This document shows, one piece after another, positions 1 through 64,000 of a stretch of 64,000 nt of DNA. How positions within the stretch are numbered: position 1 is the stretch's first letter; each line of letters begins with the position of its first letter. The translations under genes and the position numbers were made by a program. A model generated the notes under the pieces. The model did not search any database. It was not told the DNA's origin and worked only from the letters and a program-made list of their open reading frames with translations. The DNA comes from Bacillaceae bacterium IKA-2 (GTDB lineage: Bacteria > Bacillota > Bacilli > Bacillales > Anaerobacillaceae): the NCBI GenBank assembly GCA_031761875.1, contig CP134492.1:806001-870000 (forward strand), given 5' to 3'.

Positions 1-667
1 AAGGAGATGGCTTATTTTTTTTGTTGGGATAATTGTCATGTCTTTTGGGATCGTCTTAATGATTGAAGCCGACCTTGGTGTTGCACCTTGGGATGTCCTG
101 CACATTGGTCTGACGAAGCAATTTGGTCTTACAGTTGGTACTTGGTCAATTTTAGTCGGTTTTTGTATTATTGGTTTAACAACCCTATTAACAAAAGAGT
201 GGCCACCACTAGGTGCTTTTTTAAATATGATATTTGTCGGTGTATTTATTGATATCTTTCGTCTATTTATTGGTACACCTGTCACAATCCTAGGCCAATA
301 TGTTATGCTTTTGGTAGGAGTAGTTGTGATCGGTTACGGGATTGGTTTCTATATCGCTCCTAAATGTGGGGCAGGACCTAGGGACAGTCTAATGATAGCG
401 ATTACTGAAAAAAGTGCCTGGAAAGTACAGTATGTTCGGGGCTTGATGGAAATCATTGTTTTAGCAATTGGTTGGAATTTAGGTGGACCGGTTTTTATAG
501 GAACAATTCTATTTAGTTTAACGATTGGTAATGTTGTAGGTTTCACGTTGCCACAATGTCAACGTTTAGTAGATCGATTCATAGAAAGAGGGATGAAAAT
601 TGAAAATATCGACAAAGGGACGATACGGGTTAACGATCATGATGGCATTAGCAAAGAAGTCCGGTGA
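1..667 (+). CDS. YczE/YyaS/YitT-family membrane protein, 5'-truncated
   Basis: Multi-pass integral membrane protein of unknown transport or structural role. The reading frame is open to the window edge: codons from position 2 read RRWLIFFVGIIV directly into the internal Met at 38, so the true start lies upstream and Met38 is not the start. Visible features are several hydrophobic segments and the family-like stretches DLGVAPWDVLH and GAGPRDSL. The gene ends at TGA 665-667, inside the next gene (cymR starts at 600), an unusually long 68-bp overlap. Its last ~20 residues are simply the out-of-frame reading of the cymR start and carry no hydrophobic or conserved pattern. Family assignment is by recognition; function is unknown. 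Confidence 0.8.
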   Translation, partial: RRWLIFFVGIIVMSFGIVLMIEADLGVAPWDVLHIGLTKQFGLTVGTWSILVGFCIIGLTTLLTKEWPPLGAFLNMIFVGVFIDIFRLFIGTPVTILGQYVMLLVGVVVIGYGIGFYIAPKCGAGPRDSLMIAITEKSAWKVQYVRGLMEIIVLAIGWNLGGPVFIGTILFSLTIGNVVGFTLPQCQRLVDRFIERGMKIENIDKGTIRVNDHDGISKEVR

Positions 668-1019
668 AGGGCCAGTTTCTTTAAAATCTATTGCAAAAGA
701 TTATAATTTGTCTGAACACTACTTAGAACAATTGATTGCTCCGCTTCGAAACGCCCTTTTAGTAAAAAGTGTTCGTGGTGCATATGGAGGATACATGTTA
801 GCAAAAGAGGCTAGCATCATAACGGCGGGTGATATAATTCGTGTTCTAGAAGGACCAATTAGTTTAGTAGAAGTGTTGGAGGATGAAGAACCTGCAAAAA
901 GGGATTTATGGATTAGAATTAGGGACGCAGTTAAAGATGTGCTTGATAATACGACACTAGAAGATTTAATTAACTATGAAGACAAAGGTAGCCAAGAATA
1001 CTATATGTTCTATATTTAG
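600..1019 (+). CDS. cymR: Rrf2-family regulator CymR (cysteine metabolism repressor)
   Basis: 139-aa Rrf2-type winged-helix regulator. In B. subtilis CymR represses sulfur and cysteine uptake genes, working with CysK. The N-terminus MKISTKGRYGLTIM and the helix-turn-helix region around residues 25-60 (SLKSIAKDYNLSEHYLEQL, then a wing with VRGAYGGY) are typical. The three-Cys [2Fe-2S] motif of IscR/NsrR is absent, as expected for CymR. The start is TTG at 600, preceded by a purine-rich ribosome-binding site (GAAAGAGGG). It lies within the end of the upstream membrane-protein gene. The neighbouring cysteine desulfurase and mnmA genes match the B. subtilis order. Confidence 0.93.
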   Translation: MKISTKGRYGLTIMMALAKKSGEGPVSLKSIAKDYNLSEHYLEQLIAPLRNALLVKSVRGAYGGYMLAKEASIITAGDIIRVLEGPISLVEVLEDEEPAKRDLWIRIRDAVKDVLDNTTLEDLINYEDKGSQEYYMFYI

Positions 1020-1128
1020 TCTATAATAGAAATAGCAAACTAAGTGAATGAATTTCATTCAAGTAATGGTAATTTCGGGTTTTCTTTGAATTACTCATTG
1101 AAGGGCCTAATAAGAAGGTGACAAAAAA

Positions 1129-3430
<2,302 letters not shown>

Positions 3431-3441
3431 TCGTAGTGAAA

Positions 3442-3502
3442 GTTCAAAAAACCGGTAATCATAGCTATTGAACCTCAGCTCTGATTACCCTCCTTTTTGA
3501 AC
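3442..3502. repeat. Intergenic hairpin repeat, GTTCAAAAA family, copy 1
   Basis: Bounded by complementary ends GTTCAAAAA and TTTTTGAAC, with GGTAATCA on the left and TGATTACCCTCC on the right, so the whole element folds back on itself. Related copies occur at 9245-9310 and 19264-19329, also between genes. Confidence 0.65.
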
Positions 3503-3534
3503 AGATATTTTAAGATATAAAGGGGTAAAAGTAG

Positions 3535-4200
3535 ATGACAAATAAAAATATCGAAGCAGCACAGTTTATTCAAGAAGGAAAGCTTGAAGAAGCGGCTACA
3601 TTATTAAATGAGGCAATCGAAGAAAACCCTAAAGATGCGCTAGCTTATCTTAATTTTGGCCATCTTTTGTCGATTAGTGGCGATAAAGACCGAGCGTTTA
3701 TTTTTTACAATCGGGCGATAGAAATTGATCCAACTTTGGCGACAGCCTATTACGGAGCTGGAAATACATATTTTGATCAAGAAAAGTATCAAGAAGCGAT
3801 TGAAAGCTTTAAAAAAGCTGTTGAAAACGGCTTAATAGAAGCTGATGCTTATTTTATGCTTGGTCTCTGCTACTACAATTTAGGACAATTACCATACGCA
3901 TTAGCTAATTTTAAAACGGCAACAGAAAAAAATCCTAAAGACGCTGATGCAAATTTTCAGTTAGGACTTGTCTTAGCCCAGCTTGAACAAGTTGATGAGG
4001 CAATTATTGTGTTAGAAAAAGTTATTCAACTAGATGAAACCCATGCTGATGCTTATTACAACCTTGGAGTGGCTTATGCTTTTAAAGATGATGCAGAAAA
4101 AGCGCTTGAAATGTTTGAAAGAGCGTTGGAATTACAGCCAGGTCACTTACTTGCAGGTAATGGTAAAAAACAGCTAGAAGCATTACTCCGAGAACAATAA
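3535..4200 (+). CDS. yrrB: Tetratricopeptide repeat protein (YrrB-like)
   Basis: 221-aa soluble protein made almost entirely of about six consecutive 34-residue TPR units, each with the W/L-G-A-A-P type spacing (for example DALAYLNFGHLLSISGD, ATAYYGAGNTYFDQEK, ADAYYNLGVAYAFKD). TPRs are protein-protein interaction scaffolds; the partner is unknown. It sits between mnmA and recD2 exactly as yrrB does in B. subtilis. Start ATG 3535 follows AAAGGGG. Predicted cytoplasmic, with no signal peptide. Confidence 0.9.
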   Translation: MTNKNIEAAQFIQEGKLEEAATLLNEAIEENPKDALAYLNFGHLLSISGDKDRAFIFYNRAIEIDPTLATAYYGAGNTYFDQEKYQEAIESFKKAVENGLIEADAYFMLGLCYYNLGQLPYALANFKTATEKNPKDADANFQLGLVLAQLEQVDEAIIVLEKVIQLDETHADAYYNLGVAYAFKDDAEKALEMFERALELQPGHLLAGNGKKQLEALLREQ

Positions 4201-4222
4201 AACCGGAGAGAGGGTTGTAGCG

Positions 4223-6493
4223 ATGACATATGAAGATCAAAATGAAGAAGCTTTTATTAAGGGAGATCTTATCAACGTAATTTATACGAATGAAGAAAAC
4301 TTATATACTGTTGCAAGAATAAAAGTTCATAGTACAAATGTAAAACTTTCTGAAAAAATGATCGCAATTGTAGGAACTCTTCCTAAGCTTGATGAAGAAA
4401 ACATTTATACTTTTTATGGGAAATTAACAGATCATCCAAAATTTGGTGAGCAGTTTCAAGTGACTCATTTTGAAAGGGAAGTTCCGAAAACCACTGAAGG
4501 AATTATCCGCTATCTGAGTAGTGATCGTTTTAAAGGTATTGGCCGAAAAACAGCTGAAGCGATTGTTAATAAGCTAGGCGAGCAAGCGATATCAAGAATT
4601 CTTAATGATAAAGAAGTATTGAATAAAGTACCTGGAATTAAACCAGCGAAAATCCAACTTATATATGATCAATTGGTTGAGCACCAAGGAATTGAACAAG
4701 TATTAATTGAGCTTTATAAGTATGGATTTGGAGCTCAGCTAGCGATGAGAATTTTTCAAGTATACAAAGATGAGACATTACAAATTCTGAAAAACAACCC
4801 ATACCAGATGATTCAAGATGTAGAAGGAATTGGTTTTGCAAGAGCTGACGCGTTAGGACTAGGAATAGGGTTTACGAAAGACCAACCAGAACGAATTCAA
4901 GCTGGGTGTCTTCATATTATCCAAGAATTATCATTGCAAGAAGGACATATTTTTATTAAGCGAAAAGATTTGATTTCAGAAGCTAGCTCTATATTAACAG
5001 ATCATAGTTATAAAATTTCAGTACTAGAAATTGAAACACAAATTCTATATTTAGAAGAAGAAGGAAAGCTAATTGCTGAACTTGACAATGTCTATTTACC
5101 AACCTTATTTTTTGCAGAAAAGGGTTTAGTAACAAATATTGTAAAAATACTCAAAAATGACGATCATATTGAAGAGTTTCCTGAAGCAGAATTTTTAAAG
5201 GCAATTGGTGAGACAGAAGAAGAATTTAAAATTGAGTATGCGCCTTCACAAAAAGAGGCTATTAAAGCCGCGTTACAATCCTCAATCATGATTTTGACTG
5301 GGGGACCAGGAACCGGAAAAACTACAGTTATAAAAGGTATTGTTGAATCATATGCCAAACTTCATGGATTGTCTCTTAATAAAAAAGATTACGGTAAAAA
5401 CAACCCGTTTCCAATTGTCTTAGTTGCCCCAACAGGCAGAGCGGCAAAGCGGATGGCCGAAGCAACGGGACTTCGTGCTGAAACTGTTCATCGACTTTTG
5501 GGTTGGAAAGGTGGACATTCAGGCTTTGAAAAAGACGAAGACAACCCTATTGAGGGAAGGCTGTTAATTGTTGATGAGGTATCGATGGTTGATATTTGGC
5601 TTGCGAATCAGTTGTTCAAATCATTACCGAGCCAGGTTCAAGTGATTTTGGTAGGAGATGAAGATCAGTTGCCATCTGTTGGACCTGGACAAGTACTGAG
5701 TGAATTAATTCATTCAAAAAAAATCCCAACTGTTAATCTTGTTGATATTTATCGTCAAGCAAAAGAGTCCTCAATTATTCAATTAGCTCATGACATGAAA
5801 GCTGGGCAGCTTCCTAAAGATATCTTAACGGCAAAAAGTGATCGTCGTTTTTTCCAATGCAGTCAAGAACAAGTGATTGCTGTTATTGAACAAATTTGTG
5901 TAAATGCTATTAATAAAGGCTATACAGCAAAAGAAATTCAAGTATTAGCACCGATGTATCGGGGAAATGCCGGGATCGAAGTCTTGAATAAGAATTTGCA
6001 AAATGTTTTTAATCCTAAAAAAGAAAAACAACGAGAAATTCTGTATGGAGAAGTTAGTTATCGAGTCGGTGATGTGGTCTTACAACTTGTTAACAATCCT
6101 GAAGAAAATGTTTTTAATGGCGATAGAGGTGAAATTGTTGCGATTACTTACGCCAAAGAAACAGTTGAAAAACAAGACCAAATCATCATTTCTTATGATG
6201 GAATAGAAGTAGAGTATAAGAAACAAGACTTAAATCAAATTACTTTAGCTTATTGTTGTAGTGTTCACAAGTCTCAAGGAAGTGAATTTCCAATCGTTAT
6301 TATGCCGATTGTAAGAGGTTACTATCGGATGCTCCGCCGTAATCTCGTTTATACTGGAATAACTAGGGCGAAAGAATTCTTAATTTTGTGTGGTGAGGTT
6401 AAAGCCTTTCAAACCGCGATTCAACAACAAAATGAAATGAAACGGAATACCCTTCTGAGGGAGAAACTAATTTTAAATGTAGAATCGAATTAG
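4223..6493 (+). CDS. recD2: RecD2-type ATP-dependent DNA helicase
   Basis: 756-aa superfamily 1B 5'-3' helicase of the RecD2/YrrC class (not associated with RecBC), involved in DNA repair and fork maintenance. The N-terminal OB-like and helix-hairpin-helix region (about residues 1-200, with GIGRKTAEAIVNKLG) precedes the motor. Walker A is GGPGTGKT with K366, Walker B is IVDEVSMVD (D451, E452), motif III is LVGDEDQLPSVG, and the C-terminal motifs are HKSQGSEFP and YTGITRAK. Start ATG 4223 follows GGAGAGAGGG. The same gene order as in B. subtilis supports the call. Confidence 0.95.
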   Translation: MTYEDQNEEAFIKGDLINVIYTNEENLYTVARIKVHSTNVKLSEKMIAIVGTLPKLDEENIYTFYGKLTDHPKFGEQFQVTHFEREVPKTTEGIIRYLSSDRFKGIGRKTAEAIVNKLGEQAISRILNDKEVLNKVPGIKPAKIQLIYDQLVEHQGIEQVLIELYKYGFGAQLAMRIFQVYKDETLQILKNNPYQMIQDVEGIGFARADALGLGIGFTKDQPERIQAGCLHIIQELSLQEGHIFIKRKDLISEASSILTDHSYKISVLEIETQILYLEEEGKLIAELDNVYLPTLFFAEKGLVTNIVKILKNDDHIEEFPEAEFLKAIGETEEEFKIEYAPSQKEAIKAALQSSIMILTGGPGTGKTTVIKGIVESYAKLHGLSLNKKDYGKNNPFPIVLVAPTGRAAKRMAEATGLRAETVHRLLGWKGGHSGFEKDEDNPIEGRLLIVDEVSMVDIWLANQLFKSLPSQVQVILVGDEDQLPSVGPGQVLSELIHSKKIPTVNLVDIYRQAKESSIIQLAHDMKAGQLPKDILTAKSDRRFFQCSQEQVIAVIEQICVNAINKGYTAKEIQVLAPMYRGNAGIEVLNKNLQNVFNPKKEKQREILYGEVSYRVGDVVLQLVNNPEENVFNGDRGEIVAITYAKETVEKQDQIIISYDGIEVEYKKQDLNQITLAYCCSVHKSQGSEFPIVIMPIVRGYYRMLRRNLVYTGITRAKEFLILCGEVKAFQTAIQQQNEMKRNTLLREKLILNVESN

Positions 6494-6693
6494 GTGGGAA
6501 GGAAAAAGAAAAAGGGAAAAGGGGAAAGTTGGAAAGGCAAAGATAAAAGATAAAAGTTACAAGTCAAACCAATATTTATGAAAGCTTTTGACCTTCCTAA
6601 CCAACTGCCCTCTAACCAACTTTCCAACTTCTCTTACAAAGCTTTTGACCTTCCTTTCCAACTTTTCGCTTTCCACTTTCCACTTTTAATATT
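6494..6693. repeat. Low-complexity purine/pyrimidine hairpin repeat, copy 1
   Basis: The left half is strongly purine-rich (GGAAAGTTGGAAAGG and variants) and the right half holds the complementary pyrimidine-rich motifs (CTTCCTAACCAAC, CTTTCCAAC, CTTTCCACTTTCCAC). The ~200-nt stretch can therefore fold into a large imperfect hairpin. Related stretches occur at 15141-15356 and 58364-58437. No ORF is supported here. Confidence 0.6.
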
Positions 6694-6766
6694 GGAAGTA
6701 GTTCCCCGGAATTATTATAGCTTATTTAACAAACTCTATTAATGTTCGGAAGGGTGGGATTTAACT

Positions 6767-7246
6767 TTGCGAACATTTTCCATTCTTAATGGGCTATCGG
6801 TAATTTCTTTACATGGTGGCGAAGAAATCGGTAAAGTGGTTAATTTGTTAATTAATAAGACAGAAATTGCTGGTATAATAATTGATAAAAATGGGTGGTT
6901 AAACCGCCATTTATATGTACCTTTGGATGAGGTTCACGCAGTTGGGCAGGACGCTTTAGTCGTTGAAGATGAGAAAAAGCTTGTTATCTTTGACAAAAAA
7001 CAATTCCCATTATATTCACTATATAGCGGTTCAACTAATATTGCCGGGAAAATGTTAATGTCGACTGAAGGCGAAAAATTAGGCTTACTAGAAGATGTAT
7101 ATTTTGATGAATCTCTGGGCAGTATTGTAGGGTATGAGGTGACTGACGGTTTTATTGCTGATCTTAAAGAGGGGAAACAGGTTTTAAAAACAACCGCTCC
7201 TTTAATAGTCGGTGAGGATGTTCTTGTCATCGATTTAAATAGTTAA
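6767..7246 (+). CDS. yrrD: PRC-barrel domain protein (YrrD-like)
   Basis: 159-aa protein with two PRC-barrel-like halves. Each contains the family pattern of a strand, G(E/K)xIGKV, and a conserved loop: EEIGKVVNLLI around residue 20, and EGEKLGLLEDVYFDE with GSIVGYEVTDG around residues 100-125. PRC barrels occur in RNA-processing and photosynthetic proteins; no specific role is known for this one. TTG start at 6767 follows AAGGGTGGGA. Position downstream of recD2 matches B. subtilis yrrD. Confidence 0.85.
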   Translation: MRTFSILNGLSVISLHGGEEIGKVVNLLINKTEIAGIIIDKNGWLNRHLYVPLDEVHAVGQDALVVEDEKKLVIFDKKQFPLYSLYSGSTNIAGKMLMSTEGEKLGLLEDVYFDESLGSIVGYEVTDGFIADLKEGKQVLKTTAPLIVGEDVLVIDLNS

Positions 7247-7262
7247 AGGAGGCCCTACGATC

Positions 7263-7454
7263 ATGCGCTGTCCTAATTGCAAGGGTAAAGAAATTGGGAA
7301 AATAGGTACGAATCAGTATTATTGCTGGCATTGTTATATTGAATTATCAATTATAGATGGCCGCTTTTCACTACACCAAGTTGAAGAAGATGGAAGTTTA
7401 AGCTCACTTGATGATCTTTTTGAAGATGTAGATATGAGCGTTGAAAGCAGTTAA
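7263..7454 (+). CDS. Small zinc-ribbon protein
   Basis: 63-aa protein beginning MRCPNCKGKE, with a second pair of cysteines in YYCWHCYIEL. The two CxxC/CxxC knuckles about 20 residues apart form a probable zinc ribbon, followed by an acidic tail (SSLDDLFEDVD). It starts 16 nt after yrrD with AAAGGAGG upstream, so it is likely co-transcribed. B. subtilis has a similar short protein in this interval (yrzR region); I cannot confirm the symbol. Function unknown. Confidence 0.82.
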   Translation: MRCPNCKGKEIGKIGTNQYYCWHCYIELSIIDGRFSLHQVEEDGSLSSLDDLFEDVDMSVESS

Positions 7455-7549
7455 CATCTTCAAAGGTAAGGCCTCTCGAAGAAAACTAATTGAATAGTAT
7501 GATGGTCTATTTTGCGTCATACTTCGTTGACTGAATGGTGGTGAAAGCA

Positions 7550-7738
7550 ATGCGTAGAGAAACCTTATTAGCAGCGTTAGGTTTAGGTGCAGCAGCTGTT
7601 TCTATGATCGGTCCAAAACGTCGGAAAAAAATGGTTAGATTTATTGAACCGTTAACGAACATCGAGATGGCAGAAATGATGCCATCAATGCGCTCGATCA
7701 AAAAATTTAGAAAGATCATGATGCGCAACCTTTTTTAA
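7550..7738 (+). CDS. Small basic protein, DUF3918/YrzQ-like
   Basis: 62-aa protein with an N-terminal hydrophobic segment (LLAALGLGAAAVSMIG) followed by a very basic stretch (PKRRKKM) and a C-terminal cluster SIKKFRKIMMRNLF. Start ATG 7550 is preceded by GGTGGTGAA; the longer in-frame GTG at 7535 lacks such a site. It resembles the YrzQ/DUF3918 type of small membrane-associated proteins found at this locus in Bacillus. Function unknown. Confidence 0.7.
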   Translation: MRRETLLAALGLGAAAVSMIGPKRRKKMVRFIEPLTNIEMAEMMPSMRSIKKFRKIMMRNLF

Positions 7739-7753
7739 TAGCCTAAAACAAAA

Positions 7754-7778
7754 CTCCTAGCCCTGCTAGGGGTTTTTT
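7754..7778 (+). terminator. Intrinsic terminator after the yrrD-small gene cluster
   Basis: CTCCTAG CCCTG CTAGGGG hairpin followed by six T residues. Confidence 0.8.
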
Positions 7779-7785
7779 AAAGATA

Positions 7786-7932
7786 AGAAATGCATAAAAT
7801 TTTCGCGTCTGTCTAGCTTCAGCGCCTAACCGCTCGAGGTCACTTCACCCAATTACATGTAGCCAAAAAGCGGGCTACATGTAATTGGCCTCCAGTACTT
7901 GTCGCGTCTGACCAAGGCACTTGCGCTTTTCT
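7786..7932. repeat. Bacillaceae-type intergenic palindromic repeat, type A copy 1
   Basis: Starts with TAAGAAATGCATAAAATTTT, continues with GTCTAGCTTCAGCGCC and ends with CAAGGCACTTGCGCTTTTC. In between is a perfect ~16-bp hairpin with arms at about 7849-7864 and 7872-7888 (CCAATTACATGTAGCC and its complement). A diverged copy lies at 37225-37345. This edge-conserved, centre-variable design matches a repeat I know as widespread in Bacillaceae chromosomes. Confidence 0.7.
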
Positions 7933-8030
7933 CTGTCTAGCTTCAAGACACATCCTTGAGTTACTTCATAGCTGGTTTTGCGACGAGTAACCGCAGGAGC
8001 AGGCGCCATCGGCTCGACCGCTTTTCTTAA
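7933..8030. repeat. Intergenic repeat, type B copy 1
   Basis: About 85 nt starting TCTGTCTAGCTTCAAGACAC and ending with GGAGCAGGCG...GGCTCGA. It is identical with one substitution to the copy at 13554-13640. It shares its first bases (TCTGTCTAGCTTCA) with the adjacent type A repeat, so the two look like members of one modular family placed in tandem. Confidence 0.75.
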
Positions 8031-8107
8031 TTAAATAAAATATTGATAATTTGCATTTTATGTCAAATACTAAATAACAGTTCTGGATCAAAAATGGGGT
8101 GAGATGT

Positions 8108-9190
8108 GTGAATGGACGACAGCTTAAGTGGCTGATTCGCTTTGTAAGTCTTTTAGTTATATTACTATGTGGATATGTCTTCTTGCTACTAGCTCCGCTC
8201 TGGTTGCCCATTTTAACCGTCGTAGTAAGAGTTAGTATTCCGTTCTTGATTGCAGCAATTATTACATATTTACTTCACCCTATTGTCGAACAAATGAAAA
8301 ATATCGGTATCGCCAGACCCATCTCGATATTAATGATATACATAGTATTTATTATCCTTTTTGCTTCTTTATTAATAAAAGGAACACCATATATTATTGA
8401 AGAGCTAAAAGATTTAATTGACAATATCCCCCATTTTACAAATATTTATCGTGAATTGGTTAGTGACTTTTACAAGCAAACGTCGATGATGCCGGATGGC
8501 TTTCGTACTAAGGCGGAAGGATGGTTAACGGATATTGAAGCATTTGCAGCCGAAGGCGTTGCTGATACAGTAACAAATTTACGGGGACTACTAGACTATT
8601 TTTTTGTGATTATCATCGTTCCATTTCTTGTTTTTTACTTACTAAAAGATTTCCCTTTAATTGAAAAAACTGCTTGGTATGTAACGCCAAGAAAGTATCG
8701 CAGTTCCGGGAGACAACTATTAAAAAATATAAATATTTCATTAGGAAATTATATTCGCGGACAGCTATTAGTTTGTTCAGTGGTAGCAATTATTTCTACA
8801 ATTGGTCTGTGGCTGATTGGAATGCCTTATGCAGTTATTTTAGGTATTTTCATTGGAATTACGAATATCATTCCATATTTTGGTCCGATCATTGGTGCTT
8901 TGCCAGTTGCTATTATCGCCTTTACCGAGTCTTTTCAATTAGTATTATTTGGTCTAGCCGTTAATTTTGGAATTCAATTAATTGAAGGGAATATCTTATC
9001 GCCCTTAATCGTTGGTAAAAGTCTTCATATGCACCCGATATTAATTATGTTTGCGCTTATTGTCGGAGCTGAGGTTGGTGGTATAGTTGGTTTGATTGTA
9101 GCTGTTCCAATACTTGCAATTATAAAAGTAGTTGTGCTGCATATACGTGAGTCTTTTGGAAAAAAGCATGAAGAGGAAAAGATTATCTAG
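8108..9190 (+). CDS. yrrI: AI-2E-family transporter (YrrI-like permease)
   Basis: 360-aa inner-membrane protein with about eight hydrophobic segments, of the AI-2 exporter/PerM family. This family includes putative autoinducer-2 exporters and Na+/H+ antiporter-like members; the substrate cannot be read from sequence. Family hallmarks near the C-terminus are the segments NIIPYFGPIIGALP, EGNILSPLIVGKSLHMHP and GGIVGLIVAVPILAI. GTG 8108 is chosen because GGGGTGAG lies five bases upstream; GTG 8099 would overlap that site. It precedes alaS as in B. subtilis, but with ~470 nt of leader between. Confidence 0.88.
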   Translation: MNGRQLKWLIRFVSLLVILLCGYVFLLLAPLWLPILTVVVRVSIPFLIAAIITYLLHPIVEQMKNIGIARPISILMIYIVFIILFASLLIKGTPYIIEELKDLIDNIPHFTNIYRELVSDFYKQTSMMPDGFRTKAEGWLTDIEAFAAEGVADTVTNLRGLLDYFFVIIIVPFLVFYLLKDFPLIEKTAWYVTPRKYRSSGRQLLKNINISLGNYIRGQLLVCSVVAIISTIGLWLIGMPYAVILGIFIGITNIIPYFGPIIGALPVAIIAFTESFQLVLFGLAVNFGIQLIEGNILSPLIVGKSLHMHPILIMFALIVGAEVGGIVGLIVAVPILAIIKVVVLHIRESFGKKHEEEKII

Positions 9191-9244
9191 AACGCATGTT
9201 GACAAAGGTTTTGCTCATATCTATAATAATTTCTATAAGAGGAT

Positions 9245-9310
9245 GTTCAAAACTTCGCAAGTGATAAATTTCGTATCGCTTCGATGGCTCTGATTACCCT
9301 CATTTTTTAA
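9245..9310. repeat. Intergenic hairpin repeat, GTTCAAAA family, copy 2
   Basis: Begins GTTCAAAACTTCGCAAGTGATA, ends CTCTGATTACCCTCATTTTTT, and shares TCTGATTACCCTC with copy 1 at 3442. It is more decayed: the right terminal GAAC is missing. Confidence 0.5.
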
Positions 9311-9329
9311 TTTGCGCTTTAAGTCTTAA

Positions 9330-9640
9330 TATCGAAAACTTGATGAAGGAACCGTTTGATAAAGCCCATCTTAATTAAGGTCAACCTTAAGCAGAGAGGA
9401 ATTTTTAGAGCATCTCTAAGAAAATAACTGATCAATTATTTTCTTGGAGATGCCCTAGCTGAAAGAAATTCTAGATGAAGATTACCAAAAAGCTACTCCT
9501 GAAAGCAGGCCAAAATCTGCCGGTTAAAAACCGTTACATTTGATAAGGTGATGAATTTTTTATTGTTCATAACTAGGGTGGTACCGCGTGAGCTCAGCTC
9601 TCGTCCCTGTTTGGGATGGGGGCTTTTTCTATTTTAAAAA
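9330..9640 (+). promoter_or_regulatory. T-box leader of alaS
   Basis: Contains the T-box core AGGGTGGTACCGCG at 9585-9598. It is followed by a terminator hairpin (AGCTCTCGTCCC / GGGATGGGGGCT, about 9596-9624) and a T-run, ending 20 nt before the alaS ribosome-binding site. T-box RNAs sense uncharged cognate tRNA, here tRNA-Ala by context; I could not place the specifier codon with certainty. A long hairpin at 9405-9458 (arms about 22 bp, loop CTGATCAA) lies within the leader. Very likely functional. Confidence 0.93.
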
Positions 9641-9658
9641 TGAAGGAGGAAATAAAAA

Positions 9659-12295
9659 ATGAAACAATTAACATCTGTTGAAGTTAGGCAAATGTTTTTA
9701 GATTTTTTTAAAGAAAAAGGACATGCTGTTGAACCAAGTGCATCATTAGTACCACACGAAGATCCATCGCTATTATGGATTAATAGTGGTGTTGCAACGC
9801 TGAAAAAATATTTTGACGGTCGTGTAATCCCAGAAAATCCACGGATTACAAATGTACAAAAATCAATACGTACAAACGATATTGAGAATGTTGGAAAAAC
9901 AGCTCGTCATCATACGTTTTTTGAAATGCTCGGTAATTTCTCAATTGGAGAATATTTCAAAAAAGAAGCAATTAATTGGGCTTGGGAGTTTTTAACGAGT
10001 GAAAAGTGGATTGGTTTTGATGCTGAAAAACTTTCTGTTACTATTCATCCAGAAGATAATGAAGCTTTTATGCTTTGGAAAGAAGAAATCGGACTACCAG
10101 AAGAAAGAATTATTCGTCTTGAAGGTAACTTCTGGGATATTGGCGAAGGGCCAAGTGGTCCAAATACAGAAATATTCTATGATCGTGGTGAAAAGTATGG
10201 AAATGATAATACAGATCCTGAACTATATCCTGGTGGTGAAAACGAACGTTATTTAGAAGTATGGAATTTAGTGTTCTCACAATTTAACCATAATTCCGAT
10301 GGAACCTACACGCCGCTGCCTAAGAAGAATATTGATACAGGGATGGGACTTGAGAGAATTGTCTCTGTTGTTCAAGATGTGCCGACAAACTTCGATACAG
10401 ACTTATTTGTTCCGATAATAAAAGCAACGGAGGCAATTTCAGGTGTAACATACGGGAAAGACGAAGAAAGTGATGTTTCGTTTAAAGTAATTGCCGACCA
10501 TGTTCGTACTGTTTCCTTTGCTATTGCTGACGCGGCATTACCATCAAATGAAGGTCGCGGCTATGTGCTAAGACGGTTACTTCGTCGAGCTGTGCGTTAT
10601 GCGAAGTTAATTAATATTCATCGACCATTCATGTATGAGTTAGTGCCTGTTGTTGGTGAAATTATGGCTGATTTCTACCCAGAAGTAAAAGAAAAAACTG
10701 AATTTGTTCAAAAAGTAATTAAAAATGAAGAAGAACGTTTTCATGAAACACTAAACGAAGGTTTAGCCATTTTATCAAAAATAATCGAAACTGCGAAAGC
10801 TGCAAACGAGATGACAATTTCAGGTGAAGATGTTTTCCGCCTTTATGATACGTATGGTTTTCCAGTTGATTTAACTGAGGAATATGTTATTGAAGCAGGT
10901 CTTTCAATTGATCGAGATAAATTTGAAAGCGAAATGAACAAGCAAAGAGATCGCGCTCGGGCTGCACGTCAAACGGGTGACTCAATGCAGACGCAGGACG
11001 GCGTATTAGGAAGTATAAAAGTTGCCAGTGAGTTTGTTGGTTATGATCGACTTTCAGCAGTTTCTGTAATTGAAGTGATCATCAAAGATAAGGAACTTGT
11101 AGAAACAGCTACAAAAGGCGACGTTGTAAAAGTACTCGTTGATCAAACCCCATTTTATGCTGAAAGTGGTGGTCAAGTTGCGGATAAAGGTTCAATGAAA
11201 GCTGATGGTCTTTTGCTTCAAGTTAAAGATGTTCAAAAGGCGCCAAACGGTCAAAATCTACATACAGTTCATGTGCTAGAAGGAACTTTATCAAAGGGAA
11301 TGACGCTAACAACAACTGTTGAAGAAACAGAACGGATTGGGATTGTCAAAAACCACACAGCAACTCATATTTTGCATCGCGCTCTTAAAGACACACTTGG
11401 TGAACATGTAAACCAAGCAGGGTCGTTAGTTTCTGAAAATCGTTTGCGCTTTGATTTCTCTCATTTTGGTCAAATAACACAAGAAGAGTTAGTAAAAATC
11501 GAAACGACTGTTAATGAAAAGATTTGGGACGCGATTTCAGTGAATATTTCTAATAAAAAAATTGCTGAAGCAAAAGAAATGGGTGCGATGGCTCTTTTCG
11601 GTGAAAAATATGGAGATATTGTTCGTGTCGTTCAAGTAGGGGACTATAGCTTAGAACTATGCGGCGGCTGCCATGTCAAAAATAGTGCTGAAATAGGCTT
11701 GTTTAAAATTATTTCTGAATCAGGTATTGGAGCCGGAGTGCGTCGAATCGAAGCAGTTACTGGAAAAGGCGCTTATGAGCATATGAACGCTCAAGTAGAC
11801 TTAGCAAAAGAAGCAGCAAGTTTACTAAAAACAAATTTAAAAGACGTACCTGATAAGGTAAGTCAATTGCAGATGCAAATACGTAAAATTCAACGTGAAA
11901 ATGAGTCTCTTGCAGCGAAACTAGGAAATTTAGAAGCTGGAAGTCTCATAGATGATGTTATTAAAGTAAACGGCGTTGCCATTATTGCAAAAAAAGTAAA
12001 TGTTACAGATATGGATAGTATTCGCAGCCTAGTCGACTCACTTAAAAATAAACTTATTTCAGGTATTGTTGTGCTTGGTGCTGTCAATAATGGAAAAGTA
12101 AACATCGTTGCAGGTGTAACGAATGATTTAGTTAAACAAGGCTATCATGCTGGGAAAATTGTCAAAGAAGTAGCAACTCGATGTGGAGGCGGCGGCGGCG
12201 GTCGTCCTGATATGGCTCAAGCAGGTGGTAAAAATCCAGATCAGCTTCAAGAAGCGATTGATTTTGTACCAGAATTTCTGAAAACAATTTCCTAA
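9659..12295 (+). CDS. alaS: Alanyl-tRNA synthetase
   Basis: 878-aa class IIc synthetase that charges tRNA-Ala. Class II motifs lie in the first ~250 residues ([45 protein letters not shown]). The editing domain has the zinc-binding residues H566 and H570 (HTATHILH) and C668 with H672 (CGGCH). The C-terminal DHHA1/C-Ala domain ends with the glycine-rich [17 protein letters not shown]. Full length. Start ATG 9659 follows AAGGAGGAA. Regulated by the upstream T-box. Confidence 0.98.
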
Positions 12296-12400
12296 TTAAT
12301 TCATGATAGTGTACAATATGGATAGATAGTTTTAAATTTTTGAGTATAGCAAATTTTTGGACGTGAAAAATAATCACGTATTGTAAGAAAGAGGTGTTTT

Positions 12401-12670
12401 GTGATGAGTTCTATGGATAATACGATGAAATTTAATTTCCAAGATGACTCAGAGGATACGAATGTTCAGGAAGTATTATTAACTGTATACCAAGCATTGG
12501 ATGAAAAGGGATATAATCCGATTAATCAAATTGTAGGCTATTTACTTTCGGGTGATCCAGCTTATATTCCAAGGCATAATGATGCAAGATCACTTATTCG
12601 TAAGCTTGAAAGAGATGAATTAATTGAAGAGTTAGTGAAATCGTATTTGTCACAGCACCAAGAGGAGTAA
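12401..12670 (+). CDS. yrzL: IreB family regulatory phosphoprotein (YrzL)
   Basis: 89-aa member of DUF965/IreB. In Enterococcus faecalis IreB is phosphorylated by the PASTA kinase IreK and affects cephalosporin resistance. Recognisable features are the N-terminal Thr-containing segment (MDNTMKFNF) and [22 protein letters not shown]. Start ATG 12404/12401 follows AAAGAGGTG; either Met is possible. It stops one base before the ruvX start, so the two are translationally coupled, as in most Bacillales. Confidence 0.92.
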
Positions 12671-12671
12671 T

Positions 12672-13088
12672 ATGAGAACATTAGGATTAGATGTTGGAAC
12701 AAAAACGATTGGGGTCGCCGCTAGTGATGAATTTGGCTGGACTGCCCAAGGGATAGAAACGATTAGACGTAATTTAGATGACCCAGAGAAAGATTGGGAA
12801 AAAATTGCTACCTTAATTAAAGATCGTACTATTAGCAGTGTAGTTGTTGGTTTACCGAAAAACATGAATGGGACAATAGGCCCTAGTGGTGAAGCCTGCC
12901 AACAGTTTGGTGAAGAAATAAAACGTCGCTTTGAACTTCCAATTATTCTATGGGATGAACGGTTAACAACTGTTGCTGCCGAAAGAATGTTAATTGCATC
13001 GGATATGAGTCGAAAAAAGCGTAAAAAAGTAATTGATAAGATGGCAGCAGCGATGATTTTACAAGGGTATTTAGATTCAAAGCAATAA
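12672..13088 (+). CDS. ruvX: RuvX/YqgF-family resolvase (YrrK)
   Basis: 138-aa RNase H-fold protein. The family is annotated as a putative Holliday junction resolvase and is implicated in pre-16S rRNA 5'-end processing in E. coli. Acidic active-site motifs are visible: [13 protein letters not shown] at the N-terminus (Asp7-like), [11 protein letters not shown] near residue 60, and [15 protein letters not shown] near residue 95. Start ATG 12672 lies right after the ireB stop, with AGAGGAG upstream. Confidence 0.94.
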
Positions 13089-13161
13089 GTTTTAATAATG
13101 TGATATGCTATTAATGTCAATAGTAACAAAAGCTATTCAATATTTATAATGAGGTGTTATT

Positions 13162-13479
13162 ATGAAAAATCAAGAAAGAGAACGCATTATTATCCCAGAC
13201 GAAAATGGCGATGAACATTTATTTGAAGTGTTATTTACATTTGATGTAGATGAAACAGAGAAGTCTTATATGGTTTTAATTGCCGCTGGCGAAGAAGACA
13301 GCGATGACGATGAAGTAGAAGTACACGCTTTCCGTTATGAAGAAAAAGGCGACTCTGACGATGATTTAACACTTCATCCCATTGAAACTGATGAAGAGTG
13401 GAATATCGTTGAAGAAATGCTCAACACGTTTTCAGAAGAAGACGAAGATGAAGATGAAGATGAAGAAAACGAAAAATAA
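13162..13479 (+). CDS. yrzB: DUF1292 protein (YrzB)
   Basis: 105-aa very acidic protein of the YrzB/DUF1292 family. Its core is a predicted beta structure (RIIIPDENGDEHLFEVLFTFDVDETEKSYMVL in the first half). The C-terminus is a run of Glu/Asp (EEDEDEDEDEENEK). Family function is unknown. Start ATG 13162 follows GAGGTG. Order ireB-ruvX-yrzB-mltG is conserved in Bacillales. An intrinsic terminator follows. Confidence 0.9.
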   Translation: MKNQERERIIIPDENGDEHLFEVLFTFDVDETEKSYMVLIAAGEEDSDDDEVEVHAFRYEEKGDSDDDLTLHPIETDEEWNIVEEMLNTFSEEDEDEDEDEENEK

Positions 13480-13490
13480 ATATATTTATG

Positions 13491-13525
13491 AGCAGTTCCC
13501 ATTAAATGGGGACTGCTTTTTTTTT
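13491..13525 (+). terminator. Intrinsic terminator after yrzB
   Basis: AGCAGTTCCC ATTAAAT GGGGACTGCT hairpin followed by a run of T. Confidence 0.88.
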
Positions 13526-13528
13526 ACA

Positions 13529-13735
13529 GGTAAGAAAGCATAAAATGTTCGTGTCTGTCTAGCTTCAAGACACATCCTTGAGTTACTTCATAGCTGGTTT
13601 TGCGACGAGTAACCGCAGGAGCAGGCGTCATCGGCTCGAGGGCTTCAGTCATTTTCGGAAGTCAAAAGCGACTTCTGTCAAAGGCCTTCCACCGGTTTTC
13701 GCCGATATGCGGGCGCCTTGCGCCTTTCTTATCAA
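13529..13735. repeat. Intergenic repeat, type B copy 2
   Basis: The leader GTAAGAAAGCATAAAATGTTCG and about 85 nt from TCTGTCTAGCTTCAAGACAC to GGCTCGAGGG nearly duplicate the copy at 7933-8030 (one substitution in the shared core). The block then continues into a different right half ending GCGCCTTGCGCCTTTCTT. ORFs seen across this block are repeat shadows, not genes. Confidence 0.72.
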
Positions 13736-14012
13736 ACTAGCAAAGGTAGGAAGAGAATTTTGTTCCTGCTCCAAAATTCTACATTTTTAATGAAATTTTG
13801 TTGAATTATAGTATAATAGCAGTATTGCTTATAGATGAATGAATTGATAATACTGATAAATGCCAATAAGGGACTATATCTAGTTAGGTGGGAGCACCAC
13901 AAACTATATGTAGCGAATTGTCGATGATGTATTATAATTATCAAATCGATTCTAATAAGTGTTTAAAAAACAAGGAATGTCCTCTTGTTATAACTTGAGG
14001 GGGAGGAAAAAA

Positions 14013-15140
14013 ATGACTTCAGATGATAAAAAGAAAAATAAACAAGAAATAAAAAAGAAATTAATTAAAGAGCGAATTGAGGAGGCTAGTGTCGTTAGAA
14101 AAATTGTAGCTTTCTGTTTACTTTTACTAATAATTGCCTTTATCGGTGTAGGGACTTATGTATACCATTATGCCAAAGACGGTATAGCCCCTATTGATGA
14201 AACTAATGAAGAGCTATTAGATATTCAAATACCGATTGGATCTACAAGTACGAGAATTGGACATATTTTGGAGGAAAATGGCTTAATAATAAACGCTAGC
14301 TTTTTTCGTTATTATGTTCGTTATAAAAATGAAACTGGATTTCAAGCTGGTGATTATCAACTTTCAAAGTCAATGGACTTGGATGAAATTATTGCCGCTT
14401 TAAAAGAAGGTACAGTTATGAAAGAATATGCCTTAAGTTTTACGGTTCCAGAAGGCAAATGGCTAGAAGATACTTTAAAGATTATTGCTGATGCAACTAG
14501 TCATGAACTAGAAGATTTAGAAGAGAAGATCACAGATCCAGAATATCTAGAGCTCCTGATTGATCGTTTTGACATTTTAACAGAAGATATTTTAGACGAG
14601 GATATTCGATGGGCATTAGAGGGTTACCTATTTCCTGCTAGATATGATTTTATCGATGAAAACCCAACAATCGAGACAATCATTGAAATGATGCTCAAAA
14701 GAACAGAACAAATTGTTGGGAAATTTTTCGGTAATATTGAAGAAAGTGAATATACGATTCATGAAATTATTACGTTAGCTTCCATTATTGAAGGCGAAGC
14801 TAATAAGTCTGAGGATCGCTATCTCGTTTCTGGGGTACTTTATAACAGATTAGAGATTAATATGCCATTACAGGTTGATCCAACAGTTGCTTATGCTCAT
14901 GGAGAGCATTTTTCAAGAACGTTAATTGTGCATTTAGAGATTGATTCACCTTATAACACTTATCGATATCCAGGCATTCCAGTTGGTCCGGTTAACAGCC
15001 CAGGTGAGGCATCGATAAAAGCTGCTATCGAGCCTAGTGATCATAATTATTTTTACTTCTATGCAAAAAGTGACGGAGAAGTTATGTTTACTGAAACGTA
15101 CCAGCAACACCAAGAAGTTTTACGTGAATTCCGAGATTAA
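14013..15140 (+). CDS. mltG: Endolytic murein transglycosylase MltG (YrrL)
   Basis: 375-aa membrane-anchored YceG-family lytic transglycosylase that cleaves nascent glycan strands and so helps set their length. A basic cytoplasmic N-terminus is followed by one transmembrane helix (about residues 30-52, FCLLLLIIAFIGVGTYVY), a LysM-like subdomain, and the catalytic domain with the conserved Glu in SIIEGEAN (E262). Substrate-site motifs YRYPGIPVGPVNSPG follow. ATG 14013 has a strong GAGGGGGAGG upstream; an upstream in-frame start at 13959 does not. Length fits the family. Confidence 0.94.
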   Translation: MTSDDKKKNKQEIKKKLIKERIEEASVVRKIVAFCLLLLIIAFIGVGTYVYHYAKDGIAPIDETNEELLDIQIPIGSTSTRIGHILEENGLIINASFFRYYVRYKNETGFQAGDYQLSKSMDLDEIIAALKEGTVMKEYALSFTVPEGKWLEDTLKIIADATSHELEDLEEKITDPEYLELLIDRFDILTEDILDEDIRWALEGYLFPARYDFIDENPTIETIIEMMLKRTEQIVGKFFGNIEESEYTIHEIITLASIIEGEANKSEDRYLVSGVLYNRLEINMPLQVDPTVAYAHGEHFSRTLIVHLEIDSPYNTYRYPGIPVGPVNSPGEASIKAAIEPSDHNYFYFYAKSDGEVMFTETYQQHQEVLREFRD

Positions 15141-15356
15141 AAGGAAAAAAGTAGAAAGTAGAAAGTAGAAAGTTGGAAAGTAGAAAGTAGAAAGTAGAAA
15201 GTTGGAAAGGAAAAGCTGAAATTCAAGGGCTAAACCAAATGCTTTTAATGCTTTTGAACTTCCCTAACCAACTAATCAACTAACCAACTGTCCGACTGCC
15301 TTTAAAATCTTTTGAACTACCTTTCCAACATTCTGCTTTCCAACATTCCAACTTCA
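15141..15356. repeat. Low-complexity purine/pyrimidine hairpin repeat, copy 2
   Basis: Left half: tandem GTAGAAA heptamers and GTTGGAAAG, with the block GTAGAAAGTAGAAAGTTGG present twice. Right half: the complementary type, CTTCCCTAACCAAC, CCTTTCCAACATTC, CTTTCCAAC. The two halves can fold into one long imperfect hairpin. It fills the gap between mltG and trmR; no ORF supported. Confidence 0.65.
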
Positions 15357-15468
15357 CTTATAAGCGAGAGAGTGTGATCTATTCGCATTCTCTTTCTGTT
15401 TATGTTAGAATAAATCGTTCTTTTGAAGGAACAATAAATTGATTTTTTATCTTATAAGGAGGCTTTTT

Positions 15469-16107
15469 ATGGTCTCAGATCAAGTAAATGGCTATTTGGG
15501 TTCGTTAATAAAAGCAAGAAATAATTTGTTAACGGAAATGGAAGAGTTTGCTCGGGTTCATAATGTACCTATTATGGATATTGTCAGTATGGAGGCAATG
15601 TTACAAATTGTCTCTCTTGTGCGTTCAAAGAAGGTGTTAGAAATTGGAACAGCGATTGGTTATTCAGCGATGCGAGTAGCTGAAAAATTGCCTGACTGCT
15701 TAATTGTTTCGATCGAACGGGACAAAGACCGATATGAAAAAGCAAAGTATTTCATTGCTAGGGCCAACTTGGAGAATCGTGTCAAACTTATTTATGGTGA
15801 CGCCTTAGAAATAGCACCTGAGCTTAAAAAATATGGAGATTTTGATTGTTTATTTATAGATGCTGCTAAAGGGCAATATAAACGTTTTTTTGAGCTATAT
15901 AGTCCTTTTGTAGAAAGGGAAGGTCTTGTAATTAGTGATAATGTTCTTTTTAAAGGTATAGTTGCCCAAGATGGTAAAGTGGCAAAAGGATTGAGAACAA
16001 TGGTCGTCAATTTACGAGCATACAACGAGATGTTAATCGCTGACCAGGAGTATGAAACAACATTTTATCCAATTGGTGATGGGTTGGCAATCAGTAAGAA
16101 AAAATAG
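15469..16107 (+). CDS. trmR: tRNA 5-hydroxyuridine methyltransferase TrmR (YrrM)
   Basis: 212-aa SAM-dependent methyltransferase of the catechol O-methyltransferase-like family. The SAM motif is VLEIGTAIGYSAM (about residues 60-72) and the acidic motif is DFDCLFIDAAKGQY. In B. subtilis YrrM/TrmR methylates 5-hydroxyuridine at tRNA position 34 to give 5-methoxyuridine. Start ATG 15469 follows TAAGGAGG; the ORF's earlier possible start (15439) has no such site. It is followed directly by the two U32-family hydroxylation genes, which fits the pathway. Confidence 0.92.
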   Translation: MVSDQVNGYLGSLIKARNNLLTEMEEFARVHNVPIMDIVSMEAMLQIVSLVRSKKVLEIGTAIGYSAMRVAEKLPDCLIVSIERDKDRYEKAKYFIARANLENRVKLIYGDALEIAPELKKYGDFDCLFIDAAKGQYKRFFELYSPFVEREGLVISDNVLFKGIVAQDGKVAKGLRTMVVNLRAYNEMLIADQEYETTFYPIGDGLAISKKK

Positions 16108-16119
16108 GTGGTGAACAAA

Positions 16120-17049
16120 ATGAAAAAACCTGAGTTACTCGTAACACCAACCAAGGTTGACGATATTCAACGTTTAATCGATGCTGGAGCAACGGCGATA
16201 TTAATCGGGGAAGAAAAATTTGCTTTGCGACTTGCTGGAGAATTTAACCAGGAAGATATAAAAGTAGCTGTAAATCAAGCTCATCAAAAAGGGGTAAAAG
16301 TATATGTTGCTATGAATGCCCTCTTTCATAATGATAAATTATCACTTTTACCTGACTATATTAGATTTTTGGACCAAATAGGTGTCGATGCGATCGTTTT
16401 TGGTGATCCGGCAGTACTGATGGTTGCTAGAGAGGTTGCCCCGACTATGCAACTGCACTGGAATACAGAAACAACTGCAACTAACTACTTTACAGCCAAC
16501 TATTGGGGACGAAAAGGTGCCAAAAGAGCTGTCATGGCTAGAGAAATTAATATGGAATCTATCGTCGAGACAAAAGAGAATGCTGAACTAGAAATAGAAG
16601 TGCAAGTTCATGGTATGACATGTATGTTTCAATCGAAAAGAATGCTTATTGGAAACTATATGGAGTTTCAAGGAAAAGATTTAAGAGTAGAAGGACGAAG
16701 CAAAGACCGAACTTTATTTATCCATGATCCAGAGCGGGAAGCTAAATATCCTATTTTTGAAGATGAAAATGGGACTCATATTATGAGCCCTAACGATATT
16801 TGTATCATTGATGAATTAGAGGATATGCTCGAGGCGGGCTTAGATTGCTTTAAAATCGACGGGATTTTAAAGAGTGTTGAATATACTGAAAAAGTAACTG
16901 CTCTTTATAAAGAGGCTATTGAGCTTTATTTGGAAGATCCAGAGGCTTACCAAGATAAGAAAAGTTTTTATTTGCAAGAAGCTGAAAAACTTCAACCACT
17001 TAATCGGAACTTAGACACGGGATTTTTCTTTAAAGAGACGGTTTATTAA
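16120..17049 (+). CDS. yrrN: U32-family tRNA hydroxylation protein TrhP1 (YrrN)
   Basis: 309-aa peptidase U32-family protein. In B. subtilis YrrN and YrrO (TrhP1/TrhP2) act in prephenate-dependent 5-hydroxylation of tRNA U34; despite the family name this is RNA modification, not proteolysis. Family stretches are GVDAIVFGDPAVLMVAREV, LHWNTETTATNYFTANYW and VQVHGMTCMFQSKRMLIGNY. This paralogue lacks the C-terminal extension and the CCxxC cluster seen in the next gene. ATG 16120 is chosen because GGTGGTG just upstream acts as the ribosome-binding site. Confidence 0.9.
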   Translation: MKKPELLVTPTKVDDIQRLIDAGATAILIGEEKFALRLAGEFNQEDIKVAVNQAHQKGVKVYVAMNALFHNDKLSLLPDYIRFLDQIGVDAIVFGDPAVLMVAREVAPTMQLHWNTETTATNYFTANYWGRKGAKRAVMAREINMESIVETKENAELEIEVQVHGMTCMFQSKRMLIGNYMEFQGKDLRVEGRSKDRTLFIHDPEREAKYPIFEDENGTHIMSPNDICIIDELEDMLEAGLDCFKIDGILKSVEYTEKVTALYKEAIELYLEDPEAYQDKKSFYLQEAEKLQPLNRNLDTGFFFKETVY

Positions 17050-17066
17050 ATGAAGAGGTGAGTAGG

Positions 17067-18365
17067 ATGCAAGCAATTTCAACGTTCACTCCAGATGGAA
17101 AACGGATTATTATAAAAAAACCAGAGCTACTTGCACCAGCAGGAAGTTTAGAAAAACTAAAAATAGCTGTACAGTACGGTGCAGATGCAGTATTTATCGG
17201 TGGAAGAGAATTTGGTCTTCGCTCAAATGCTGATAATTTTTCGAGTGAGGAAATGCGCGAAGGTGTCGAATTCGCAAATAGTTATGGGGCGAAAATCTAC
17301 GTAACAACAAATATTTTTGCTCATAATGAAAATATGGATGGCCTAGAAGAATATTTACAAGACCTTCAAGAAGTTGGGGTAAGTGCGATTATTGTTGCTG
17401 ATCCACTTATTATAGAAACCTGTAAACGAATCGCACCGAATGTGGAGGTTCATTTAAGTACACAGCAATCATTAACCAATTGGCAAGCCGCAAAGTTTTG
17501 GAAAGAAGAAGGACTTCATCGCGTCGTACTAGCACGAGAAGTAGGTCTTGAAGAAATGGTTGAAATGAAAAAGTTTGTGGATATTGAAATAGAGACATTT
17601 ATTCATGGTGCAATGTGTATTTCATACTCCGGCCGTTGTGTACTGAGCAATCACATGACTGCACGGGATTCTAACCGAGGTGGTTGCTGTCAGTCTTGTC
17701 GCTGGGATTATCATCTATATGAAGAAGGAGAACACGAAGAAAAAGTCGTTGAAACCCCTTTATATAAAGAAGAGCATGCACCATTCACGATGAGTCCCAA
17801 GGATTTAAATTTACTTGAAGGTATTCCACAGATAATAGAGGCAGGAATTGACAGCCTAAAAGTTGAAGGTAGGATGAAGTCAATCCACTATGTAGCGACA
17901 GTTACTTCGGTTTATCGGAAAGTCATTGATGCTTATTGTGCAGATCCTGATAACTTTAAAATCGATCCTAATTGGATTGAAGAGCTTGATAAGTGTGCGA
18001 ATCGAGATACGGCGGCGGCATTTTTTGAAAGCACCCCTACGTATAAAGAACAAATGTACGGTAATCATGGAAAGAAAACAAGTTATGATTTTGCAGGACT
18101 TGTCTTAGATTACGATCAAGAAACAAGTATCGTCACGTTACAACAACGTAATCATTTTAAGCCGGGAAACGAAGTTGAGTTTTTCGGACCTGAATTTAAT
18201 AACTTTACTCAAATAGTAGCTAAAATTTGGGATGAAGATGGAAACGAGCTAGATGCAGCTAGACATCCTCTACAAATTGTTAAGTTTAAAGTAGACAAAC
18301 CTTTATATCCTAATAATATGATGAGAAAAAATTTACTACAATTAGCAAGAAGTCAATCTTCATAA
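17067..18365 (+). CDS. yrrO: U32-family tRNA hydroxylation protein TrhP2 (YrrO)
   Basis: 432-aa U32-family protein, partner of the preceding gene in tRNA U34 hydroxylation. The signature is E-x-FIHGAMCISYSGRC (residues ~180-195), followed by the cysteine-rich RGGCCQSCRWDY, which together offer the cysteines expected for an Fe-S cluster. The C-terminal ~90 residues (from about 335) form the extra beta domain of the long U32 subclass. ATG 17067 has AGAGGTGAG five bases upstream. It starts 17 nt after yrrN, so the three genes trmR-yrrN-yrrO form an operon. Confidence 0.9.
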   Translation: MQAISTFTPDGKRIIIKKPELLAPAGSLEKLKIAVQYGADAVFIGGREFGLRSNADNFSSEEMREGVEFANSYGAKIYVTTNIFAHNENMDGLEEYLQDLQEVGVSAIIVADPLIIETCKRIAPNVEVHLSTQQSLTNWQAAKFWKEEGLHRVVLAREVGLEEMVEMKKFVDIEIETFIHGAMCISYSGRCVLSNHMTARDSNRGGCCQSCRWDYHLYEEGEHEEKVVETPLYKEEHAPFTMSPKDLNLLEGIPQIIEAGIDSLKVEGRMKSIHYVATVTSVYRKVIDAYCADPDNFKIDPNWIEELDKCANRDTAAAFFESTPTYKEQMYGNHGKKTSYDFAGLVLDYDQETSIVTLQQRNHFKPGNEVEFFGPEFNNFTQIVAKIWDEDGNELDAARHPLQIVKFKVDKPLYPNNMMRKNLLQLARSQSS

Positions 18366-18744
18366 AGGTTTCTGGCACAAAATGTTAAAGAAAAATAACA
18401 GTGATAAAAGAAATTTATTGAAGTTTTAAAAATAAATCAATTTTAATAATTGAACTAGATGCATATTATAAGGACTAAAGCCATAAAACAATGGAAGAGA
18501 GTTTGAAAAATAATCTTGAAGAAAAACCAATTTTGTAATAGCATAGATCATAGGTAAGTGAGTGTCTTATATCTTTTCTACAGAAAAGCTTGTACGCAGA
18601 CCATGTTAGGTCGCTACAAAGCTTTTCTGTATACATAAAGTAAAGAGTTGCTTTTGATAAATAAAAAAATACCTTGCCAAAAAAATTAATTTGCAATAAA
18701 TAACAGCTTAAGTGTTGATACTAATTAGGGAGTGAACGGACAAG
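18366..18744. other. Intergenic gap where udk would be expected; holds a large hairpin
   Basis: 379 nt between yrrO and greA, AT-rich with no credible ORF. B. subtilis has udk here. A long bulged stem lies at 18580-18630: 12 uninterrupted pairs (ACAGAAAAGCTT with AAGCTTTTCTGT), then about nine more with three bulged bases and a six-base loop ATGTTA. No T-run follows on either strand, so it does not look like a terminator. Confidence 0.6.
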
Positions 18745-19221
18745 ATGAGTGGAGACAAAAAGTTTTATATGACGTTAGATGGAAAAGAAAAATTAGAGCA
18801 AGAATTAGAATTTTTAAAAGCAGAAAAAAGAAAAGAAGTAGTTGAGCGCATTAAAACTGCCCGAAGTTTTGGCGACTTATCGGAGAACTCTGAATATGAT
18901 TCGGCAAAAGAAGAGCAAGCTTTTGTTGAGGGACGCATTTCTACATTAGAAAAAATGATTCGTAACGCAGTGATGATTCAGGAAGATAAAACAAATTCTT
19001 CTGTTGTTTCACTAGGAAAGTCAATTAAGATTAAAGAATTACCTGAAGGTGATGAAGAGATTTATACGATCGTCGGTAGTGCCGAAAGTGATCCTCACGA
19101 AGGGAAAATTTCTAACGATTCTCCAATGGCGAAAAGCTTATTAGGGAAATCCGTAGGAGACAAAGTCACTGTACAAACACCAGGCGGCGAAATGAAGGTT
19201 GAACTTTTAGAAATTATTTAA
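18745..19221 (+). CDS. greA: Transcription elongation factor GreA
   Basis: 158-aa factor that stimulates RNA polymerase to cleave backtracked transcripts. The N-terminal coiled coil contains the family motif [20 protein letters not shown], with the two acidic tip residues in GDLSEN. The C-terminal FKBP-like domain holds [14 protein letters not shown] and ends VELLEII. Full length. Start ATG 18745 follows TAGGGAGTGA. Followed by a hairpin repeat element. Confidence 0.97.
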
Positions 19222-19263
19222 GGACTAATTCATTTGTACTATTTTTAAGAAGTATATGAGGAT

Positions 19264-19329
19264 GTTTAAAAAGACCAATAATCACGCGAGCGAATTGATT
19301 CGCTCGCGTGATTATCCCCCTTTTTGAAC
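19264..19329. repeat. Intergenic hairpin repeat, GTTCAAAAA family, copy 3
   Basis: Starts GTTTAAAAAG, ends CCCCCTTTTTGAAC, and encloses a perfect 16-bp inverted repeat (AATCACGCGAGCGAAT, two-base loop, complement). It may also terminate greA transcription, since C- and T-rich bases follow the stem. Confidence 0.7.
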
Positions 19330-19455
19330 ATAAACTAAAAGGTGTCTCATTCCCGGGGGAAGTTTTAACAAACTTATGGGAGGAGAACCCTTTTTTTTTG
19401 TATTGAATAAACGTACCCTATAAAAGTCAACAATGTAGTACAAGAGGTGGTGGAA

Positions 19456-21216
19456 GTGTTACTACATAAACGCATCTTACAAATGATCGTACTCTTTATG
19501 ATCGTAATGCTCGGATTTATAATAAGACTTGGCTATATTCAACTAATAGCAACTAATCATTTTTCAAAGTATGAAGTTGATTTAGTTGAAGAAAGTATTA
19601 AACAAAGAACAGAAACGTTTGTATTAAACTCTGGTAGGGGTTATTTCAAAGACCTGCATGGGGAGCCATTAAATGCTGATTATTACCCTTGCTTAATATT
19701 GTTTCCATTTTTACAAAAGGAGCAATGGCCAGTAACACAAGTATCGGCAATATTAAATATTTCTGAAGTAGAGTTAATTGATAGCTTAAAAAGTGTAACA
19801 CAACCATTTGTACTAGAAATCGATGGAAAGCCTTATAAGCTAAAAGATGACCAAATGAAAAAAATAAATCAACTAAAAATACCAGGGGTTTTTGCACAAT
19901 ATGTACAACAAAGAACTGAAAATTTGGCACCTCATTTAATAGGTATTACTGGAGAAAATATCGAAGAAGTGAAACGACGATATAGCAAACAAGTAGCAAA
20001 CGATAGCATTTCGGTCAATTCTGAAATAGGAGTTTCCGGAATGCAACGAGCTTTTGATCCATTTTTACTTTCTCAAGGAAATGCATCCTTAGTTTATTTT
20101 GTTGATAATCATAGGGAGCCGTTATTTGGTTTTGATGTAAAATATACCGCACCTGCAAACCCATATCATCCTACTGAAGTGATCACAACGATTGATAAAC
20201 AAATTCAAGCCTTTGCTACAGAAACTTTAGAGGATGTTGGAATTTCAAATGGTGGCGTTGTTATTTTAGATACACAAACAAATGATCTAAGGTCGCTCGT
20301 TAGTTTACCTTCATTTAATATTAATTTCCCTTTTGATGAAGGTGGAAAAAATCATCTCGTCACAACCTATACACCTGGCTCTATTTTTAAAATTGTTGTT
20401 GCTGCTGCAGCCATTGACAATAATCTTATTAACAAATCTCAGTTGTATGATTGTAATAAGAATTTATATAGTGATGGTGAGGAGCCGCGTCAATTAGGGC
20501 TATTAACTTTTCAAGAAAGTTTTGCTCAAAGCTGTAACTATACATTCAGCTTTCTCGCTAATGAATTAATAAAAATTGATAAACAAATTTTAGAAAAGTA
20601 TGCAAAGAAATTAGGCTTAGTAGATAAAGTGGGCTGGACGGGTGATGTTTATCGCCTTGAGAAAATCCAGCATTTTCCTGAAGAAGAGCAAGGAATGGTT
20701 ATATTAGATGGTCAAGATAATAATGACTTTTATGCTATTGCTCAAACAGCTATTGGACAAAACAATGTTCGAGTTACCCCTCTTGCAGTCGCTAACATGT
20801 TAGCGACAATCGCAAGAGGGGGAGAAAAACAGCAAGTACGCGCGGCCACGAAAATTAATTATGAAAATGGCACTACTGTCGTTCAATTTCCGCTACAAAA
20901 GGGTGATAATGAAGAGCAGATTTCGAAATACACAGCGATGCGCCTACAAGGGCTTTTGAGATCAGTAGTGGAAATGGAACAGGGAACAGCAGCCCCTTTT
21001 TTAAATACAGAAGCTTATCCAATAGCAGGCAAGACTGGAACGGCTCAAAAAGGAGTCAATAAAGACGAGTTGAGCCATTGGTTTGCGGGATATTTTCCAG
21101 CAGATAATCCAAGGTATGTAATGGTTATCATTGATTTAGATCATCAAAGTGGAGATCTGAAAACCTTCAAAGCTTTTCAGACGATTGTCGAGTTTCTTGA
21201 AGAGTATGATGAATAA
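19456..21216 (+). CDS. pbpI: Class B penicillin-binding protein (YrrR/PbpI-like)
   Basis: 586-aa membrane-anchored transpeptidase that cross-links peptidoglycan. One N-terminal transmembrane helix (IVLFMIVMLGFIIRLGYI) is followed by the dimerisation domain and the transpeptidase domain. Active-site motifs are S309-x-x-K312 (TPGSIFKIV), SCN at 359-361 and KTG at 526-528. B. subtilis PbpI (YrrR) is a SigF-dependent sporulation PBP at the same locus. GTG 19456 is preferred because AAGAGGTGG lies five bases upstream; two other in-frame GTGs overlap that site. Confidence 0.9.
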   Translation: MLLHKRILQMIVLFMIVMLGFIIRLGYIQLIATNHFSKYEVDLVEESIKQRTETFVLNSGRGYFKDLHGEPLNADYYPCLILFPFLQKEQWPVTQVSAILNISEVELIDSLKSVTQPFVLEIDGKPYKLKDDQMKKINQLKIPGVFAQYVQQRTENLAPHLIGITGENIEEVKRRYSKQVANDSISVNSEIGVSGMQRAFDPFLLSQGNASLVYFVDNHREPLFGFDVKYTAPANPYHPTEVITTIDKQIQAFATETLEDVGISNGGVVILDTQTNDLRSLVSLPSFNINFPFDEGGKNHLVTTYTPGSIFKIVVAAAAIDNNLINKSQLYDCNKNLYSDGEEPRQLGLLTFQESFAQSCNYTFSFLANELIKIDKQILEKYAKKLGLVDKVGWTGDVYRLEKIQHFPEEEQGMVILDGQDNNDFYAIAQTAIGQNNVRVTPLAVANMLATIARGGEKQQVRAATKINYENGTTVVQFPLQKGDNEEQISKYTAMRLQGLLRSVVEMEQGTAAPFLNTEAYPIAGKTGTAQKGVNKDELSHWFAGYFPADNPRYVMVIIDLDHQSGDLKTFKAFQTIVEFLEEYDE

Positions 21217-21394
21217 AAATTATTACAGCTGAAATTCGATTTAATCAGCACCGAAGAAGCGATTTACAAGCTTGTATTATCAAGTTTTTTGAACAACTTT
21301 TAAAAAAATAGTTTCTTTTATCGAAAAAGTTAACTAATTTGATTATAATAGAAACTAGTAGAGATATTATCTAGTCAACTTTGGAGGGATTTTT

Positions 21395-22078
21395 GTGAGA
21401 GAAGATGATTTTAATAGAGACGGAGTAAGAAGTCATAAACGAAAACGTCAACGTGCTGACAAAATACTAAATATTTCAATAGGAATTGTCCTTTTGCTTA
21501 TTTTGCTTGTAGGCGGACAATTTATTTTCGGTGGGAATTCGGAGGAGCCTGCTGTAAGTGATAAACTAGAAGAGAATGATGAAGAAGCGGTTGAAGAAGA
21601 AAGTGATACTAACGAGTCTGCTGATTCTGAGGATCCAATTGTAGAAAAAGAAGAAGAGGAACAAGAAGAACCACAATCTTCAGAAGAAGAAAGTAATGAA
21701 ACAGAAGAGGAAATAGAAACTAGTAATGAAGAATCAGATACAACAACGACTGACCAAGAAACAAATAACTTGACGCCACAACAGGGGAATTGGAAGCCAA
21801 TTGGTACTGTCCAACCAGAACCGTTTACAGCAGTCTATAAAAAGGATCATATTAATTGGCAAGAAATGAGAACGGCTTTTCAATATGCAACTGGATTAGG
21901 TGATGACATTGTTTTATGGCGCGTTGGAAATGGTGGTAACCACGAAAGTGCAGTGGGTGTTGTTGCAGATGCCAATACAAAAACAACCCCGTATCAAGTA
22001 AGGATTGAATGGGTAACAAATGAGGGATGGAAGCCTGTAAGTGTAGAACAGTTGAAGGGAAACCAATACACGAACTAG
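21395..22078 (+). CDS. yrrS: YrrS family protein (DUF1510)
   Basis: 227-aa membrane-anchored protein. Residues 1-23 are basic and cytoplasmic (SHKRKRQRADK), followed by one transmembrane helix (~24-46, ISIGIVLLLILLVGGQFIF), a ~85-residue very acidic Glu/Ser/Asp-rich linker, and a C-terminal globular domain from about residue 128 (NWKPIGTVQPEPFTAVYKKD). GTG 21395 follows TTGGAGGGA. It lies downstream of the PBP gene as in B. subtilis, where yrrR and yrrS are adjacent. Function unknown; an envelope role is likely. Confidence 0.88.
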   Translation: MREDDFNRDGVRSHKRKRQRADKILNISIGIVLLLILLVGGQFIFGGNSEEPAVSDKLEENDEEAVEEESDTNESADSEDPIVEKEEEEQEEPQSSEEESNETEEEIETSNEESDTTTTDQETNNLTPQQGNWKPIGTVQPEPFTAVYKKDHINWQEMRTAFQYATGLGDDIVLWRVGNGGNHESAVGVVADANTKTTPYQVRIEWVTNEGWKPVSVEQLKGNQYTN

Positions 22079-22175
22079 TGAAGAAAATTAGGCTGTTGTA
22101 AATGATTCTTCACACTAATACCAAAATTAATTTAAATTAAAAATGTTAATAACCTTAAAGGTGTGATTGGCAAAA

Positions 22176-23474
22176 ATGACAAAAAAAATTATTATCAATG
22201 CTACCATTATTACAATGAACAGTAATAATACTTTAATTGAAAATGGAGCTATTGGTATTGAAAATGGGAAAATTATGTATGTAGGAGAAAATATAGAGGA
22301 TACTTCCAACTACGACGAAGTTTATGATGCCAAAGGTAATTACGTTTTACCTGGATTGATTAATACTCATGGGCATATACCAATGTCATTACTAAGAGGC
22401 TTCGCTGATGATCTTCCGTTACAACAGTGGTTGGAAACAAAAATGTGGCCTCTTGAAGGTCAATATACGAAGGAGCATACAAAATGGGGTGCTCATTTAT
22501 CTATTGTTGAAATGTTAAAAACAGGGACAACAACGTTTGTAGATATGTATGACAATATGGATGTGGTTGCCGATGCCGTTGATGTTTCAGGAATGAGAGC
22601 CCGGCTATGTCGAGGAATGATTGGGCTGGCTACAGAGGAAGTTCAACAACAAAAGTTAACCGAAGCTGCAAAGTTCGTCAGAGATTGGCACGGCAAGGCA
22701 GACGGACGTATTACAACAATGATGTCACCCCACTCAGCTTACACTTGCCCACCAAAATTTATTGAAAAAATTGTTGAACAGGCCAAATTATTAAACGTAC
22801 CGATACATACTCATATGTCAGAAACTTTATATGAAGTAGAGTTTAATCTTAAGACCTATGGACATCGTCCTGTCAAACATTTAGAAAATCTAGGTGTTTT
22901 TGATTGTCCTACTTTAGTTGCTCATGCCGTTCATGTAAATGAAGAAGAATTGGATATCTTAGCTAAATATGATGTTAAGGTATCCCATAATATTATTAGC
23001 AATTTGAAATTAGGTAGTGGAGTAGCACCGCTTCCGAAAATGTTAGAGAAAGGGATTATCGTTTCTCTAGGGACGGATAGTTCGGCCTCTAATAATAATC
23101 TTGACTTGTTTGAAGAATTAAAGCAGGTAGCGATTCTTCATAAAGGTATTCAAAACGATGCGACGTTAATTCCAGCAACTACAGCCTTGGAAATGGCAAC
23201 AATTGCTGGAGCAAAGTCACTCTGGCTAGAAGATCAAACGGGAAGTATTGAAGTAGGAAAAGAAGCAGATATTATTATTCTCAATACTAAACAAGTATTT
23301 TTTCAACCGAGCCATGACCCAGTATCCCACGTTGTTTATTCAGCTAGCGGTAGAGATGTTAAGGATGTTTTTATCCAAGGAAAGCAAGTTGTAAAAAATG
23401 GCGAGTGTTTGACGGTTGACGAAGAGAAAGTGATCTTTGAGGCCAATCGAATGTTCAGCAAATTTTCAATCTAG
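22176..23474 (+). CDS. mtaD: 5-methylthioadenosine/S-adenosylhomocysteine deaminase
   Basis: 432-aa amidohydrolase. Metal ligands are visible in NTHGHIPM (H65, H67), HTHMSET, VAHAVHV and LGTDSSASNN. The sequence LLRGFADDLPLQQWLETKMWP is typical of MtaD/DadD enzymes, which deaminate SAH, MTA or 5'-deoxyadenosine. ATG 22176 is chosen over TTG 22167 because of AAAGGTGTG upstream. It converges on ahcY, and both act on SAH, so they probably share a pathway. It occupies the slot of the B. subtilis yrrT-mtnN-mccAB genes. Exact preferred substrate is not readable from sequence. Confidence 0.9.
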   Translation: MTKKIIINATIITMNSNNTLIENGAIGIENGKIMYVGENIEDTSNYDEVYDAKGNYVLPGLINTHGHIPMSLLRGFADDLPLQQWLETKMWPLEGQYTKEHTKWGAHLSIVEMLKTGTTTFVDMYDNMDVVADAVDVSGMRARLCRGMIGLATEEVQQQKLTEAAKFVRDWHGKADGRITTMMSPHSAYTCPPKFIEKIVEQAKLLNVPIHTHMSETLYEVEFNLKTYGHRPVKHLENLGVFDCPTLVAHAVHVNEEELDILAKYDVKVSHNIISNLKLGSGVAPLPKMLEKGIIVSLGTDSSASNNNLDLFEELKQVAILHKGIQNDATLIPATTALEMATIAGAKSLWLEDQTGSIEVGKEADIIILNTKQVFFQPSHDPVSHVVYSASGRDVKDVFIQGKQVVKNGECLTVDEEKVIFEANRMFSKFSI

Positions 23475-23484
23475 AAACTAAGTA

Positions 23485-23523
23485 AAAAAGGAGGATGGCC
23501 TAACCGCGCCATTCTCCTTTTTA
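23485..23523 (+). terminator. Terminator after mtaD
   Basis: AAAAAGGAG-ATGGC paired with GCCAT-CTCCTTTTT around CTAACCGC. Confidence 0.85.
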
Positions 23524-23654
23524 TTGTGCCTATAGCCAAGGAGGGTTGAATTTTTTTATGAACCTGGGAATACATTCCCGATAATTATCATGATTCATGT
23601 AGAAAATATATTACTTTCATAAAAAAAGTATAGATGGGTTCACGGGATAAAATA

Positions 23655-23695
23655 AAAACTGAGCTTGAGAGGGTATCTCAAGCTCAGTTTTTTTA
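23655..23695. terminator. Bidirectional terminator between mtaD and ahcY
   Basis: Perfect AAAACTGAGCTTGAG stem with its complement, flanked by A-run on the left and T-run on the right; serves ahcY (- strand) and possibly mtaD. Confidence 0.9.
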
Positions 23696-23723
23696 CTAAT
23701 ACTTCCAGTTTAAAATTACTCTA

Positions 23724-24974
23724 TTATTCGTGCTGCCAGCTTGCTAGGTAATTTTTTTGCTCTGCCGTTAGTTCATCGATAGACATTCCCAATGTTTGCA
23801 ACTTTAAGCGAGCAACTTTTGCATCTAATTCAGCGGGCACTGGTAAAACGTCGATGCCTAGTTCCTTATAATTATTATTTAAATAAGCCAGTGAAATGGC
23901 TTGAAGTGCAAAAGTCATATCCATTATTTCTGCTGGATGGCCATCTCCAGCTGCTAGATTAACTAAACGTCCTTCTGCAAGTAAATAAATTTTTCTGTCA
24001 TCTGCTAGTTGATATTCTTCAATATTGTGACGGACAACACGCTTTGATACGGCAAGATGCTCAAGGTCCGGTTTATTGATTTCAACGTCAAAGTGACCGG
24101 CATTTGCTAAAATAGCGCCGTCTTTCATTTTATCGATATGCTCACCGCGGATAACATCACGATTTCCTGTTAGAGTAATGAAATAATCACCAATTTTTGC
24201 GGCTTCAGCCATCGTCATTGCTTGAAAACCTTCCATATGTGCCTCAAGCGCTTTTACAGGATCAATTTCAGTAATAACGACTTTTGCTCCCAAACCTTTT
24301 GCCTTATGTGCGACACCACGTCCACACCAACCAAAACCAACCACTACAACAGTTTTGCCAGCCACAATAAGGTTTGTTGTTCGGTTAATTCCGTCCCAGA
24401 CAGATTGACCTGTTCCGTATCTATTATCAAATAAATATTTACAATAAGCATCATTGACAGCTATCATTGGAAACTTTAATTGGTCGGCGTTTTTAAGCGC
24501 ATAATTTCGAAGGACTCCAGTTGTAGTTTCTTCACACCCTCCACGAACATTATCAAGTAAATCTCTTCGCTCAGAATGGAGAACAGATACAAAATCACCA
24601 CCATCATCAATAATAAGATCTGGTTTCGTTTCAAGGGTTTTAATTAGTTGTTCCTTATACTCTACTTCAGTAGGATTATATGTAGCATTAACGGTAATAC
24701 CATCCTCTACTAAAGCGGCACAAACATCATCTTGAGTTGATAGTGGATTGCTTCCAGTAATCGTGACTTCAGCACCACCAGCGTGAATGACTTTAGCTAG
24801 ATAAGCTGTTTTTGCTTCTAAATGAAGGGAGATTGCCACCTTTAAGCCCTTAAACGGTTGCTCTGCTTCAAATTCTGCTTTTATGAGGTTTAATACAGGC
24901 ATATGCTCCTTTACCCAGTTGATCTTCAAGTGTCCATTTGGAGCAAGACCGATGTCTTTTATGATACTTTTCAT
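23724..24974 (-). CDS. ahcY: Adenosylhomocysteinase (SAH hydrolase)
   Basis: 416-aa NAD-dependent hydrolase that splits SAH (or S-inosylhomocysteine) into homocysteine and the nucleoside. Signature segments are DDGGDFVSVLH, GGCEETTTGVLR, NDAYCKYLFDNRYGTGQS and the NAD-binding VVVGFGWCGRGVAHKAKGLG (around residue 212). Its length and lack of the ~40-residue insertion of eukaryotic enzymes suggest the archaeal/Thermotoga-like subgroup. Start ATG follows AGGAGGAA. Most Bacillus species use MtnN/LuxS instead, so this gene is notable at this locus. Confidence 0.95.
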   Translation of the reverse strand: MKSIIKDIGLAPNGHLKINWVKEHMPVLNLIKAEFEAEQPFKGLKVAISLHLEAKTAYLAKVIHAGGAEVTITGSNPLSTQDDVCAALVEDGITVNATYNPTEVEYKEQLIKTLETKPDLIIDDGGDFVSVLHSERRDLLDNVRGGCEETTTGVLRNYALKNADQLKFPMIAVNDAYCKYLFDNRYGTGQSVWDGINRTTNLIVAGKTVVVVGFGWCGRGVAHKAKGLGAKVVITEIDPVKALEAHMEGFQAMTMAEAAKIGDYFITLTGNRDVIRGEHIDKMKDGAILANAGHFDVEINKPDLEHLAVSKRVVRHNIEEYQLADDRKIYLLAEGRLVNLAAGDGHPAEIMDMTFALQAISLAYLNNNYKELGIDVLPVPAELDAKVARLKLQTLGMSIDELTAEQKNYLASWQHE

Positions 24975-25202
24975 TAAAAATTCCTCCTATGTTAAATAAA
25001 AATAGATAATTCTGATCGTCGTGCACTTCTAAATATATTGTATACCTGTTACTAGAAATAATCCAAGCAGTTTTAAAATTTAGTAGGTTTATGAGCTCGT
25101 GTTGTTTATTTGTTCATTGGAATAGTTGCTATTATTTTCTAGCGTTTCTTACTAGAGTACCATGTTACAATGACTCTAGTAATTGGATTGGGGGTCATAA
25201 AC

Positions 25203-25445
25203 ATGGCTAACAAAGATGATTTAGTCAAAACATTGGAAGATAAAGTGACTGATTATAAAAGATTTTCTTTTATATTATTAGCACTTAGTGTATTTATGTT
25301 TATTGGATTAATTATTCCTAATGAAGGAGTCGGCTCGATTCAGCAAATTACTCTTATTATATTAAGTGGTAATTCAATAGCTTTTGCAATGATTTTTCAT
25401 AGAAAAGCAATGAAAGTTCGAGAATTATTAAATGAAAAACAGTGA
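25203..25445 (+). CDS. yrhC: YrhC-like small membrane protein
   Basis: 80-aa protein with two hydrophobic segments (FSFILLALSVFMFIGLII and ITLIILSGNSIAFAMIF) and a basic C-terminus. It resembles YrhC, which follows mccB (yrhB) in B. subtilis. ATG 25203 has GGGGG upstream; the earlier in-frame start would lack a site. It is kept at its syntenic position although the neighbouring metabolic genes differ. Function unknown. Confidence 0.75.
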   Translation: MANKDDLVKTLEDKVTDYKRFSFILLALSVFMFIGLIIPNEGVGSIQQITLIILSGNSIAFAMIFHRKAMKVRELLNEKQ

Positions 25446-25450
25446 AATAC

Positions 25451-25490
25451 TCCCCACTTATGAATGAAAGGACAGATTCATAAGTGGGGA
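25451..25490 (+). terminator. Hairpin after yrhC
   Basis: TCCCCACTTATGAAT with its complement, loop about 9 nt; no long T-run, so termination is likely but not certain. Confidence 0.65.
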
Positions 25491-25508
25491 TCTGGCTGGT
25501 TTAAGATG

Positions 25509-25545
25509 AAAAACCTCTATCTGGTATTTACCAGTAGAGGTTTTT
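25509..25545. terminator. Bidirectional terminator between yrhC and the Yip1 gene
   Basis: AAAAACCTCTA and TAGAGGTTTTT flank an inner CTGGTA/TACCAG stem; A/T runs on both sides. Confidence 0.85.
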
Positions 25546-25582
25546 ATAATTAATGTAAGATAAACATGTTAACTTTAATAGC

Positions 25583-26158
25583 TTAAGCTGGTGGAGGTAG
25601 TATCATATAATAAATACTCATAAAAAAGATAAAGGCTAACAGAACAGCAATATAAGCCTTCCATTGGGCAAACTGTTGGACAGTTTCGACGATTTTAACG
25701 GAAACAAGATAAATCCAGAGGATTGCAATTATGATTGACACAATCATCAGTGTTGAGGGTGAAGTTCCTACTTGAAGAGAAATAAAAGCAGGCAAGGCAA
25801 TGACCGAAGGAATAAGAGCAATAGTCGTATTTCGATAAAGTAAACCTAAATAACCCCCACCACCTAAACCTTTTGAACCAGCCCATAATAGTAACGTTAA
25901 TCCCACTTTTGTTATTAACATCATAAGATAACCAAAAAATAAAAATAGTCCAGGAATAACAAGGTCTCTTAACATTGGGGTTTCAAACGACGTAATTATC
26001 TCTTTGTTAATGTTAATAGCCGTAAACCCGTAAAATAAGCCTAATAAAATTGTAATGATAAAGCTATGCCACTTCCAATTCGATTTTGGTAAAGAGAGTT
26101 GCTGAATAGATGCTTTGTCTAATAATAAAGTTTTAAAGATTAATGTAACACTTTCCAT
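25583..26158 (-). CDS. Yip1-domain membrane protein
   Basis: 191-aa polytopic protein with five hydrophobic segments, as in the bacterial YIP1 family (for example WHSFIITILLGLFYGFTAI, LVIPGLFLFFGYLMMLI, IALIPSVIALPAFI). A glycine-rich loop (GSKGLGGGGYLG) precedes segment 3. Function unknown. Start ATG at 26158 follows TAGGGGTGGG on the minus strand. A single-gene unit with a terminator. Confidence 0.75.
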   Translation of the reverse strand: MESVTLIFKTLLLDKASIQQLSLPKSNWKWHSFIITILLGLFYGFTAININKEIITSFETPMLRDLVIPGLFLFFGYLMMLITKVGLTLLLWAGSKGLGGGGYLGLLYRNTTIALIPSVIALPAFISLQVGTSPSTLMIVSIIIAILWIYLVSVKIVETVQQFAQWKAYIAVLLAFIFFMSIYYMILPPPA

Positions 26159-26321
26159 AATCCCACCCCTAAACAGTAAAAATAATTGAAGCTAAGTCAA
26201 AAGCAATTAAAACGATTGACTTAGCCGGCAATTATTTTCATTATACAGCTACCTATATAATTTAGTAAATGTTTTAAAAAATATTGAACTTTTACAATAA
26301 AGCTCAAGTTAAGCTACTATA

Positions 26322-27971
26322 TTAAAATCCCCATGGCATCATTGCCCAAACAAAGGCAATTGCACATACGAAAGTGATAATAAACGCCCCAACGTTACTG
26401 TTATAACGCTTCGGATTAATATCAGTCCAACCATGAATTCTTTCGACTAGACTATTGATATCATGAATTGATTTTTCGTCTTTTAGTGACGGCATACGGT
26501 TTGTAATGTAAGACACGACAATTAATAGAATAAAACTAAGTGGTACAGCGAGCATTCCACCGGAAAGTCCCATACTATCAGTTAAGCCGTGACCACTTAC
26601 AACAATACTAGGGAAAACAAATGGCGAAACAACTACATAGAGGATCCCACCGAAAAGAGATGCGGCTATGGCTCCGTAACGATTTGCTTCTTTCCACCAA
26701 ACCCCCATAATAATTAGTGGTGCATTGGTTGTACCAGCGAGACCAAAAGCCCAAAGAATACTAACAATCAGGAACGCCGGTGGTTGTATTGCTAATAATA
26801 CGGCTACGAGACCACCAAAAGCTATTGAAAAATAACCTAGACGTACTTTTGTCTTATTTGTTAAATTAGGCTTTAATGTTGTAACAATGTCTTGTGAAAT
26901 TAAGGCACCAATCGCAAGTAAGTTGCCGCTAAGAGTTGATAAACCTGCTGAGATTGCACCAGCAATAACTAAAGCAGTTACCCATTGTGGATTATAAATT
27001 AAGTTTAAAATAATTGTTAATTTATCAGCATCAGCAGACGCAATCGCTGTGCCATTAGCTGTCATTTCATAAACTCCGGCAAAGCCCATCGCATATGTAG
27101 CCGAGAAAACGATACCTAGAGCAAATGCAAACCAAATCATTGCTGATCGTGCACTTCTTAAAGAAGATGCAGTATAAACACGCATTGCTAAGTGAGGTAA
27201 GCCCAAGGAACCTATGGTAAGCGCAGGAATAAGGGCAAAGTACCATTTTGTAGGGTACTGATAATCAAAGAAACTAGGTAATGCATCTAACATTGCAGGA
27301 ACCATGTCAGCGTATAAAAGTGGTGGGAACATCCAACCGGAACCACCCATTGCTTTCATAATGGCACCTAAAGGAATGATAAACATTAGCGCAATAATAA
27401 CCATTTGAATGGCAGCGTTATTTGTTGCACCACTCATACCACCAATTGTAACGTAACCAATAATTAAGAAACCGCCGACAAATAAACCAGTCATATAAGG
27501 AATTCCTAATAAAGTTTCAAATGTAACGGCAATACCGATCATTTGACCTAAAGCGTACATAAGTGACACTAAAATCATCCATAGAGCTGCAATGATCGAT
27601 GCCGATTTTCCGTAACGATCGCGAACGAAATGAGTAGGTGAGAATGCCCCCATCCGACGCAGGCTTGTTCCGTAAATAATTGTAATTAACGGGATCGCTA
27701 GAATAAATTGGATCCACAACAATACAAAGGGTGTTTGAAGATTTAAAATTAAAGCAGTAACTCCTAGGAAAGTGGCTAAACTCATGTAAGTAGATGCCAT
27801 TGCAAGACCATTAGTGATTGGTCCTACACCACCTTTAGTGGCGTATAAATCTTCTACTGAAGAACTTGCTCTGTTGGAAATATAGCCAACGATATAGAAT
27901 AAGGCAAATGTAAAAAATACTGCAACAATACCAATAATCGGATTATCTAATACCCAAACATTTTCTTCCAT
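26322..27971 (-). CDS. Sodium:solute symporter (SSS family, acetate-permease-like)
   Basis: 549-aa membrane transporter with about 13 hydrophobic segments, closest in appearance to ActP/YwcA-type cation/carboxylate symporters. Landmarks are YATKGGVGPITNGLAMASTY near residue 43, TIGGMSGATNNAAIQM near 175, and AGAISAGLSTLSGNLLAIGALIS near 330, corresponding to the Na+-binding helices. The gene starts directly after the stop of the small membrane-protein gene, so the two form a transporter pair. Substrate (acetate or another short carboxylate) is inferred from family. A cre-like site lies upstream of the pair. Confidence 0.88.
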   Translation of the reverse strand: MEENVWVLDNPIIGIVAVFFTFALFYIVGYISNRASSSVEDLYATKGGVGPITNGLAMASTYMSLATFLGVTALILNLQTPFVLLWIQFILAIPLITIIYGTSLRRMGAFSPTHFVRDRYGKSASIIAALWMILVSLMYALGQMIGIAVTFETLLGIPYMTGLFVGGFLIIGYVTIGGMSGATNNAAIQMVIIALMFIIPLGAIMKAMGGSGWMFPPLLYADMVPAMLDALPSFFDYQYPTKWYFALIPALTIGSLGLPHLAMRVYTASSLRSARSAMIWFAFALGIVFSATYAMGFAGVYEMTANGTAIASADADKLTIILNLIYNPQWVTALVIAGAISAGLSTLSGNLLAIGALISQDIVTTLKPNLTNKTKVRLGYFSIAFGGLVAVLLAIQPPAFLIVSILWAFGLAGTTNAPLIIMGVWWKEANRYGAIAASLFGGILYVVVSPFVFPSIVVSGHGLTDSMGLSGGMLAVPLSFILLIVVSYITNRMPSLKDEKSIHDINSLVERIHGWTDINPKRYNSNVGAFIITFVCAIAFVWAMMPWGF

Positions 27972-28241
27972 TTAAAGGACCCCCTCGCTGCGGTTTTTTT
28001 GATTTTCTTGGTTTTCTATTTCAATTGCATCGTCAATATGATTGCCGATTTTTCCAGATACAATTGTTAAAAATAGAACCCCGAACCAACCGACTAGAAT
28101 AGGTACAATGTAAACAACTGGAAATCCAAACAAATATGCATCAGTTGGAAATAGTGAAAAAAATAGTCCTAAGTGGCCTGACATCAAGAATAATGCTGAC
28201 ATAATAATAGTAAACCAGACTTCTTTCTTATAAGCGCTCAT
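27972..28241 (-). CDS. Small membrane partner of the sodium:solute symporter
   Basis: 89-aa protein with two transmembrane helices (VWFTIIMSALFLMSGHLGLFF and FPVVYIVPILVGWFGVLFLTIV) and a charged tail (EIENQENQKNR). Short two-helix proteins of the DUF485/DUF4212 type commonly precede SSS symporters (compare ywcB-ywcA in B. subtilis). I cannot say which of those families it belongs to. Start ATG follows AAGGGGGAA; its TAA abuts the symporter ATG with no gap. Confidence 0.8.
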   Translation of the reverse strand: MSAYKKEVWFTIIMSALFLMSGHLGLFFSLFPTDAYLFGFPVVYIVPILVGWFGVLFLTIVSGKIGNHIDDAIEIENQENQKNRSEGVL

Positions 28242-28480
28242 GTGAAAAGTTCCCCCTTATAAAATAATTGTAAAAATAGCATCTTAAATTTGTAATAAGT
28301 GTAGTCCGAGCAGCTTCCACTAAATTAAGTAATTCCTTTCAAATAAATCTGAACGAGTGCTCGCTCGTAGGTGAAAATAAAAAAAAGAATTTAGATTACT
28401 AACCAATAGCATCCCTCGCCTCTTTTTAAATATTTTGAAAAATAAAACTATTAACATTCTTACTTGAATTTACACTAAAA

Positions 28481-28494
28481 ATAAAACGTTTTCA
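28481..28494 (-). promoter_or_regulatory. cre-like site (CcpA operator) upstream of symporter genes
   Basis: On the minus strand TGAAAACGTTTTAT matches the cre consensus TGWAARCGYTWNCW at all positions but one. Position about 240 nt upstream of the symporter pair. Binding is inferred only. Confidence 0.4.
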
Positions 28495-28770
28495 AGTACT
28501 AAATTTACAATTTTCAAATTATTAATCTCATTTAGTTTTATTAATATAGTTATTTGCGACAGTTTTACTATTATCATAACTATAAAAAGAGTTATTTAAT
28601 ATTTTAATATAACGATAACGAAATATATTTATTTAATATGATTGAATTTTTTTGGTGAGGTTAAACGATTAAATAATTTAATATAAGGATGAGTAAGAAA
28701 AACGTTGGGCTAAGGTGACTTGCTTGCTTAAGCTAACCAACGGTAGAAATTAATTTCGAGAACTATTAAA

Positions 28771-28814
28771 ACCATAAAAAACTACAGGGAAAAATTCCCC
28801 ATAGTTTTTATGGT
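28771..28814. terminator. Terminator after mgtE
   Basis: ACCATAAAAACTA stem pairs across a GGGAATTTTTCCC-type inner hairpin; near-symmetric, so bidirectional. Confidence 0.78.
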
Positions 28815-28867
28815 CTAAGAAACGTTACTATTTAGAAAGCAGCTTATTAGGTCTGCACTTTTTATTT

Positions 28868-30238
28868 TTAATGAGGTAAATAATCTAATAAGGCTGTTGC
28901 AATTGAAAAGTAAATAATTAGGCCTAATAAATCATTAATCGTTGTAATAAATGGACCTGATGCGACTGCTGGGTCAATTTTAAGCTTATTAATAATAAGG
29001 GGAACTGTGGCCCCGACCATAGTGGATATACTTAACGTAACAAATAATGATAAACCGACGATGGCTGCTAACCATAAACCTCCTTCAGGATATAACAAAG
29101 GAATTAATACCAATAAAGTTAAGGCGCAAATTATACCAAGTATAATTCCGGTACCAAACTCGCGACGTATCATTTTACTAGTTGTTAAATTATCAAGGGT
29201 ACCCAATGCTAGACTACGAACGACAACTGCTAATGCCTGAGTGCCGGTATTACCAGCAGAACCCATAATTAAAGGGATAAACACAGACAGTAAAATCACT
29301 TCTGATAGCGTATCTTCAAACTGTCCGATAACTCCAGCTGTAATGAGGCCTAAAAACATTAGGATGATGATCCAAGGAGAACGTTTTTTTGCGGCAGCAA
29401 AAGCGGTTATATTCGTATCAATAGAGCCTCTAACTGCAAACATCTCTCCAAAATCTTCTTCTGTTTCTTCTTCGACAACGTCCATGATGTCATCGAAAGT
29501 AATGATACCTACAAGCATTCCTTGGGCTGTTACGGGAATAGCTAAAAAATCATATTTTCTCATAATTTTTGCTACTTCCTCTTGGTCGGTATGTGTTTCA
29601 ACTGATTTAACTCGAGAAAGCATAACGTCTTCAACTTTCTCTTCTAATTGTGCGACTATTAAGTCTCTCAGTGAAACAACCCCGACTAACTTAAATTGTT
29701 CATCAATCACATATAGATAATAAATAGTTTCAGCTTCAGGAGCTTCAAGACGTAGTCTGTTCATAACTTTAATAACGGTCTCAGATGAAGATACAGAGAT
29801 AAACTCAGTTGTCATGATCGCCCCTGCTGTTTGATCATCATATTTGAGTAGATGAATAACTTCTTGGGCCTCTTCTTTGTCCATTTTACTTAAATAAAGT
29901 TCTTTCTTATTTTCGGGTAATTCACCTAAAAAATCTGCAATGTCGTCATAGGACATATTGTTAATAACGTCGATTGCATAGTTTTGCTGTAATTCAGCAA
30001 TGTATTGTTTTTGCTTAGAAAGTTCTAAGCCTTCGAAAATTTCAGCGAATTCTTCTGGTGTGACATATTTATAAATAAGACCTCTTTGCTTTTTTGATAC
30101 AGAATTAAGAATGTCAATTTGGTCCGTCGGGTGTAACTCAAAAAATAACTCTCGAAAATCCGAGTTATTTTGATCAATAATCGTTTGGATTACTTGCATT
30201 GTAAATCCTTCACGGTTTTCTTGGTCTAATTTTACCAT
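28868..30238 (-). CDS. mgtE: Magnesium transporter MgtE
   Basis: 456-aa Mg2+ channel. The N-terminal helical superfamily domain (residues ~20-130, with SYDDIADFLGELP) is followed by paired CBS domains (~135-255) with the linker MTTEFISVSSSETV and ending in DDIMDVVEEETEEDFGEM. The C-terminal five-helix pore domain contains PLIMGSAGNTGTQALAVVVRSLALG and SGPFITTINDLLGLIIYF, the ion-selectivity and gate segments. Start ATG 30238 follows AAGGAGGGT. Expression is controlled by the upstream M-box. Confidence 0.97.
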   Translation of the reverse strand: MVKLDQENREGFTMQVIQTIIDQNNSDFRELFFELHPTDQIDILNSVSKKQRGLIYKYVTPEEFAEIFEGLELSKQKQYIAELQQNYAIDVINNMSYDDIADFLGELPENKKELYLSKMDKEEAQEVIHLLKYDDQTAGAIMTTEFISVSSSETVIKVMNRLRLEAPEAETIYYLYVIDEQFKLVGVVSLRDLIVAQLEEKVEDVMLSRVKSVETHTDQEEVAKIMRKYDFLAIPVTAQGMLVGIITFDDIMDVVEEETEEDFGEMFAVRGSIDTNITAFAAAKKRSPWIIILMFLGLITAGVIGQFEDTLSEVILLSVFIPLIMGSAGNTGTQALAVVVRSLALGTLDNLTTSKMIRREFGTGIILGIICALTLLVLIPLLYPEGGLWLAAIVGLSLFVTLSISTMVGATVPLIINKLKIDPAVASGPFITTINDLLGLIIYFSIATALLDYLPH

Positions 30239-30401
30239 GATGTACCCTCCTTATTTAGAGAATCACCAGCCGCGCTAAGGCGGGGATGATGGAAGCCCTA
30301 TATTGTTTTACAGTTTGAATTTCTGTTTCTTTTATTATGGGTTTGTTTCGCCTAAAACTACTCGAGTCACTTTCCATTTCCCCACCTCCGTTCATTCAAA
30401 A

Positions 30402-30433
30402 CAAAAAAAGCACCTTATAGGAAAGAAGGCGCT
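30402..30433 (-). terminator. M-box expression-platform terminator
   Basis: On the minus strand AGCGCCTT pairs with AAGGTGCT, followed by a run of seven T. Lies between the M-box aptamer and mgtE, as expected for Mg2+-induced premature termination. Confidence 0.85.
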
Positions 30434-30449
30434 TAATACAAATAATAAC

Positions 30450-30660
30450 CATTGCTAATCATAAGATTAACAATAAACACTCAAGTCCTACTATTCATAG
30501 AGTTCTAGCACTGTGCCACTGTGCGCAAATAGGTATAATCCAGTGCATTAAAAACCAACTTATGTAGAAAGTTTCTGTTGCCAATTGCCTCGGTGGACAT
30601 TTTTGGAAAGCAACGTCTCGCCAGCACCAGAGCTTCACCTAACGTAGGTATTTAGTTTTC
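30450..30660 (-). promoter_or_regulatory. M-box (ykoK leader) magnesium riboswitch
   Basis: Reading the minus strand, the conserved elements appear in order: GTTAGGTGAAGCTC near 30645, GACGTTGCTTTCC and GGCAATTGGCAACAGAAA in the middle, and GTGGCACAGTGCTAGAACTC near 30515. These are the hallmark stretches of the Mg2+-sensing M-box aptamer, followed by an intrinsic terminator. M-box RNAs switch off Mg2+ transporters when Mg2+ is plentiful. Confidence 0.93.
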
Positions 30661-30673
30661 TTTAACAATATAG

Positions 30674-30702
30674 ACGATACAGAAATATCTTGAGACTGTC
30701 AA
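30674..30702 (-). promoter_or_regulatory. Promoter of the M-box/mgtE transcript
   Basis: Minus strand TTGACA (30702-30697), 17-nt spacer, TATCGT (30679-30674), just upstream of the M-box. Confidence 0.65.
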
Positions 30703-30767
30703 TGGCCTTTCCAAAAGAGGTTCTATATTACAAGAAAATTAAAAATTTTTTAAAACAAAGAAAAAAC

Positions 30768-30817
30768 TTGAAAACAGCAGCTTAAAAAGGGTATAATGAT
30801 ATTGAAAGTTATTCTCA
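30768..30817 (+). promoter_or_regulatory. SigA-type promoter with overlapping Fur-like box
   Basis: TTGAAA at 30768, 18-nt spacer, TATAAT at 30792. Just downstream, TGAAAGTTATTCTCA (30803-30817) agrees with the 7-1-7 Fur box (TGATAATnATTATCA) at 12 of 14 defined positions. A repressor bound there would block transcription start, suggesting iron control of the small gene that follows. Fur binding is inferred. Confidence 0.55.
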
Positions 30818-30835
30818 ATTAAGGGAGGGTTATTG

Positions 30836-30997
30836 ATGGTATATGCACTGATCTTCTTAACAATAGTAAGTTATTTTTTAATCGTAATCCGTATTTTTCA
30901 TGGTATTAATGATCAAAAAACTGTTACATTATTCTCTAAATTAATAAATACATTCAAATCAAAAAAATATGACCCATTAAATTCTCATTCCAAGTAG
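30836..30997 (+). CDS. Small single-pass membrane protein, possibly iron-regulated
   Basis: 53-aa ORF below the usual size cut-off. ATG 30836 follows AAGGGAGGG at good spacing and a clear promoter, and the stop is followed immediately by an intrinsic terminator, so it is a complete one-gene unit. One N-terminal hydrophobic helix (YALIFLTIVSYFLIVIRIF), then a polar basic tail (INTFKSKKYDP). I do not recognise the family. A Fur-like box overlaps its promoter region, and a HesB-like gene lies 140 bp downstream. Confidence 0.72.
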   Translation: MVYALIFLTIVSYFLIVIRIFHGINDQKTVTLFSKLINTFKSKKYDPLNSHSK

Positions 30998-31031
30998 GCC
31001 GGCTAATGAAGCTTGCCTACTGCTTTTTTTT
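30993..31031 (+). terminator. Terminator after the small membrane protein gene
   Basis: AAGTAGGC and GCCTACT pair around CGGCTAATGAAGCTT, followed by nine T. Confidence 0.85.
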
Positions 31032-31136
31032 TGAAAGATTATAGTTCGATTCTCTTGTTAATAATAGTATAAATTGGTACGATAATCTTGAGTTATCTAT
31101 AAGGTAGTTCGCTAAAGATATAGTAGAGGTGAAAAA

Positions 31137-31418
31137 ATGAAAATTACAGATGAGGCAAAAAAGTTTATTGGAGAAATTTTAGAGCAAAACAATGCAAATG
31201 GGATTAAAGTTATTTTTGCTGGCATGGGTTGAGGCGGTCCTAAATTAGGATTGTCTCTGGATGAGGCAACAGATGAAGATATTATTGAAACAATTAATGG
31301 TGTTCAAGTAGCTTTTGAAAAAAGTATTATTGATCAAACAGAAGAACTAGCACTTGATTTTCAAGAAACCGCGGAAGGCTCTGGTCTTGTCATGGTTGGA
31401 GCAAATGAGTGTTGTTAA
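31137..31418 (+). CDS. HesB/IscA-like selenoprotein (in-frame TGA read as Sec32)
   Basis: 93 aa if TGA 31230-31232 is read as selenocysteine. ATG 31137 follows AGAGGTG. The frame starts MKITDEAKKFIGEILEQ, reaches FAGMG, meets TGA, then continues in the same frame as GGPKLGLSLDEATDED through to ANECC and TAA. HesB/IscA-type proteins have a cysteine at the TGA position (GCGGPxLGL). Conservation on both sides argues against decay. From memory, a HesB-like selenoprotein family with Sec at this site is known (TIGR01911). The C-terminal CC supplies further metal/Fe-S ligands. A stem-loop starts at the TGA. Role inferred as Fe-S or redox related. No sel genes are in this window. Confidence 0.88.
31231..31257 (+). 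promoter_or_regulatory. Putative bacterial SECIS stem-loop
   Basis: Starting at the second base of the TGA, GAGGCGGTCC can form ten consecutive pairs (three of them G-U) with GGATTGTCTC around loop TAAATTA. Position is right for a bacterial SECIS element read by SelB, though the apical loop lacks the G usually present. Confidence 0.5.
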
Positions 31419-31428
31419 GGGGTTAACA

Positions 31429-31463
31429 GAAAGGACTGACTTAGTAAATAGGTCAGTCCTTTC
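31429..31463 (+). terminator. Terminator after the HesB-like selenoprotein gene
   Basis: GAAAGGACTGAC with complement GTCAGTCCTTTC, loop TTAGTAAATAG; also looks bidirectional. Confidence 0.85.
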
Positions 31464-31678
31464 AAATTCATTGATTCTAGAAAGTGTACGTAATAGAATG
31501 AATTTCATTCAATATAGAATTTAAAGAACCTTACATATAAAACTAGAAAACATTAGAATTTAAATGAATAAAAAATAAACGTGGGTAAATAGACTTTAGG
31601 AACTTTCACATTTTTCTTAGTATGTAAATATTTCTAAAATAAATAAAAATATATATGTAATTTTCTAAACATTTAGAA

Positions 31679-31728
31679 TATAATACAGAGGTAGTTTGTT
31701 TTTGGATTAATTGAGCGATTGCTCAATT
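31679..31728 (+). promoter_or_regulatory. Promoter region and palindromic operator of the leucine degradation operon
   Basis: A TATAAT box at 31679 is followed 24 nt later by a perfect palindrome AATTGAGC-GATT-GCTCAATT (31709-31728). The size and form suit a dimeric TetR-family repressor of fatty/branched-chain acyl-CoA metabolism, located where it would block elongation or initiation. The regulator is not encoded in this window. Confidence 0.6.
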
Positions 31729-31744
31729 GTTGTTATCGTAAGTT

Positions 31745-31758
31745 TGAAAGCACTTACA
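31745..31758 (+). promoter_or_regulatory. cre-like site upstream of acyl-CoA dehydrogenase gene
   Basis: TGAAAGCACTTACA matches TGWAARCGYTWNCW at all positions but one. It lies downstream of the promoter, so CcpA could act as roadblock. Inferred. Confidence 0.45.
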
Positions 31759-31780
31759 TTAAATAAGGGGGAATAAAAAA

Positions 31781-32923
31781 ATGAATTTTGAATTAACAAA
31801 AGAGCAATTAATGATTAAAGAAATGGTAAGAGATTTTGCGAAAAATGAAATTGCACCCTTTGCTGCAGAAATAGATAAAACGGAAAGATTTCCTATTGAG
31901 ACATTTAAAAAAATGGGTGAGTTGGGATTAATGGGGATTCCTTTTCCTGAAGAATATGGTGGTTCAGGTGGAGATGCAATCTCTTACATTTTAGCAGTTG
32001 AAGAAATTGGTAAGGCGTGTGGAAGTACAGGTCTAAGCTATGCGGCAGCAATTTCTCTAGGGGCAAGTCCACTTTATTACTTTGGAACTGAAGAACAAAA
32101 ACAAGAATACTTAATTCCGTTAGCTTCTGGAAAATCTCTAGGTGCTTTTGGTTTAACTGAACCTAACGCTGGTTCAGATGCTGGTGGGACACAAACAAAG
32201 GCAGTCGTTGATGGTGATGATTTTGTTATCAATGGAGAAAAATGTTGGATTACGAACGCCGGATTCGCTCGTTCAGTGATCGTTACAGCAGTGACAGGAA
32301 AAGATGATCGAGGTAAAAAAGTTATTTCAGCGATTATTGTGCCAACAGATACACCGGGTTTCAAAATTAATAGTAACTATGAAAAGATGGGTGTTCGTGG
32401 CTCAAATACATCGGAGTTAGTTTTAGAAGATGTAAGAGTACCTAGAACAAACTTATTAGGAGATCCTGACAAAGGATTTGGACAATTTTTATATACATTA
32501 GATGGGGGAAGAATTTCAATTGCTTCTCTTGCGGTAGGTATTGCCCAAGCGGCATTTGAAGCGGCATTAAAATATTCCCAAGAAAGAAAGCAGTTTGGAA
32601 AGACTCTTTCAAGTTTTCAAGCAATTCAATTTAAACTTGCAGACATGGCTATGGAAATTGAGTTAGCTAGAAATATGGTTTTAAAAGCTGCTTGGTTAAA
32701 AGACCAAGATAAACCATTTAAAAAGGAAGCTGCATACGCAAAATTATTTGCATCTGAAATGGCGACACGAGCTTGTAATCAAGCAATTCAGATCCATGGT
32801 GGCTACGGGTATATGCGTGAATACCAGGTTGAACGTTACTTAAGAGATGCAAAGTTAATGGAAATTGGTGAAGGAACATCAGAAATTCAAAGGATTGTTA
32901 TTGCTCGTCAACTTCTTTCATAA
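31781..32923 (+). CDS. Acyl-CoA dehydrogenase (isovaleryl-CoA dehydrogenase role likely)
   Basis: 380-aa FAD enzyme, full length for the family. Signatures are [14 protein letters not shown] (about residues 127-140), CWITNAG, and near the C-terminus [20 protein letters not shown] and EGTSEIQR. The Glu in EGTSE is the position of the catalytic base in short-chain acyl-CoA dehydrogenases; isovaleryl enzymes usually use another Glu. So the isovaleryl-CoA assignment rests on operon context (B. subtilis yngJ equivalent). ATG follows AAGGGGGAA. First gene of the operon. Confidence 0.9.
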
Positions 32924-33002
32924 AATTTTAATAAGTCTATTAAAGTAATCTTAGATCATGGCGAATCTAGTCTAGTTTCTTACTTAAATAAGGAGGATTA
33001 AA

Positions 33003-34643
33003 ATGGCTGAAGAAATTAATGTGACAGTAGGTCAACTTTTAGAGGATGTTGCGAAGAGAATTCCAAACAATGACGCGCTTGTTTATCCAGATAGAGACTT
33101 ACGTCTTACGTACAAGGAGTTTGATCTCAGTTGTAGAGATGTAGCAAAAGGATTAATGGGGTTAGGAATAAAAAAGAGTGAACATGTTGCGATATGGGCG
33201 AGTAATCGCCCTGAGTGGGTCACGTCCCAATTTGCAACTGGAAAAATGGGTGCAGTTTTAGTTACTGTAAATACGAGTTATCGAACTGCTGAGTTAGAGT
33301 ATTTGTTAAAGCAATCAGATTCAACGACTTTAATATTAATGGAGCAGTTCAAAGGTGCGTCTTACATTGAGATGCTTAACGAAATTATTCCAGAATTGAA
33401 AGATACTGAACCTGGGAAATTAACTTCAGAAAAATTACCATATTTGAAAAATATAATTGTTTTAGGTGAAAATCGCTACCCAGGCACTTATTCTTGGGAT
33501 GATGTTTTAGACTTAAAAGACAAAGTGTCTGATCGTGAGTTAGAGGAGTGTATGAATTCTCTTGACCCACATGATGCGATTAATATGCAATATACATCAG
33601 GAACAACAGGATTTCCAAAGGGTATTATGCTAACACATCATAATATTATTAACAATGGAGCTAACATCGCTGAGTGTATGAATTTAACTGAAGCTGACCG
33701 GATGTGTATTCCTGTTCCATTTTTCCATTGCTTTGGATGTGTGTTAGGAACTATGGCGTGTGTAACTGTTGGTGCAACGATGGTACCAGTTCAAGAATTT
33801 AGTGCTCAAGCTGTTTTATCGGCAGTTGAAAAAGAAAAGTGTACGGCTCTACACGGAGTCCCAACGATGTTTATTGCTGAGTTAAACGATCCTGATTTTG
33901 AGAAATATGATCTTTCCTCTCTTAGAACTGGGATCATGGCTGGATCAACGTGCCCTATAGAAGTAATGAAGGCAGTCGTTGAAAAAATGGGTGCAGATCA
34001 AATAACGATTGCTTACGGTCAAACAGAGTCCTCACCTGTAATAACGCAAACGAGAGTTAATGATCCAATTGAGATTCGTGTTGCCACAGTTGGGCGTGCA
34101 CTGCCGAACGTTGAGGTAAAAATAGTTGATCCAGCAACGGGTGAAGAAGTTCCGCGAGGGGTACAAGGTGATTTATGTACAAGAGGGTACCATGTTATGA
34201 AGGGCTACTACAAAAATCCAGAAGAAACGGCTAAAGTTATTGACAATGAGAACTGGCTTCATACGGGTGACTTAGCAGAAATGGATGAAAATGGTTACTG
34301 CAAAATAACTGGACGCTTAAAAGATATGATTATCCGAGGTGGAGAAAATATTTATCCTCGGGAAATCGAAGAATTTTTATACCATCATCCGAAAGTTCTT
34401 GATGTCCAAGTAGTGGGGATTCCTGATGAAAAACTAGGTGAGGATGTAGCGGCATGGATACAGTTGAAAGAAGGAGAAACTGCAACAGCTGAAGAAATTC
34501 GCGAATTTTGTTTAGGGAAAATAGCAAGATATAAAGTGCCTAGGTATATTGGGTTTTGTGATGAATTTCCAATGACTGCATCAGGAAAAATTCAAAAGTT
34601 TCTATTGCGTGAACAATCAACTAAATTGCCAAAACTAACTTAA
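33003..34643 (+). CDS. Acyl-CoA synthetase (AMP-binding, YngI-like)
   Basis: 546-aa ANL-superfamily ligase that activates a carboxylic acid to acyl-AMP and then acyl-CoA. Motifs are [16 protein letters not shown] (about residues 197-212), [10 protein letters not shown] near 335, [18 protein letters not shown] near 420, [12 protein letters not shown], and the catalytic lysine in TASGKIQKF near the C-terminus. Context suggests isovalerate or a related branched/medium-chain acid. ATG 33003 follows AAGGAGGA. Second gene of the operon. Confidence 0.93.
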
Positions 34644-34695
34644 TAAAGGAATAAGCAAGTTAAAGGTAGAATTACTTCAAAAGGGGTGTGAGTTA

Positions 34696-36057
34696 ATGTT
34701 TAAGAAAATTTTGATTGCAAATCGGGGAGAAATAGCTGTACGGGTTATCCGTACTTGTAAAAAATTAGGAATTAAAACGGTATGCGTATATTCAGAAGCA
34801 GATGCCGAAGCGCTACATGTAAAATTGGCCGACGAAGCATTTTTATTAGGTCCGCCAAAAGTAAGTGAGAGTTACTTAAAAGCCGATAAAATTATCGAGA
34901 TCGCCAAACTTTCACAAGCAGAAGCGATTCACCCTGGGTATGGACTACTTTCAGAAAACTCTAAATTTGCTGCACAGTGTGAAGAAGCAGGTATTGTTTT
35001 TATCGGACCAAGTCCAACTGTTATTGAATCAATGGGTAGTAAAATAGAAGCACGAAGAATGATGGAAAAAGCAAACGTCCCGATTGTTCCTGGTGGAAAT
35101 GAACCATTAATTGATGGTATGGAAGCGGTTGCTAAAGCAAAGGTAATGGGCTTTCCTGTCATGATTAAGGCATCTAGTGGTGGTGGCGGAATAGGAATGC
35201 AAGTTACTCACGATGAAGAGGAATTATTGAAAGCATTCACAAGTAATCAGAAACGTGCAACAGACTTTTTTGGTGACGGAGCTATGTACCTTGAAAAATA
35301 TATTGCTGACCCGCGACATATTGAAATTCAAGTACTAGCAGATAGTGCTGGAAATACAGTTTATTTATGGGAACGAGAATGTTCAATCCAAAGACGCCAC
35401 CAAAAAGTATTAGAAGAAGCACCTTCACCATTTGTAGATGAAGAAATGAGAAAGAAGATGGGTGAAACTGCTGTAACGGCTGCAAAACAAATCGGCTATA
35501 AGAATGCAGGGACAGTGGAATTTCTTGTCGATGCAAATAAAAATTTTTACTTCTTGGAAATGAATACAAGATTGCAAGTAGAGCATCCAATTACCGAGGA
35601 GATTACCGGTATTGATTTAGTTGAACAACAGTTAAAAGTAGCTTATGGAGAAACTTTATCATTTACACAAGAAGAAGTTAAATTAAATGGGCACGCGATT
35701 GAAGTCAGAATTTACGCTGAAGATCCTGTAACATTCTTTCCTTCACCTGGAAAAATTAGCAGATTTTCTCTTCCAGAAGGAGAAAATGTTCGAAATGAGA
35801 CAGGTGTAGAGGTAAATAGCCTGATTACGCCTTTTTATGATCCGATGATTGCAAAGCTAATTGTTAAGGGAAAAGACAGACTAAGCGCGATAAAAGAACT
35901 TGAAAATGCCCTAGAAAATTATCATGTTGAAGGAATAAAAACGAATATACCAACGTTAAAAATTATTGTTAAACACGAAGCCTTTCTTAACGGTGATACA
36001 ACAACAAACTTCGTTGAAAAGTATTTACCAAAAAAGGTAAAAGCAAAAAAAAATTAA
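34696..36057 (+). CDS. Biotin carboxylase subunit of an acyl-CoA carboxylase (YngH-like)
   Basis: 453-aa ATP-grasp enzyme that carboxylates carrier-bound biotin. Motifs are ILIANRGEIAVRVIRTCKKLG at the N-terminus (first 20 shown in part), KASSGGGGIGM (ATP glycine loop), HIEIQVLAD, ECSIQRRHQKVLEEAPSP, and the active-site FLEMNTRLQVEHPITE. Together with the following 70-aa biotin carrier and the downstream carboxyltransferase it should form 3-methylcrotonyl-CoA carboxylase. ATG 34696 follows AAGGGGTGTGAG. The biotin carrier gene starts 13 nt later. Confidence 0.93.
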   Translation: MFKKILIANRGEIAVRVIRTCKKLGIKTVCVYSEADAEALHVKLADEAFLLGPPKVSESYLKADKIIEIAKLSQAEAIHPGYGLLSENSKFAAQCEEAGIVFIGPSPTVIESMGSKIEARRMMEKANVPIVPGGNEPLIDGMEAVAKAKVMGFPVMIKASSGGGGIGMQVTHDEEELLKAFTSNQKRATDFFGDGAMYLEKYIADPRHIEIQVLADSAGNTVYLWERECSIQRRHQKVLEEAPSPFVDEEMRKKMGETAVTAAKQIGYKNAGTVEFLVDANKNFYFLEMNTRLQVEHPITEEITGIDLVEQQLKVAYGETLSFTQEEVKLNGHAIEVRIYAEDPVTFFPSPGKISRFSLPEGENVRNETGVEVNSLITPFYDPMIAKLIVKGKDRLSAIKELENALENYHVEGIKTNIPTLKIIVKHEAFLNGDTTTNFVEKYLPKKVKAKKN

Positions 36058-36070
36058 AGGAGGAAACACC

Positions 36071-36283
36071 ATGACAGAAGTTATCGCATCAATGGCTGGG
36101 AATGTATGGAAAGTTTTAGTGAAACAAGGGGACCAAGTAGAAGAAGGACAGGATGTAGTTATCCTTGAATCGATGAAAATGGAAATCCCGATTGCCGCTG
36201 AAATATCAGGAACAGTCCAAAGTGTAAAAATTGAGGAAGGTCAATTTGTTAATGAGGATGATGTCCTCTTAACGGTTGAGTAG
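36071..36283 (+). CDS. Biotin carrier protein (biotin/lipoyl attachment, YngHB-like)
   Basis: 70-aa free-standing biotinyl domain. The biotin acceptor is K36 in LESMKMEIPI, at the hairpin tip between the two expected half-barrels (GNVWKVLVKQGDQVEEGQ and GTVQSVKIEEGQFVNEDD). Motif reads ESMKM rather than the commoner AMKM. ATG 36071 follows AAAGGAGG. Serves the carboxylase formed with its neighbours; being separate from the carboxylase subunit is normal in Bacillus. Confidence 0.94.
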   Translation: MTEVIASMAGNVWKVLVKQGDQVEEGQDVVILESMKMEIPIAAEISGTVQSVKIEEGQFVNEDDVLLTVE

Positions 36284-36295
36284 TAGGAGAGGGAA

Positions 36296-37198
36296 ATGCA
36301 GTTGCCAAAGGCAGTAACAATTAAAGAAGTTGGACCACGAGACGGGCTTCAAAATGAAGAAAAAATAATTTCTGTTACCGATAAAGTGGAGTGGATTAAT
36401 AAACTTTCAAATACAGGTTTGTCTTATATTGAAATTACTTCATTTGTCAATCCAAAGTGGATCCCAGCTTTAGCAGACTGCTATGAAGTAGCTACATCAA
36501 TTGAACGAAAACCAGGAGTTACGTATGCGGCTTTAGTACCTAATCAAAAAGGACTTGAAAAAGCTTTAGCGGCAAATGTTGATGAAGTTTCTGTATTTAT
36601 GTCGGCGAGCGAAACGCATAACAAGAATAATATAAATAAGTCAATTGATGAAACATTTCCAATCTTGGAGCTTGTCGTTTCAGAGGCGTTGAAATCAGGG
36701 AAGTCTGTAAGGGGTTATGTCTCGACTGTTTTTGGTTGCCCATATGAAGGAGCAGTTGATATAGATCAAGTAATTAGAGTATCAGAAAAGCTGTTTGAGA
36801 TGGGGATAACTGAGCTTTCCTTAGGTGACACAATCGGGATTGCTAATCCAAGACAAGTACAGTACCTATTAGAAGAGCTTTTGAAACGCTATTCTGTAAA
36901 TCAACTAGCACTTCATTTTCATGATACAAGAGGATTGGCGATGGCAAATATTTTTGCGGCACTAAAAATGGGAATGACTACTTTTGATAGCTCGCTTGGA
37001 GGACTAGGTGGTTGTCCTTATGCACCGGGAGCATCTGGAAATGTAGCTACTGATGATGTCCTTTATATGCTTAACGGCATGGGAATAGAAACCAATATTA
37101 ATGAACAAAAATTACTCGAAGCAGCTTTATTTATCGAAAGTCGTCTAGATAAAAAATTAACGAGTCATAGTATGTTAGTTCAAAAATCAAAATGCTGA
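36296..37198 (+). CDS. Hydroxymethylglutaryl-CoA lyase (YngG-like)
   Basis: 300-aa TIM-barrel lyase that splits HMG-CoA into acetyl-CoA and acetoacetate, the last step of leucine catabolism. Signatures are EVGPRDGLQNE (catalytic Arg and Asp), SLGDTIGIANP, LHFHDTRGLAMAN (metal ligands HxH), and GLGGCPYAPGASGNVATDD with the catalytic cysteine. ATG 36296 follows AGGAGAGGG; starts 12 nt after the biotin carrier gene. Product acetoacetate is handled by the CoA-transferase encoded downstream. Confidence 0.95.
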   Translation: MQLPKAVTIKEVGPRDGLQNEEKIISVTDKVEWINKLSNTGLSYIEITSFVNPKWIPALADCYEVATSIERKPGVTYAALVPNQKGLEKALAANVDEVSVFMSASETHNKNNINKSIDETFPILELVVSEALKSGKSVRGYVSTVFGCPYEGAVDIDQVIRVSEKLFEMGITELSLGDTIGIANPRQVQYLLEELLKRYSVNQLALHFHDTRGLAMANIFAALKMGMTTFDSSLGGLGGCPYAPGASGNVATDDVLYMLNGMGIETNINEQKLLEAALFIESRLDKKLTSHSMLVQKSKC

Positions 37199-37224
37199 AA
37201 ATTTTGTAAATTATTTAAAAATAA

Positions 37225-37345
37225 GGCTCAGCCAGCGCCTAGCTTCTCAAATGTTTCAACTTCCCATGCAGTGGTAAAAAGCGCCTCTTTATGGGAAGTT
37301 ACTAACATTTGACAAAGTTTTCAAGGCACTTGCGCTTTTCTTAAA
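37225..37345. repeat. Intergenic palindromic repeat, type A copy 2, inside the operon
   Basis: Begins CAGCGCCTAGCTTCTC and ends CAAGGCACTTGCGCTTTTCTT like the copy at 7786. The central hairpin pairs AAATGTTTCAACTTCCCAT with ATGGGAAGTTACTAACATTT. It splits the operon between the HMG-CoA lyase and hydratase genes and might act as a processing or attenuation site. Confidence 0.65.
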
Positions 37346-37363
37346 ATTCTAGGTGGTGAAATA

Positions 37364-38146
37364 GTGGAAAAACAAACGTTATTATCTTTAAGTGAAAATG
37401 GTGTTGCAACGATTTTACTAAATCGAGCTGATAAAGCAAATTCACTATCAATTCAAATGCTTAATGAGCTTCAAGATATATTTCAACAAGTGAAATACGA
37501 TCAATCAATTCGTTGTTTAATAATTACTGGAGCAGGAGAAAAAGCGTTTTGTGCAGGGGCAGATTTAAAAGAGAGAGCGAATATGACTTCAATAGAAGTA
37601 AAAAAAACGGTTGCGCTTATTCGTAAAACAATTAACGACATAGAACTACTTCCAATGCCAGTCATTGCAGCAATAAATGGAGTGGCCCTAGGTGGTGGAA
37701 CTGAACTTGCTCTTGCTTGTGATATTCGTATCGCTTCAGAAGTCGCTATGCTTGGATTGACAGAAACATCACTTGGAATTATTCCTGGTGCTGGTGGTAC
37801 CCAGCGATTAACTAGGCTAATAGGGAAAGGGAAAGCTAAAGAACTAATTTTTACAGCTCGAAAAATTTCTGCTAGTGAAGCTGAGAAAATGGGTTTAGTT
37901 GAATATGTAGAAAAAAATGAAAACTTAATCGGAAAAGCTCTTGAAATAAGTAAACAAATTTGTAAAAATGCACCAATTGCAGTTGCACAAGCGAAACTAG
38001 CTATTGATAAAGGTTATGAAATGGATCTGCAATCAGGGCTAGCTTTTGAACAAGCTGCTTACGCAATAACAATACCAACAAAAGACCGCTTAGAAGGATT
38101 ACAAGCGTTTAAAGAAAAACGAGCACCCATCTATAAAGGTGAGTGA
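37364..38146 (+). CDS. Enoyl-CoA hydratase/isomerase (methylglutaconyl-CoA hydratase role)
   Basis: 260-aa crotonase-fold enzyme. Oxyanion-hole segments are AFCAGADLKER (about residues 61-71) and NGVALGGGTELALACD (~105-120). Catalytic Glu candidates lie in LGLTETSLGIIPGAGGTQRL. In this operon it most likely hydrates 3-methylglutaconyl-CoA to HMG-CoA (B. subtilis yngF position). GTG 37364 follows AGGTGGTGA. Separated from the upstream gene by a repeat element of about 120 nt. Confidence 0.92.
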   Translation: MEKQTLLSLSENGVATILLNRADKANSLSIQMLNELQDIFQQVKYDQSIRCLIITGAGEKAFCAGADLKERANMTSIEVKKTVALIRKTINDIELLPMPVIAAINGVALGGGTELALACDIRIASEVAMLGLTETSLGIIPGAGGTQRLTRLIGKGKAKELIFTARKISASEAEKMGLVEYVEKNENLIGKALEISKQICKNAPIAVAQAKLAIDKGYEMDLQSGLAFEQAAYAITIPTKDRLEGLQAFKEKRAPIYKGE

Positions 38147-38198
38147 TTTTAATTATTAAAATTGACCAAGGGTTTCAATTAAAAAGGGGGATTTAGTT

Positions 38199-39728
38199 TT
38201 GTCGCTAGAAAACAAGTTACACGAACGAGTAGAAGCAATAAAAAGTGGTGGAGCTGAGAAGTATCACGAAAGCAATAGTGCAAAAGGTAAGCTCTTTGTA
38301 AGGGATCGCCTTAATCTACTGCTTGATAATGGAATTGAGATTGAAGATGGTCTGCTAGCTAATTGTTCAGATAAAACGTTACCAGCAGATGGTGTTGTCA
38401 CAGGAATGGGAAAAATTGATGGACAATCAGTTTGTTTTATGGCAAATGATTCAACGATTAAAGCGGGGTCATGGGGAGCTAGAACAGTAGAAAAAATTAT
38501 TAGAATTCAAGAAACAGCAGATAAACTAAAAGTACCGATGATTTATTTAGTTGATTCAGCTGGCGCTAGAATTACAGACCAAGTTGAAATGTTTCCAGGA
38601 CGACGAGGAGCGGGGAAAATTTTTTATAATCAAGTGAAATTGTCAGGAAAAATTCCGCAAATTTGTGTTTTGTTTGGTCCTTCTGCTGCCGGTGGCGCTT
38701 ATATTCCAGCTTTCTGCGACATCGTCATTATGGTTGATGGAAATGCTTCAATGTACTTAGGGTCACCACGGATGGCAGAAATGGTCATTGGTGAAAAAGT
38801 TTCCTTAGAGGAAATGGGCGGCGCAAAAATGCATTGCTCTGTTTCAGGATGCGGTGACGTATTAGCAAAAACAGAAGAAGAAGCGATCGAACAGGCACGA
38901 AAATATTTATCTTATTTGCCACCTAATTATCAAGAAAAACCAAAAAGAATAAAAGCTATTAATGCGAAAGAGTTTGATAAGTCCATCGAAGAGCTTATCC
39001 CTACAAATCAAAATGCTCCATTTAATATGTATGATTTAATTAATAGGATTATTGATGAAAACAGTTTTTTTGAAATTAAAAAATTATTTGCATCTGAACT
39101 TATTACTGGTTTTGCTAGAATGAACGGGCAATCAGTCGGAATTATTGCTAATCAACCACGAGTCAAAGGTGGTGTATTATTCCCTGATTCTGCAGATAAA
39201 TCTGCTAAATTTATTACATTGTGTGATGCTTTTCATATACCACTCGTATTCTTAGCAGATATTCCAGGGTTTATGATTGGTACAAAAGTAGAAAGAGCGG
39301 GAATTATTCGCCATGGGGCAAAAATGATCTCAGCTATGGCAGAAGCAACAGTTCCGAAACTTTCTATAATTGTCAGAAAAGCATATGGAGCAGGTCTTTA
39401 TGCAATGGCTGGACCGGCATTTGAACCAGACTGCTGCTTAGCTTTACCAACAGCTCAAATTGCGGTAATGGGGCCAGAAGCCGCGGTAAATGCTGTTTAT
39501 GCTAATAAAATTGCTGAGTTGGCTGAAGAAGATCGCCCAGCATTTATTGAAGAAAAACGTAATGAGTACCGAGAAAATGTTGATATTTATCGTTTAGCTT
39601 CGGAATTAATCATTGATGGAATAATTCCAGCTAATTCGCTTCGAGATGAGCTTAACAGTCGAATTGAGATGTATATGTCAAAGTATCAGGTTTTCACCGA
39701 TCGTAAACATCCAGTTTATCCAGTGTGA
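38199..39728 (+). CDS. Acyl-CoA carboxylase carboxyltransferase subunit (YngE-like)
   Basis: 509-aa carboxyltransferase that moves CO2 from biotin to the acyl-CoA, with both crotonase-like halves in one chain. N half: PMIYLVDSAGARITDQVEMFPGR region and GPSAAGGAYIPAFCD (oxyanion glycines). C half: FLADIPGFMIGTKVERAGI and RKAYGAGLYAMAGPAFEPD. Most similar by eye to methylcrotonyl-/propionyl-CoA carboxylase beta chains; the operon indicates 3-methylcrotonyl-CoA. TTG 38199 follows AAAGGGGGA; start slightly uncertain. Confidence 0.93.
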   Translation: MSLENKLHERVEAIKSGGAEKYHESNSAKGKLFVRDRLNLLLDNGIEIEDGLLANCSDKTLPADGVVTGMGKIDGQSVCFMANDSTIKAGSWGARTVEKIIRIQETADKLKVPMIYLVDSAGARITDQVEMFPGRRGAGKIFYNQVKLSGKIPQICVLFGPSAAGGAYIPAFCDIVIMVDGNASMYLGSPRMAEMVIGEKVSLEEMGGAKMHCSVSGCGDVLAKTEEEAIEQARKYLSYLPPNYQEKPKRIKAINAKEFDKSIEELIPTNQNAPFNMYDLINRIIDENSFFEIKKLFASELITGFARMNGQSVGIIANQPRVKGGVLFPDSADKSAKFITLCDAFHIPLVFLADIPGFMIGTKVERAGIIRHGAKMISAMAEATVPKLSIIVRKAYGAGLYAMAGPAFEPDCCLALPTAQIAVMGPEAAVNAVYANKIAELAEEDRPAFIEEKRNEYRENVDIYRLASELIIDGIIPANSLRDELNSRIEMYMSKYQVFTDRKHPVYPV

Positions 39729-39761
39729 TGATGACAATTAAACTAGAGGAGAGTGAAACTG

Positions 39762-40451
39762 TTGAAACCAATTCATACTTCATTTGTAGATGCAGTTAAG
39801 GATGTTCAAGATGGTGCCACGCTAATGGTTGGAGGATTCGGCCTATGTGGAATACCAGAAAATTTGATTAAAGGATTGCTTGAGCGTGGGGTCAAAGATT
39901 TAACGATTATCTCGAATAACTGTGGTGTTGATGACTGGGGACTTGGCTTGCTATTAAGAAACAAGCAAGTAAAAAAAATGATTTCATCGTATGTAGGTGA
40001 AAATAAAGAGTTTGAACGTCAAGTATTATCTGGAGAGCTTGAAGTTGAATTAGTTCCCCAAGGTACGTTAGCGGAGAAAATCCGTGCAGGTGGAGCAGGG
40101 ATTCCAGCCTTTTATACACCGGCAGGAGTCGGAACTCCAATTGCTGAAGGAAAAGAAACGAAAGTATTTAATGGAAGAGAGTATTTGTTAGAAGAAGCTC
40201 TTGTTGCAGATTTCAGTTTGGTTAGAGCTATGAAAGGTGATAAGATGGGAAATCTTATTTATAATAAAACAGCCCAAAACTTTAACCCAATGATTGCAAC
40301 AGCAGGAAAAATAACGATTGCTGAACTAGAAGAGCTTTATGAAATAGGAGAATTACCACCAGACCAAATCCACACTCCGAGTGTTTATGTGCAACGATTA
40401 ATTGTTGGTAAGCAAGAAAATCGAATTGAACGACTAACGGTTAGCGAATAG
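39762..40451 (+). CDS. scoA: 3-oxoacid CoA-transferase subunit A
   Basis: 229-aa alpha subunit of succinyl-CoA:3-ketoacid CoA-transferase (AtoD/ScoA type). Signatures are [19 protein letters not shown] near the N-terminus, [15 protein letters not shown], and [16 protein letters not shown]. It should activate the acetoacetate released by HMG-CoA lyase. TTG 39762 is preferred: AGAGGAG sits ten bases upstream, whereas GTG 39753 overlaps that site. Starts 33 nt after the carboxyltransferase gene. Confidence 0.92.
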
Positions 40452-40536
40452 GGAAAGTTCAAAAAAGTCCGGTATTTTCTAAGTTTAAAAATGATTATTC
40501 TTTCTTTAACTAATAAATTGGAGGAGGCGCTAAATA

Positions 40537-41178
40537 GTGAATACTCGTGAACGAATTGCGCGACGTGCTGAAAAAGAAATTGAAGACGGTTTCTTCGTTA
40601 ATTTAGGAATTGGGATGCCAACACTTGTAGCTAATTTTATTTCTGACAATAAGCAAGTGGTCCTACAATCGGAAAATGGTTTGTTAGGAATTGGTCCATA
40701 TCCGACTAAGGATAAAGTAGATCCAGATTTAATAAATGCAGGGAAAGAAACGGTTACGGCGATTGAAGGGGCATCGTATTTTAGTAGTGCAGAATCATTT
40801 GCGATGATCCGCGGAGGCCATATTGATCTAGCTATACTAGGGGCAATGGAAGTAGCTGAAAATGGTGATTTGGCAAATTGGATGATCCCAGGAAAAATGA
40901 TTAAAGGGATGGGTGGGGCAATGGATTTAGTTCATGGCGCTCGCAGAGTTGTTATCATCATGGATCATGTCAATCGAAACGGCGAACCGAAAATTTTAAA
41001 GCAATGTAGTCTCCCGCTTACAGGCAAAGCTGTTGTAAATAGAATTATCACGGATCGAGCGGTGATTGATGTGACAGATAAGGGCATGGAGCTAATTGAA
41101 GTCATGGACGGATTCACAGTTGAGGATATTCAAAATTCAACAGAACCAGAGCTAATCATTGCCGAAAATTTAAAGTAA
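40537..41178 (+). CDS. scoB: 3-oxoacid CoA-transferase subunit B
   Basis: 213-aa beta subunit. The active-site Glu is in [13 protein letters not shown] (SENG motif, around residue 46), with [14 protein letters not shown] before it and [19 protein letters not shown] after. GTG 40537 follows TTGGAGGAGG. Ends with a strong terminator. A severely deleted second copy of this gene, including start region and terminator, lies at 45975-46124. Confidence 0.94.
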
Positions 41179-41214
41179 AACGCTGTAGAGTAACTTGAAA
41201 TAAAACTTAAAGCG

Positions 41215-41260
41215 AAAAGCCTTTAACTCAATTCTAAATTGAGTTAAAGGCTTTTTATTT
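41215..41260 (+). terminator. Terminator of the leucine degradation/scoAB operon
   Basis: AAAAGCCTTTAACTCAATT with full complement, loop CTA, then T-run. Nearly identical hairpin at 46079-46124. Confidence 0.93.
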
Positions 41261-41604
41261 TGTCATTTAAATCTGCTGAAACGATGAAAGTGAGGGTGTC
41301 ACTTTATGAGATGAAAAATTGATACGAATGACTAGATAGTAATCGTAAATATTATATTAATTGACAGAAGTAGACCAATTTCGACTTAGTGACTAATAAA
41401 CTAACGATTAAACTTGTTTAAGTAAGCTAACAAATTTAAACCTTATAAAATACGGCTGAAAAGTGTCTATTAATAGAACGTATGAGTCAATTTTATTCTA
41501 AATCTAAAAAAGGCGATTTATTGTGCTAATTTAATTTCAATGTACAGACACACACAAGCTTCCACGCTCATAAATATAGAATAAATGCCTATGGAGGTGA
41601 GCAA
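41261..41604. other. Intergenic region upstream of sigK
   Basis: AT-rich, no ORF. Near its end CATAAATATA (about 41570-41579) resembles the -10 element (CATAnnnTA) of mother-cell SigE/SigK promoters, as expected upstream of sigK; the -35 cannot be fixed. Nothing else recognised. Confidence 0.4.
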
Positions 41605-42315
41605 ATGTCTAGTATCATTGTTGCACTTAGTTACTTCATCAAAGAAGTGATCTTCTTTGTTTCATTTGTGAAAAACAATGCATTCCCCCAACCGCTCAAA
41701 GAAGAAGAGGAAAAGAAATATTTAAAGCTCATGGCGGAAGGAGACGCAATAGCTAGAAACCGGCTGATTGAACACAACCTTCGACTTGTTGCCCATATTG
41801 TCAAAAAATTCGAAAACACAAGAGAAGACAACGAAGATTTAATTTCGATTGGTACGATTGGCTTGATGAAAGCGATCGACAGTTATTCCACAGGAAAAGG
41901 CACAAAATTGGCTACTTATGCAGCACGGTGTATTGAGAATGAAATCCTAATGCATTTACGCGCGTTAAAGAAAGTAAAAAAAGATGTTTCTCTTCATGAT
42001 CCGATTGGAACGGATAAGGAAGGCAACGAAATCACCCTCATTGATGTTCTTCAAGGCGACACGGCAGATGTTGCCGATACGATCCAGTTGAAGATGGAAA
42101 AAAAGCAAATATATGACTATATTCATATATTGGATAACAGAGAAAAGGAAGTAATCATCGGCAGGTTTGGTTTAGATATGAAGAAAGAGCGGACGCAGCG
42201 GGAGATTGCCAAGGACTTAGGGATTTCACGTAGTTATGTTTCTAGGATTGAAAAGCGTGCGCTGATGAAGCTGCTTCATGAATTTTACAAGCAGAGTCAA
42301 AAGGGAAAGAAATAA
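41605..42315 (+). CDS. sigK: RNA polymerase sporulation sigma factor SigK (pro-form)
   Basis: 236-aa late mother-cell sigma factor. The hydrophobic pro-peptide (about 20 residues, [16 protein letters not shown]) precedes KNNAFPQPL, where SpoIVFB cleaves in B. subtilis. Region 2 ([37 protein letters not shown]) and region 4 ([23 protein letters not shown]) are complete. The gene is uninterrupted: no skin-like element splits it. ATG 41605 follows TGGAGGTGAG. A terminator follows at 42337. Confidence 0.97.
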
Positions 42316-42336
42316 TAGTGAAAGATTTAAGAGAAG

Positions 42337-42372
42337 GGACTTCAAGATTTTAGATTTTGAAGTCCTTTTTTT
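42337..42372 (+). terminator. Terminator after sigK
   Basis: GGACTTCAA and TTGAAGTCC stem, loop GATTTTAGATT, then a T-run. Confidence 0.9.
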
Positions 42373-42638
42373 GTTGAAGTATTGGCTAAAAATAGTAACG
42401 ATTTTTATGGTTATTCTGAACTTCTTCATTGATTCTTTTGTTCTTTCCTTCTTTAACGAGTGAAGCTTTTTCCATACACTAAGAGGCTCAGATATAGAAA
42501 AATTTCTAAATCATCTCAAATTTTTAACAGTTAGTTAAAAAACCTTCTTATCTTGATAACAATTTGGTAACAATTTTCCTTTATATTTAAGGGAGTCCAA
42601 AAGGACAATTCGTAAGAGTCAGAGAAGGGGTATTAAAA
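42373..42638. other. Intergenic region upstream of the repeat lipoprotein gene
   Basis: AT-rich; AGAGAAGGGG at about 42621 is the ribosome-binding site of the next gene. No other feature recognised. Confidence 0.4.
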
Positions 42639-42950
42639 ATGAAAAAGAAATTCGTGTTAACTTTATCAAGTATATTATTATCTATAGGATTATTAGTGGG
42701 GTGTTCCAGTGCCGAGGAACCAGGATTTGAAGATGATCCAATCCAAAATGAAAATCACGAACAAAGTGAAACGGAGTTTGATCCTGCAGGAAATGAAAAT
42801 GATATGAACGAAGGTATGAACGAAGGCATGAACGAAGGCATGAACGAAGGCATGAACGAAGGCATGGATGGAGAAATGGATGGAGAAATGAACGGAGAAA
42901 TGAATGGCGAGATTTTAAATGAAGATCAAGATGAAACAGAACAACCATAA
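42639..42950 (+). CDS. Acidic lipoprotein with tandem NEGM/GEM repeats
   Basis: 103-aa secreted lipoprotein. The signal peptide KKKFVLTLSSILLSIGLLVGC ends in a lipobox (LVGC, Cys22) for lipidation and membrane anchoring. The mature part is acidic and without aromatic residues except near the start. From about residue 55 it consists of five NEGM tetrapeptides and four (D/N)GEM tetrapeptides, reflecting 12-bp tandem DNA repeats at about 42803-42910. No known domain; function unknown. ATG follows AGAAGGGG. A terminator-like hairpin (42979-43026) closes the unit. Confidence 0.82.
   Translation: MKKKFVLTLSSILLSIGLLVGCSSAEEPGFEDDPIQNENHEQSETEFDPAGNENDMNEGMNEGMNEGMNEGMNEGMDGEMDGEMNGEMNGEILNEDQDETEQP
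42803..42910 (+). repeat. 12-bp tandem repeats in the lipoprotein gene
   Basis: Units of the form ATGAACGAAGGC repeated five times, then GGAGAAATGGAT/AAC-type units four times. Such arrays can change length by slippage while staying in frame. Confidence 0.85.
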
Positions 42951-42978
42951 GAATTAATTTCATAACAGTAAGTTAATT

Positions 42979-43026
42979 GACTGATTTCTCACTATCTATT
43001 GAAGTGGGAAGTCAGTTTTTTTGTTT
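42979..43026 (+). terminator. Terminator after the lipoprotein gene
   Basis: CTGATTTCTCAC pairs with GTGGGAAGTCAG, followed by a run of T. Confidence 0.75.
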
Positions 43027-43287
43027 TAATACGTGTTAGAAGAAAAAGCTAGTTCTGGTTTAATAACTGTGGATAAAAATGTTAATGGATCCATAATAAA
43101 TTGTTCTTATTACGGTCTTGGTTTGGTCATATTTTTATTTTATAGTAAGGACAAGCAGTTAAAAGAGCTGCTAAAAATGTTGGGGAAGGTGCTGTTAGCC
43201 GATAACAACTTTACAGATTTACCTTTTTGGTAACATTTATTAATGCTTACTATTTATTTAAGAACATAAAACGAGGAGGAAAAAAAT
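43027..43287. other. Intergenic region upstream of the acidic repeat protein gene
   Basis: Contains a 66-codon open frame (43033-43233) with no ribosome-binding site and no family resemblance, which I do not call. AACGAGGAGG at 43269 is the ribosome-binding site of the next gene. Confidence 0.4.
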
Positions 43288-44745
43288 ATGGAATTCAAAC
43301 CAAGAAAAAGTACGCGACCTAATTTAAGAAGATCAACTTCAAAAAAAATTATCCCCGCGGTGATGTCAATGACATTATTAGCATCTAGTCTTTTAGCTGG
43401 TGGATTATCAACATCTGCCCAAGAGGGTGGCTATGATAAAACAAAATTGGGTCATACTATTGAATCCTCAATAAATCACGGAGATACAGTTTCTACAATC
43501 GCTAAGAGTTTACCCGGTTCACCAGAAAAAGGGATGGCGATAAGATCAATAGCTAAAAATAATCATACAGCAAGTGTTGATACGCCTTCCGATGAAGAAG
43601 CACTAGAAGTTGAAGCTGATGCAGACGTAGAAGTAGAAGTAGAGGCTCCAATTGTTGACGAAGGAACTGATGAAGATGCACTAGATGCTGACGCTGATGT
43701 TGACGCTCCAATTGTTGACGAAGGAACTGATGAAGACGCATTAGATGCTGACGCAGAAGTTGAAGCTCCAATTGTTGACGAAGGAACTGATGAAGATGCA
43801 CTAGATGCTGACGCTGAAGTTGAAGCTCCAATTGTTGACGAAGGAACTGATGAAGATGCACTAGATGCTGACACAGAAGTTGACGCTCCAATTGTTGACG
43901 AAGGAACTGATGAAGAAGCACTAGATGCTGACGCAGAAGTTGAAGCTCCAATTGTTGGCGAAGGCACTGATGAAGACGCATTAGAAGCTGACGAAGAAGT
44001 TGAAGAGCCAATTGTTGACGAAGGAACTGATGAAACCTCAATAAATCACGGAGATACGGTTTCTGAAGTGGCTAAGAGTTTACCAGGTTCACCTGAAAAA
44101 GGAAAGACGATAAGTTCAATTGCTAAAAAGAATCATTCAGAAAAAGTTGAAACTCCTACTGATGAAGAAGCACTAGATGTTGAAGCTCCAATTGTTGACG
44201 AAGGAACTGATGATGACGCAGCAGAAGTTGAGGCTGAGGATGTTTCAACTGAAAATATGGGTAATCATAAGAACTGGGTCATTAATTCATATCATACATT
44301 GATAGATTCATATAAAGATTTAATAGATTATCACAAACTTACTATTAGTAACAAATTAGATAATCAGGAAGAAGCAACAGATGAAGAAGCAACAGATGAA
44401 GAAGCAACAGATGGAGATGCTACAAACGAAGAAGCAACAAATGAAGACGTAACAAACGAAGAAGCAACGGATGAAGAAGCAACAAATGAAGACGTAACAA
44501 ACGAAGAAGCAACAGATGGAGATGCTACAAACGAAGAAGCAACAAATGAAGACGTAACAAACGAAGAAGCAACGGATGAAGAAGCAACAAACGAAGAAGC
44601 AACAGATGAAGATGCAACAAACGAAGACGCAACAAAAGGAGAAATGAAAGATCATAAAAAACATCTTTCAGTTTTAGATAATTTAGTAGACTATTATAGT
44701 CAACTTCAAGCTGCATATAGTAGTTTTCTATCTAATTTAAAATAA
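43288..44745 (+). CDS. Secreted acidic repeat protein
   Basis: 485-aa predicted exported protein. The basic N-region (RRSTSKK) and a hydrophobic stretch (VMSMTLLASSLLAGGL) end in STSA|Q, a likely signal-peptidase site after residue 44. Then: a motif SINHGDTVSTIAKSLPGSPE (from residue 61), six full and one partial 20-residue repeats (APIVDEGTDEDALDADAEVE), a second near-copy of the INHGDTV motif (from residue 251), a helical segment with KNWVINSYHTLIDSYKDLID, a long EATNE/EATDE pentapeptide array, and a final helix (LDNLVDYYSQLQAAYSSFL). No sortase motif. No known family; an acidic surface or spore-associated structural or cation-binding role is only a guess. ATG follows GAGGAGG. Confidence 0.85.
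   Translation: MEFKPRKSTRPNLRRSTSKKIIPAVMSMTLLASSLLAGGLSTSAQEGGYDKTKLGHTIESSINHGDTVSTIAKSLPGSPEKGMAIRSIAKNNHTASVDTPSDEEALEVEADADVEVEVEAPIVDEGTDEDALDADADVDAPIVDEGTDEDALDADAEVEAPIVDEGTDEDALDADAEVEAPIVDEGTDEDALDADTEVDAPIVDEGTDEEALDADAEVEAPIVGEGTDEDALEADEEVEEPIVDEGTDETSINHGDTVSEVAKSLPGSPEKGKTISSIAKKNHSEKVETPTDEEALDVEAPIVDEGTDDDAAEVEAEDVSTENMGNHKNWVINSYHTLIDSYKDLIDYHKLTISNKLDNQEEATDEEATDEEATDGDATNEEATNEDVTNEEATDEEATNEDVTNEEATDGDATNEEATNEDVTNEEATDEEATNEEATDEDATNEDATKGEMKDHKKHLSVLDNLVDYYSQLQAAYSSFLSNLK
43645..44036 (+). repeat. 60-bp tandem repeats encoding APIVDEGTDEDALDADAEVE
   Basis: Six complete 60-bp units and one partial unit with high nucleotide identity, coding for 20-aa acidic repeats. Another partial unit occurs at about 44185. 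Confidence 0.93.
44370..44636 (+). repeat. 15-bp tandem repeats encoding EATDE/EATNE
   Basis: About 17 to 18 units of GAAGAAGCAACAGAT-type with substitutions; higher-order 75-bp blocks are also duplicated (GATGGAGATGCTACAAACG occurs twice). Confidence 0.9.
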
Positions 44746-44757
44746 TTATGGTACTGA

Positions 44758-44785
44758 GGAACCCTGTTTAAGGGTTCCTTTTTTT
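44758..44785 (+). terminator. Terminator after the acidic repeat protein gene
   Basis: GGAACCC TGTTTA GGGTTCC stem and seven T. Confidence 0.92.
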
Positions 44786-44791
44786 GGGTGG

Positions 44792-44813
44792 TAAGAAAAC
44801 ATAAAATTTTTCC
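44792..44813. repeat. Truncated 5' end of the type A/B intergenic repeat
   Basis: GTAAGAAAACATAAAATTTTT matches the leading edge of the repeats at 7786 and 13529; the rest of the element is absent. Confidence 0.45.
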
Positions 44814-44828
44814 TATTTGTTCCGAATT

Positions 44829-44871
44829 TTACACTATCATTGCTATAATAGTTAAAACGATGATAGTGTAA
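44829..44871 (+). promoter_or_regulatory. Long inverted repeat spanning a -10-like box upstream of the BASS transporter
   Basis: Perfect 12-bp arms TTACACTATCAT (44829-44840) and ATGATAGTGTAA (44860-44871) flank a 19-bp spacer containing TATAAT. The next gene starts 115 nt downstream. The layout suggests an operator where a dimeric regulator, or two sites, would cover the promoter core. Confidence 0.6.
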
Positions 44872-44985
44872 GATTTACTTTATTTCATTATTGACTCTAA
44901 CAAAATATTTCCAAAGAAACTATATGTTGTATGTTATAGCAACTTTTTTTGGGGACAAACCAAGTTATAAGAAAGGAATAAAAGC

Positions 44986-45951
44986 GTGCAACGATTATCA
45001 GAAATTCTTTCAAAAAGATTACCATTACTAATTATTTTAGTTGCCGTTGGTACGTATCTTTCACCAATACACTTGGTTGTAGATCCCTGGTTTCCTAGTC
45101 TACTTTTGGGTATGGTTATTTTTTTTACTGGGATATCAATGAATATTGAAGCGATTAAAGAGATACGAACAAAAAAACGAGAATTAGTATTGGCCACGGT
45201 TTTAAAATGGACATTAACTGTTTCAATTTCCATTGGTCTTGCTCATCTTTTATTTTCGACTAGACCTGAAATTGCAGCAGGTCTAATTTTGGCAGGGACT
45301 GTTCCTAGTGCAACAGCAGCAACAATTTATACATTTTTAGCAGGTGGAAATACTTCATTAGTAATTGCTGCTTCACTACTCGATGTAGCGATTAGCCCTA
45401 TAGTAACACCTCTAGCCTTACAAGGATTATCTGATGAGGTTGTTAAAATATCCTTTTTAGATTTATTAGAATCGTTTGTAATGATTGTTATATTACCTTT
45501 AGGACTTGGTCTATGGATTCAACGAATAATTCCCAAAGTAGCTTATTATTCTAAATCAATTACTAGACTAGGCTCATCTATTGCTTTATTACTAATTGTC
45601 CAAACACTTGTAGGTAGTGGAAAGATGGCTATTTCCTCAGAGATTAGCATCCTCCCTTTACTTGCGCTTGCAACATTGATTCAAGTTATCGTACCAATGG
45701 GCGCTGCTTATTTTATTGCTTTAAAATTAAAAATCAGTGAAAGTGATGCCCGGGCAATGCTTTTTCATGTCGGGCTTTGTAATACAGCTTTAGCTGCGAT
45801 ACTAGCTTTCAAATTTATTGGCGAACTCGGGGTAATTGCACCGATTTTAAATATGATCTTTAATTTATCAATAGGTGCCTATATCTCTAATTACTTATCT
45901 AAAAAGAATATTCCAAGTCCTCATAAAACATACAGCAAAGCTTCAACATAA
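44986..45951 (+). CDS. Bile acid:sodium symporter (BASS) family transporter
   Basis: 321-aa membrane protein with 9-10 hydrophobic segments. The family core is recognisable: FTGISMNIEAIKEI near residue 45, GLILAGTVPSATAATIYTFLAGG near 98, LLDVAISPIVTPLALQG near 130, and the second half FHVGLCNTALAAILAFKF near 260. BASS proteins carry bile acids, pantoate, keto acids or other organic anions with Na+; the substrate here is unknown. GTG 44986 follows AAGAAAGGA. A regulatory inverted repeat lies upstream and an scoB remnant downstream. Confidence 0.85.
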   Translation: MQRLSEILSKRLPLLIILVAVGTYLSPIHLVVDPWFPSLLLGMVIFFTGISMNIEAIKEIRTKKRELVLATVLKWTLTVSISIGLAHLLFSTRPEIAAGLILAGTVPSATAATIYTFLAGGNTSLVIAASLLDVAISPIVTPLALQGLSDEVVKISFLDLLESFVMIVILPLGLGLWIQRIIPKVAYYSKSITRLGSSIALLLIVQTLVGSGKMAISSEISILPLLALATLIQVIVPMGAAYFIALKLKISESDARAMLFHVGLCNTALAAILAFKFIGELGVIAPILNMIFNLSIGAYISNYLSKKNIPSPHKTYSKAST

Positions 45952-45974
45952 AACTGAAAGAATAGGAAGTAATT

Positions 45975-46124
45975 AGAGGTTGCGCTAAATAGTGAATACC
46001 CGTGATGAAATTGCGCGGCGTGCGGAAAAGGAAATTTAAAGTGAAACCCTGAAAAGTGACTTGAAATAAAACCAAAAGCGAAAAGCCATTAACTCAATTT
46101 TAAATTGAGTTGATGGCTTTTTAT
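45975..46124 (+). pseudogene. Deletion remnant of a second scoB
   Basis: From TTGCGCTAAATAGTGAATAC this matches the scoB leader, GTG start and first 14-15 codons ([14 protein letters not shown], then TAA). It then jumps directly to the scoB 3' end (TTTAAAGT...) and its downstream sequence (ACTTGAAATAAAAC, GCGAAAAGCC...) including the same terminator hairpin. The roughly 590 bp between are missing, with GAAATT-like microhomology at the junction. It is therefore a decayed duplicate of the end of the CoA-transferase operon. Confidence 0.9.
46079..46124 (+). terminator. Terminator of the scoB remnant, probably serving the BASS gene
   Basis: AAAAGCCATTAACTCAATTT and its complement with T-run; homologous to the hairpin at 41215. 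Confidence 0.88.
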
Positions 46125-46240
46125 CTTCGTCTCCAAACAAATTTATTTTCTATCGGAAAAGTCTTCACTTCCAATGAGAAAAAAATGGGGAACCCTTAAA
46201 TAATTATTCTTTTTTAAGTAGTAATTTTGATATCATAATA

Positions 46241-46870
46241 TTACTTTTGTTCTATATCAAATATGCGAAATCCAGCAGTATTCAAACTTTCCACAATGCT
46301 ATTTTTCATTTCTTCGCTAGTTTCTTTTGGCAATGTCAAGAGAATTCTTCTCGACATTATTTGTTTGTTATCAAAAGTTGCTAAACTTTGAATTGAGGTA
46401 TGTTTGTTTACTATGTTTGTTATTTTTTTTAAGGCACCTTTGTACTCTGGACAAATAATTGATAACGCATAAGAAGAATCGTTAATTCCCCAAATATCTT
46501 CCAAAATATCAATGACTTGGCTGTGTGTTAAGAGCCCTACAAAATGGTCTTCTTCGTTTAGGATTGGCAAAAAAGGCAAACTTCGAATGTTCGTAAAAAC
46601 GTTGAAAAAAGAAGAGTGTTCATAGACAAATGTGTCTTGGTTTTTTACCAAAGACATGACCGAATCGGTGGCTTTCCCTGTTTGTTTATACAAACATTCA
46701 TAAATATTAGATGTATAAATATTTCCTAAAAAACGTTCTTCCTTCTCGTCTAAGATGGGAATACAACGGTAACCTGAATTCTCTAGGAAACCCAAAGCTT
46801 CTCCAAGAGTATGTGTTTCATTGCAGTGAACGATTTCGTTAATTTTTTTACATAAATTGATAATATTCAA
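46241..46870 (-). CDS. CBS-pair plus ACT-like domain protein (CbpA-type candidate)
   Basis: 209-aa soluble protein. Two CBS motifs cover residues ~5-125 (TLGEALGFLENSGYRCIPIL and HSSFFNVFTNIRSLPFLPIL); the C-terminal part (~135-205, ALSIICPEYKGALKKITNIV) has the layout of an ACT domain. The same CBS+ACT arrangement occurs in AcuB-like proteins and in the c-di-AMP-binding protein CbpA of Listeria. A nucleotide-sensing role is likely, ligand unproven. TTG start at 46870 follows AAGGGGGG on the minus strand. Single-gene unit divergent from the methyltransferase gene. Confidence 0.75.
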   Translation of the reverse strand: MNIINLCKKINEIVHCNETHTLGEALGFLENSGYRCIPILDEKEERFLGNIYTSNIYECLYKQTGKATDSVMSLVKNQDTFVYEHSSFFNVFTNIRSLPFLPILNEEDHFVGLLTHSQVIDILEDIWGINDSSYALSIICPEYKGALKKITNIVNKHTSIQSLATFDNKQIMSRRILLTLPKETSEEMKNSIVESLNTAGFRIFDIEQK

Positions 46871-47044
46871 TTTGAACCCCCCTTGTGTGTATCAGACTTT
46901 AATTATACTGGAAAATAGGGAAAAAAAGAGAAAAAAACACTATTTATTTAAATTACTGCTAAAAATACTTTCTAATATTTGTATATTTAGATACAATTCA
47001 AATAATAGTTAGCGGTAATAAAAAGCATGAAAGTCGGAGGTTCT

Positions 47045-49039
47045 ATGAAATTCAAGAAAGTTTCTCAAGGGATTTTTAATAAAGGTAATGAAAATATTCA
47101 ATTATTGGAACAGCTATTCCCAACAGTGTTTAAAGATGGGGAAGTTGATTTTGAGGCTTTAAAAGCAGAACTTGGAATGTTCACAGAGGCAGCCAAGGAA
47201 AAATATCAGCTTAACTGGTCGGGAAAACAAAATGCTATGCGAATAGCTAACGAAGATATTTTCGGAAAAACGTTAAAATTAATTCTAGAAGATAGTCATA
47301 ATGCTGATACAACTGAAAATATTTATATTGAAGGCGATAATTTAGAAGTCTTAAAATTGTTACGACAAAATTACTATAATTCGATAAAGGTGATTTATAT
47401 TGATCCACCTTATAATACAGGTCATGACTTTATTTATAGCGATAGTTTCGCGATTAGCACAAAAGAAAGTGCCCAGCAAGAAGGTGAATTAGTAAATGAA
47501 GAAAGGCTTATCATCAATCAAAAAAGTGGTAATCGTTTCCATGCTAATTGGCTCAATATGATTTACCCTAGATTAAAGGTAGCGAAAGATATGTTGAGTG
47601 ATGATGGGGTATGCTTTATCTCAATTGGGCAAGATGAAGTAGCAAATTTAAAAAATCTTTGTGATGAAATATTTGGCAGCTCTAACTGGTTGGGAACTTG
47701 TTCTAGACTAATGAAGTCTGGTGGCAATAAGGGTAGGTTTTTTTCTCCAAATATAGATTATGTTCTTATCTATGCAAAAAATAGTCATGTCACAAGGGAT
47801 TTTAAAGGTGAAATGAGCGAAGAATTAGTCAAAAAAGTCTATAATCAATTTGAAAAAAAAGGTCAAAAAAAAGGTCAGTTGTACCGTTTAATGGGGCTTT
47901 ATCAATCTTCATTAGATGCAAGGACCAACCAAAGATTTTGGATTGAATGTCCAGATGGAACATTGGCGATTCCTCCTGGAGATACGTTTCCGAAGGAAAA
48001 TCTTGAGGGGAATAAAGTGAATCCATTGTCGTCTGATGGTGTTTGGCGTTGGACCTATGAAAGATATTGTTTAGAAAAACAAAACGGGAATATTGAAATT
48101 AAAAAATCGAAAAATGGTGTTTTGGTAGCAGGAAATGGAGAACCCTCAAATTGGAATATTTATACGAAAATTTGGCTGAAGGATCGACAGGAAGAAGGGC
48201 AAACACCAGTTGATATTATTACGAAGTTTGAAAATCGTCACAGTGCCAAAGAATTGATCCCATTAGACATTCCGTTTGATTTTGCTAAACCAAGTGATTT
48301 AATCAAATATTTGTTGTTTATTACGCAGCAAGAAAAGGACATTACAATATTAGATTTTTTTTCAGGTTCAGCCTCAACAGCCCATGCAGTAATGAAATTA
48401 AATGCTGAAGATGGTGGGAAGCGAAAGTTTATCATGGTTCAACTTCCTGAATTATGTGCTGAGAAGTCAGAGGCTTTTAAAGCTGGATATAAAACTATTT
48501 CCGAAATCGGTAAAGAACGAATTCGCCGTGCTGGAGAAAAAATAAAAGCAGAATTTGAGGATAGAGCGGCTGGTGAAAGCCTAGATAGTGGTTTTAAAGT
48601 ATACCAAGTAGCAAATACAAATATTCGTTGGACAAATGAAGCACTTAAAGGTGGAGAAATGACGATTAAAGAAGTGGAGATGAATGATAAGGATAAATTA
48701 GATTTTATGCCAAACGCAACAGATATAGATGTTGTCTATGAAATTATCTTACGGCAACGTGATGTTCCTTTATCTTGTCAGCTAATAAAACTTATCGATA
48801 TTGGCGAGCGAACATATCTCTTTGCTGATCGTTATCTCGTTTGCTTGGAAGTGAGAGTGACTGCTGAGCTAGTTGAAAAGCTAGCTATAATTGAACCATT
48901 GCCAATTAAATTTATTTTCAGAGATAGTGCATTTGAAGACAACATCTCGCTTAAAGACGAAACGGTTAGATATTTGCAAATCTTTGTTGAGCGAAATAGC
49001 GGAAAAAAGAAAAAAGCGTATACAGTAGAGTTTCTGTAA
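47045..49039 (+). CDS. Orphan type III DNA methyltransferase (Mod-like, N6-adenine)
   Basis: 664-aa beta-class amino-methyltransferase. The catalytic motif IV DPPYNTG (D120) comes before the SAM-binding motif LDFFSGSAST (about residues 436-445), separated by a ~300-residue target-recognition region, as in type III Mod subunits. ATG 47045 follows CGGAGG; a GTG/ATG further upstream is less favoured. No res (helicase/nuclease) gene follows: the next gene is a glycerophosphodiesterase, so it is a solitary modification enzyme in this window. Two A8 tracts at 47853 and 47865 lie within the coding sequence. Confidence 0.9.
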   Translation: MKFKKVSQGIFNKGNENIQLLEQLFPTVFKDGEVDFEALKAELGMFTEAAKEKYQLNWSGKQNAMRIANEDIFGKTLKLILEDSHNADTTENIYIEGDNLEVLKLLRQNYYNSIKVIYIDPPYNTGHDFIYSDSFAISTKESAQQEGELVNEERLIINQKSGNRFHANWLNMIYPRLKVAKDMLSDDGVCFISIGQDEVANLKNLCDEIFGSSNWLGTCSRLMKSGGNKGRFFSPNIDYVLIYAKNSHVTRDFKGEMSEELVKKVYNQFEKKGQKKGQLYRLMGLYQSSLDARTNQRFWIECPDGTLAIPPGDTFPKENLEGNKVNPLSSDGVWRWTYERYCLEKQNGNIEIKKSKNGVLVAGNGEPSNWNIYTKIWLKDRQEEGQTPVDIITKFENRHSAKELIPLDIPFDFAKPSDLIKYLLFITQQEKDITILDFFSGSASTAHAVMKLNAEDGGKRKFIMVQLPELCAEKSEAFKAGYKTISEIGKERIRRAGEKIKAEFEDRAAGESLDSGFKVYQVANTNIRWTNEALKGGEMTIKEVEMNDKDKLDFMPNATDIDVVYEIILRQRDVPLSCQLIKLIDIGERTYLFADRYLVCLEVRVTAELVEKLAIIEPLPIKFIFRDSAFEDNISLKDETVRYLQIFVERNSGKKKKAYTVEFL

Positions 49040-49063
49040 GAAAACATAGGAGTTGATGAATCT

Positions 49064-49774
49064 ATGAACCCAATTATGGCCCATCGTGGCTGGTCAGGAA
49101 AGAGTCCTGAAAATACGCTTGCAGCTATAAAGCTTGCTGTGAAGGAGCCATCTATTTCTGCTATTGAGCTTGATGTACAGCTTTCAAAAGATGGTATTCC
49201 TGTAATCATTCATGATTTTACCGTTAACCGAACAACAAATGGAGAAGGTTTTGTTAAGGATTTAACAATGAAACAATTAAGGTCTTTGGATGCCGGTAGT
49301 TGGTTTAGTCCTGATTTCAAAGGCGAAAAAATCCCCACACTTGAAGAGGTTTTGCAAACAGTTAACGGAAAAAAAATTCTGAATATCGAATTAAAAGTAG
49401 CCGGAGAGCTATACGCGGGGCTTGAAGAGAAAGTAATCGAAACGATAAAAATATTTAAGGTCGAAAAAGATGTAATGATAACTTCTTTTGATCATAAGCG
49501 TATCCAAAAGGTAAATAAATTAACTTCATCTATAAAGACAGGATTAATTATTTTAGGTCTCCCAACATTAATTGAGGAACAATTGAATTATACAAAAGCA
49601 ACTATCCTTTCGATGAGCTTCCCTTATTTAACAACAAAATTTGTTAAAAGTCATATTCAAAATGGAAGAACAGTAATCGCGTGGGTACCAAATTCCAAGG
49701 TAGAAATAGCGTTTGTAAAAGCAATTCATCCTGATATTGTCATATGCACAGATTTTCCTGATAATGCAAAATAG
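49064..49774 (+). CDS. Glycerophosphodiester phosphodiesterase
   Basis: 236-aa GDPD-fold enzyme that hydrolyses glycerophosphodiesters to glycerol-3-phosphate and an alcohol. Catalytic features are MAHRGWSGKSPENTLAA (His and Arg), ELDVQLSKDGIPVIIHD (metal Glu/Asp and second His), and NIELKVAG. The C-terminus has VIAWVPNSK and VICTDFPD. No signal peptide, so cytoplasmic (UgpQ/YqiK type). ATG 49064 follows ATAGGAG. Starts 25 nt after the methyltransferase stop; co-transcription possible. Confidence 0.93.
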   Translation: MNPIMAHRGWSGKSPENTLAAIKLAVKEPSISAIELDVQLSKDGIPVIIHDFTVNRTTNGEGFVKDLTMKQLRSLDAGSWFSPDFKGEKIPTLEEVLQTVNGKKILNIELKVAGELYAGLEEKVIETIKIFKVEKDVMITSFDHKRIQKVNKLTSSIKTGLIILGLPTLIEEQLNYTKATILSMSFPYLTTKFVKSHIQNGRTVIAWVPNSKVEIAFVKAIHPDIVICTDFPDNAK

Positions 49775-49783
49775 TTTTTACAT

Positions 49784-49852
49784 GAGTGAATTTCATAATA
49801 TAGATTGATGTCGCTAGTTTTTGGTGTTATGAACTTCATTCACATAAAAAAG
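49784..49852. repeat. GTGAATTTCATAA hairpin repeat, copy 1
   Basis: GAGTGAATTTCATAATA on the left pairs with TTATGAACTTCATTCAC on the right. A similar arrangement is at 55333-55412, and related short palindromes GAATGAATTTCATTC are at 1047 and 31497. Confidence 0.5.
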
Positions 49853-50029
49853 AATTTTTGATTTCTTGTTACTCGTCAGACTTTTCTTAGCGAGCTGTGT
49901 TCTAAATAGAAAATTTTGCTTGTACCTTAGACATACATCTAAACCTTTTAAAGCTCACTGCATATATTGATATATGAGATCAGTACACCAATACCAATGG
50001 TGTTAGTGCTTTAAAGGGAGGGTAGAATT

Positions 50030-50281
50030 ATGAGTAATTTTTTCCAAAACTTTGAAAAGAAAACAGGTGTAGATTTAGGTGAGGTTTTCAGGTTAGCAAA
50101 TTCAGTTAAAAGTGCTAATTTTAAGGACGAAGCAACGGTTAGAAGTTTAATTCAACAGGTTGCAAAGGTTGCCAATAAGCAAGTAAATAAAGAAACAGAG
50201 GACCAGTTAGTCAATACAATTATTAATAATCCTGATAAAGTAAATGCTAATACAATTTCGAAAATGTTAGATAAGAAATAA
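50030..50281 (+). CDS. spoVIF: Stage VI sporulation protein F
   Basis: 83-aa small protein matching SpoVIF (YjcC), required late in spore coat assembly through GerE-type gene control in B. subtilis. The family core is MSNFFQNFEKKTGVDLGEVF followed by FKDEATVRSLIQQVAKVANK and ISKMLDKK. No membrane segment. ATG 50030 follows AAGGGAGGG. A CATATATTGA stretch about 70 nt upstream resembles a mother-cell sigma -10, weakly. Its presence and sigK show the organism sporulates. Confidence 0.9.
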   Translation: MSNFFQNFEKKTGVDLGEVFRLANSVKSANFKDEATVRSLIQQVAKVANKQVNKETEDQLVNTIINNPDKVNANTISKMLDKK

Positions 50282-50410
50282 TAGACTAGATCGAGTATGG
50301 AATCGCATAGATATTTTAGTGGTAGGTCAGTGGTTTTTGTATTTTCGCGGATGTATTCACAAGTGTAATAGATTGCTCTATTTTCATACCTCACGGGCGC
50401 TTGATGTGGA

Positions 50411-50456
50411 CAAAAATTAAGGCTTGGGATTTTTCTGTCCCAAAGCCTTAATTTTT
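50411..50456. terminator. Bidirectional terminator between spoVIF and the nucleotidyltransferase gene
   Basis: AAAAATTAAGGCTTGGGA stem with near-perfect complement, loop TTTTTC; A- and T-runs on both sides. Confidence 0.88.
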
Positions 50457-50562
50457 GTTAATTACTATCTGATTTCTACTGCCAATTATATTGTTGTATA
50501 ATACGTTTTTTTAGGTTTTCTCCTCGATACCTCAACTGCCTAGTTGATAACTTAGATTACTT

Positions 50563-53166
50563 TTATAAGTATTTTTTTTTCACTCTAGCTTGTGCATCAC
50601 TTTTGGAAAATACTTGTTTATTTAAAAAAGCAGTATCAATCTCATCCAAAATCTGTGAATAAATTGGCCCTGGTTTTATATTTAAAGATTTTAAGTCATC
50701 TCCATCCAATAGATGTGGGATTTGCTGTCGTTCAATTAAGTAGGTTTTCAAGAGTAAAAGCTGATCATTCTTTAGCTGTTTTAAAGTTGCAAAACAGAGG
50801 ATCGCTTGCAATTGGTAATGTTTATAGAGTTGGTGAAGAGATCCTATTTGAACCAATTCATGATAAGTGTCCTCTATATTCAAAAGAGCTATAATCTCAT
50901 CGATGACCTTCAAGTCAACATTGGTTAAAGCAAATTCTTTTGCCTGATCTAAGCCCTGATCATGATTTGAAAATAAAATTGCTAAGTAACTAATCCAGGT
51001 TCCGTTGTGCAACTGCTCTTGATCCTTTACGGGTATAGTAAATAAAACTTCATCAATACCTTCTTTAAACTGCTTACACATAGCTAAAGAATTTTCATCG
51101 CACACATTAGGGCCAATTAAATAGTGGAGTACTCCTAACTCATGAAGGCGATAAAGAGCTTCAACTGGGTGATCTTCATTAAGTAAGATATTTAGTTCAT
51201 GAGCTAATCGTGGTTTCGAAGTCGATGCTATTTTATCGACGGAAATTTCGGCTAACTCGAGCGTATGTTTGTCCATTTCAAAACCAAACCGAGTCTCAAA
51301 ACGAACAGCACGTAAAATTCGTGTGGGATCCTCGACAAAGCTTAAATTATAGAGAACTCTAATAATTTTTTGCTGAATATCATTGTAACCGTGGAAAAAG
51401 TCAATTAGGTGACCAAAATCATTTTTATTTATTTGGATAGCCATCGCATTTATTGTAAAGTCCCGTCGAAATAAATCTTCTTTTAAACTAGACATTTCCA
51501 CAGTTGGTAAAGCAGCAGGATAATCATAATATTCTGTTCTAGCAGAAGTAATATCAATTTTTAAACCAGATGGATGTTTCCATGTAGCGGTACCAAATTT
51601 TTCGTGACCACGAACTACTCCACCTAACCTTTCTGCTAAATTATGAGCAAAATTAATGCCATTACCTTCAACGACAATATCAATATCTTCATTTTTTCTT
51701 CCAATTACTAAGTCTCGGACAATGCCACCAATCATAAATGCATTGTAATTTAACTCATCGGCATGGAGAGCGATTTCTTTTAGTAGTTTAAACATCTCTT
51801 CTGTAATAAGAGTGTCTAGTCGTTTTACTAAAGAAACCTCGATTGGTTTTGTTGCGTTAAAGGTATGGGCTATGTTGATTTTTTCACCATGAAGCGCTTC
51901 GATCACATTTGTTCGGGAAATAATTCCGATGAGTTGCTTGTCTTTAAGGACAGGAAGCCGCCCAACATTTTTATCAATCATTACATTTTGGACTTCTTCT
52001 ATGGACATGTTTGAATGAATTGTAGTCGGATTAGTACTCATATATCCTTTTACAGGAGCATGACCTAAGCCGTGATGCTTTGCTTTATCGATATCCCGTC
52101 GTGAAATAATCCCGACAAGTGTATCATTTTCCAATACAGGGAAACCAGTATGTCCATAGCGATGCATCATTTTTTGGGCATCTTCAATTGAAGTAGCGGT
52201 AGAAATAACTTTTACTGGACTAGACATGATATCTTTGGCAGTTAGCGAAGGCTTGATTGTTTCATGAATGTTTGTTCGGACTATCGCTAATATTTCCTGA
52301 AAATCACCATTTTTAATCATTGCTGAGGCGGCTTTTTGGTGACCCCCGCCACCTAATTTTTTAATGATTGGTAATATATCGATTCGTTCAGAAGTGGAGC
52401 GACCCACTATAAAAGTTCGTTGGCCCATTTCGACAACAAAAATTAAAGCATCTGTTCCGGTCCTTTCTAGAGCTTTCCTAGTAAGAAGTGCTAAACCACC
52501 GGTATAGTGACTTTGTTGATGGAAAGCGATGAGAATGTCGACACCCTCAAAATAATGCTCTTCACTTTGTTGTATTAACGAATGAAGTAATAGTTGTTCT
52601 TCTTCATGTAAGGGGGACTCAGAGAATTTAGAGACGATTTGCAGGTTAGCTCCTTTTTCTAAGAGGTAACTACCTATGCTTAAATCCCGTGGTGTTGTAT
52701 TTAAATATGTAAATGAACCCGTATCCGTGTAAAGTCCAAGCGCAAAAATTGTTGCCTCGAATGAAGATATAGAAAGATTTTTTTCTCTGATTTTTTCTAG
52801 AAGTAACGTAACCGTAGCACCAACAAGATCAATAGTAGCCTGTTTTGCGATAACGTTATGTTCAGTTGGTAGATGGTGATCATAAACGATAAATTGCATT
52901 GTATTTATATTAATAAATTTACTTACATCGCCAATACGATGTAACGATGCGATATCAACCATAATAACCTCTGATACGGTATCCCAAACGATTTGATTTG
53001 GGTAGTATAAGGTAATTGAGTCTCGGTAGATTGCTAAAAATCGCTCTACTGATTTGGATTGTCTTGTTGGTAAGACAAGTTTTGCTTTTGGATGCAATTT
53101 TTGTGCGGCCAACATCGAAGCGAGGCCATCAAAGTCTAAGTTTACGTGCGATAAAATTACTTGCAA
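50563..53166 (-). CDS. DHH-CBS-tRNA nucleotidyltransferase fusion protein
   Basis: 867-aa multidomain protein. Residues ~1-300 are a DHH/DHHA1 phosphoesterase (NLDFDGLASM, YDHHLPTEHN, GLYTDTGSFTY, GGGGHQKAASAM). Residues ~305-425 are two CBS domains. Residues ~455-867 are a class II CCA-adding/poly(A) polymerase-type nucleotidyltransferase (GGIVRDLVIG, EDIDIVVEG with the catalytic DxD, RRDFTINAMAI, RILRAVRFETRFGF). Such fusions are known as A-adding tRNA nucleotidyltransferases, with split CC-/A-adding enzymes reported in Bacillus halodurans. TTG start follows AGGAGG. Monocistronic. Whether the DHH part is active cannot be read, but its motifs are intact. Confidence 0.88.
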   Translation of the reverse strand: MQVILSHVNLDFDGLASMLAAQKLHPKAKLVLPTRQSKSVERFLAIYRDSITLYYPNQIVWDTVSEVIMVDIASLHRIGDVSKFININTMQFIVYDHHLPTEHNVIAKQATIDLVGATVTLLLEKIREKNLSISSFEATIFALGLYTDTGSFTYLNTTPRDLSIGSYLLEKGANLQIVSKFSESPLHEEEQLLLHSLIQQSEEHYFEGVDILIAFHQQSHYTGGLALLTRKALERTGTDALIFVVEMGQRTFIVGRSTSERIDILPIIKKLGGGGHQKAASAMIKNGDFQEILAIVRTNIHETIKPSLTAKDIMSSPVKVISTATSIEDAQKMMHRYGHTGFPVLENDTLVGIISRRDIDKAKHHGLGHAPVKGYMSTNPTTIHSNMSIEEVQNVMIDKNVGRLPVLKDKQLIGIISRTNVIEALHGEKINIAHTFNATKPIEVSLVKRLDTLITEEMFKLLKEIALHADELNYNAFMIGGIVRDLVIGRKNEDIDIVVEGNGINFAHNLAERLGGVVRGHEKFGTATWKHPSGLKIDITSARTEYYDYPAALPTVEMSSLKEDLFRRDFTINAMAIQINKNDFGHLIDFFHGYNDIQQKIIRVLYNLSFVEDPTRILRAVRFETRFGFEMDKHTLELAEISVDKIASTSKPRLAHELNILLNEDHPVEALYRLHELGVLHYLIGPNVCDENSLAMCKQFKEGIDEVLFTIPVKDQEQLHNGTWISYLAILFSNHDQGLDQAKEFALTNVDLKVIDEIIALLNIEDTYHELVQIGSLHQLYKHYQLQAILCFATLKQLKNDQLLLLKTYLIERQQIPHLLDGDDLKSLNIKPGPIYSQILDEIDTAFLNKQVFSKSDAQARVKKKYL

Positions 53167-53275
53167 AGTGAAAGCCTCCTATTCCGTACCAAAGTCTAAT
53201 TGTAACAAGTTTAACAAATTGCAGAAAATTTTGGTAGTAGGCTAATGAAATTAAATTAAAATGAGGGTATATCCT

Positions 53276-53315
53276 TTTTCTTTGTCTAGCTCTAACTCCA
53301 CAAGCCAGGAATATT
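53276..53315. repeat. Fragment of the GTCTAGCT intergenic repeat
   Basis: TTTTTCTTTGTCTAGCTCTAACTCC resembles the inner edge of the type A repeat (GTCTAGCTTCAGCGCC); too short and diverged for certainty. Confidence 0.3.
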
Positions 53316-53394
53316 ACATGTTATTTGAATTAAATGGTATCATATCCTTTATAAGCAGTTAGGATTAATTTGATAATTTTTTGGAGGGAATCAA

Positions 53395-54183
53395 GTGAAA
53401 AAAGCAATCTATCAGTCATTTATAGAGTTATCTGGAAATCGTGTGCATTCATCATTATTAAAAACTTTTACGAAGTCAAAAATGAGTAAACTGATTAATA
53501 AATCTTTTGTTAAAATGTATAACATTAATGAACATGAGATGGAAAAGCCTTTAGACGAATACGGTAGTTTACAGGAATTATTTGTAAGAAATTTAAAAGA
53601 AGGTGCGCGGAAAATTGATGAAGATACTACAAGTGTTGTCAGCCCAGTTGATGGCATATTGGCTAGTGTTGGAGAAATTAGGCAAAATTCAACTTTTCAT
53701 GTAAAAAATCAGGATTACAGCTTAGATGAAATGCTAGGAGATAAAAAAACAGCCGAAAAGTATAAACAAGGCACTTATATCATTCTTTACTTAAGTCCCA
53801 GTCACTATCACAGAATACATACGCCCCTTTCAGGTACTATTGTTGGAAGATGGGCATTAGGAAGTAAATCATATCCTGTTAATGAGTTAGGTCTAAAATT
53901 AGGAAAACGACCATTATCAAGAAATTACCGCTTAATAACAGAAGTTCGTCTAGCTAACGAAAAGCATTATGCACTAGTAAAAGTAGGCGCTTTAAATGTT
54001 AATAGTATTCATCCTACTTCTTCAAATAAAGAAGTAAAAAAAGGTGAGGAAATGGCCTATTTTTCCTTTGGCTCAACAGTCGTACTTTTATTTGAAAAGG
54101 ATCTTCTTACTCTTGAATCAGCTGTAACGGCCCCAATGGATGTAAAATTTGGCATGAAGATAGGAACTATAAAAATAGATTAA
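53395..54183 (+). CDS. psd: Phosphatidylserine decarboxylase
   Basis: 262-aa pro-enzyme making phosphatidylethanolamine. The self-cleavage site is FGST (S227, SFGSTVVLLFE), giving a pyruvoyl cofactor on the short alpha chain. The beta-chain conserved segments are SPVDGILASVG, LYLSPSHYHRIHTPLSG and GALNVNSIH. The partner gene pssA is not next to it, unlike in B. subtilis. GTG 53395 follows GGAGGG. It ends 17 nt before the CdaR-type regulator gene. Confidence 0.94.
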   Translation: MKKAIYQSFIELSGNRVHSSLLKTFTKSKMSKLINKSFVKMYNINEHEMEKPLDEYGSLQELFVRNLKEGARKIDEDTTSVVSPVDGILASVGEIRQNSTFHVKNQDYSLDEMLGDKKTAEKYKQGTYIILYLSPSHYHRIHTPLSGTIVGRWALGSKSYPVNELGLKLGKRPLSRNYRLITEVRLANEKHYALVKVGALNVNSIHPTSSNKEVKKGEEMAYFSFGSTVVLLFEKDLLTLESAVTAPMDVKFGMKIGTIKID

Positions 54184-54200
54184 AAAAGGTGGTGTAATTA

Positions 54201-55334
54201 TTGAAATTATTTTCAGGGTTAGCGCAAAAAATAGTCAATGAGGTAACTGATATTTTAGATGAGGAAGTAATCGTTGTTAACCACGAGGGAATAATCATCG
54301 CTGGAAGCGATCATAAGCGGGTTGGGAGCTTTCATGAAGGTGCGCAAATTGCCGTCAAAAAGAAAGAAAAAATCGTTATTTCGAAAGAAGATACCTTTCG
54401 TCTAAAAGGAGTAAAAGCTGGAATTAACTTACCGATCATCTTTCACAATAAAGCTATCGGTGTAATAGGTATTACTGGAGAGCCAAAAGATGTTGCTCAA
54501 TTTGGCGAGCTTATTCAAAGGATGACGGAACTTATTATTCAAGAAGCCCATTTTCATGAAAAATTAGAATCAAAATATCGTGGACTTGAAACATACGTTT
54601 ATGAGTGGTTGCATCTGCGGCATGTCGATGAGGACTTTCGAGAGCGTGGTGAAATACTTGGAATTTCTATGGATACGCCACGTTGTTGTGCGTTATTTGA
54701 AATTGCTCTACCGAGAAAGCCATTTCACGAAGAAGAATTTATTGAGCGTGAAGTGATAGAAGTGTTAAGAGAGTTTTTCCCAAGCAATTCTCAAGATGTT
54801 CTAGTTCAATGGGGAAGTGGTAGATTTGTATTATTAAAGGCGATTAGTAGCAATATTATTGAAGATAGTGTCCTAGCAGAAATAAAGTCAATGCAAGCGA
54901 TACTTAAAGAAAATTATCAGATTAATCTAAATATTGGTATTGGAACAAAGGTATCCGATCCAGCAAAGCTTCATTCTACATATAATCATGCTAAAAAAGC
55001 ACTCCGAGTTGCCAAAAAAAAAGGCTCATTCATTAATTATGATGATTTAACGTTGGATGTTGCATTAGCGGATATAACAGATGAAACAAGAATAGAAGTT
55101 GTTGAAAAAGTATTAGGTATTTTATTAAAGGAAGACGATCTATTAATAACCTTAGAAGCTTATTTAGAAAGTAACCTTTCAATTAAAGAAACGTCAAAGC
55201 AGCTTCATGTTCATATTAATACGCTCCATTACCGCTTGAAACGAATTTTTGAATTAACCGGGTATTCTTTAAAAGAAACTAAAAATTTGGTTATGTTTTA
55301 CATCGCTCTTTCATTTTGGGACGAAATTAGGTGA
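54201..55334 (+). CDS. CdaR-family transcriptional regulator (YsfB-like)
   Basis: 377-aa regulator. The N-terminal sugar-diacid recognition domain (residues ~1-135, LAQKIVNEVTDILDEEVIVV and RLKGVKAGINLPIIFHNKAIG) is followed by a GGDEF-like middle part and a C-terminal PucR-type helix-turn-helix (LSIKETSKQLHVHINTLHYR). TTG 54201 follows AAGGTGGTG. It precedes glycolate oxidase genes as ysfB precedes ysfCD in B. subtilis, so it likely senses glycolate/glycerate-like acids and activates glcDF. Separated from psd by only 17 nt. Confidence 0.88.
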   Translation: MKLFSGLAQKIVNEVTDILDEEVIVVNHEGIIIAGSDHKRVGSFHEGAQIAVKKKEKIVISKEDTFRLKGVKAGINLPIIFHNKAIGVIGITGEPKDVAQFGELIQRMTELIIQEAHFHEKLESKYRGLETYVYEWLHLRHVDEDFRERGEILGISMDTPRCCALFEIALPRKPFHEEEFIEREVIEVLREFFPSNSQDVLVQWGSGRFVLLKAISSNIIEDSVLAEIKSMQAILKENYQINLNIGIGTKVSDPAKLHSTYNHAKKALRVAKKKGSFINYDDLTLDVALADITDETRIEVVEKVLGILLKEDDLLITLEAYLESNLSIKETSKQLHVHINTLHYRLKRIFELTGYSLKETKNLVMFYIALSFWDEIR

Positions 55335-55412
55335 GTGAATTTCATAATACCATTAATTAGGCCATATCAAGCTCACTTAATGGCGTTGAATCTACATTAT
55401 GGAATTCATTTA
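55333..55412. repeat. GTGAATTTCATAA hairpin repeat, copy 2
   Basis: GAGTGAATTTCATAAT pairs with ATTATGGAATTCATTT; an inner pair CCATTAATTAG / CACTTAATGG-type is also present. Lies just after the CdaR gene and could act as a terminator-like structure. Confidence 0.45.
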
Positions 55413-55572
55413 GATAAAAGTACAAAAATTAGTTTATAAACCCCTTTATCTTTGTGTTTTAGCATATAGAAGAAAGCGCTTTATTTTTATATAATGAAAA
55501 GAAGTATTAATTAGCTATGCTTATTTGTAGAAAAAGAGGCTATTATAATCGACTATATAGGGGGATGGAACT

Positions 55573-56985
55573 ATGATTAGTCAAGACGCAAAAAAAAGGT
55601 TTCAAGCAATAGTTGGAGAAGAAAACTACCTTGACTCAAAGCAAAGTCTTGTTGCGTATTCTTACGACGCAACACCAAATTATCAAGCGTTACCACATGC
55701 AGTTATGAAACCGCGAAATACTCAAGATCTATCTAAGATTGTTAAAATTTGCAATGAATTTAAAATTCCAATTGTACCAAGGGGAAATGGAACAAATTTA
55801 TGTGCAGGTACATGTCCTTTAGAGGGAGGAATTGTCCTCATCTTCACGCATATGAATAAAATTTTGGAAATTGACGAAGAAAACTTAACGGTAACGGTCC
55901 AACCAGGACTAATAACGCTAGATATGATAAATGCAGTAGAAGCGAAAGGTTTATTTTATCCACCAGATCCAAGCTCAATGAAAATATCGACAATGGGTGG
56001 AAACATTAGTGAAGGTTCAGGTGGTTTACGTGGTTTAAAGTACGGTGTTACTCGTGACTATGTAATTGGTTTAGAAATAGTTTTACCTAATGGCGACGTT
56101 ATTCGTACAGGTGGAAAGCTTGCAAAAGATGTAGCCGGTTATGATTTTACGAGATTAATGGTCGGGGCTGAAGGAACGTTAGGTGTTGTTACAGAAGCTA
56201 CGCTAAAATTGATTCCTAAACCAGAAACGAAAAAAACAATGTTGGCTCTATATGATAGCTTAGAAGCTGCAGGACGAACAGTGTCGAAAATTATTGCCAA
56301 CAAAATTATTCCAACAACGTTAGAATTTTTGGATCAACCAACGATTCGGGTAGTTGAAGATTTTGCTAAAATCGGATTGCCTACAGATGTGGGTGCAGTT
56401 CTACTCATTGAACAAGACGGGCCTCTTGAAGTAGTAGAAAGAGATATTAAGAGAATCGCCGAAATTTGTGAGGAAGAACAGGCACTATCAGTTCAGATTG
56501 CTCAAACTGATGAGGAAGGCGCAGCCCTAACGGCAGCAAGACGTTCTGCTCTTTCGGCATTAGCTAGATTGAAACCAACGACAATTTTGGAAGATGCAAC
56601 GGTTCCCCGTTCAAAAATAGCTGAAATGGTTCGAGAAATTGAAGTGATTGCCAAACGTAACAACGTACAAATTTGTACATTTGGCCATGCTGGAGATGGA
56701 AATCTACACCCTACTTGCATGACGGATGCGCGTGATAAAGAAGAAATGCACCGAGTTGAAATAGCCTTTGAAGAAATTTTTGAAAAAGCGCTTCAGTTAG
56801 GTGGAACGATTACAGGCGAGCACGGTGTTGGTGTCATGAAGTCGCCATATTTAGCTTGGAAACTTGGTGAAGAAGGCGTTGCGGCAATGAAAACATTAAA
56901 AATGGCTTTTGACCCGAATAACATCATGAACCCTGGAAAAATGTTTGCAAAAGAATCACGCAGACGGTTGGTGGTGAATAAATGA
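55573..56985 (+). CDS. glcD: Glycolate oxidase FAD subunit GlcD
   Basis: 470-aa FAD-linked 2-hydroxyacid dehydrogenase (FAD_binding_4 plus C-terminal oxidase domain). The FAD PP-loop is IPIVPRGNGTNLCAGTCPLEGG (from about residue 72; part shown), with GGNISEGSGGLRGLKYGVT and GVVTEATLKLIP further on. The C-terminal part has FGHAGDGNLHP (substrate/metal His) and GTITGEHGVGVMK. ATG 55573 follows AGGGGGATGG. Overlaps glcF by four bases (ATGA). No GlcE is present; the D-F pair matches B. subtilis YsfC-YsfD. Confidence 0.93.
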   Translation: MISQDAKKRFQAIVGEENYLDSKQSLVAYSYDATPNYQALPHAVMKPRNTQDLSKIVKICNEFKIPIVPRGNGTNLCAGTCPLEGGIVLIFTHMNKILEIDEENLTVTVQPGLITLDMINAVEAKGLFYPPDPSSMKISTMGGNISEGSGGLRGLKYGVTRDYVIGLEIVLPNGDVIRTGGKLAKDVAGYDFTRLMVGAEGTLGVVTEATLKLIPKPETKKTMLALYDSLEAAGRTVSKIIANKIIPTTLEFLDQPTIRVVEDFAKIGLPTDVGAVLLIEQDGPLEVVERDIKRIAEICEEEQALSVQIAQTDEEGAALTAARRSALSALARLKPTTILEDATVPRSKIAEMVREIEVIAKRNNVQICTFGHAGDGNLHPTCMTDARDKEEMHRVEIAFEEIFEKALQLGGTITGEHGVGVMKSPYLAWKLGEEGVAAMKTLKMAFDPNNIMNPGKMFAKESRRRLVVNK

Positions 56986-58310
56986 GTTTCACAAGCGAGA
57001 GAGAACAAGAATTAGCCACTGATATGAAAAAAGGTATGGATTATGATGAACTAATGAACTGTATGAGATGTGGATTTTGTTTACCAGCTTGTCCGACCTA
57101 CCGTGAGTCAGGACAAAACGAAGCAGCATCTCCACGCGGTAGAATTGCTCTCATGAAAGCAGTTGTTGATGGGATAATGGAACCTGATGAAGACTTTGAG
57201 AAACAACTTAGTCTTTGCTTAGGCTGTCGTGCTTGTGAACCAGCTTGTCCATCAGGAGTAAAGTATGGTCACCTTTTGGAAGAAGCCCGTGATATTATTC
57301 AGAAGAAGAAAAAGCATAATTTTCCTGTAAGACTGCTTCGTAGCATCGTCTTTAACGAACTTTTCCCAAAACCGAATCGGATGCGCGCGGTAAGTAGTTT
57401 ATTATGGTTTTATCAAAGTACTGGCATTCAAAAGATTGCTCAAGCTACTCATCTAACCAAAATCGCCCCGGGCAACTTATCTGTGATGGAGCGAGTGCTA
57501 CCAAAAGTGCCATCACCAAGTCGCATGAAAAACCGGCCAACTCATATTGCGGCTGAAGGAACAGTAAAGAAGCGAGTTGCTTTTTTCTCAGGTTGTTTAA
57601 TGGACACAATGTTTATGGAAACAAATGACGCAACTTTTTATATTTTAAAGAAATCAAATTGTGAAATTATCATTCCGAAAAACCAAAATTGTTGTGGAGC
57701 CTTGCATGCGCATAGTGGAGAAAAGGATGGCACGAAAAAATTAGCAAAAGAAAATATCCTAGCTTTTGAAAATGAAAAAGTCGAATATATTGTTTCTAAT
57801 GCTGGTGGATGTGGAGCACTACTAGTTGAATATGGCCATTTATTGAAAGATGAACCAGAATGGGCTGAACGGGCAAAAGCATTTTCAGCTAAAGTAAAGG
57901 ATATCTCAGAGATTTTATATGAAGTTGGCATGCCGAAATTGGTTCTTGATCCGCAAATAATCACTTACCAAGATTCATGTCACTTGCGAAATGTAATGGG
58001 GACATTTATGGCTCCAAGAAAACTAATACAGTCTATTGAAGGCGTTACGTTCAAGGAAATGCATGATGCTGATCGATGTTGCGGTTCAGCTGGTGTTTAC
58101 AACATTATTGAGGAAGAGATGTCGATGCAAATTTTAGATGAAAAAATGAAGGACGCTAAGGCAACTAAAGCAAGAACACTTGTTACTGCAAACCCAGGTT
58201 GTTTATTACAAATGAAGTTAGGTATTGAGCGAGCTGGCTTACAAAAGGATGTTCGAGCTGTTCATATTGTTGATCTTTTAGCAGAAGCACTAAAGAATGC
58301 GGAAGCATAG
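56982..58310 (+). CDS. glcF: Glycolate oxidase iron-sulfur subunit GlcF
   Basis: 442-aa Fe-S protein. Two [4Fe-4S] ferredoxin motifs near the N-terminus (CMRCGFCLPACPTYRESG and CLGCRACEPACPSGVKYG) are followed by two CCG (heterodisulfide reductase-type) domains (NQNCCGALHAHSG, DADRCCGSAGVYN). It passes electrons from GlcD to the quinone pool. The ATG overlaps the glcD stop. A strong terminator follows at 58318. Confidence 0.94.
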   Translation: MSFTSEREQELATDMKKGMDYDELMNCMRCGFCLPACPTYRESGQNEAASPRGRIALMKAVVDGIMEPDEDFEKQLSLCLGCRACEPACPSGVKYGHLLEEARDIIQKKKKHNFPVRLLRSIVFNELFPKPNRMRAVSSLLWFYQSTGIQKIAQATHLTKIAPGNLSVMERVLPKVPSPSRMKNRPTHIAAEGTVKKRVAFFSGCLMDTMFMETNDATFYILKKSNCEIIIPKNQNCCGALHAHSGEKDGTKKLAKENILAFENEKVEYIVSNAGGCGALLVEYGHLLKDEPEWAERAKAFSAKVKDISEILYEVGMPKLVLDPQIITYQDSCHLRNVMGTFMAPRKLIQSIEGVTFKEMHDADRCCGSAGVYNIIEEEMSMQILDEKMKDAKATKARTLVTANPGCLLQMKLGIERAGLQKDVRAVHIVDLLAEALKNAEA

Positions 58311-58317
58311 AAATAAA

Positions 58318-58361
58318 AAGTACCCTACAGACATTAGAAAAAGTCTGTAGGGTACTTTTTT
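58318..58361 (+). terminator. Terminator after glcF
   Basis: AAGTACCCTACAGAC with perfect complement, loop ATTAGAAAAA, then T-run; near-symmetric, so may also stop mrp transcripts. Confidence 0.93.
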
Positions 58362-58363
58362 AG

Positions 58364-58437
58364 TTGGAAAGAAAAAGATAAAAGATGAACGAAAAGAACT
58401 TAAATCTTTTGAACTTCCTAACCAACTAACCAACTTG
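58364..58437. repeat. Low-complexity purine/pyrimidine hairpin repeat, copy 3
   Basis: AGTTGGAAAGAAAAAGATAAAAG on the left, CTTCCTAACCAACTAACCAAC on the right; short version of the elements at 6494 and 15141. Confidence 0.55.
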
Positions 58438-58443
58438 TTCCTA

Positions 58444-58818
58444 TTATGATCTTGCTTTTCTCCCTTTACCTTTAGCTTTTTTGCTCTTTTCCATTGCTAT
58501 TTTTAAATCATCTTGAACGCTGTGCTCCCATAATTTTATACCTGAGTTATAAGCAGAACTAGAAATGATAAATCCAGCAACTGGGGCTGTTAAGAAAACA
58601 AAAATAATCGTTAATAATATTTTTCCACTAAATAGACCTTCAACGTATTGAAAATGGACGAACACGGCAAGCATAATACAAACAACACTTAACGTAGCGC
58701 TCTTGGTAGCCGCATGGAGACGCGCATAGACATCTGGAAACCGTATGATGCCAATAGAACCTAAAAGGCTTAAAAAGCCACCTAAGAGGACAAGGATGCT
58801 AATTATGATCTCGATCAA
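58444..58818 (-). CDS. mrpG: Mrp antiporter subunit MrpG
   Basis: 124-aa membrane subunit with three hydrophobic helices. The family segment SIGIIRFPDVYARLHAATKSATL is present near residue 25 (part shown), and the C-terminus is basic (KSKKAKGKGRKARS). TTG 58818 follows AAGGGGGTG and gives the typical N-terminus MIEIIISILVLLGG; alternative starts at 58827 (GTG) and 58836 (TTG) overlap that site. It overlaps the end of mrpF. Last gene of the antiporter operon. Confidence 0.88.
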   Translation of the reverse strand: MIEIIISILVLLGGFLSLLGSIGIIRFPDVYARLHAATKSATLSVVCIMLAVFVHFQYVEGLFSGKILLTIIFVFLTAPVAGFIISSSAYNSGIKLWEHSVQDDLKIAMEKSKKAKGKGRKARS

Positions 58819-59080
58819 AGACCACACCCCCTTCAATGAATTTCGCCAACGCTATTGTTCCAATAAAAGCTAGTACCGCAATTACCAGGATAACTTCAGC
58901 ATACGCTAACGTGTTTTGAATAATCATAATGATCCCGATGATCCCGATCATCGTTATTCCAATCGTATCAAGGGCAACAACGCGGTCAGACATTGTTGGT
59001 CCTTTAATGACACGAACGAAACAAACAGCAACGGAAAGTGACATGATCATAAGCGCAATATTTAAAGATATTTGTAGCAC
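58799..59080 (-). CDS. mrpF: Mrp antiporter subunit MrpF
   Basis: 93-aa subunit with three membrane helices. The family core is RVIKGPTMSDRVVALDTIG (near residue 25) and AEVILVIAVLAFIGTIALAKFIEGG. In Bacillus MrpF is also linked to cholate efflux. GTG 59080 overlaps the mrpE stop by one base, with GGAGGTGA upstream. Confidence 0.93.
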   Translation of the reverse strand: MLQISLNIALMIMSLSVAVCFVRVIKGPTMSDRVVALDTIGITMIGIIGIIMIIQNTLAYAEVILVIAVLAFIGTIALAKFIEGGVVFDRDHN

Positions 59081-59556
59081 TACTGAGTCACCTCCAAAAT
59101 TGCACGTTCGAATGTATTTTGAATTTGTTTAATCATTGCTTCTTTATCCGGTACATGAATTGAATGAACATAAATTGTTTTTCCATCTTCTGAAAAATAC
59201 ATTGATAACGTACCCGGTGTTAATGAAATTAAACTAGCAAGTAGGGTAACTTCCCATTCTGTTTTAAGTTTTGTTGGTATGGCAATAATCCCAGGCTGAA
59301 TATCGAGTTTTGGACTTAAAACAATTTTGGCAACATCAATATTGGCTAGAATCAGTTCCCACGTAAATAGCAAAATCAGTTTGACGATCGCGATCACACG
59401 GCGAAAGTAAAAATCAAAACGCAAGAAACGTCTTAAGGCAAACAAGAGTGCTATCCCGACAACATACCCGATTAAAAATTCTACCGGGGAGAAGTCACCT
59501 CTAAGTAGCATCCAGACGATCGCCAGACCAATGTTTAATAATATTTGAAATGGCAT
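59080..59556 (-). CDS. mrpE: Mrp antiporter subunit MrpE
   Basis: 158-aa subunit with N-terminal membrane helices (ILLNIGLAIVWMLL, FLIGYVVGIALLFALRRFL) and a cytoplasmic domain with TEWEVTLLASLISLTPGTLS and IYVHSIHVPD typical of MrpE. ATG 59556 is chosen because AAGGAG lies nine bases upstream; the TTG two codons earlier is less likely. Starts 6 nt after the mrpD stop. Confidence 0.92.
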   Translation of the reverse strand: MPFQILLNIGLAIVWMLLRGDFSPVEFLIGYVVGIALLFALRRFLRFDFYFRRVIAIVKLILLFTWELILANIDVAKIVLSPKLDIQPGIIAIPTKLKTEWEVTLLASLISLTPGTLSMYFSEDGKTIYVHSIHVPDKEAMIKQIQNTFERAILEVTQ

Positions 59557-59562
59557 TAGCAA

Positions 59563-61053
59563 CTACTCCTTAAGTACAGAATTAATATAAATTGATGGGT
59601 CTAGTATTTCTTCTGCAACGTCTAATAAATAAATGAAAATAGGTTCCGCAGCTAGCCCCATAAGAACTGCAAGGGCAACAAGCGGTAGAATTGAAAGAAC
59701 GACCTTTCCAATCTTGCGCTCTTTTGCTTCTTCATCCGTTAGTTTTTGTTCTCCCCAGAACGCATAAATAAAGATTTTCATCATTGAGAATATTGTAAGA
59801 AGACCAACGCCCAATGCAACAAAAACGATAAAGTAATGTTCTTCTTGAATACCAGATAACACTAAAGCAAACTTACTGAAAAATCCACTCAGAGGTGGAA
59901 TACCAGCCATCGCCATAGCGGAGACGAAGAATGTCCAACCAAGAAATGGGTGCGTTTTTAGTAATCCGCCCATTTTCTTTAAGTCTGTGGTTCCAGTAAC
60001 TTTTTGTGCAGCCCCAGCATATAAGAATAACGCAGACTTAACAAAAATATTGTGAGCAATATGATACAACGAACCAGCAATTGCAAGCGGTGTAAAGATC
60101 GCTAGCCCCATAATCATATAGCCAACCTGACTAATAATGTGAAAAGTTAAGATTCGCTTAAAGTCAAATTGAGAAACAGCTCCTAATACACCAAAGAACA
60201 TCGTCGCTCCTGCTAAGACCATAATAATCGTATGTGTAAAGGATACATCGTGGTTGAAAACCAGTGTAAACATACGAATAAGCGCGTAAATACCAACTTT
60301 CGTCAATAAACCACCGAAAAGGGCAGCTACTGCAGCTGGTGGACCGTAGTAAGATTTAGGTAGCCAAAAGTAAAGTGGGAATATCGCACCTTTCATCCCG
60401 AATACGATTAAAAATAAAATCGCAATTACATTTAAGACGCCAGTTTGCTCTAATTCGGATACTTTTACGGCAATGTCTGCCAAGTTTAATGTGCCAGTCA
60501 CAGCATAAATATATGAAATGGCAACGATAAACAGTATAGAAGCAAAAATATTAATAATTACATATTTTAATGACTCACGAAGCTGGTATTTTGTTCCACC
60601 GTGAACGATTAAAATATAAGAAGAAATCAACATTACTTCGAAGAATACGAATAAGTTAAAAAGGTCTCCGGTAAGAAATGCTCCATTCACTCCAGTAAGT
60701 AAGAAAAAGTAAAATGAAAAATAGTGACCCTTTTGACGCTCTTCACTTAAAGTTTGAAATCCAAAAAATAAACAAATAACCCCAACGATACTACTGAGTA
60801 AAACCATAAAGGCGGCTAAGTTGTCAGCAACTAAAACAATTCCAAAAGGTGCTGGCCAATTCCCTAATTCAAGCGCTAGAATTTCTCCATAGTATATGAT
60901 ATGGGCTAGGTACAACGAGAAACCAAGTAACGTAAGCATAGTTAGGCCACTGATTACACGTTGCAACTTTAAATTTTTAGGGAAAAGTATTAAGATAACG
61001 CCAACGATTAACGGTAAGAGTATTGGTAGAATGACTATGTTATTCATCATCAT
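59563..61053 (-). CDS. mrpD: Mrp antiporter subunit MrpD
   Basis: 496-aa NuoM/N-like proton-translocating subunit with about 14 membrane helices. Landmarks are FFEVMLISSYILIVHGG (conserved Glu of helix 5), GMKGAIFPLYFWLPKSYYGPP (Lys of helix 7), HIISQVGYMIMGLAIF and GIPPLSGFFSKFAL. It forms the ion path with MrpA. Starts with three Met codons (61053) after AAGGGG, overlapping mrpC by 14 bases. Confidence 0.95.
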   Translation of the reverse strand: MMMNNIVILPILLPLIVGVILILFPKNLKLQRVISGLTMLTLLGFSLYLAHIIYYGEILALELGNWPAPFGIVLVADNLAAFMVLLSSIVGVICLFFGFQTLSEERQKGHYFSFYFFLLTGVNGAFLTGDLFNLFVFFEVMLISSYILIVHGGTKYQLRESLKYVIINIFASILFIVAISYIYAVTGTLNLADIAVKVSELEQTGVLNVIAILFLIVFGMKGAIFPLYFWLPKSYYGPPAAVAALFGGLLTKVGIYALIRMFTLVFNHDVSFTHTIIMVLAGATMFFGVLGAVSQFDFKRILTFHIISQVGYMIMGLAIFTPLAIAGSLYHIAHNIFVKSALFLYAGAAQKVTGTTDLKKMGGLLKTHPFLGWTFFVSAMAMAGIPPLSGFFSKFALVLSGIQEEHYFIVFVALGVGLLTIFSMMKIFIYAFWGEQKLTDEEAKERKIGKVVLSILPLVALAVLMGLAAEPIFIYLLDVAEEILDPSIYINSVLKE

Positions 61054-61378
61054 TCCCCCTTAATTGATCTAAATCATCAGTTTTGTGTTCTTTGTAGGTT
61101 CGATAAGCAAGAACAAGTAAGAACGCTGTCACCCCAAAGCTAATAACAATCGCCGTTAAAATTAGCGCCTGTGGCAGTGGATCGGCGTAAGCTACAGCTT
61201 CTTCTCCTAATAAAGGAGGAGCGCCTTGTTTTAATCCTGATAAAGTTAAGAGTAAAAGATGGGCACCATGACCAAGCATAATGACGCCTAAAATGACTCT
61301 TAATAAGCTTTTAGTTAAAATTAAATACGTACTTACAGTAAAAATAACTCCAATTGTAAAAATCATTAGTATTTCCAT
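61040..61378 (-). CDS. mrpC: Mrp antiporter subunit MrpC
   Basis: 112-aa NuoK-like subunit with three helices. The motif VILGVIMLGHGAHLLLLTLSG includes the usual G-H/N-L pattern, and DPLPQALILTAIVISFGVTA is the conserved third helix. A short acidic tail ends DDLDQLRGNDDE. ATG 61378 overlaps the mrpB stop. Confidence 0.95.
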   Translation of the reverse strand: MEILMIFTIGVIFTVSTYLILTKSLLRVILGVIMLGHGAHLLLLTLSGLKQGAPPLLGEEAVAYADPLPQALILTAIVISFGVTAFLLVLAYRTYKEHKTDDLDQLRGNDDE

Positions 61379-61803
61379 TATGCATCATCCTCCGCAATCG
61401 ATAAGATGGAGAGTAATGCTACCCCAACAACAACAAGGTAAACCCCTAAATCGAACGGTAAAGCAGTTGTTAAATGAATTTCCCCAAGGATAGGAAAAGT
61501 AAAATATCCATCGAATTGAGTTAAAAATGGATATCCAGCAAGTATGGATATAACTCCAGTACCAACAGCAAGTAGCATTCCAACAGCAATCATCGTTTTA
61601 TAATTAAAAGGGATTACTCGTTTAATTGTTTTAACATCATAGGTAACATACAAAAGTAGTAAAGCAGCAGCTGTCATCAATCCTCCAATAAAGCCTCCAC
61701 CTGGGTTGTTATGGCCTGCAAAAAATAGAAATATAGAGAAGGCAAGAATGATAAAGACGACAATTCTAGTAATCATATGGAGCATTAAGAGGTTATTTCT
61801 CAT
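61378..61803 (-). CDS. mrpB: Mrp antiporter subunit MrpB
   Basis: 141-aa membrane subunit with four helices. The family hallmark GHNNPGGGFIGGLMTAAALLL is near residue 28, and GEIHLTTALPFDLGVYLVVVG near residue 105. The start ATG overlaps the mrpA stop in an ATGA junction, indicating coupled translation. Confidence 0.95.
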   Translation of the reverse strand: MRNNLLMLHMITRIVVFIILAFSIFLFFAGHNNPGGGFIGGLMTAAALLLLYVTYDVKTIKRVIPFNYKTMIAVGMLLAVGTGVISILAGYPFLTQFDGYFTFPILGEIHLTTALPFDLGVYLVVVGVALLSILSIAEDDA

Positions 61804-64000
61804 ACATCCTCACTCCCTGTCATTCGTAATTTAATTAAGACAGTAATACCAAGTGCTGCAATTGCTAAAACTAGTACCTCTAAAAATGTATCCATACCTC
61901 TAAAATCAACTAGGATAACGTTTACCATATTTTTACCTGCAGCTAGCTCATATGAATTTTTAATAAAGTATTCAGATATTGATTGAATTGGATGAGTATA
62001 ACTCATCGCATGAGCACTTAAAGCAGTTAACGTTATAACAAGACCAACACCAACGGAAACAATAAGGTTGGTAATTTTGAATCGTGGCGTAAAGCTCTCT
62101 TTCTTAAGTTCTGGCAGATGGTAAAATGCCAGTAATAAAAGCACAACCATGACCGTTTCAACTAACAATTGAGTTAATGCTAAGTCTGGTGCACGGAAGA
62201 CAACAAATAGTAAAGCGATCAAGAAGCCAATGACTCCAACTGCAATAATTGCTGTAATTCGATGTGAAATAAATGGAATAGAAATAGTAGCCGCTAATAA
62301 AACGACAACAATGATCAGCATATAAGGTGATATTTCAGCAACGTTCACTAAGTCAATAGCAAATATATCGTATTTAATCATTGTATAACCCATTAAACCG
62401 ATTATAAATACGAACATAAATACGAAATAATCTCGAAGTAAGCCAGTCATTTGAAGATTCGTTATTTTAAGTGAACCTGCAACAAGACCGACAAGAGATT
62501 TATCATAAACGTTATTAAGTGGATCTCTTTCCCCTAAGAAAAATGCCGTTTCCGTCCATTTCTTCATGTTCAAGAAGATCAGCGCTCCAAAAATAAATAC
62601 CCCAAGGGTCATAAATAGCTCAATATTAAAGCCGTGCCAATGATAAATATTCACATAAAAACGCTCGCCTTCACCAGCTAAGACGTTAGGCAAAATTGAA
62701 GCCATTGTCGGCTCAATAATTGAATAAGCTAGCAGGTTAGGGAATAATCCAAAGATAATCACTAATGAAGCTAAGATAATTGGGCTAATTAAGAGACCAA
62801 TAGGTGCTTCGTGAACCTTCTTTGAAAGTTTTTCTGGTTTGAATTCGCCCAAGAACGTCCGGGAAAACAAGAGCATACAATACGCAAATGTAAAGATACT
62901 AGCGATCCAGGCAACAATTGGGAAAAGTAGTCCAATTGATTGCATATTAAAGATATCTAATGTTGTTGCATTAATAGCAGCTGTAAAGAACATTTCCTTA
63001 CTTAAGAAACCGTTAAATGGCGGAACACCAGCCATTGATAATGTACCGATTAAGGCGACAGTGGCTGTAATCGGCATAATTGTCATTAAGCCACCGAGTT
63101 TCCGAATATCTCTTGTTCCAGTTTCATGGTCAACGATTCCAACCATCATAAATAAGCTACCTTTAAAAGTTGCATGGTTTATTAGATGGAATACTGCTGC
63201 TAGAGTTGCAGTGTAATAAATTGTCCCGACCTCAGCAACGTCATAATGGAATGCAGCAGAGCCAAGACCTAGTAAAGCCATGATTAGTCCTAATTGACTA
63301 ATTGTGGAGAAAGCCAGAATAGCTTTTAAGTCTTTTTGGCGGACTGCCGAAACAGACCCCCACAGTAACGTCAAAATCCCGACGCCTGAAACGATCCAAA
63401 ACCATTGTGGTGCTGCGCCAAACACAGGAGTTAAGCGGGCAACCAAATAAATACCGGCTTTAACCATCGTTGCAGAGTGCAGATAAGCACTAACGGGAGT
63501 AGGCGCTTCCATTGCATCAGGTAACCAAATATGAAAGGGAAACTGAGCTGATTTCGTAAAAGCACCAACCAGCACACAAAGCATAGCTGGAATAAATAAT
63601 GGATTAGTAATGATGACATCTGCTTGAGTAATAATTTCTCGAATGCTAAATGTATTTGTCATGACATAAAGTAGTGAAAAACCAGCAAGCATTGTCAACC
63701 CACCGGCGACGGTAATAAGCATTGATTTTAAAGCGCCATACCTAGAGCGTTCCTTATGGAACCAATAGGCAATTAATAATGCAGAAGTCAAGCTTGTAAT
63801 TTCCCAAAATACATAAATAACAATAAGATTGTCCGAGAATACAACGCCCAGCATAGCACCCATAAACAAGATTAGATATACGTAGAAATTATTTAAAGGC
63901 TCTTTTTTCTTATTGTATAAATAGTAAATAGAATACAATACAACAAGCGTTCCGATTCCGGTAATTAAAAGTCCAAACAAAAGACTTAGCCCGTCTAAAT
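61800..64000 (-). CDS. mrpA: Mrp antiporter subunit MrpA, 5'-truncated by window end
   Basis: At least 733 codons. The frame stays open to the window edge; codons upstream of the TTG at 63980 read LDGLSL, which continues the known MrpA N-terminal region, so the true start is outside. NuoL-like core features are YVFWEITSLTSALLIAYW, KSAQFPFHIWLPDAMEAPTPVSAYLHSATM and HLINHATFKGSLFMMVG. The C-terminal part holds the MrpA-specific MbhD/E-like extension (APDLALTQLLVETVMVVLLLLA). Mrp complexes exchange cytoplasmic Na+ for H+ and are essential for alkaliphily. Confidence 0.95.
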   Translation of the reverse strand, partial: LDGLSLLFGLLITGIGTLVVLYSIYYLYNKKKEPLNNFYVYLILFMGAMLGVVFSDNLIVIYVFWEITSLTSALLIAYWFHKERSRYGALKSMLITVAGGLTMLAGFSLLYVMTNTFSIREIITQADVIITNPLFIPAMLCVLVGAFTKSAQFPFHIWLPDAMEAPTPVSAYLHSATMVKAGIYLVARLTPVFGAAPQWFWIVSGVGILTLLWGSVSAVRQKDLKAILAFSTISQLGLIMALLGLGSAAFHYDVAEVGTIYYTATLAAVFHLINHATFKGSLFMMVGIVDHETGTRDIRKLGGLMTIMPITATVALIGTLSMAGVPPFNGFLSKEMFFTAAINATTLDIFNMQSIGLLFPIVAWIASIFTFAYCMLLFSRTFLGEFKPEKLSKKVHEAPIGLLISPIILASLVIIFGLFPNLLAYSIIEPTMASILPNVLAGEGERFYVNIYHWHGFNIELFMTLGVFIFGALIFLNMKKWTETAFFLGERDPLNNVYDKSLVGLVAGSLKITNLQMTGLLRDYFVFMFVFIIGLMGYTMIKYDIFAIDLVNVAEISPYMLIIVVVLLAATISIPFISHRITAIIAVGVIGFLIALLFVVFRAPDLALTQLLVETVMVVLLLLAFYHLPELKKESFTPRFKITNLIVSVGVGLVITLTALSAHAMSYTHPIQSISEYFIKNSYELAAGKNMVNVILVDFRGMDTFLEVLVLAIAALGITVLIKLRMTGSEDV

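Follow-up and report, generated by a model that had tools for sequence, protein, structure and literature searches.

Gene and reading frame

The window, which is the whole stretch of 64,000 nt that was analysed, carries on its forward strand a small HesB/IscA-like frame that very probably encodes a genuine selenoprotein. The gene, its signals, and the codons of interest are as follows.

31125..31131, + strand: Shine-Dalgarno-like AGAGGTG, 5 nt before the ATG
31137..31418, + strand: predicted gene for a HesB/IscA-like selenoprotein, 93 codons and a TAA stop
31230..31232, + strand: TGA at codon 32, predicted to encode Sec, in the place that the first ligand Cys takes in the IscA fold
31251..31269, + strand: SECIS-like hairpin TTGTCTC-TGGAT-GAGGCAA, 7/7 pairs, -7.5 kcal/mol when folded alone
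31251-31257, 31258-31262, and 31263-31269, + strand: first arm, loop UGGAU, and second arm of this hairpin
31407..31415, + strand: C-terminal Glu-Cys-Cys codons (Cys92, Cys93), roughly where IscA has its two C-terminal ligands
31429..31463, + strand: 15-bp hairpin after the stop, terminator-like, without a T-run, -24.0 kcal/mol

From ATG 31137 to TAA 31416-31418 the only interruption of the frame is the TGA, and the initial annotation had both the coordinates and the reading through to the TAA right. Translation of the window DNA with TGA as Sec gives a product of 93 aa that contains GMG-U-GGPKLGLSLDE and ends in ANECC. The proposal that the gene has its own ribosome-binding site fits the Shine-Dalgarno-like AGAGGTG, with a loose Shine-Dalgarno pattern also upstream of 34/42 homologues. 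The terminator claimed for the gene is the 15-bp hairpin after the stop; a terminator scan does not list this hairpin since it lacks the T-run which the scan requires. A promoter scan of 30500-31900 returned eight sigma-70-like sites vs 6.8 expected, and no promoter is claimed.

Contrary to the initial annotation, the TGA is followed by a possible start codon: TTG 31251, in frame, opens an ORF of 55 aa, and hence a gene caller could report a truncated piece of the gene. This TTG also lends something to the view that termination at the UGA is dominant, which would leave a 31-aa peptide and a remainder either vestigial or begun at TTG 31251. Past the TGA, however, the sequence is conserved at the protein level and makes up most of the fold, the Cys homologues are uninterrupted, and TTG 31251 is itself the first codon of a hairpin arm; dominant termination is very improbable.

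Just upstream of the gene lies a 53-aa ORF (30836-30997, +) with one membrane-like stretch by eye, which is found in the loci of 6/6 other same-genus genomes at 58-67% identity. Further upstream, an M-box (magnesium) riboswitch match at 30482-30653 on the minus strand scores 42.1 bits, just below the gathering score of 44, and precedes a 456-aa gene (28868-30238) that is presumably MgtE-like.

Conservation of the TGA codon and its distribution

The TGA stands at codon 32 in 7/7 genomes of the genus when that of the window is counted (the match in G002 starts only at residue 7). A lone TGA within an otherwise ordinary frame is what a pseudogene or a sequencing error would produce by making a stop of a Cys codon in this strain, and the initial annotation had itself allowed for such an error. 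Recurrence of the TGA at the same codon in six other same-genus genomes speaks against it, as does the TGA form in 40/150 relatives. Moreover, change after the TGA is mostly synonymous: when the gene is compared with six copies from the genus, the third codon position is the most changed in 6/6 comparisons, and synonymous codon changes exceed the others in 5/6, the exception being L034 with 11 vs 14. The hairpin is conserved as well, and a pseudogene or an error is hardly credible.

The initial annotation placed the TGA at the conserved Cys of HesB/IscA proteins and proposed an alignment of homologues to learn whether Cys or TGA occupies the codon. In alignment A1, which comprises 32 of 42 homologue sequences chosen for variety, column 32 is Sec or Cys in 32/32 rows and never Trp. 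The placement is confirmed by this column and by the alignment of Sec32 with the cysteine of IscA-like PDB chains (see below). The nearest named relative, Anaerobacillus alkalilacustris, is 80% identical. Its gene shares its entire DNA sequence with that of a same-genus genome (L031 and L058), which puts the window in Anaerobacillus. A natural Cys homologue occurs, for instance, in Neobacillus drentensis (L062).

Homologues are found in 101/150 relatives at E 0.001, and the best 27 matches each contain one TGA. Matches had to reach 50 bits to be divided into TGA and Cys forms, and those that did cover 65/150 genomes; among the other 85, 33 have selB. Within this division selB is present in 40/40 genomes with the TGA form and in 3/25 of those with Cys forms only (25/150 relatives), an association with a Fisher P of 1.9e-14 when the kinship of the genomes is ignored. 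The three genomes that have selB with Cys forms only are a counter-point to the Sec reading. A wider sample of the phylum gave 63 matches at E 1e-10, spread over 54/398 genomes; 55 of these matches have one TGA and eight have none, and the HesB-like kind is therefore widespread.

Readthrough of UGA occurs in bacilli as a general matter, and the codon might be read as Trp or Cys, or passed by unspecific readthrough, instead of being decoded as Sec; nothing in this background is specific to the gene. The presence of selB in every genome with the TGA form and the absence of Trp from column 32 argue against such recoding. In addition, TGA is a normal stop in the same genome, where it ends 10/48 large ORFs of the window, and it is the ordinary stop in three of the 32 TGA-form genes themselves. 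Recoding of this other kind is extremely improbable. Pseudogene, sequencing error, termination, and other recoding are all rejected, each on the grounds given for it above.

As to the sequence sets, L031 was left out for having the same DNA as L058. Six distant Cys-form or Cys-rich loci (L070-L075) were left out of the hairpin, alignment, and tree sets, and the ten Cys forms referred to below exclude them.

The SECIS-like hairpin

The SECIS-like hairpin begins 18 nt past the TGA, and 25 nt separate the TGA from its loop. Published rules for bSECIS elements call for a loop of 3-9 nt, a stem of 4-16 bp, a G in the first two loop positions, a distance of 16-37 nt from UGA to loop, and an MFE of at most -7.5 (PMC13188914). 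The hairpin at 31251-31269 falls within these rules, with a borderline energy of exactly -7.5 kcal/mol.

The element follows the TGA form of the gene closely. CTG at the loop Leu codon and six or seven of the seven pairs are found in 32/32 TGA-form sequences (30 distinct), with the loop TGGAT in 29 and TGGAA in three, whereas the hairpin is missing from 10/10 Cys homologues (CTG in 0/10, a mean of 2.1 pairs). In three neighbouring genes CTG accounts for 2/109 Leu codons. The two strands of the window contain 2487 TGA triplets, and that of codon 32 is the only one with a 7-bp hairpin and a TGGAN loop 15-24 nt behind it; two triplets qualify when any NGGNN loop is allowed.

Covariation was assessed in two sets chosen for variety, namely A2 (16 of the 32 TGA forms) and A3 (25 of 41, being the A2 sixteen plus nine members of the third family described below). 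The hairpin cells are paired at 94.6% in the 16 sequences and at 92.6% in the 25. In both sets 0/500 shuffles reached the observed values for cells paired, two-sided change, and covariation score, and the number of pair types was reached in 34 of 500 shuffles for the 16-sequence set and in 16 of 500 for the 25-sequence set. With the third family added, two-sided change occurs at 5/7 pairs, and the covariation score is 0.496, where shuffles give 0.171 and slid partners no more than 0.135. The arms covary despite amino-acid change. For example, in L041 a change of Glu to Ala goes together with GCT to GCG, and in L069 a change of Glu to Gly goes together with TCT to TCC. When synonymous codons were shuffled within each of six sequences, P was 0.003-0.006 in four of them, 0.037 in L011, and 0.11 in L076, which counts only moderately against chance. 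Hence, the case for the hairpin rests on the covariation and on the contrast with the Cys forms. An invariant UGGA loop with arms that stay paired through amino-acid changes provides a clean natural data set for recognition by Gram-positive SelB.

When 31233-31280 is folded freely, the SECIS hairpin loses to a longer competing stem (-14.6 kcal/mol) that starts directly behind the TGA, and in the free fold of 31233-31290 the closing pair of the hairpin has a probability of only 0.07. When the 48 nt after the TGA are folded freely, the conserved hairpin is not obtained for several sequences, that of the window included. The closing-pair probability rises to 0.996 once the first six nt after the TGA are omitted from the fold. 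A ribosome positioned at the TGA would presumably remove the competing stem, as the first six nt after the TGA would be occupied.

Selenocysteine machinery and other predicted selenoprotein genes of the genome

A search of the genome for selA, selB, selC (tRNA-Sec), and selD, which the initial annotation had proposed, found all four in the single contig of 4,424,890 bp. In the profile search selA (558.9 bits), selB (336.9), and selD (394.7) each score above the curated cut-off, and the tRNA-Sec (58.7 bits) lies above the Rfam gathering score and has the anticodon TCA according to ARAGORN. The genes selA, selD, and selB are grouped in about 7.3 kb, with the tRNA-Sec about 11 kb further. The initial annotation had implied that Sec decoding is rare here, but it is common: selB is above the cut-off in 76/150 relatives and tRNA-Sec in 75/150, and the two agree in 149/150 genomes.

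Other genes with an in-frame TGA, outside the window, include the following.

C1:2448136-2449065: selD gene, motif GKAGUGCK around the TGA
C1:3632932-3633849: selD gene, motif GSGUACK around the TGA
C1:2040750: second HesB-like gene

Two FdhA-like genes of the genome likewise have an in-frame TGA, in a UH motif; GxGU(G/A)CK in selD and UH in FdhA are both motifs that we take to be Sec sites. For the families looked for, the genome thus contains seven predicted selenoprotein genes, which are three HesB-like, two selD, and two FdhA-like. One of the FdhA genes (C1:1348308-1350329, L089, with the UH motif) has a predicted hairpin GTTGCC-GGTCT-GGCAAC after its TGA. Given a GGUCU loop in FdhA and UGGAU-type loops in the HesB genes, one SelB would serve both. 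As of 2006, three selenoproteins in all were counted for Bacillales (PMC1794560).

The frame, the conservation of its TGA, the covarying hairpin, and the sel genes together form the basis, at the level of sequence, on which Sec is in all likelihood inserted at codon 32. A well-supported selenoprotein gene is thereby added to Anaerobacillus. The main text of a 2025 paper on selenate reduction by Anaerobacillus makes no mention of selenocysteine, selA, or selB (PMC11944866). In the open-access literature searched, no report was found of selenocysteine in Anaerobacillus, nor one that brings together selenocysteine, selB, and formate dehydrogenase for Bacillus and Bacillaceae.

A third HesB-like family

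The genome encodes one more HesB-like protein, which also belongs outside the window.

C1:1882624-1882893: third paralogue (L076), with an in-frame TGA

Together with L077-L084, L098, and L100-L105 it makes up a third family, which in a tree of 51 sequences and 93 columns is a fully supported clade apart from the other HesB-like proteins. A search of 397 genomes of the order returned 16 matches of at least 63 bits in 16 genomes; each has one TGA, and no Cys form of the family is among them. Below these, no match exceeds 41 bits, and the 12 loci read among them (L106-L117) are members of the main family. The hairpin is at the same place in 16/16 members, with five to seven of the seven pairs and a TGGA loop.

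The surroundings of the Sec are nearly fixed (GYN..S.UG.S.FK.TLD), the C-terminal cysteines are not conserved, and the nine aligned members share no invariant Cys column besides the Sec column. NF038090 recognises the family weakly, with 23-25 bits for two members. These features suggest that Sec-decoding Bacillales may hold a possibly undescribed, Sec-only family derived from the HesB fold, in which the carrier role has been lost and the lone Sec serves another task, a reading to which slightly less than an even chance is given. If it is true, searches that demand Cys homologues would miss this family.

Predicted fold and possible role of the protein

An AlphaFold2 model built from 32 sequences, with Cys replacing Sec, has a pLDDT of 91; the last block, which is the C-terminal tail, has a pLDDT of 54 and is uncertain. 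The best PDB match by Foldseek is E. coli IscA (1r94), with an E value of 2.2e-6, a TM score of 0.81, and 24% identity, and in two IscA-like PDB chains the residue aligned with Sec32 is the cysteine of the GCSG motif. Cys92 and Cys93 are present in at least 90% of the 32 rows and are plausibly equivalent to the two C-terminal IscA ligands, although IscA has the motif CGC where the protein encoded here has CC.

The gene very probably encodes a 93-aa selenoprotein of the IscA fold. The UGA at codon 32 would be decoded as selenocysteine by Sec-tRNA(UCA) delivered by SelB, and SelB would be held at the site by the hairpin at 31251-31269. In such a protein Sec32, Cys92, and Cys93 may form the three-ligand site of an A-type carrier, for iron or an Fe-S cluster, and the protein would then be a selenolate-containing carrier. 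The carrier role is drawn from the predicted IscA-like fold and the ligand positions and is put forward tentatively, with a little less than an even chance.

The same selenoprotein could have another job, as a selenol/thiol redox enzyme or in the handling of selenium or a metal, which would affect its role and not its status as a selenoprotein. A review holds that most uncharacterised selenoproteins serve redox functions (PMC13188914), and a CC pair occupies the Sec site in 9/10 Cys forms examined. The predicted IscA fold and the retention of all three ligand positions weigh against another job of this kind. So does the neighbourhood of the gene, where the only neighbours shared with same-genus loci, covered mostly to 1.5 kb on each side, are the 53-aa ORF and a transporter-like gene. 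Such a job is a substantial possibility, but somewhat below even. The function of HesB-like selenoproteins can be tested directly, as Sec forms and Cys forms occur in pairs among close relatives.

Relation to known families

HesB-like selenoproteins are already known from surveys (PMC13188914; PMC5029168), and the gene is a new member of that kind. Eleven were counted in 2006 (PMC1794560), and 90 proteins in 86 organisms in 2016 (PMC5029168). A HesB-like selenoprotein of Methanococcus maripaludis came to light through mutagenesis together with 75Se labelling; nitrogen fixation is unimpaired in a mutant, according to an unpublished observation cited there that counts against the carrier role, and the function of these proteins is described as open (PMC11097638). 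The motif UxGP, listed for HesB-like selenoproteins (PMC13188914), appears as UGGP in the protein of the window.

The initial annotation had named TIGR01911 as the family. The model exists and lies in the right neighbourhood, but the score is 55.9 bits with Cys and 53.7 with X at the Sec position, vs a cut-off of 66.35, and there is no formal match. The protein resembles this family in its similar length (the model has 92 positions, matched from 6 to 90), in the Sec of its UGGP, and in the coexistence of Sec and Cys forms. The best NCBIfam match is NF038090 (IscA_HesB_Se), which covers nearly the full length at 57.1 bits with Cys and 50.8 with X at the Sec position, vs a cut-off of 85. Similarly, 10/10 further sequences, of which eight are from the main Bacillales family and two from the third, score below the cut-offs of both models.

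The IscA/SufA/ErpA carriers (PF01521; PDB 1r94, 1s98, 1x0g) share with the protein the predicted fold and a first ligand Cys that aligns with Sec32. They differ in having Cys where it has Sec, and its PF01521 score of 20.2 remains below the gathering score of 26.3. As its scores lie below the cut-offs of TIGR01911, NF038090, and PF01521, the protein is, judged by sequence, part of a divergent branch that the known HesB-like selenoproteins have in Bacillales and not a formal member of any of these models.
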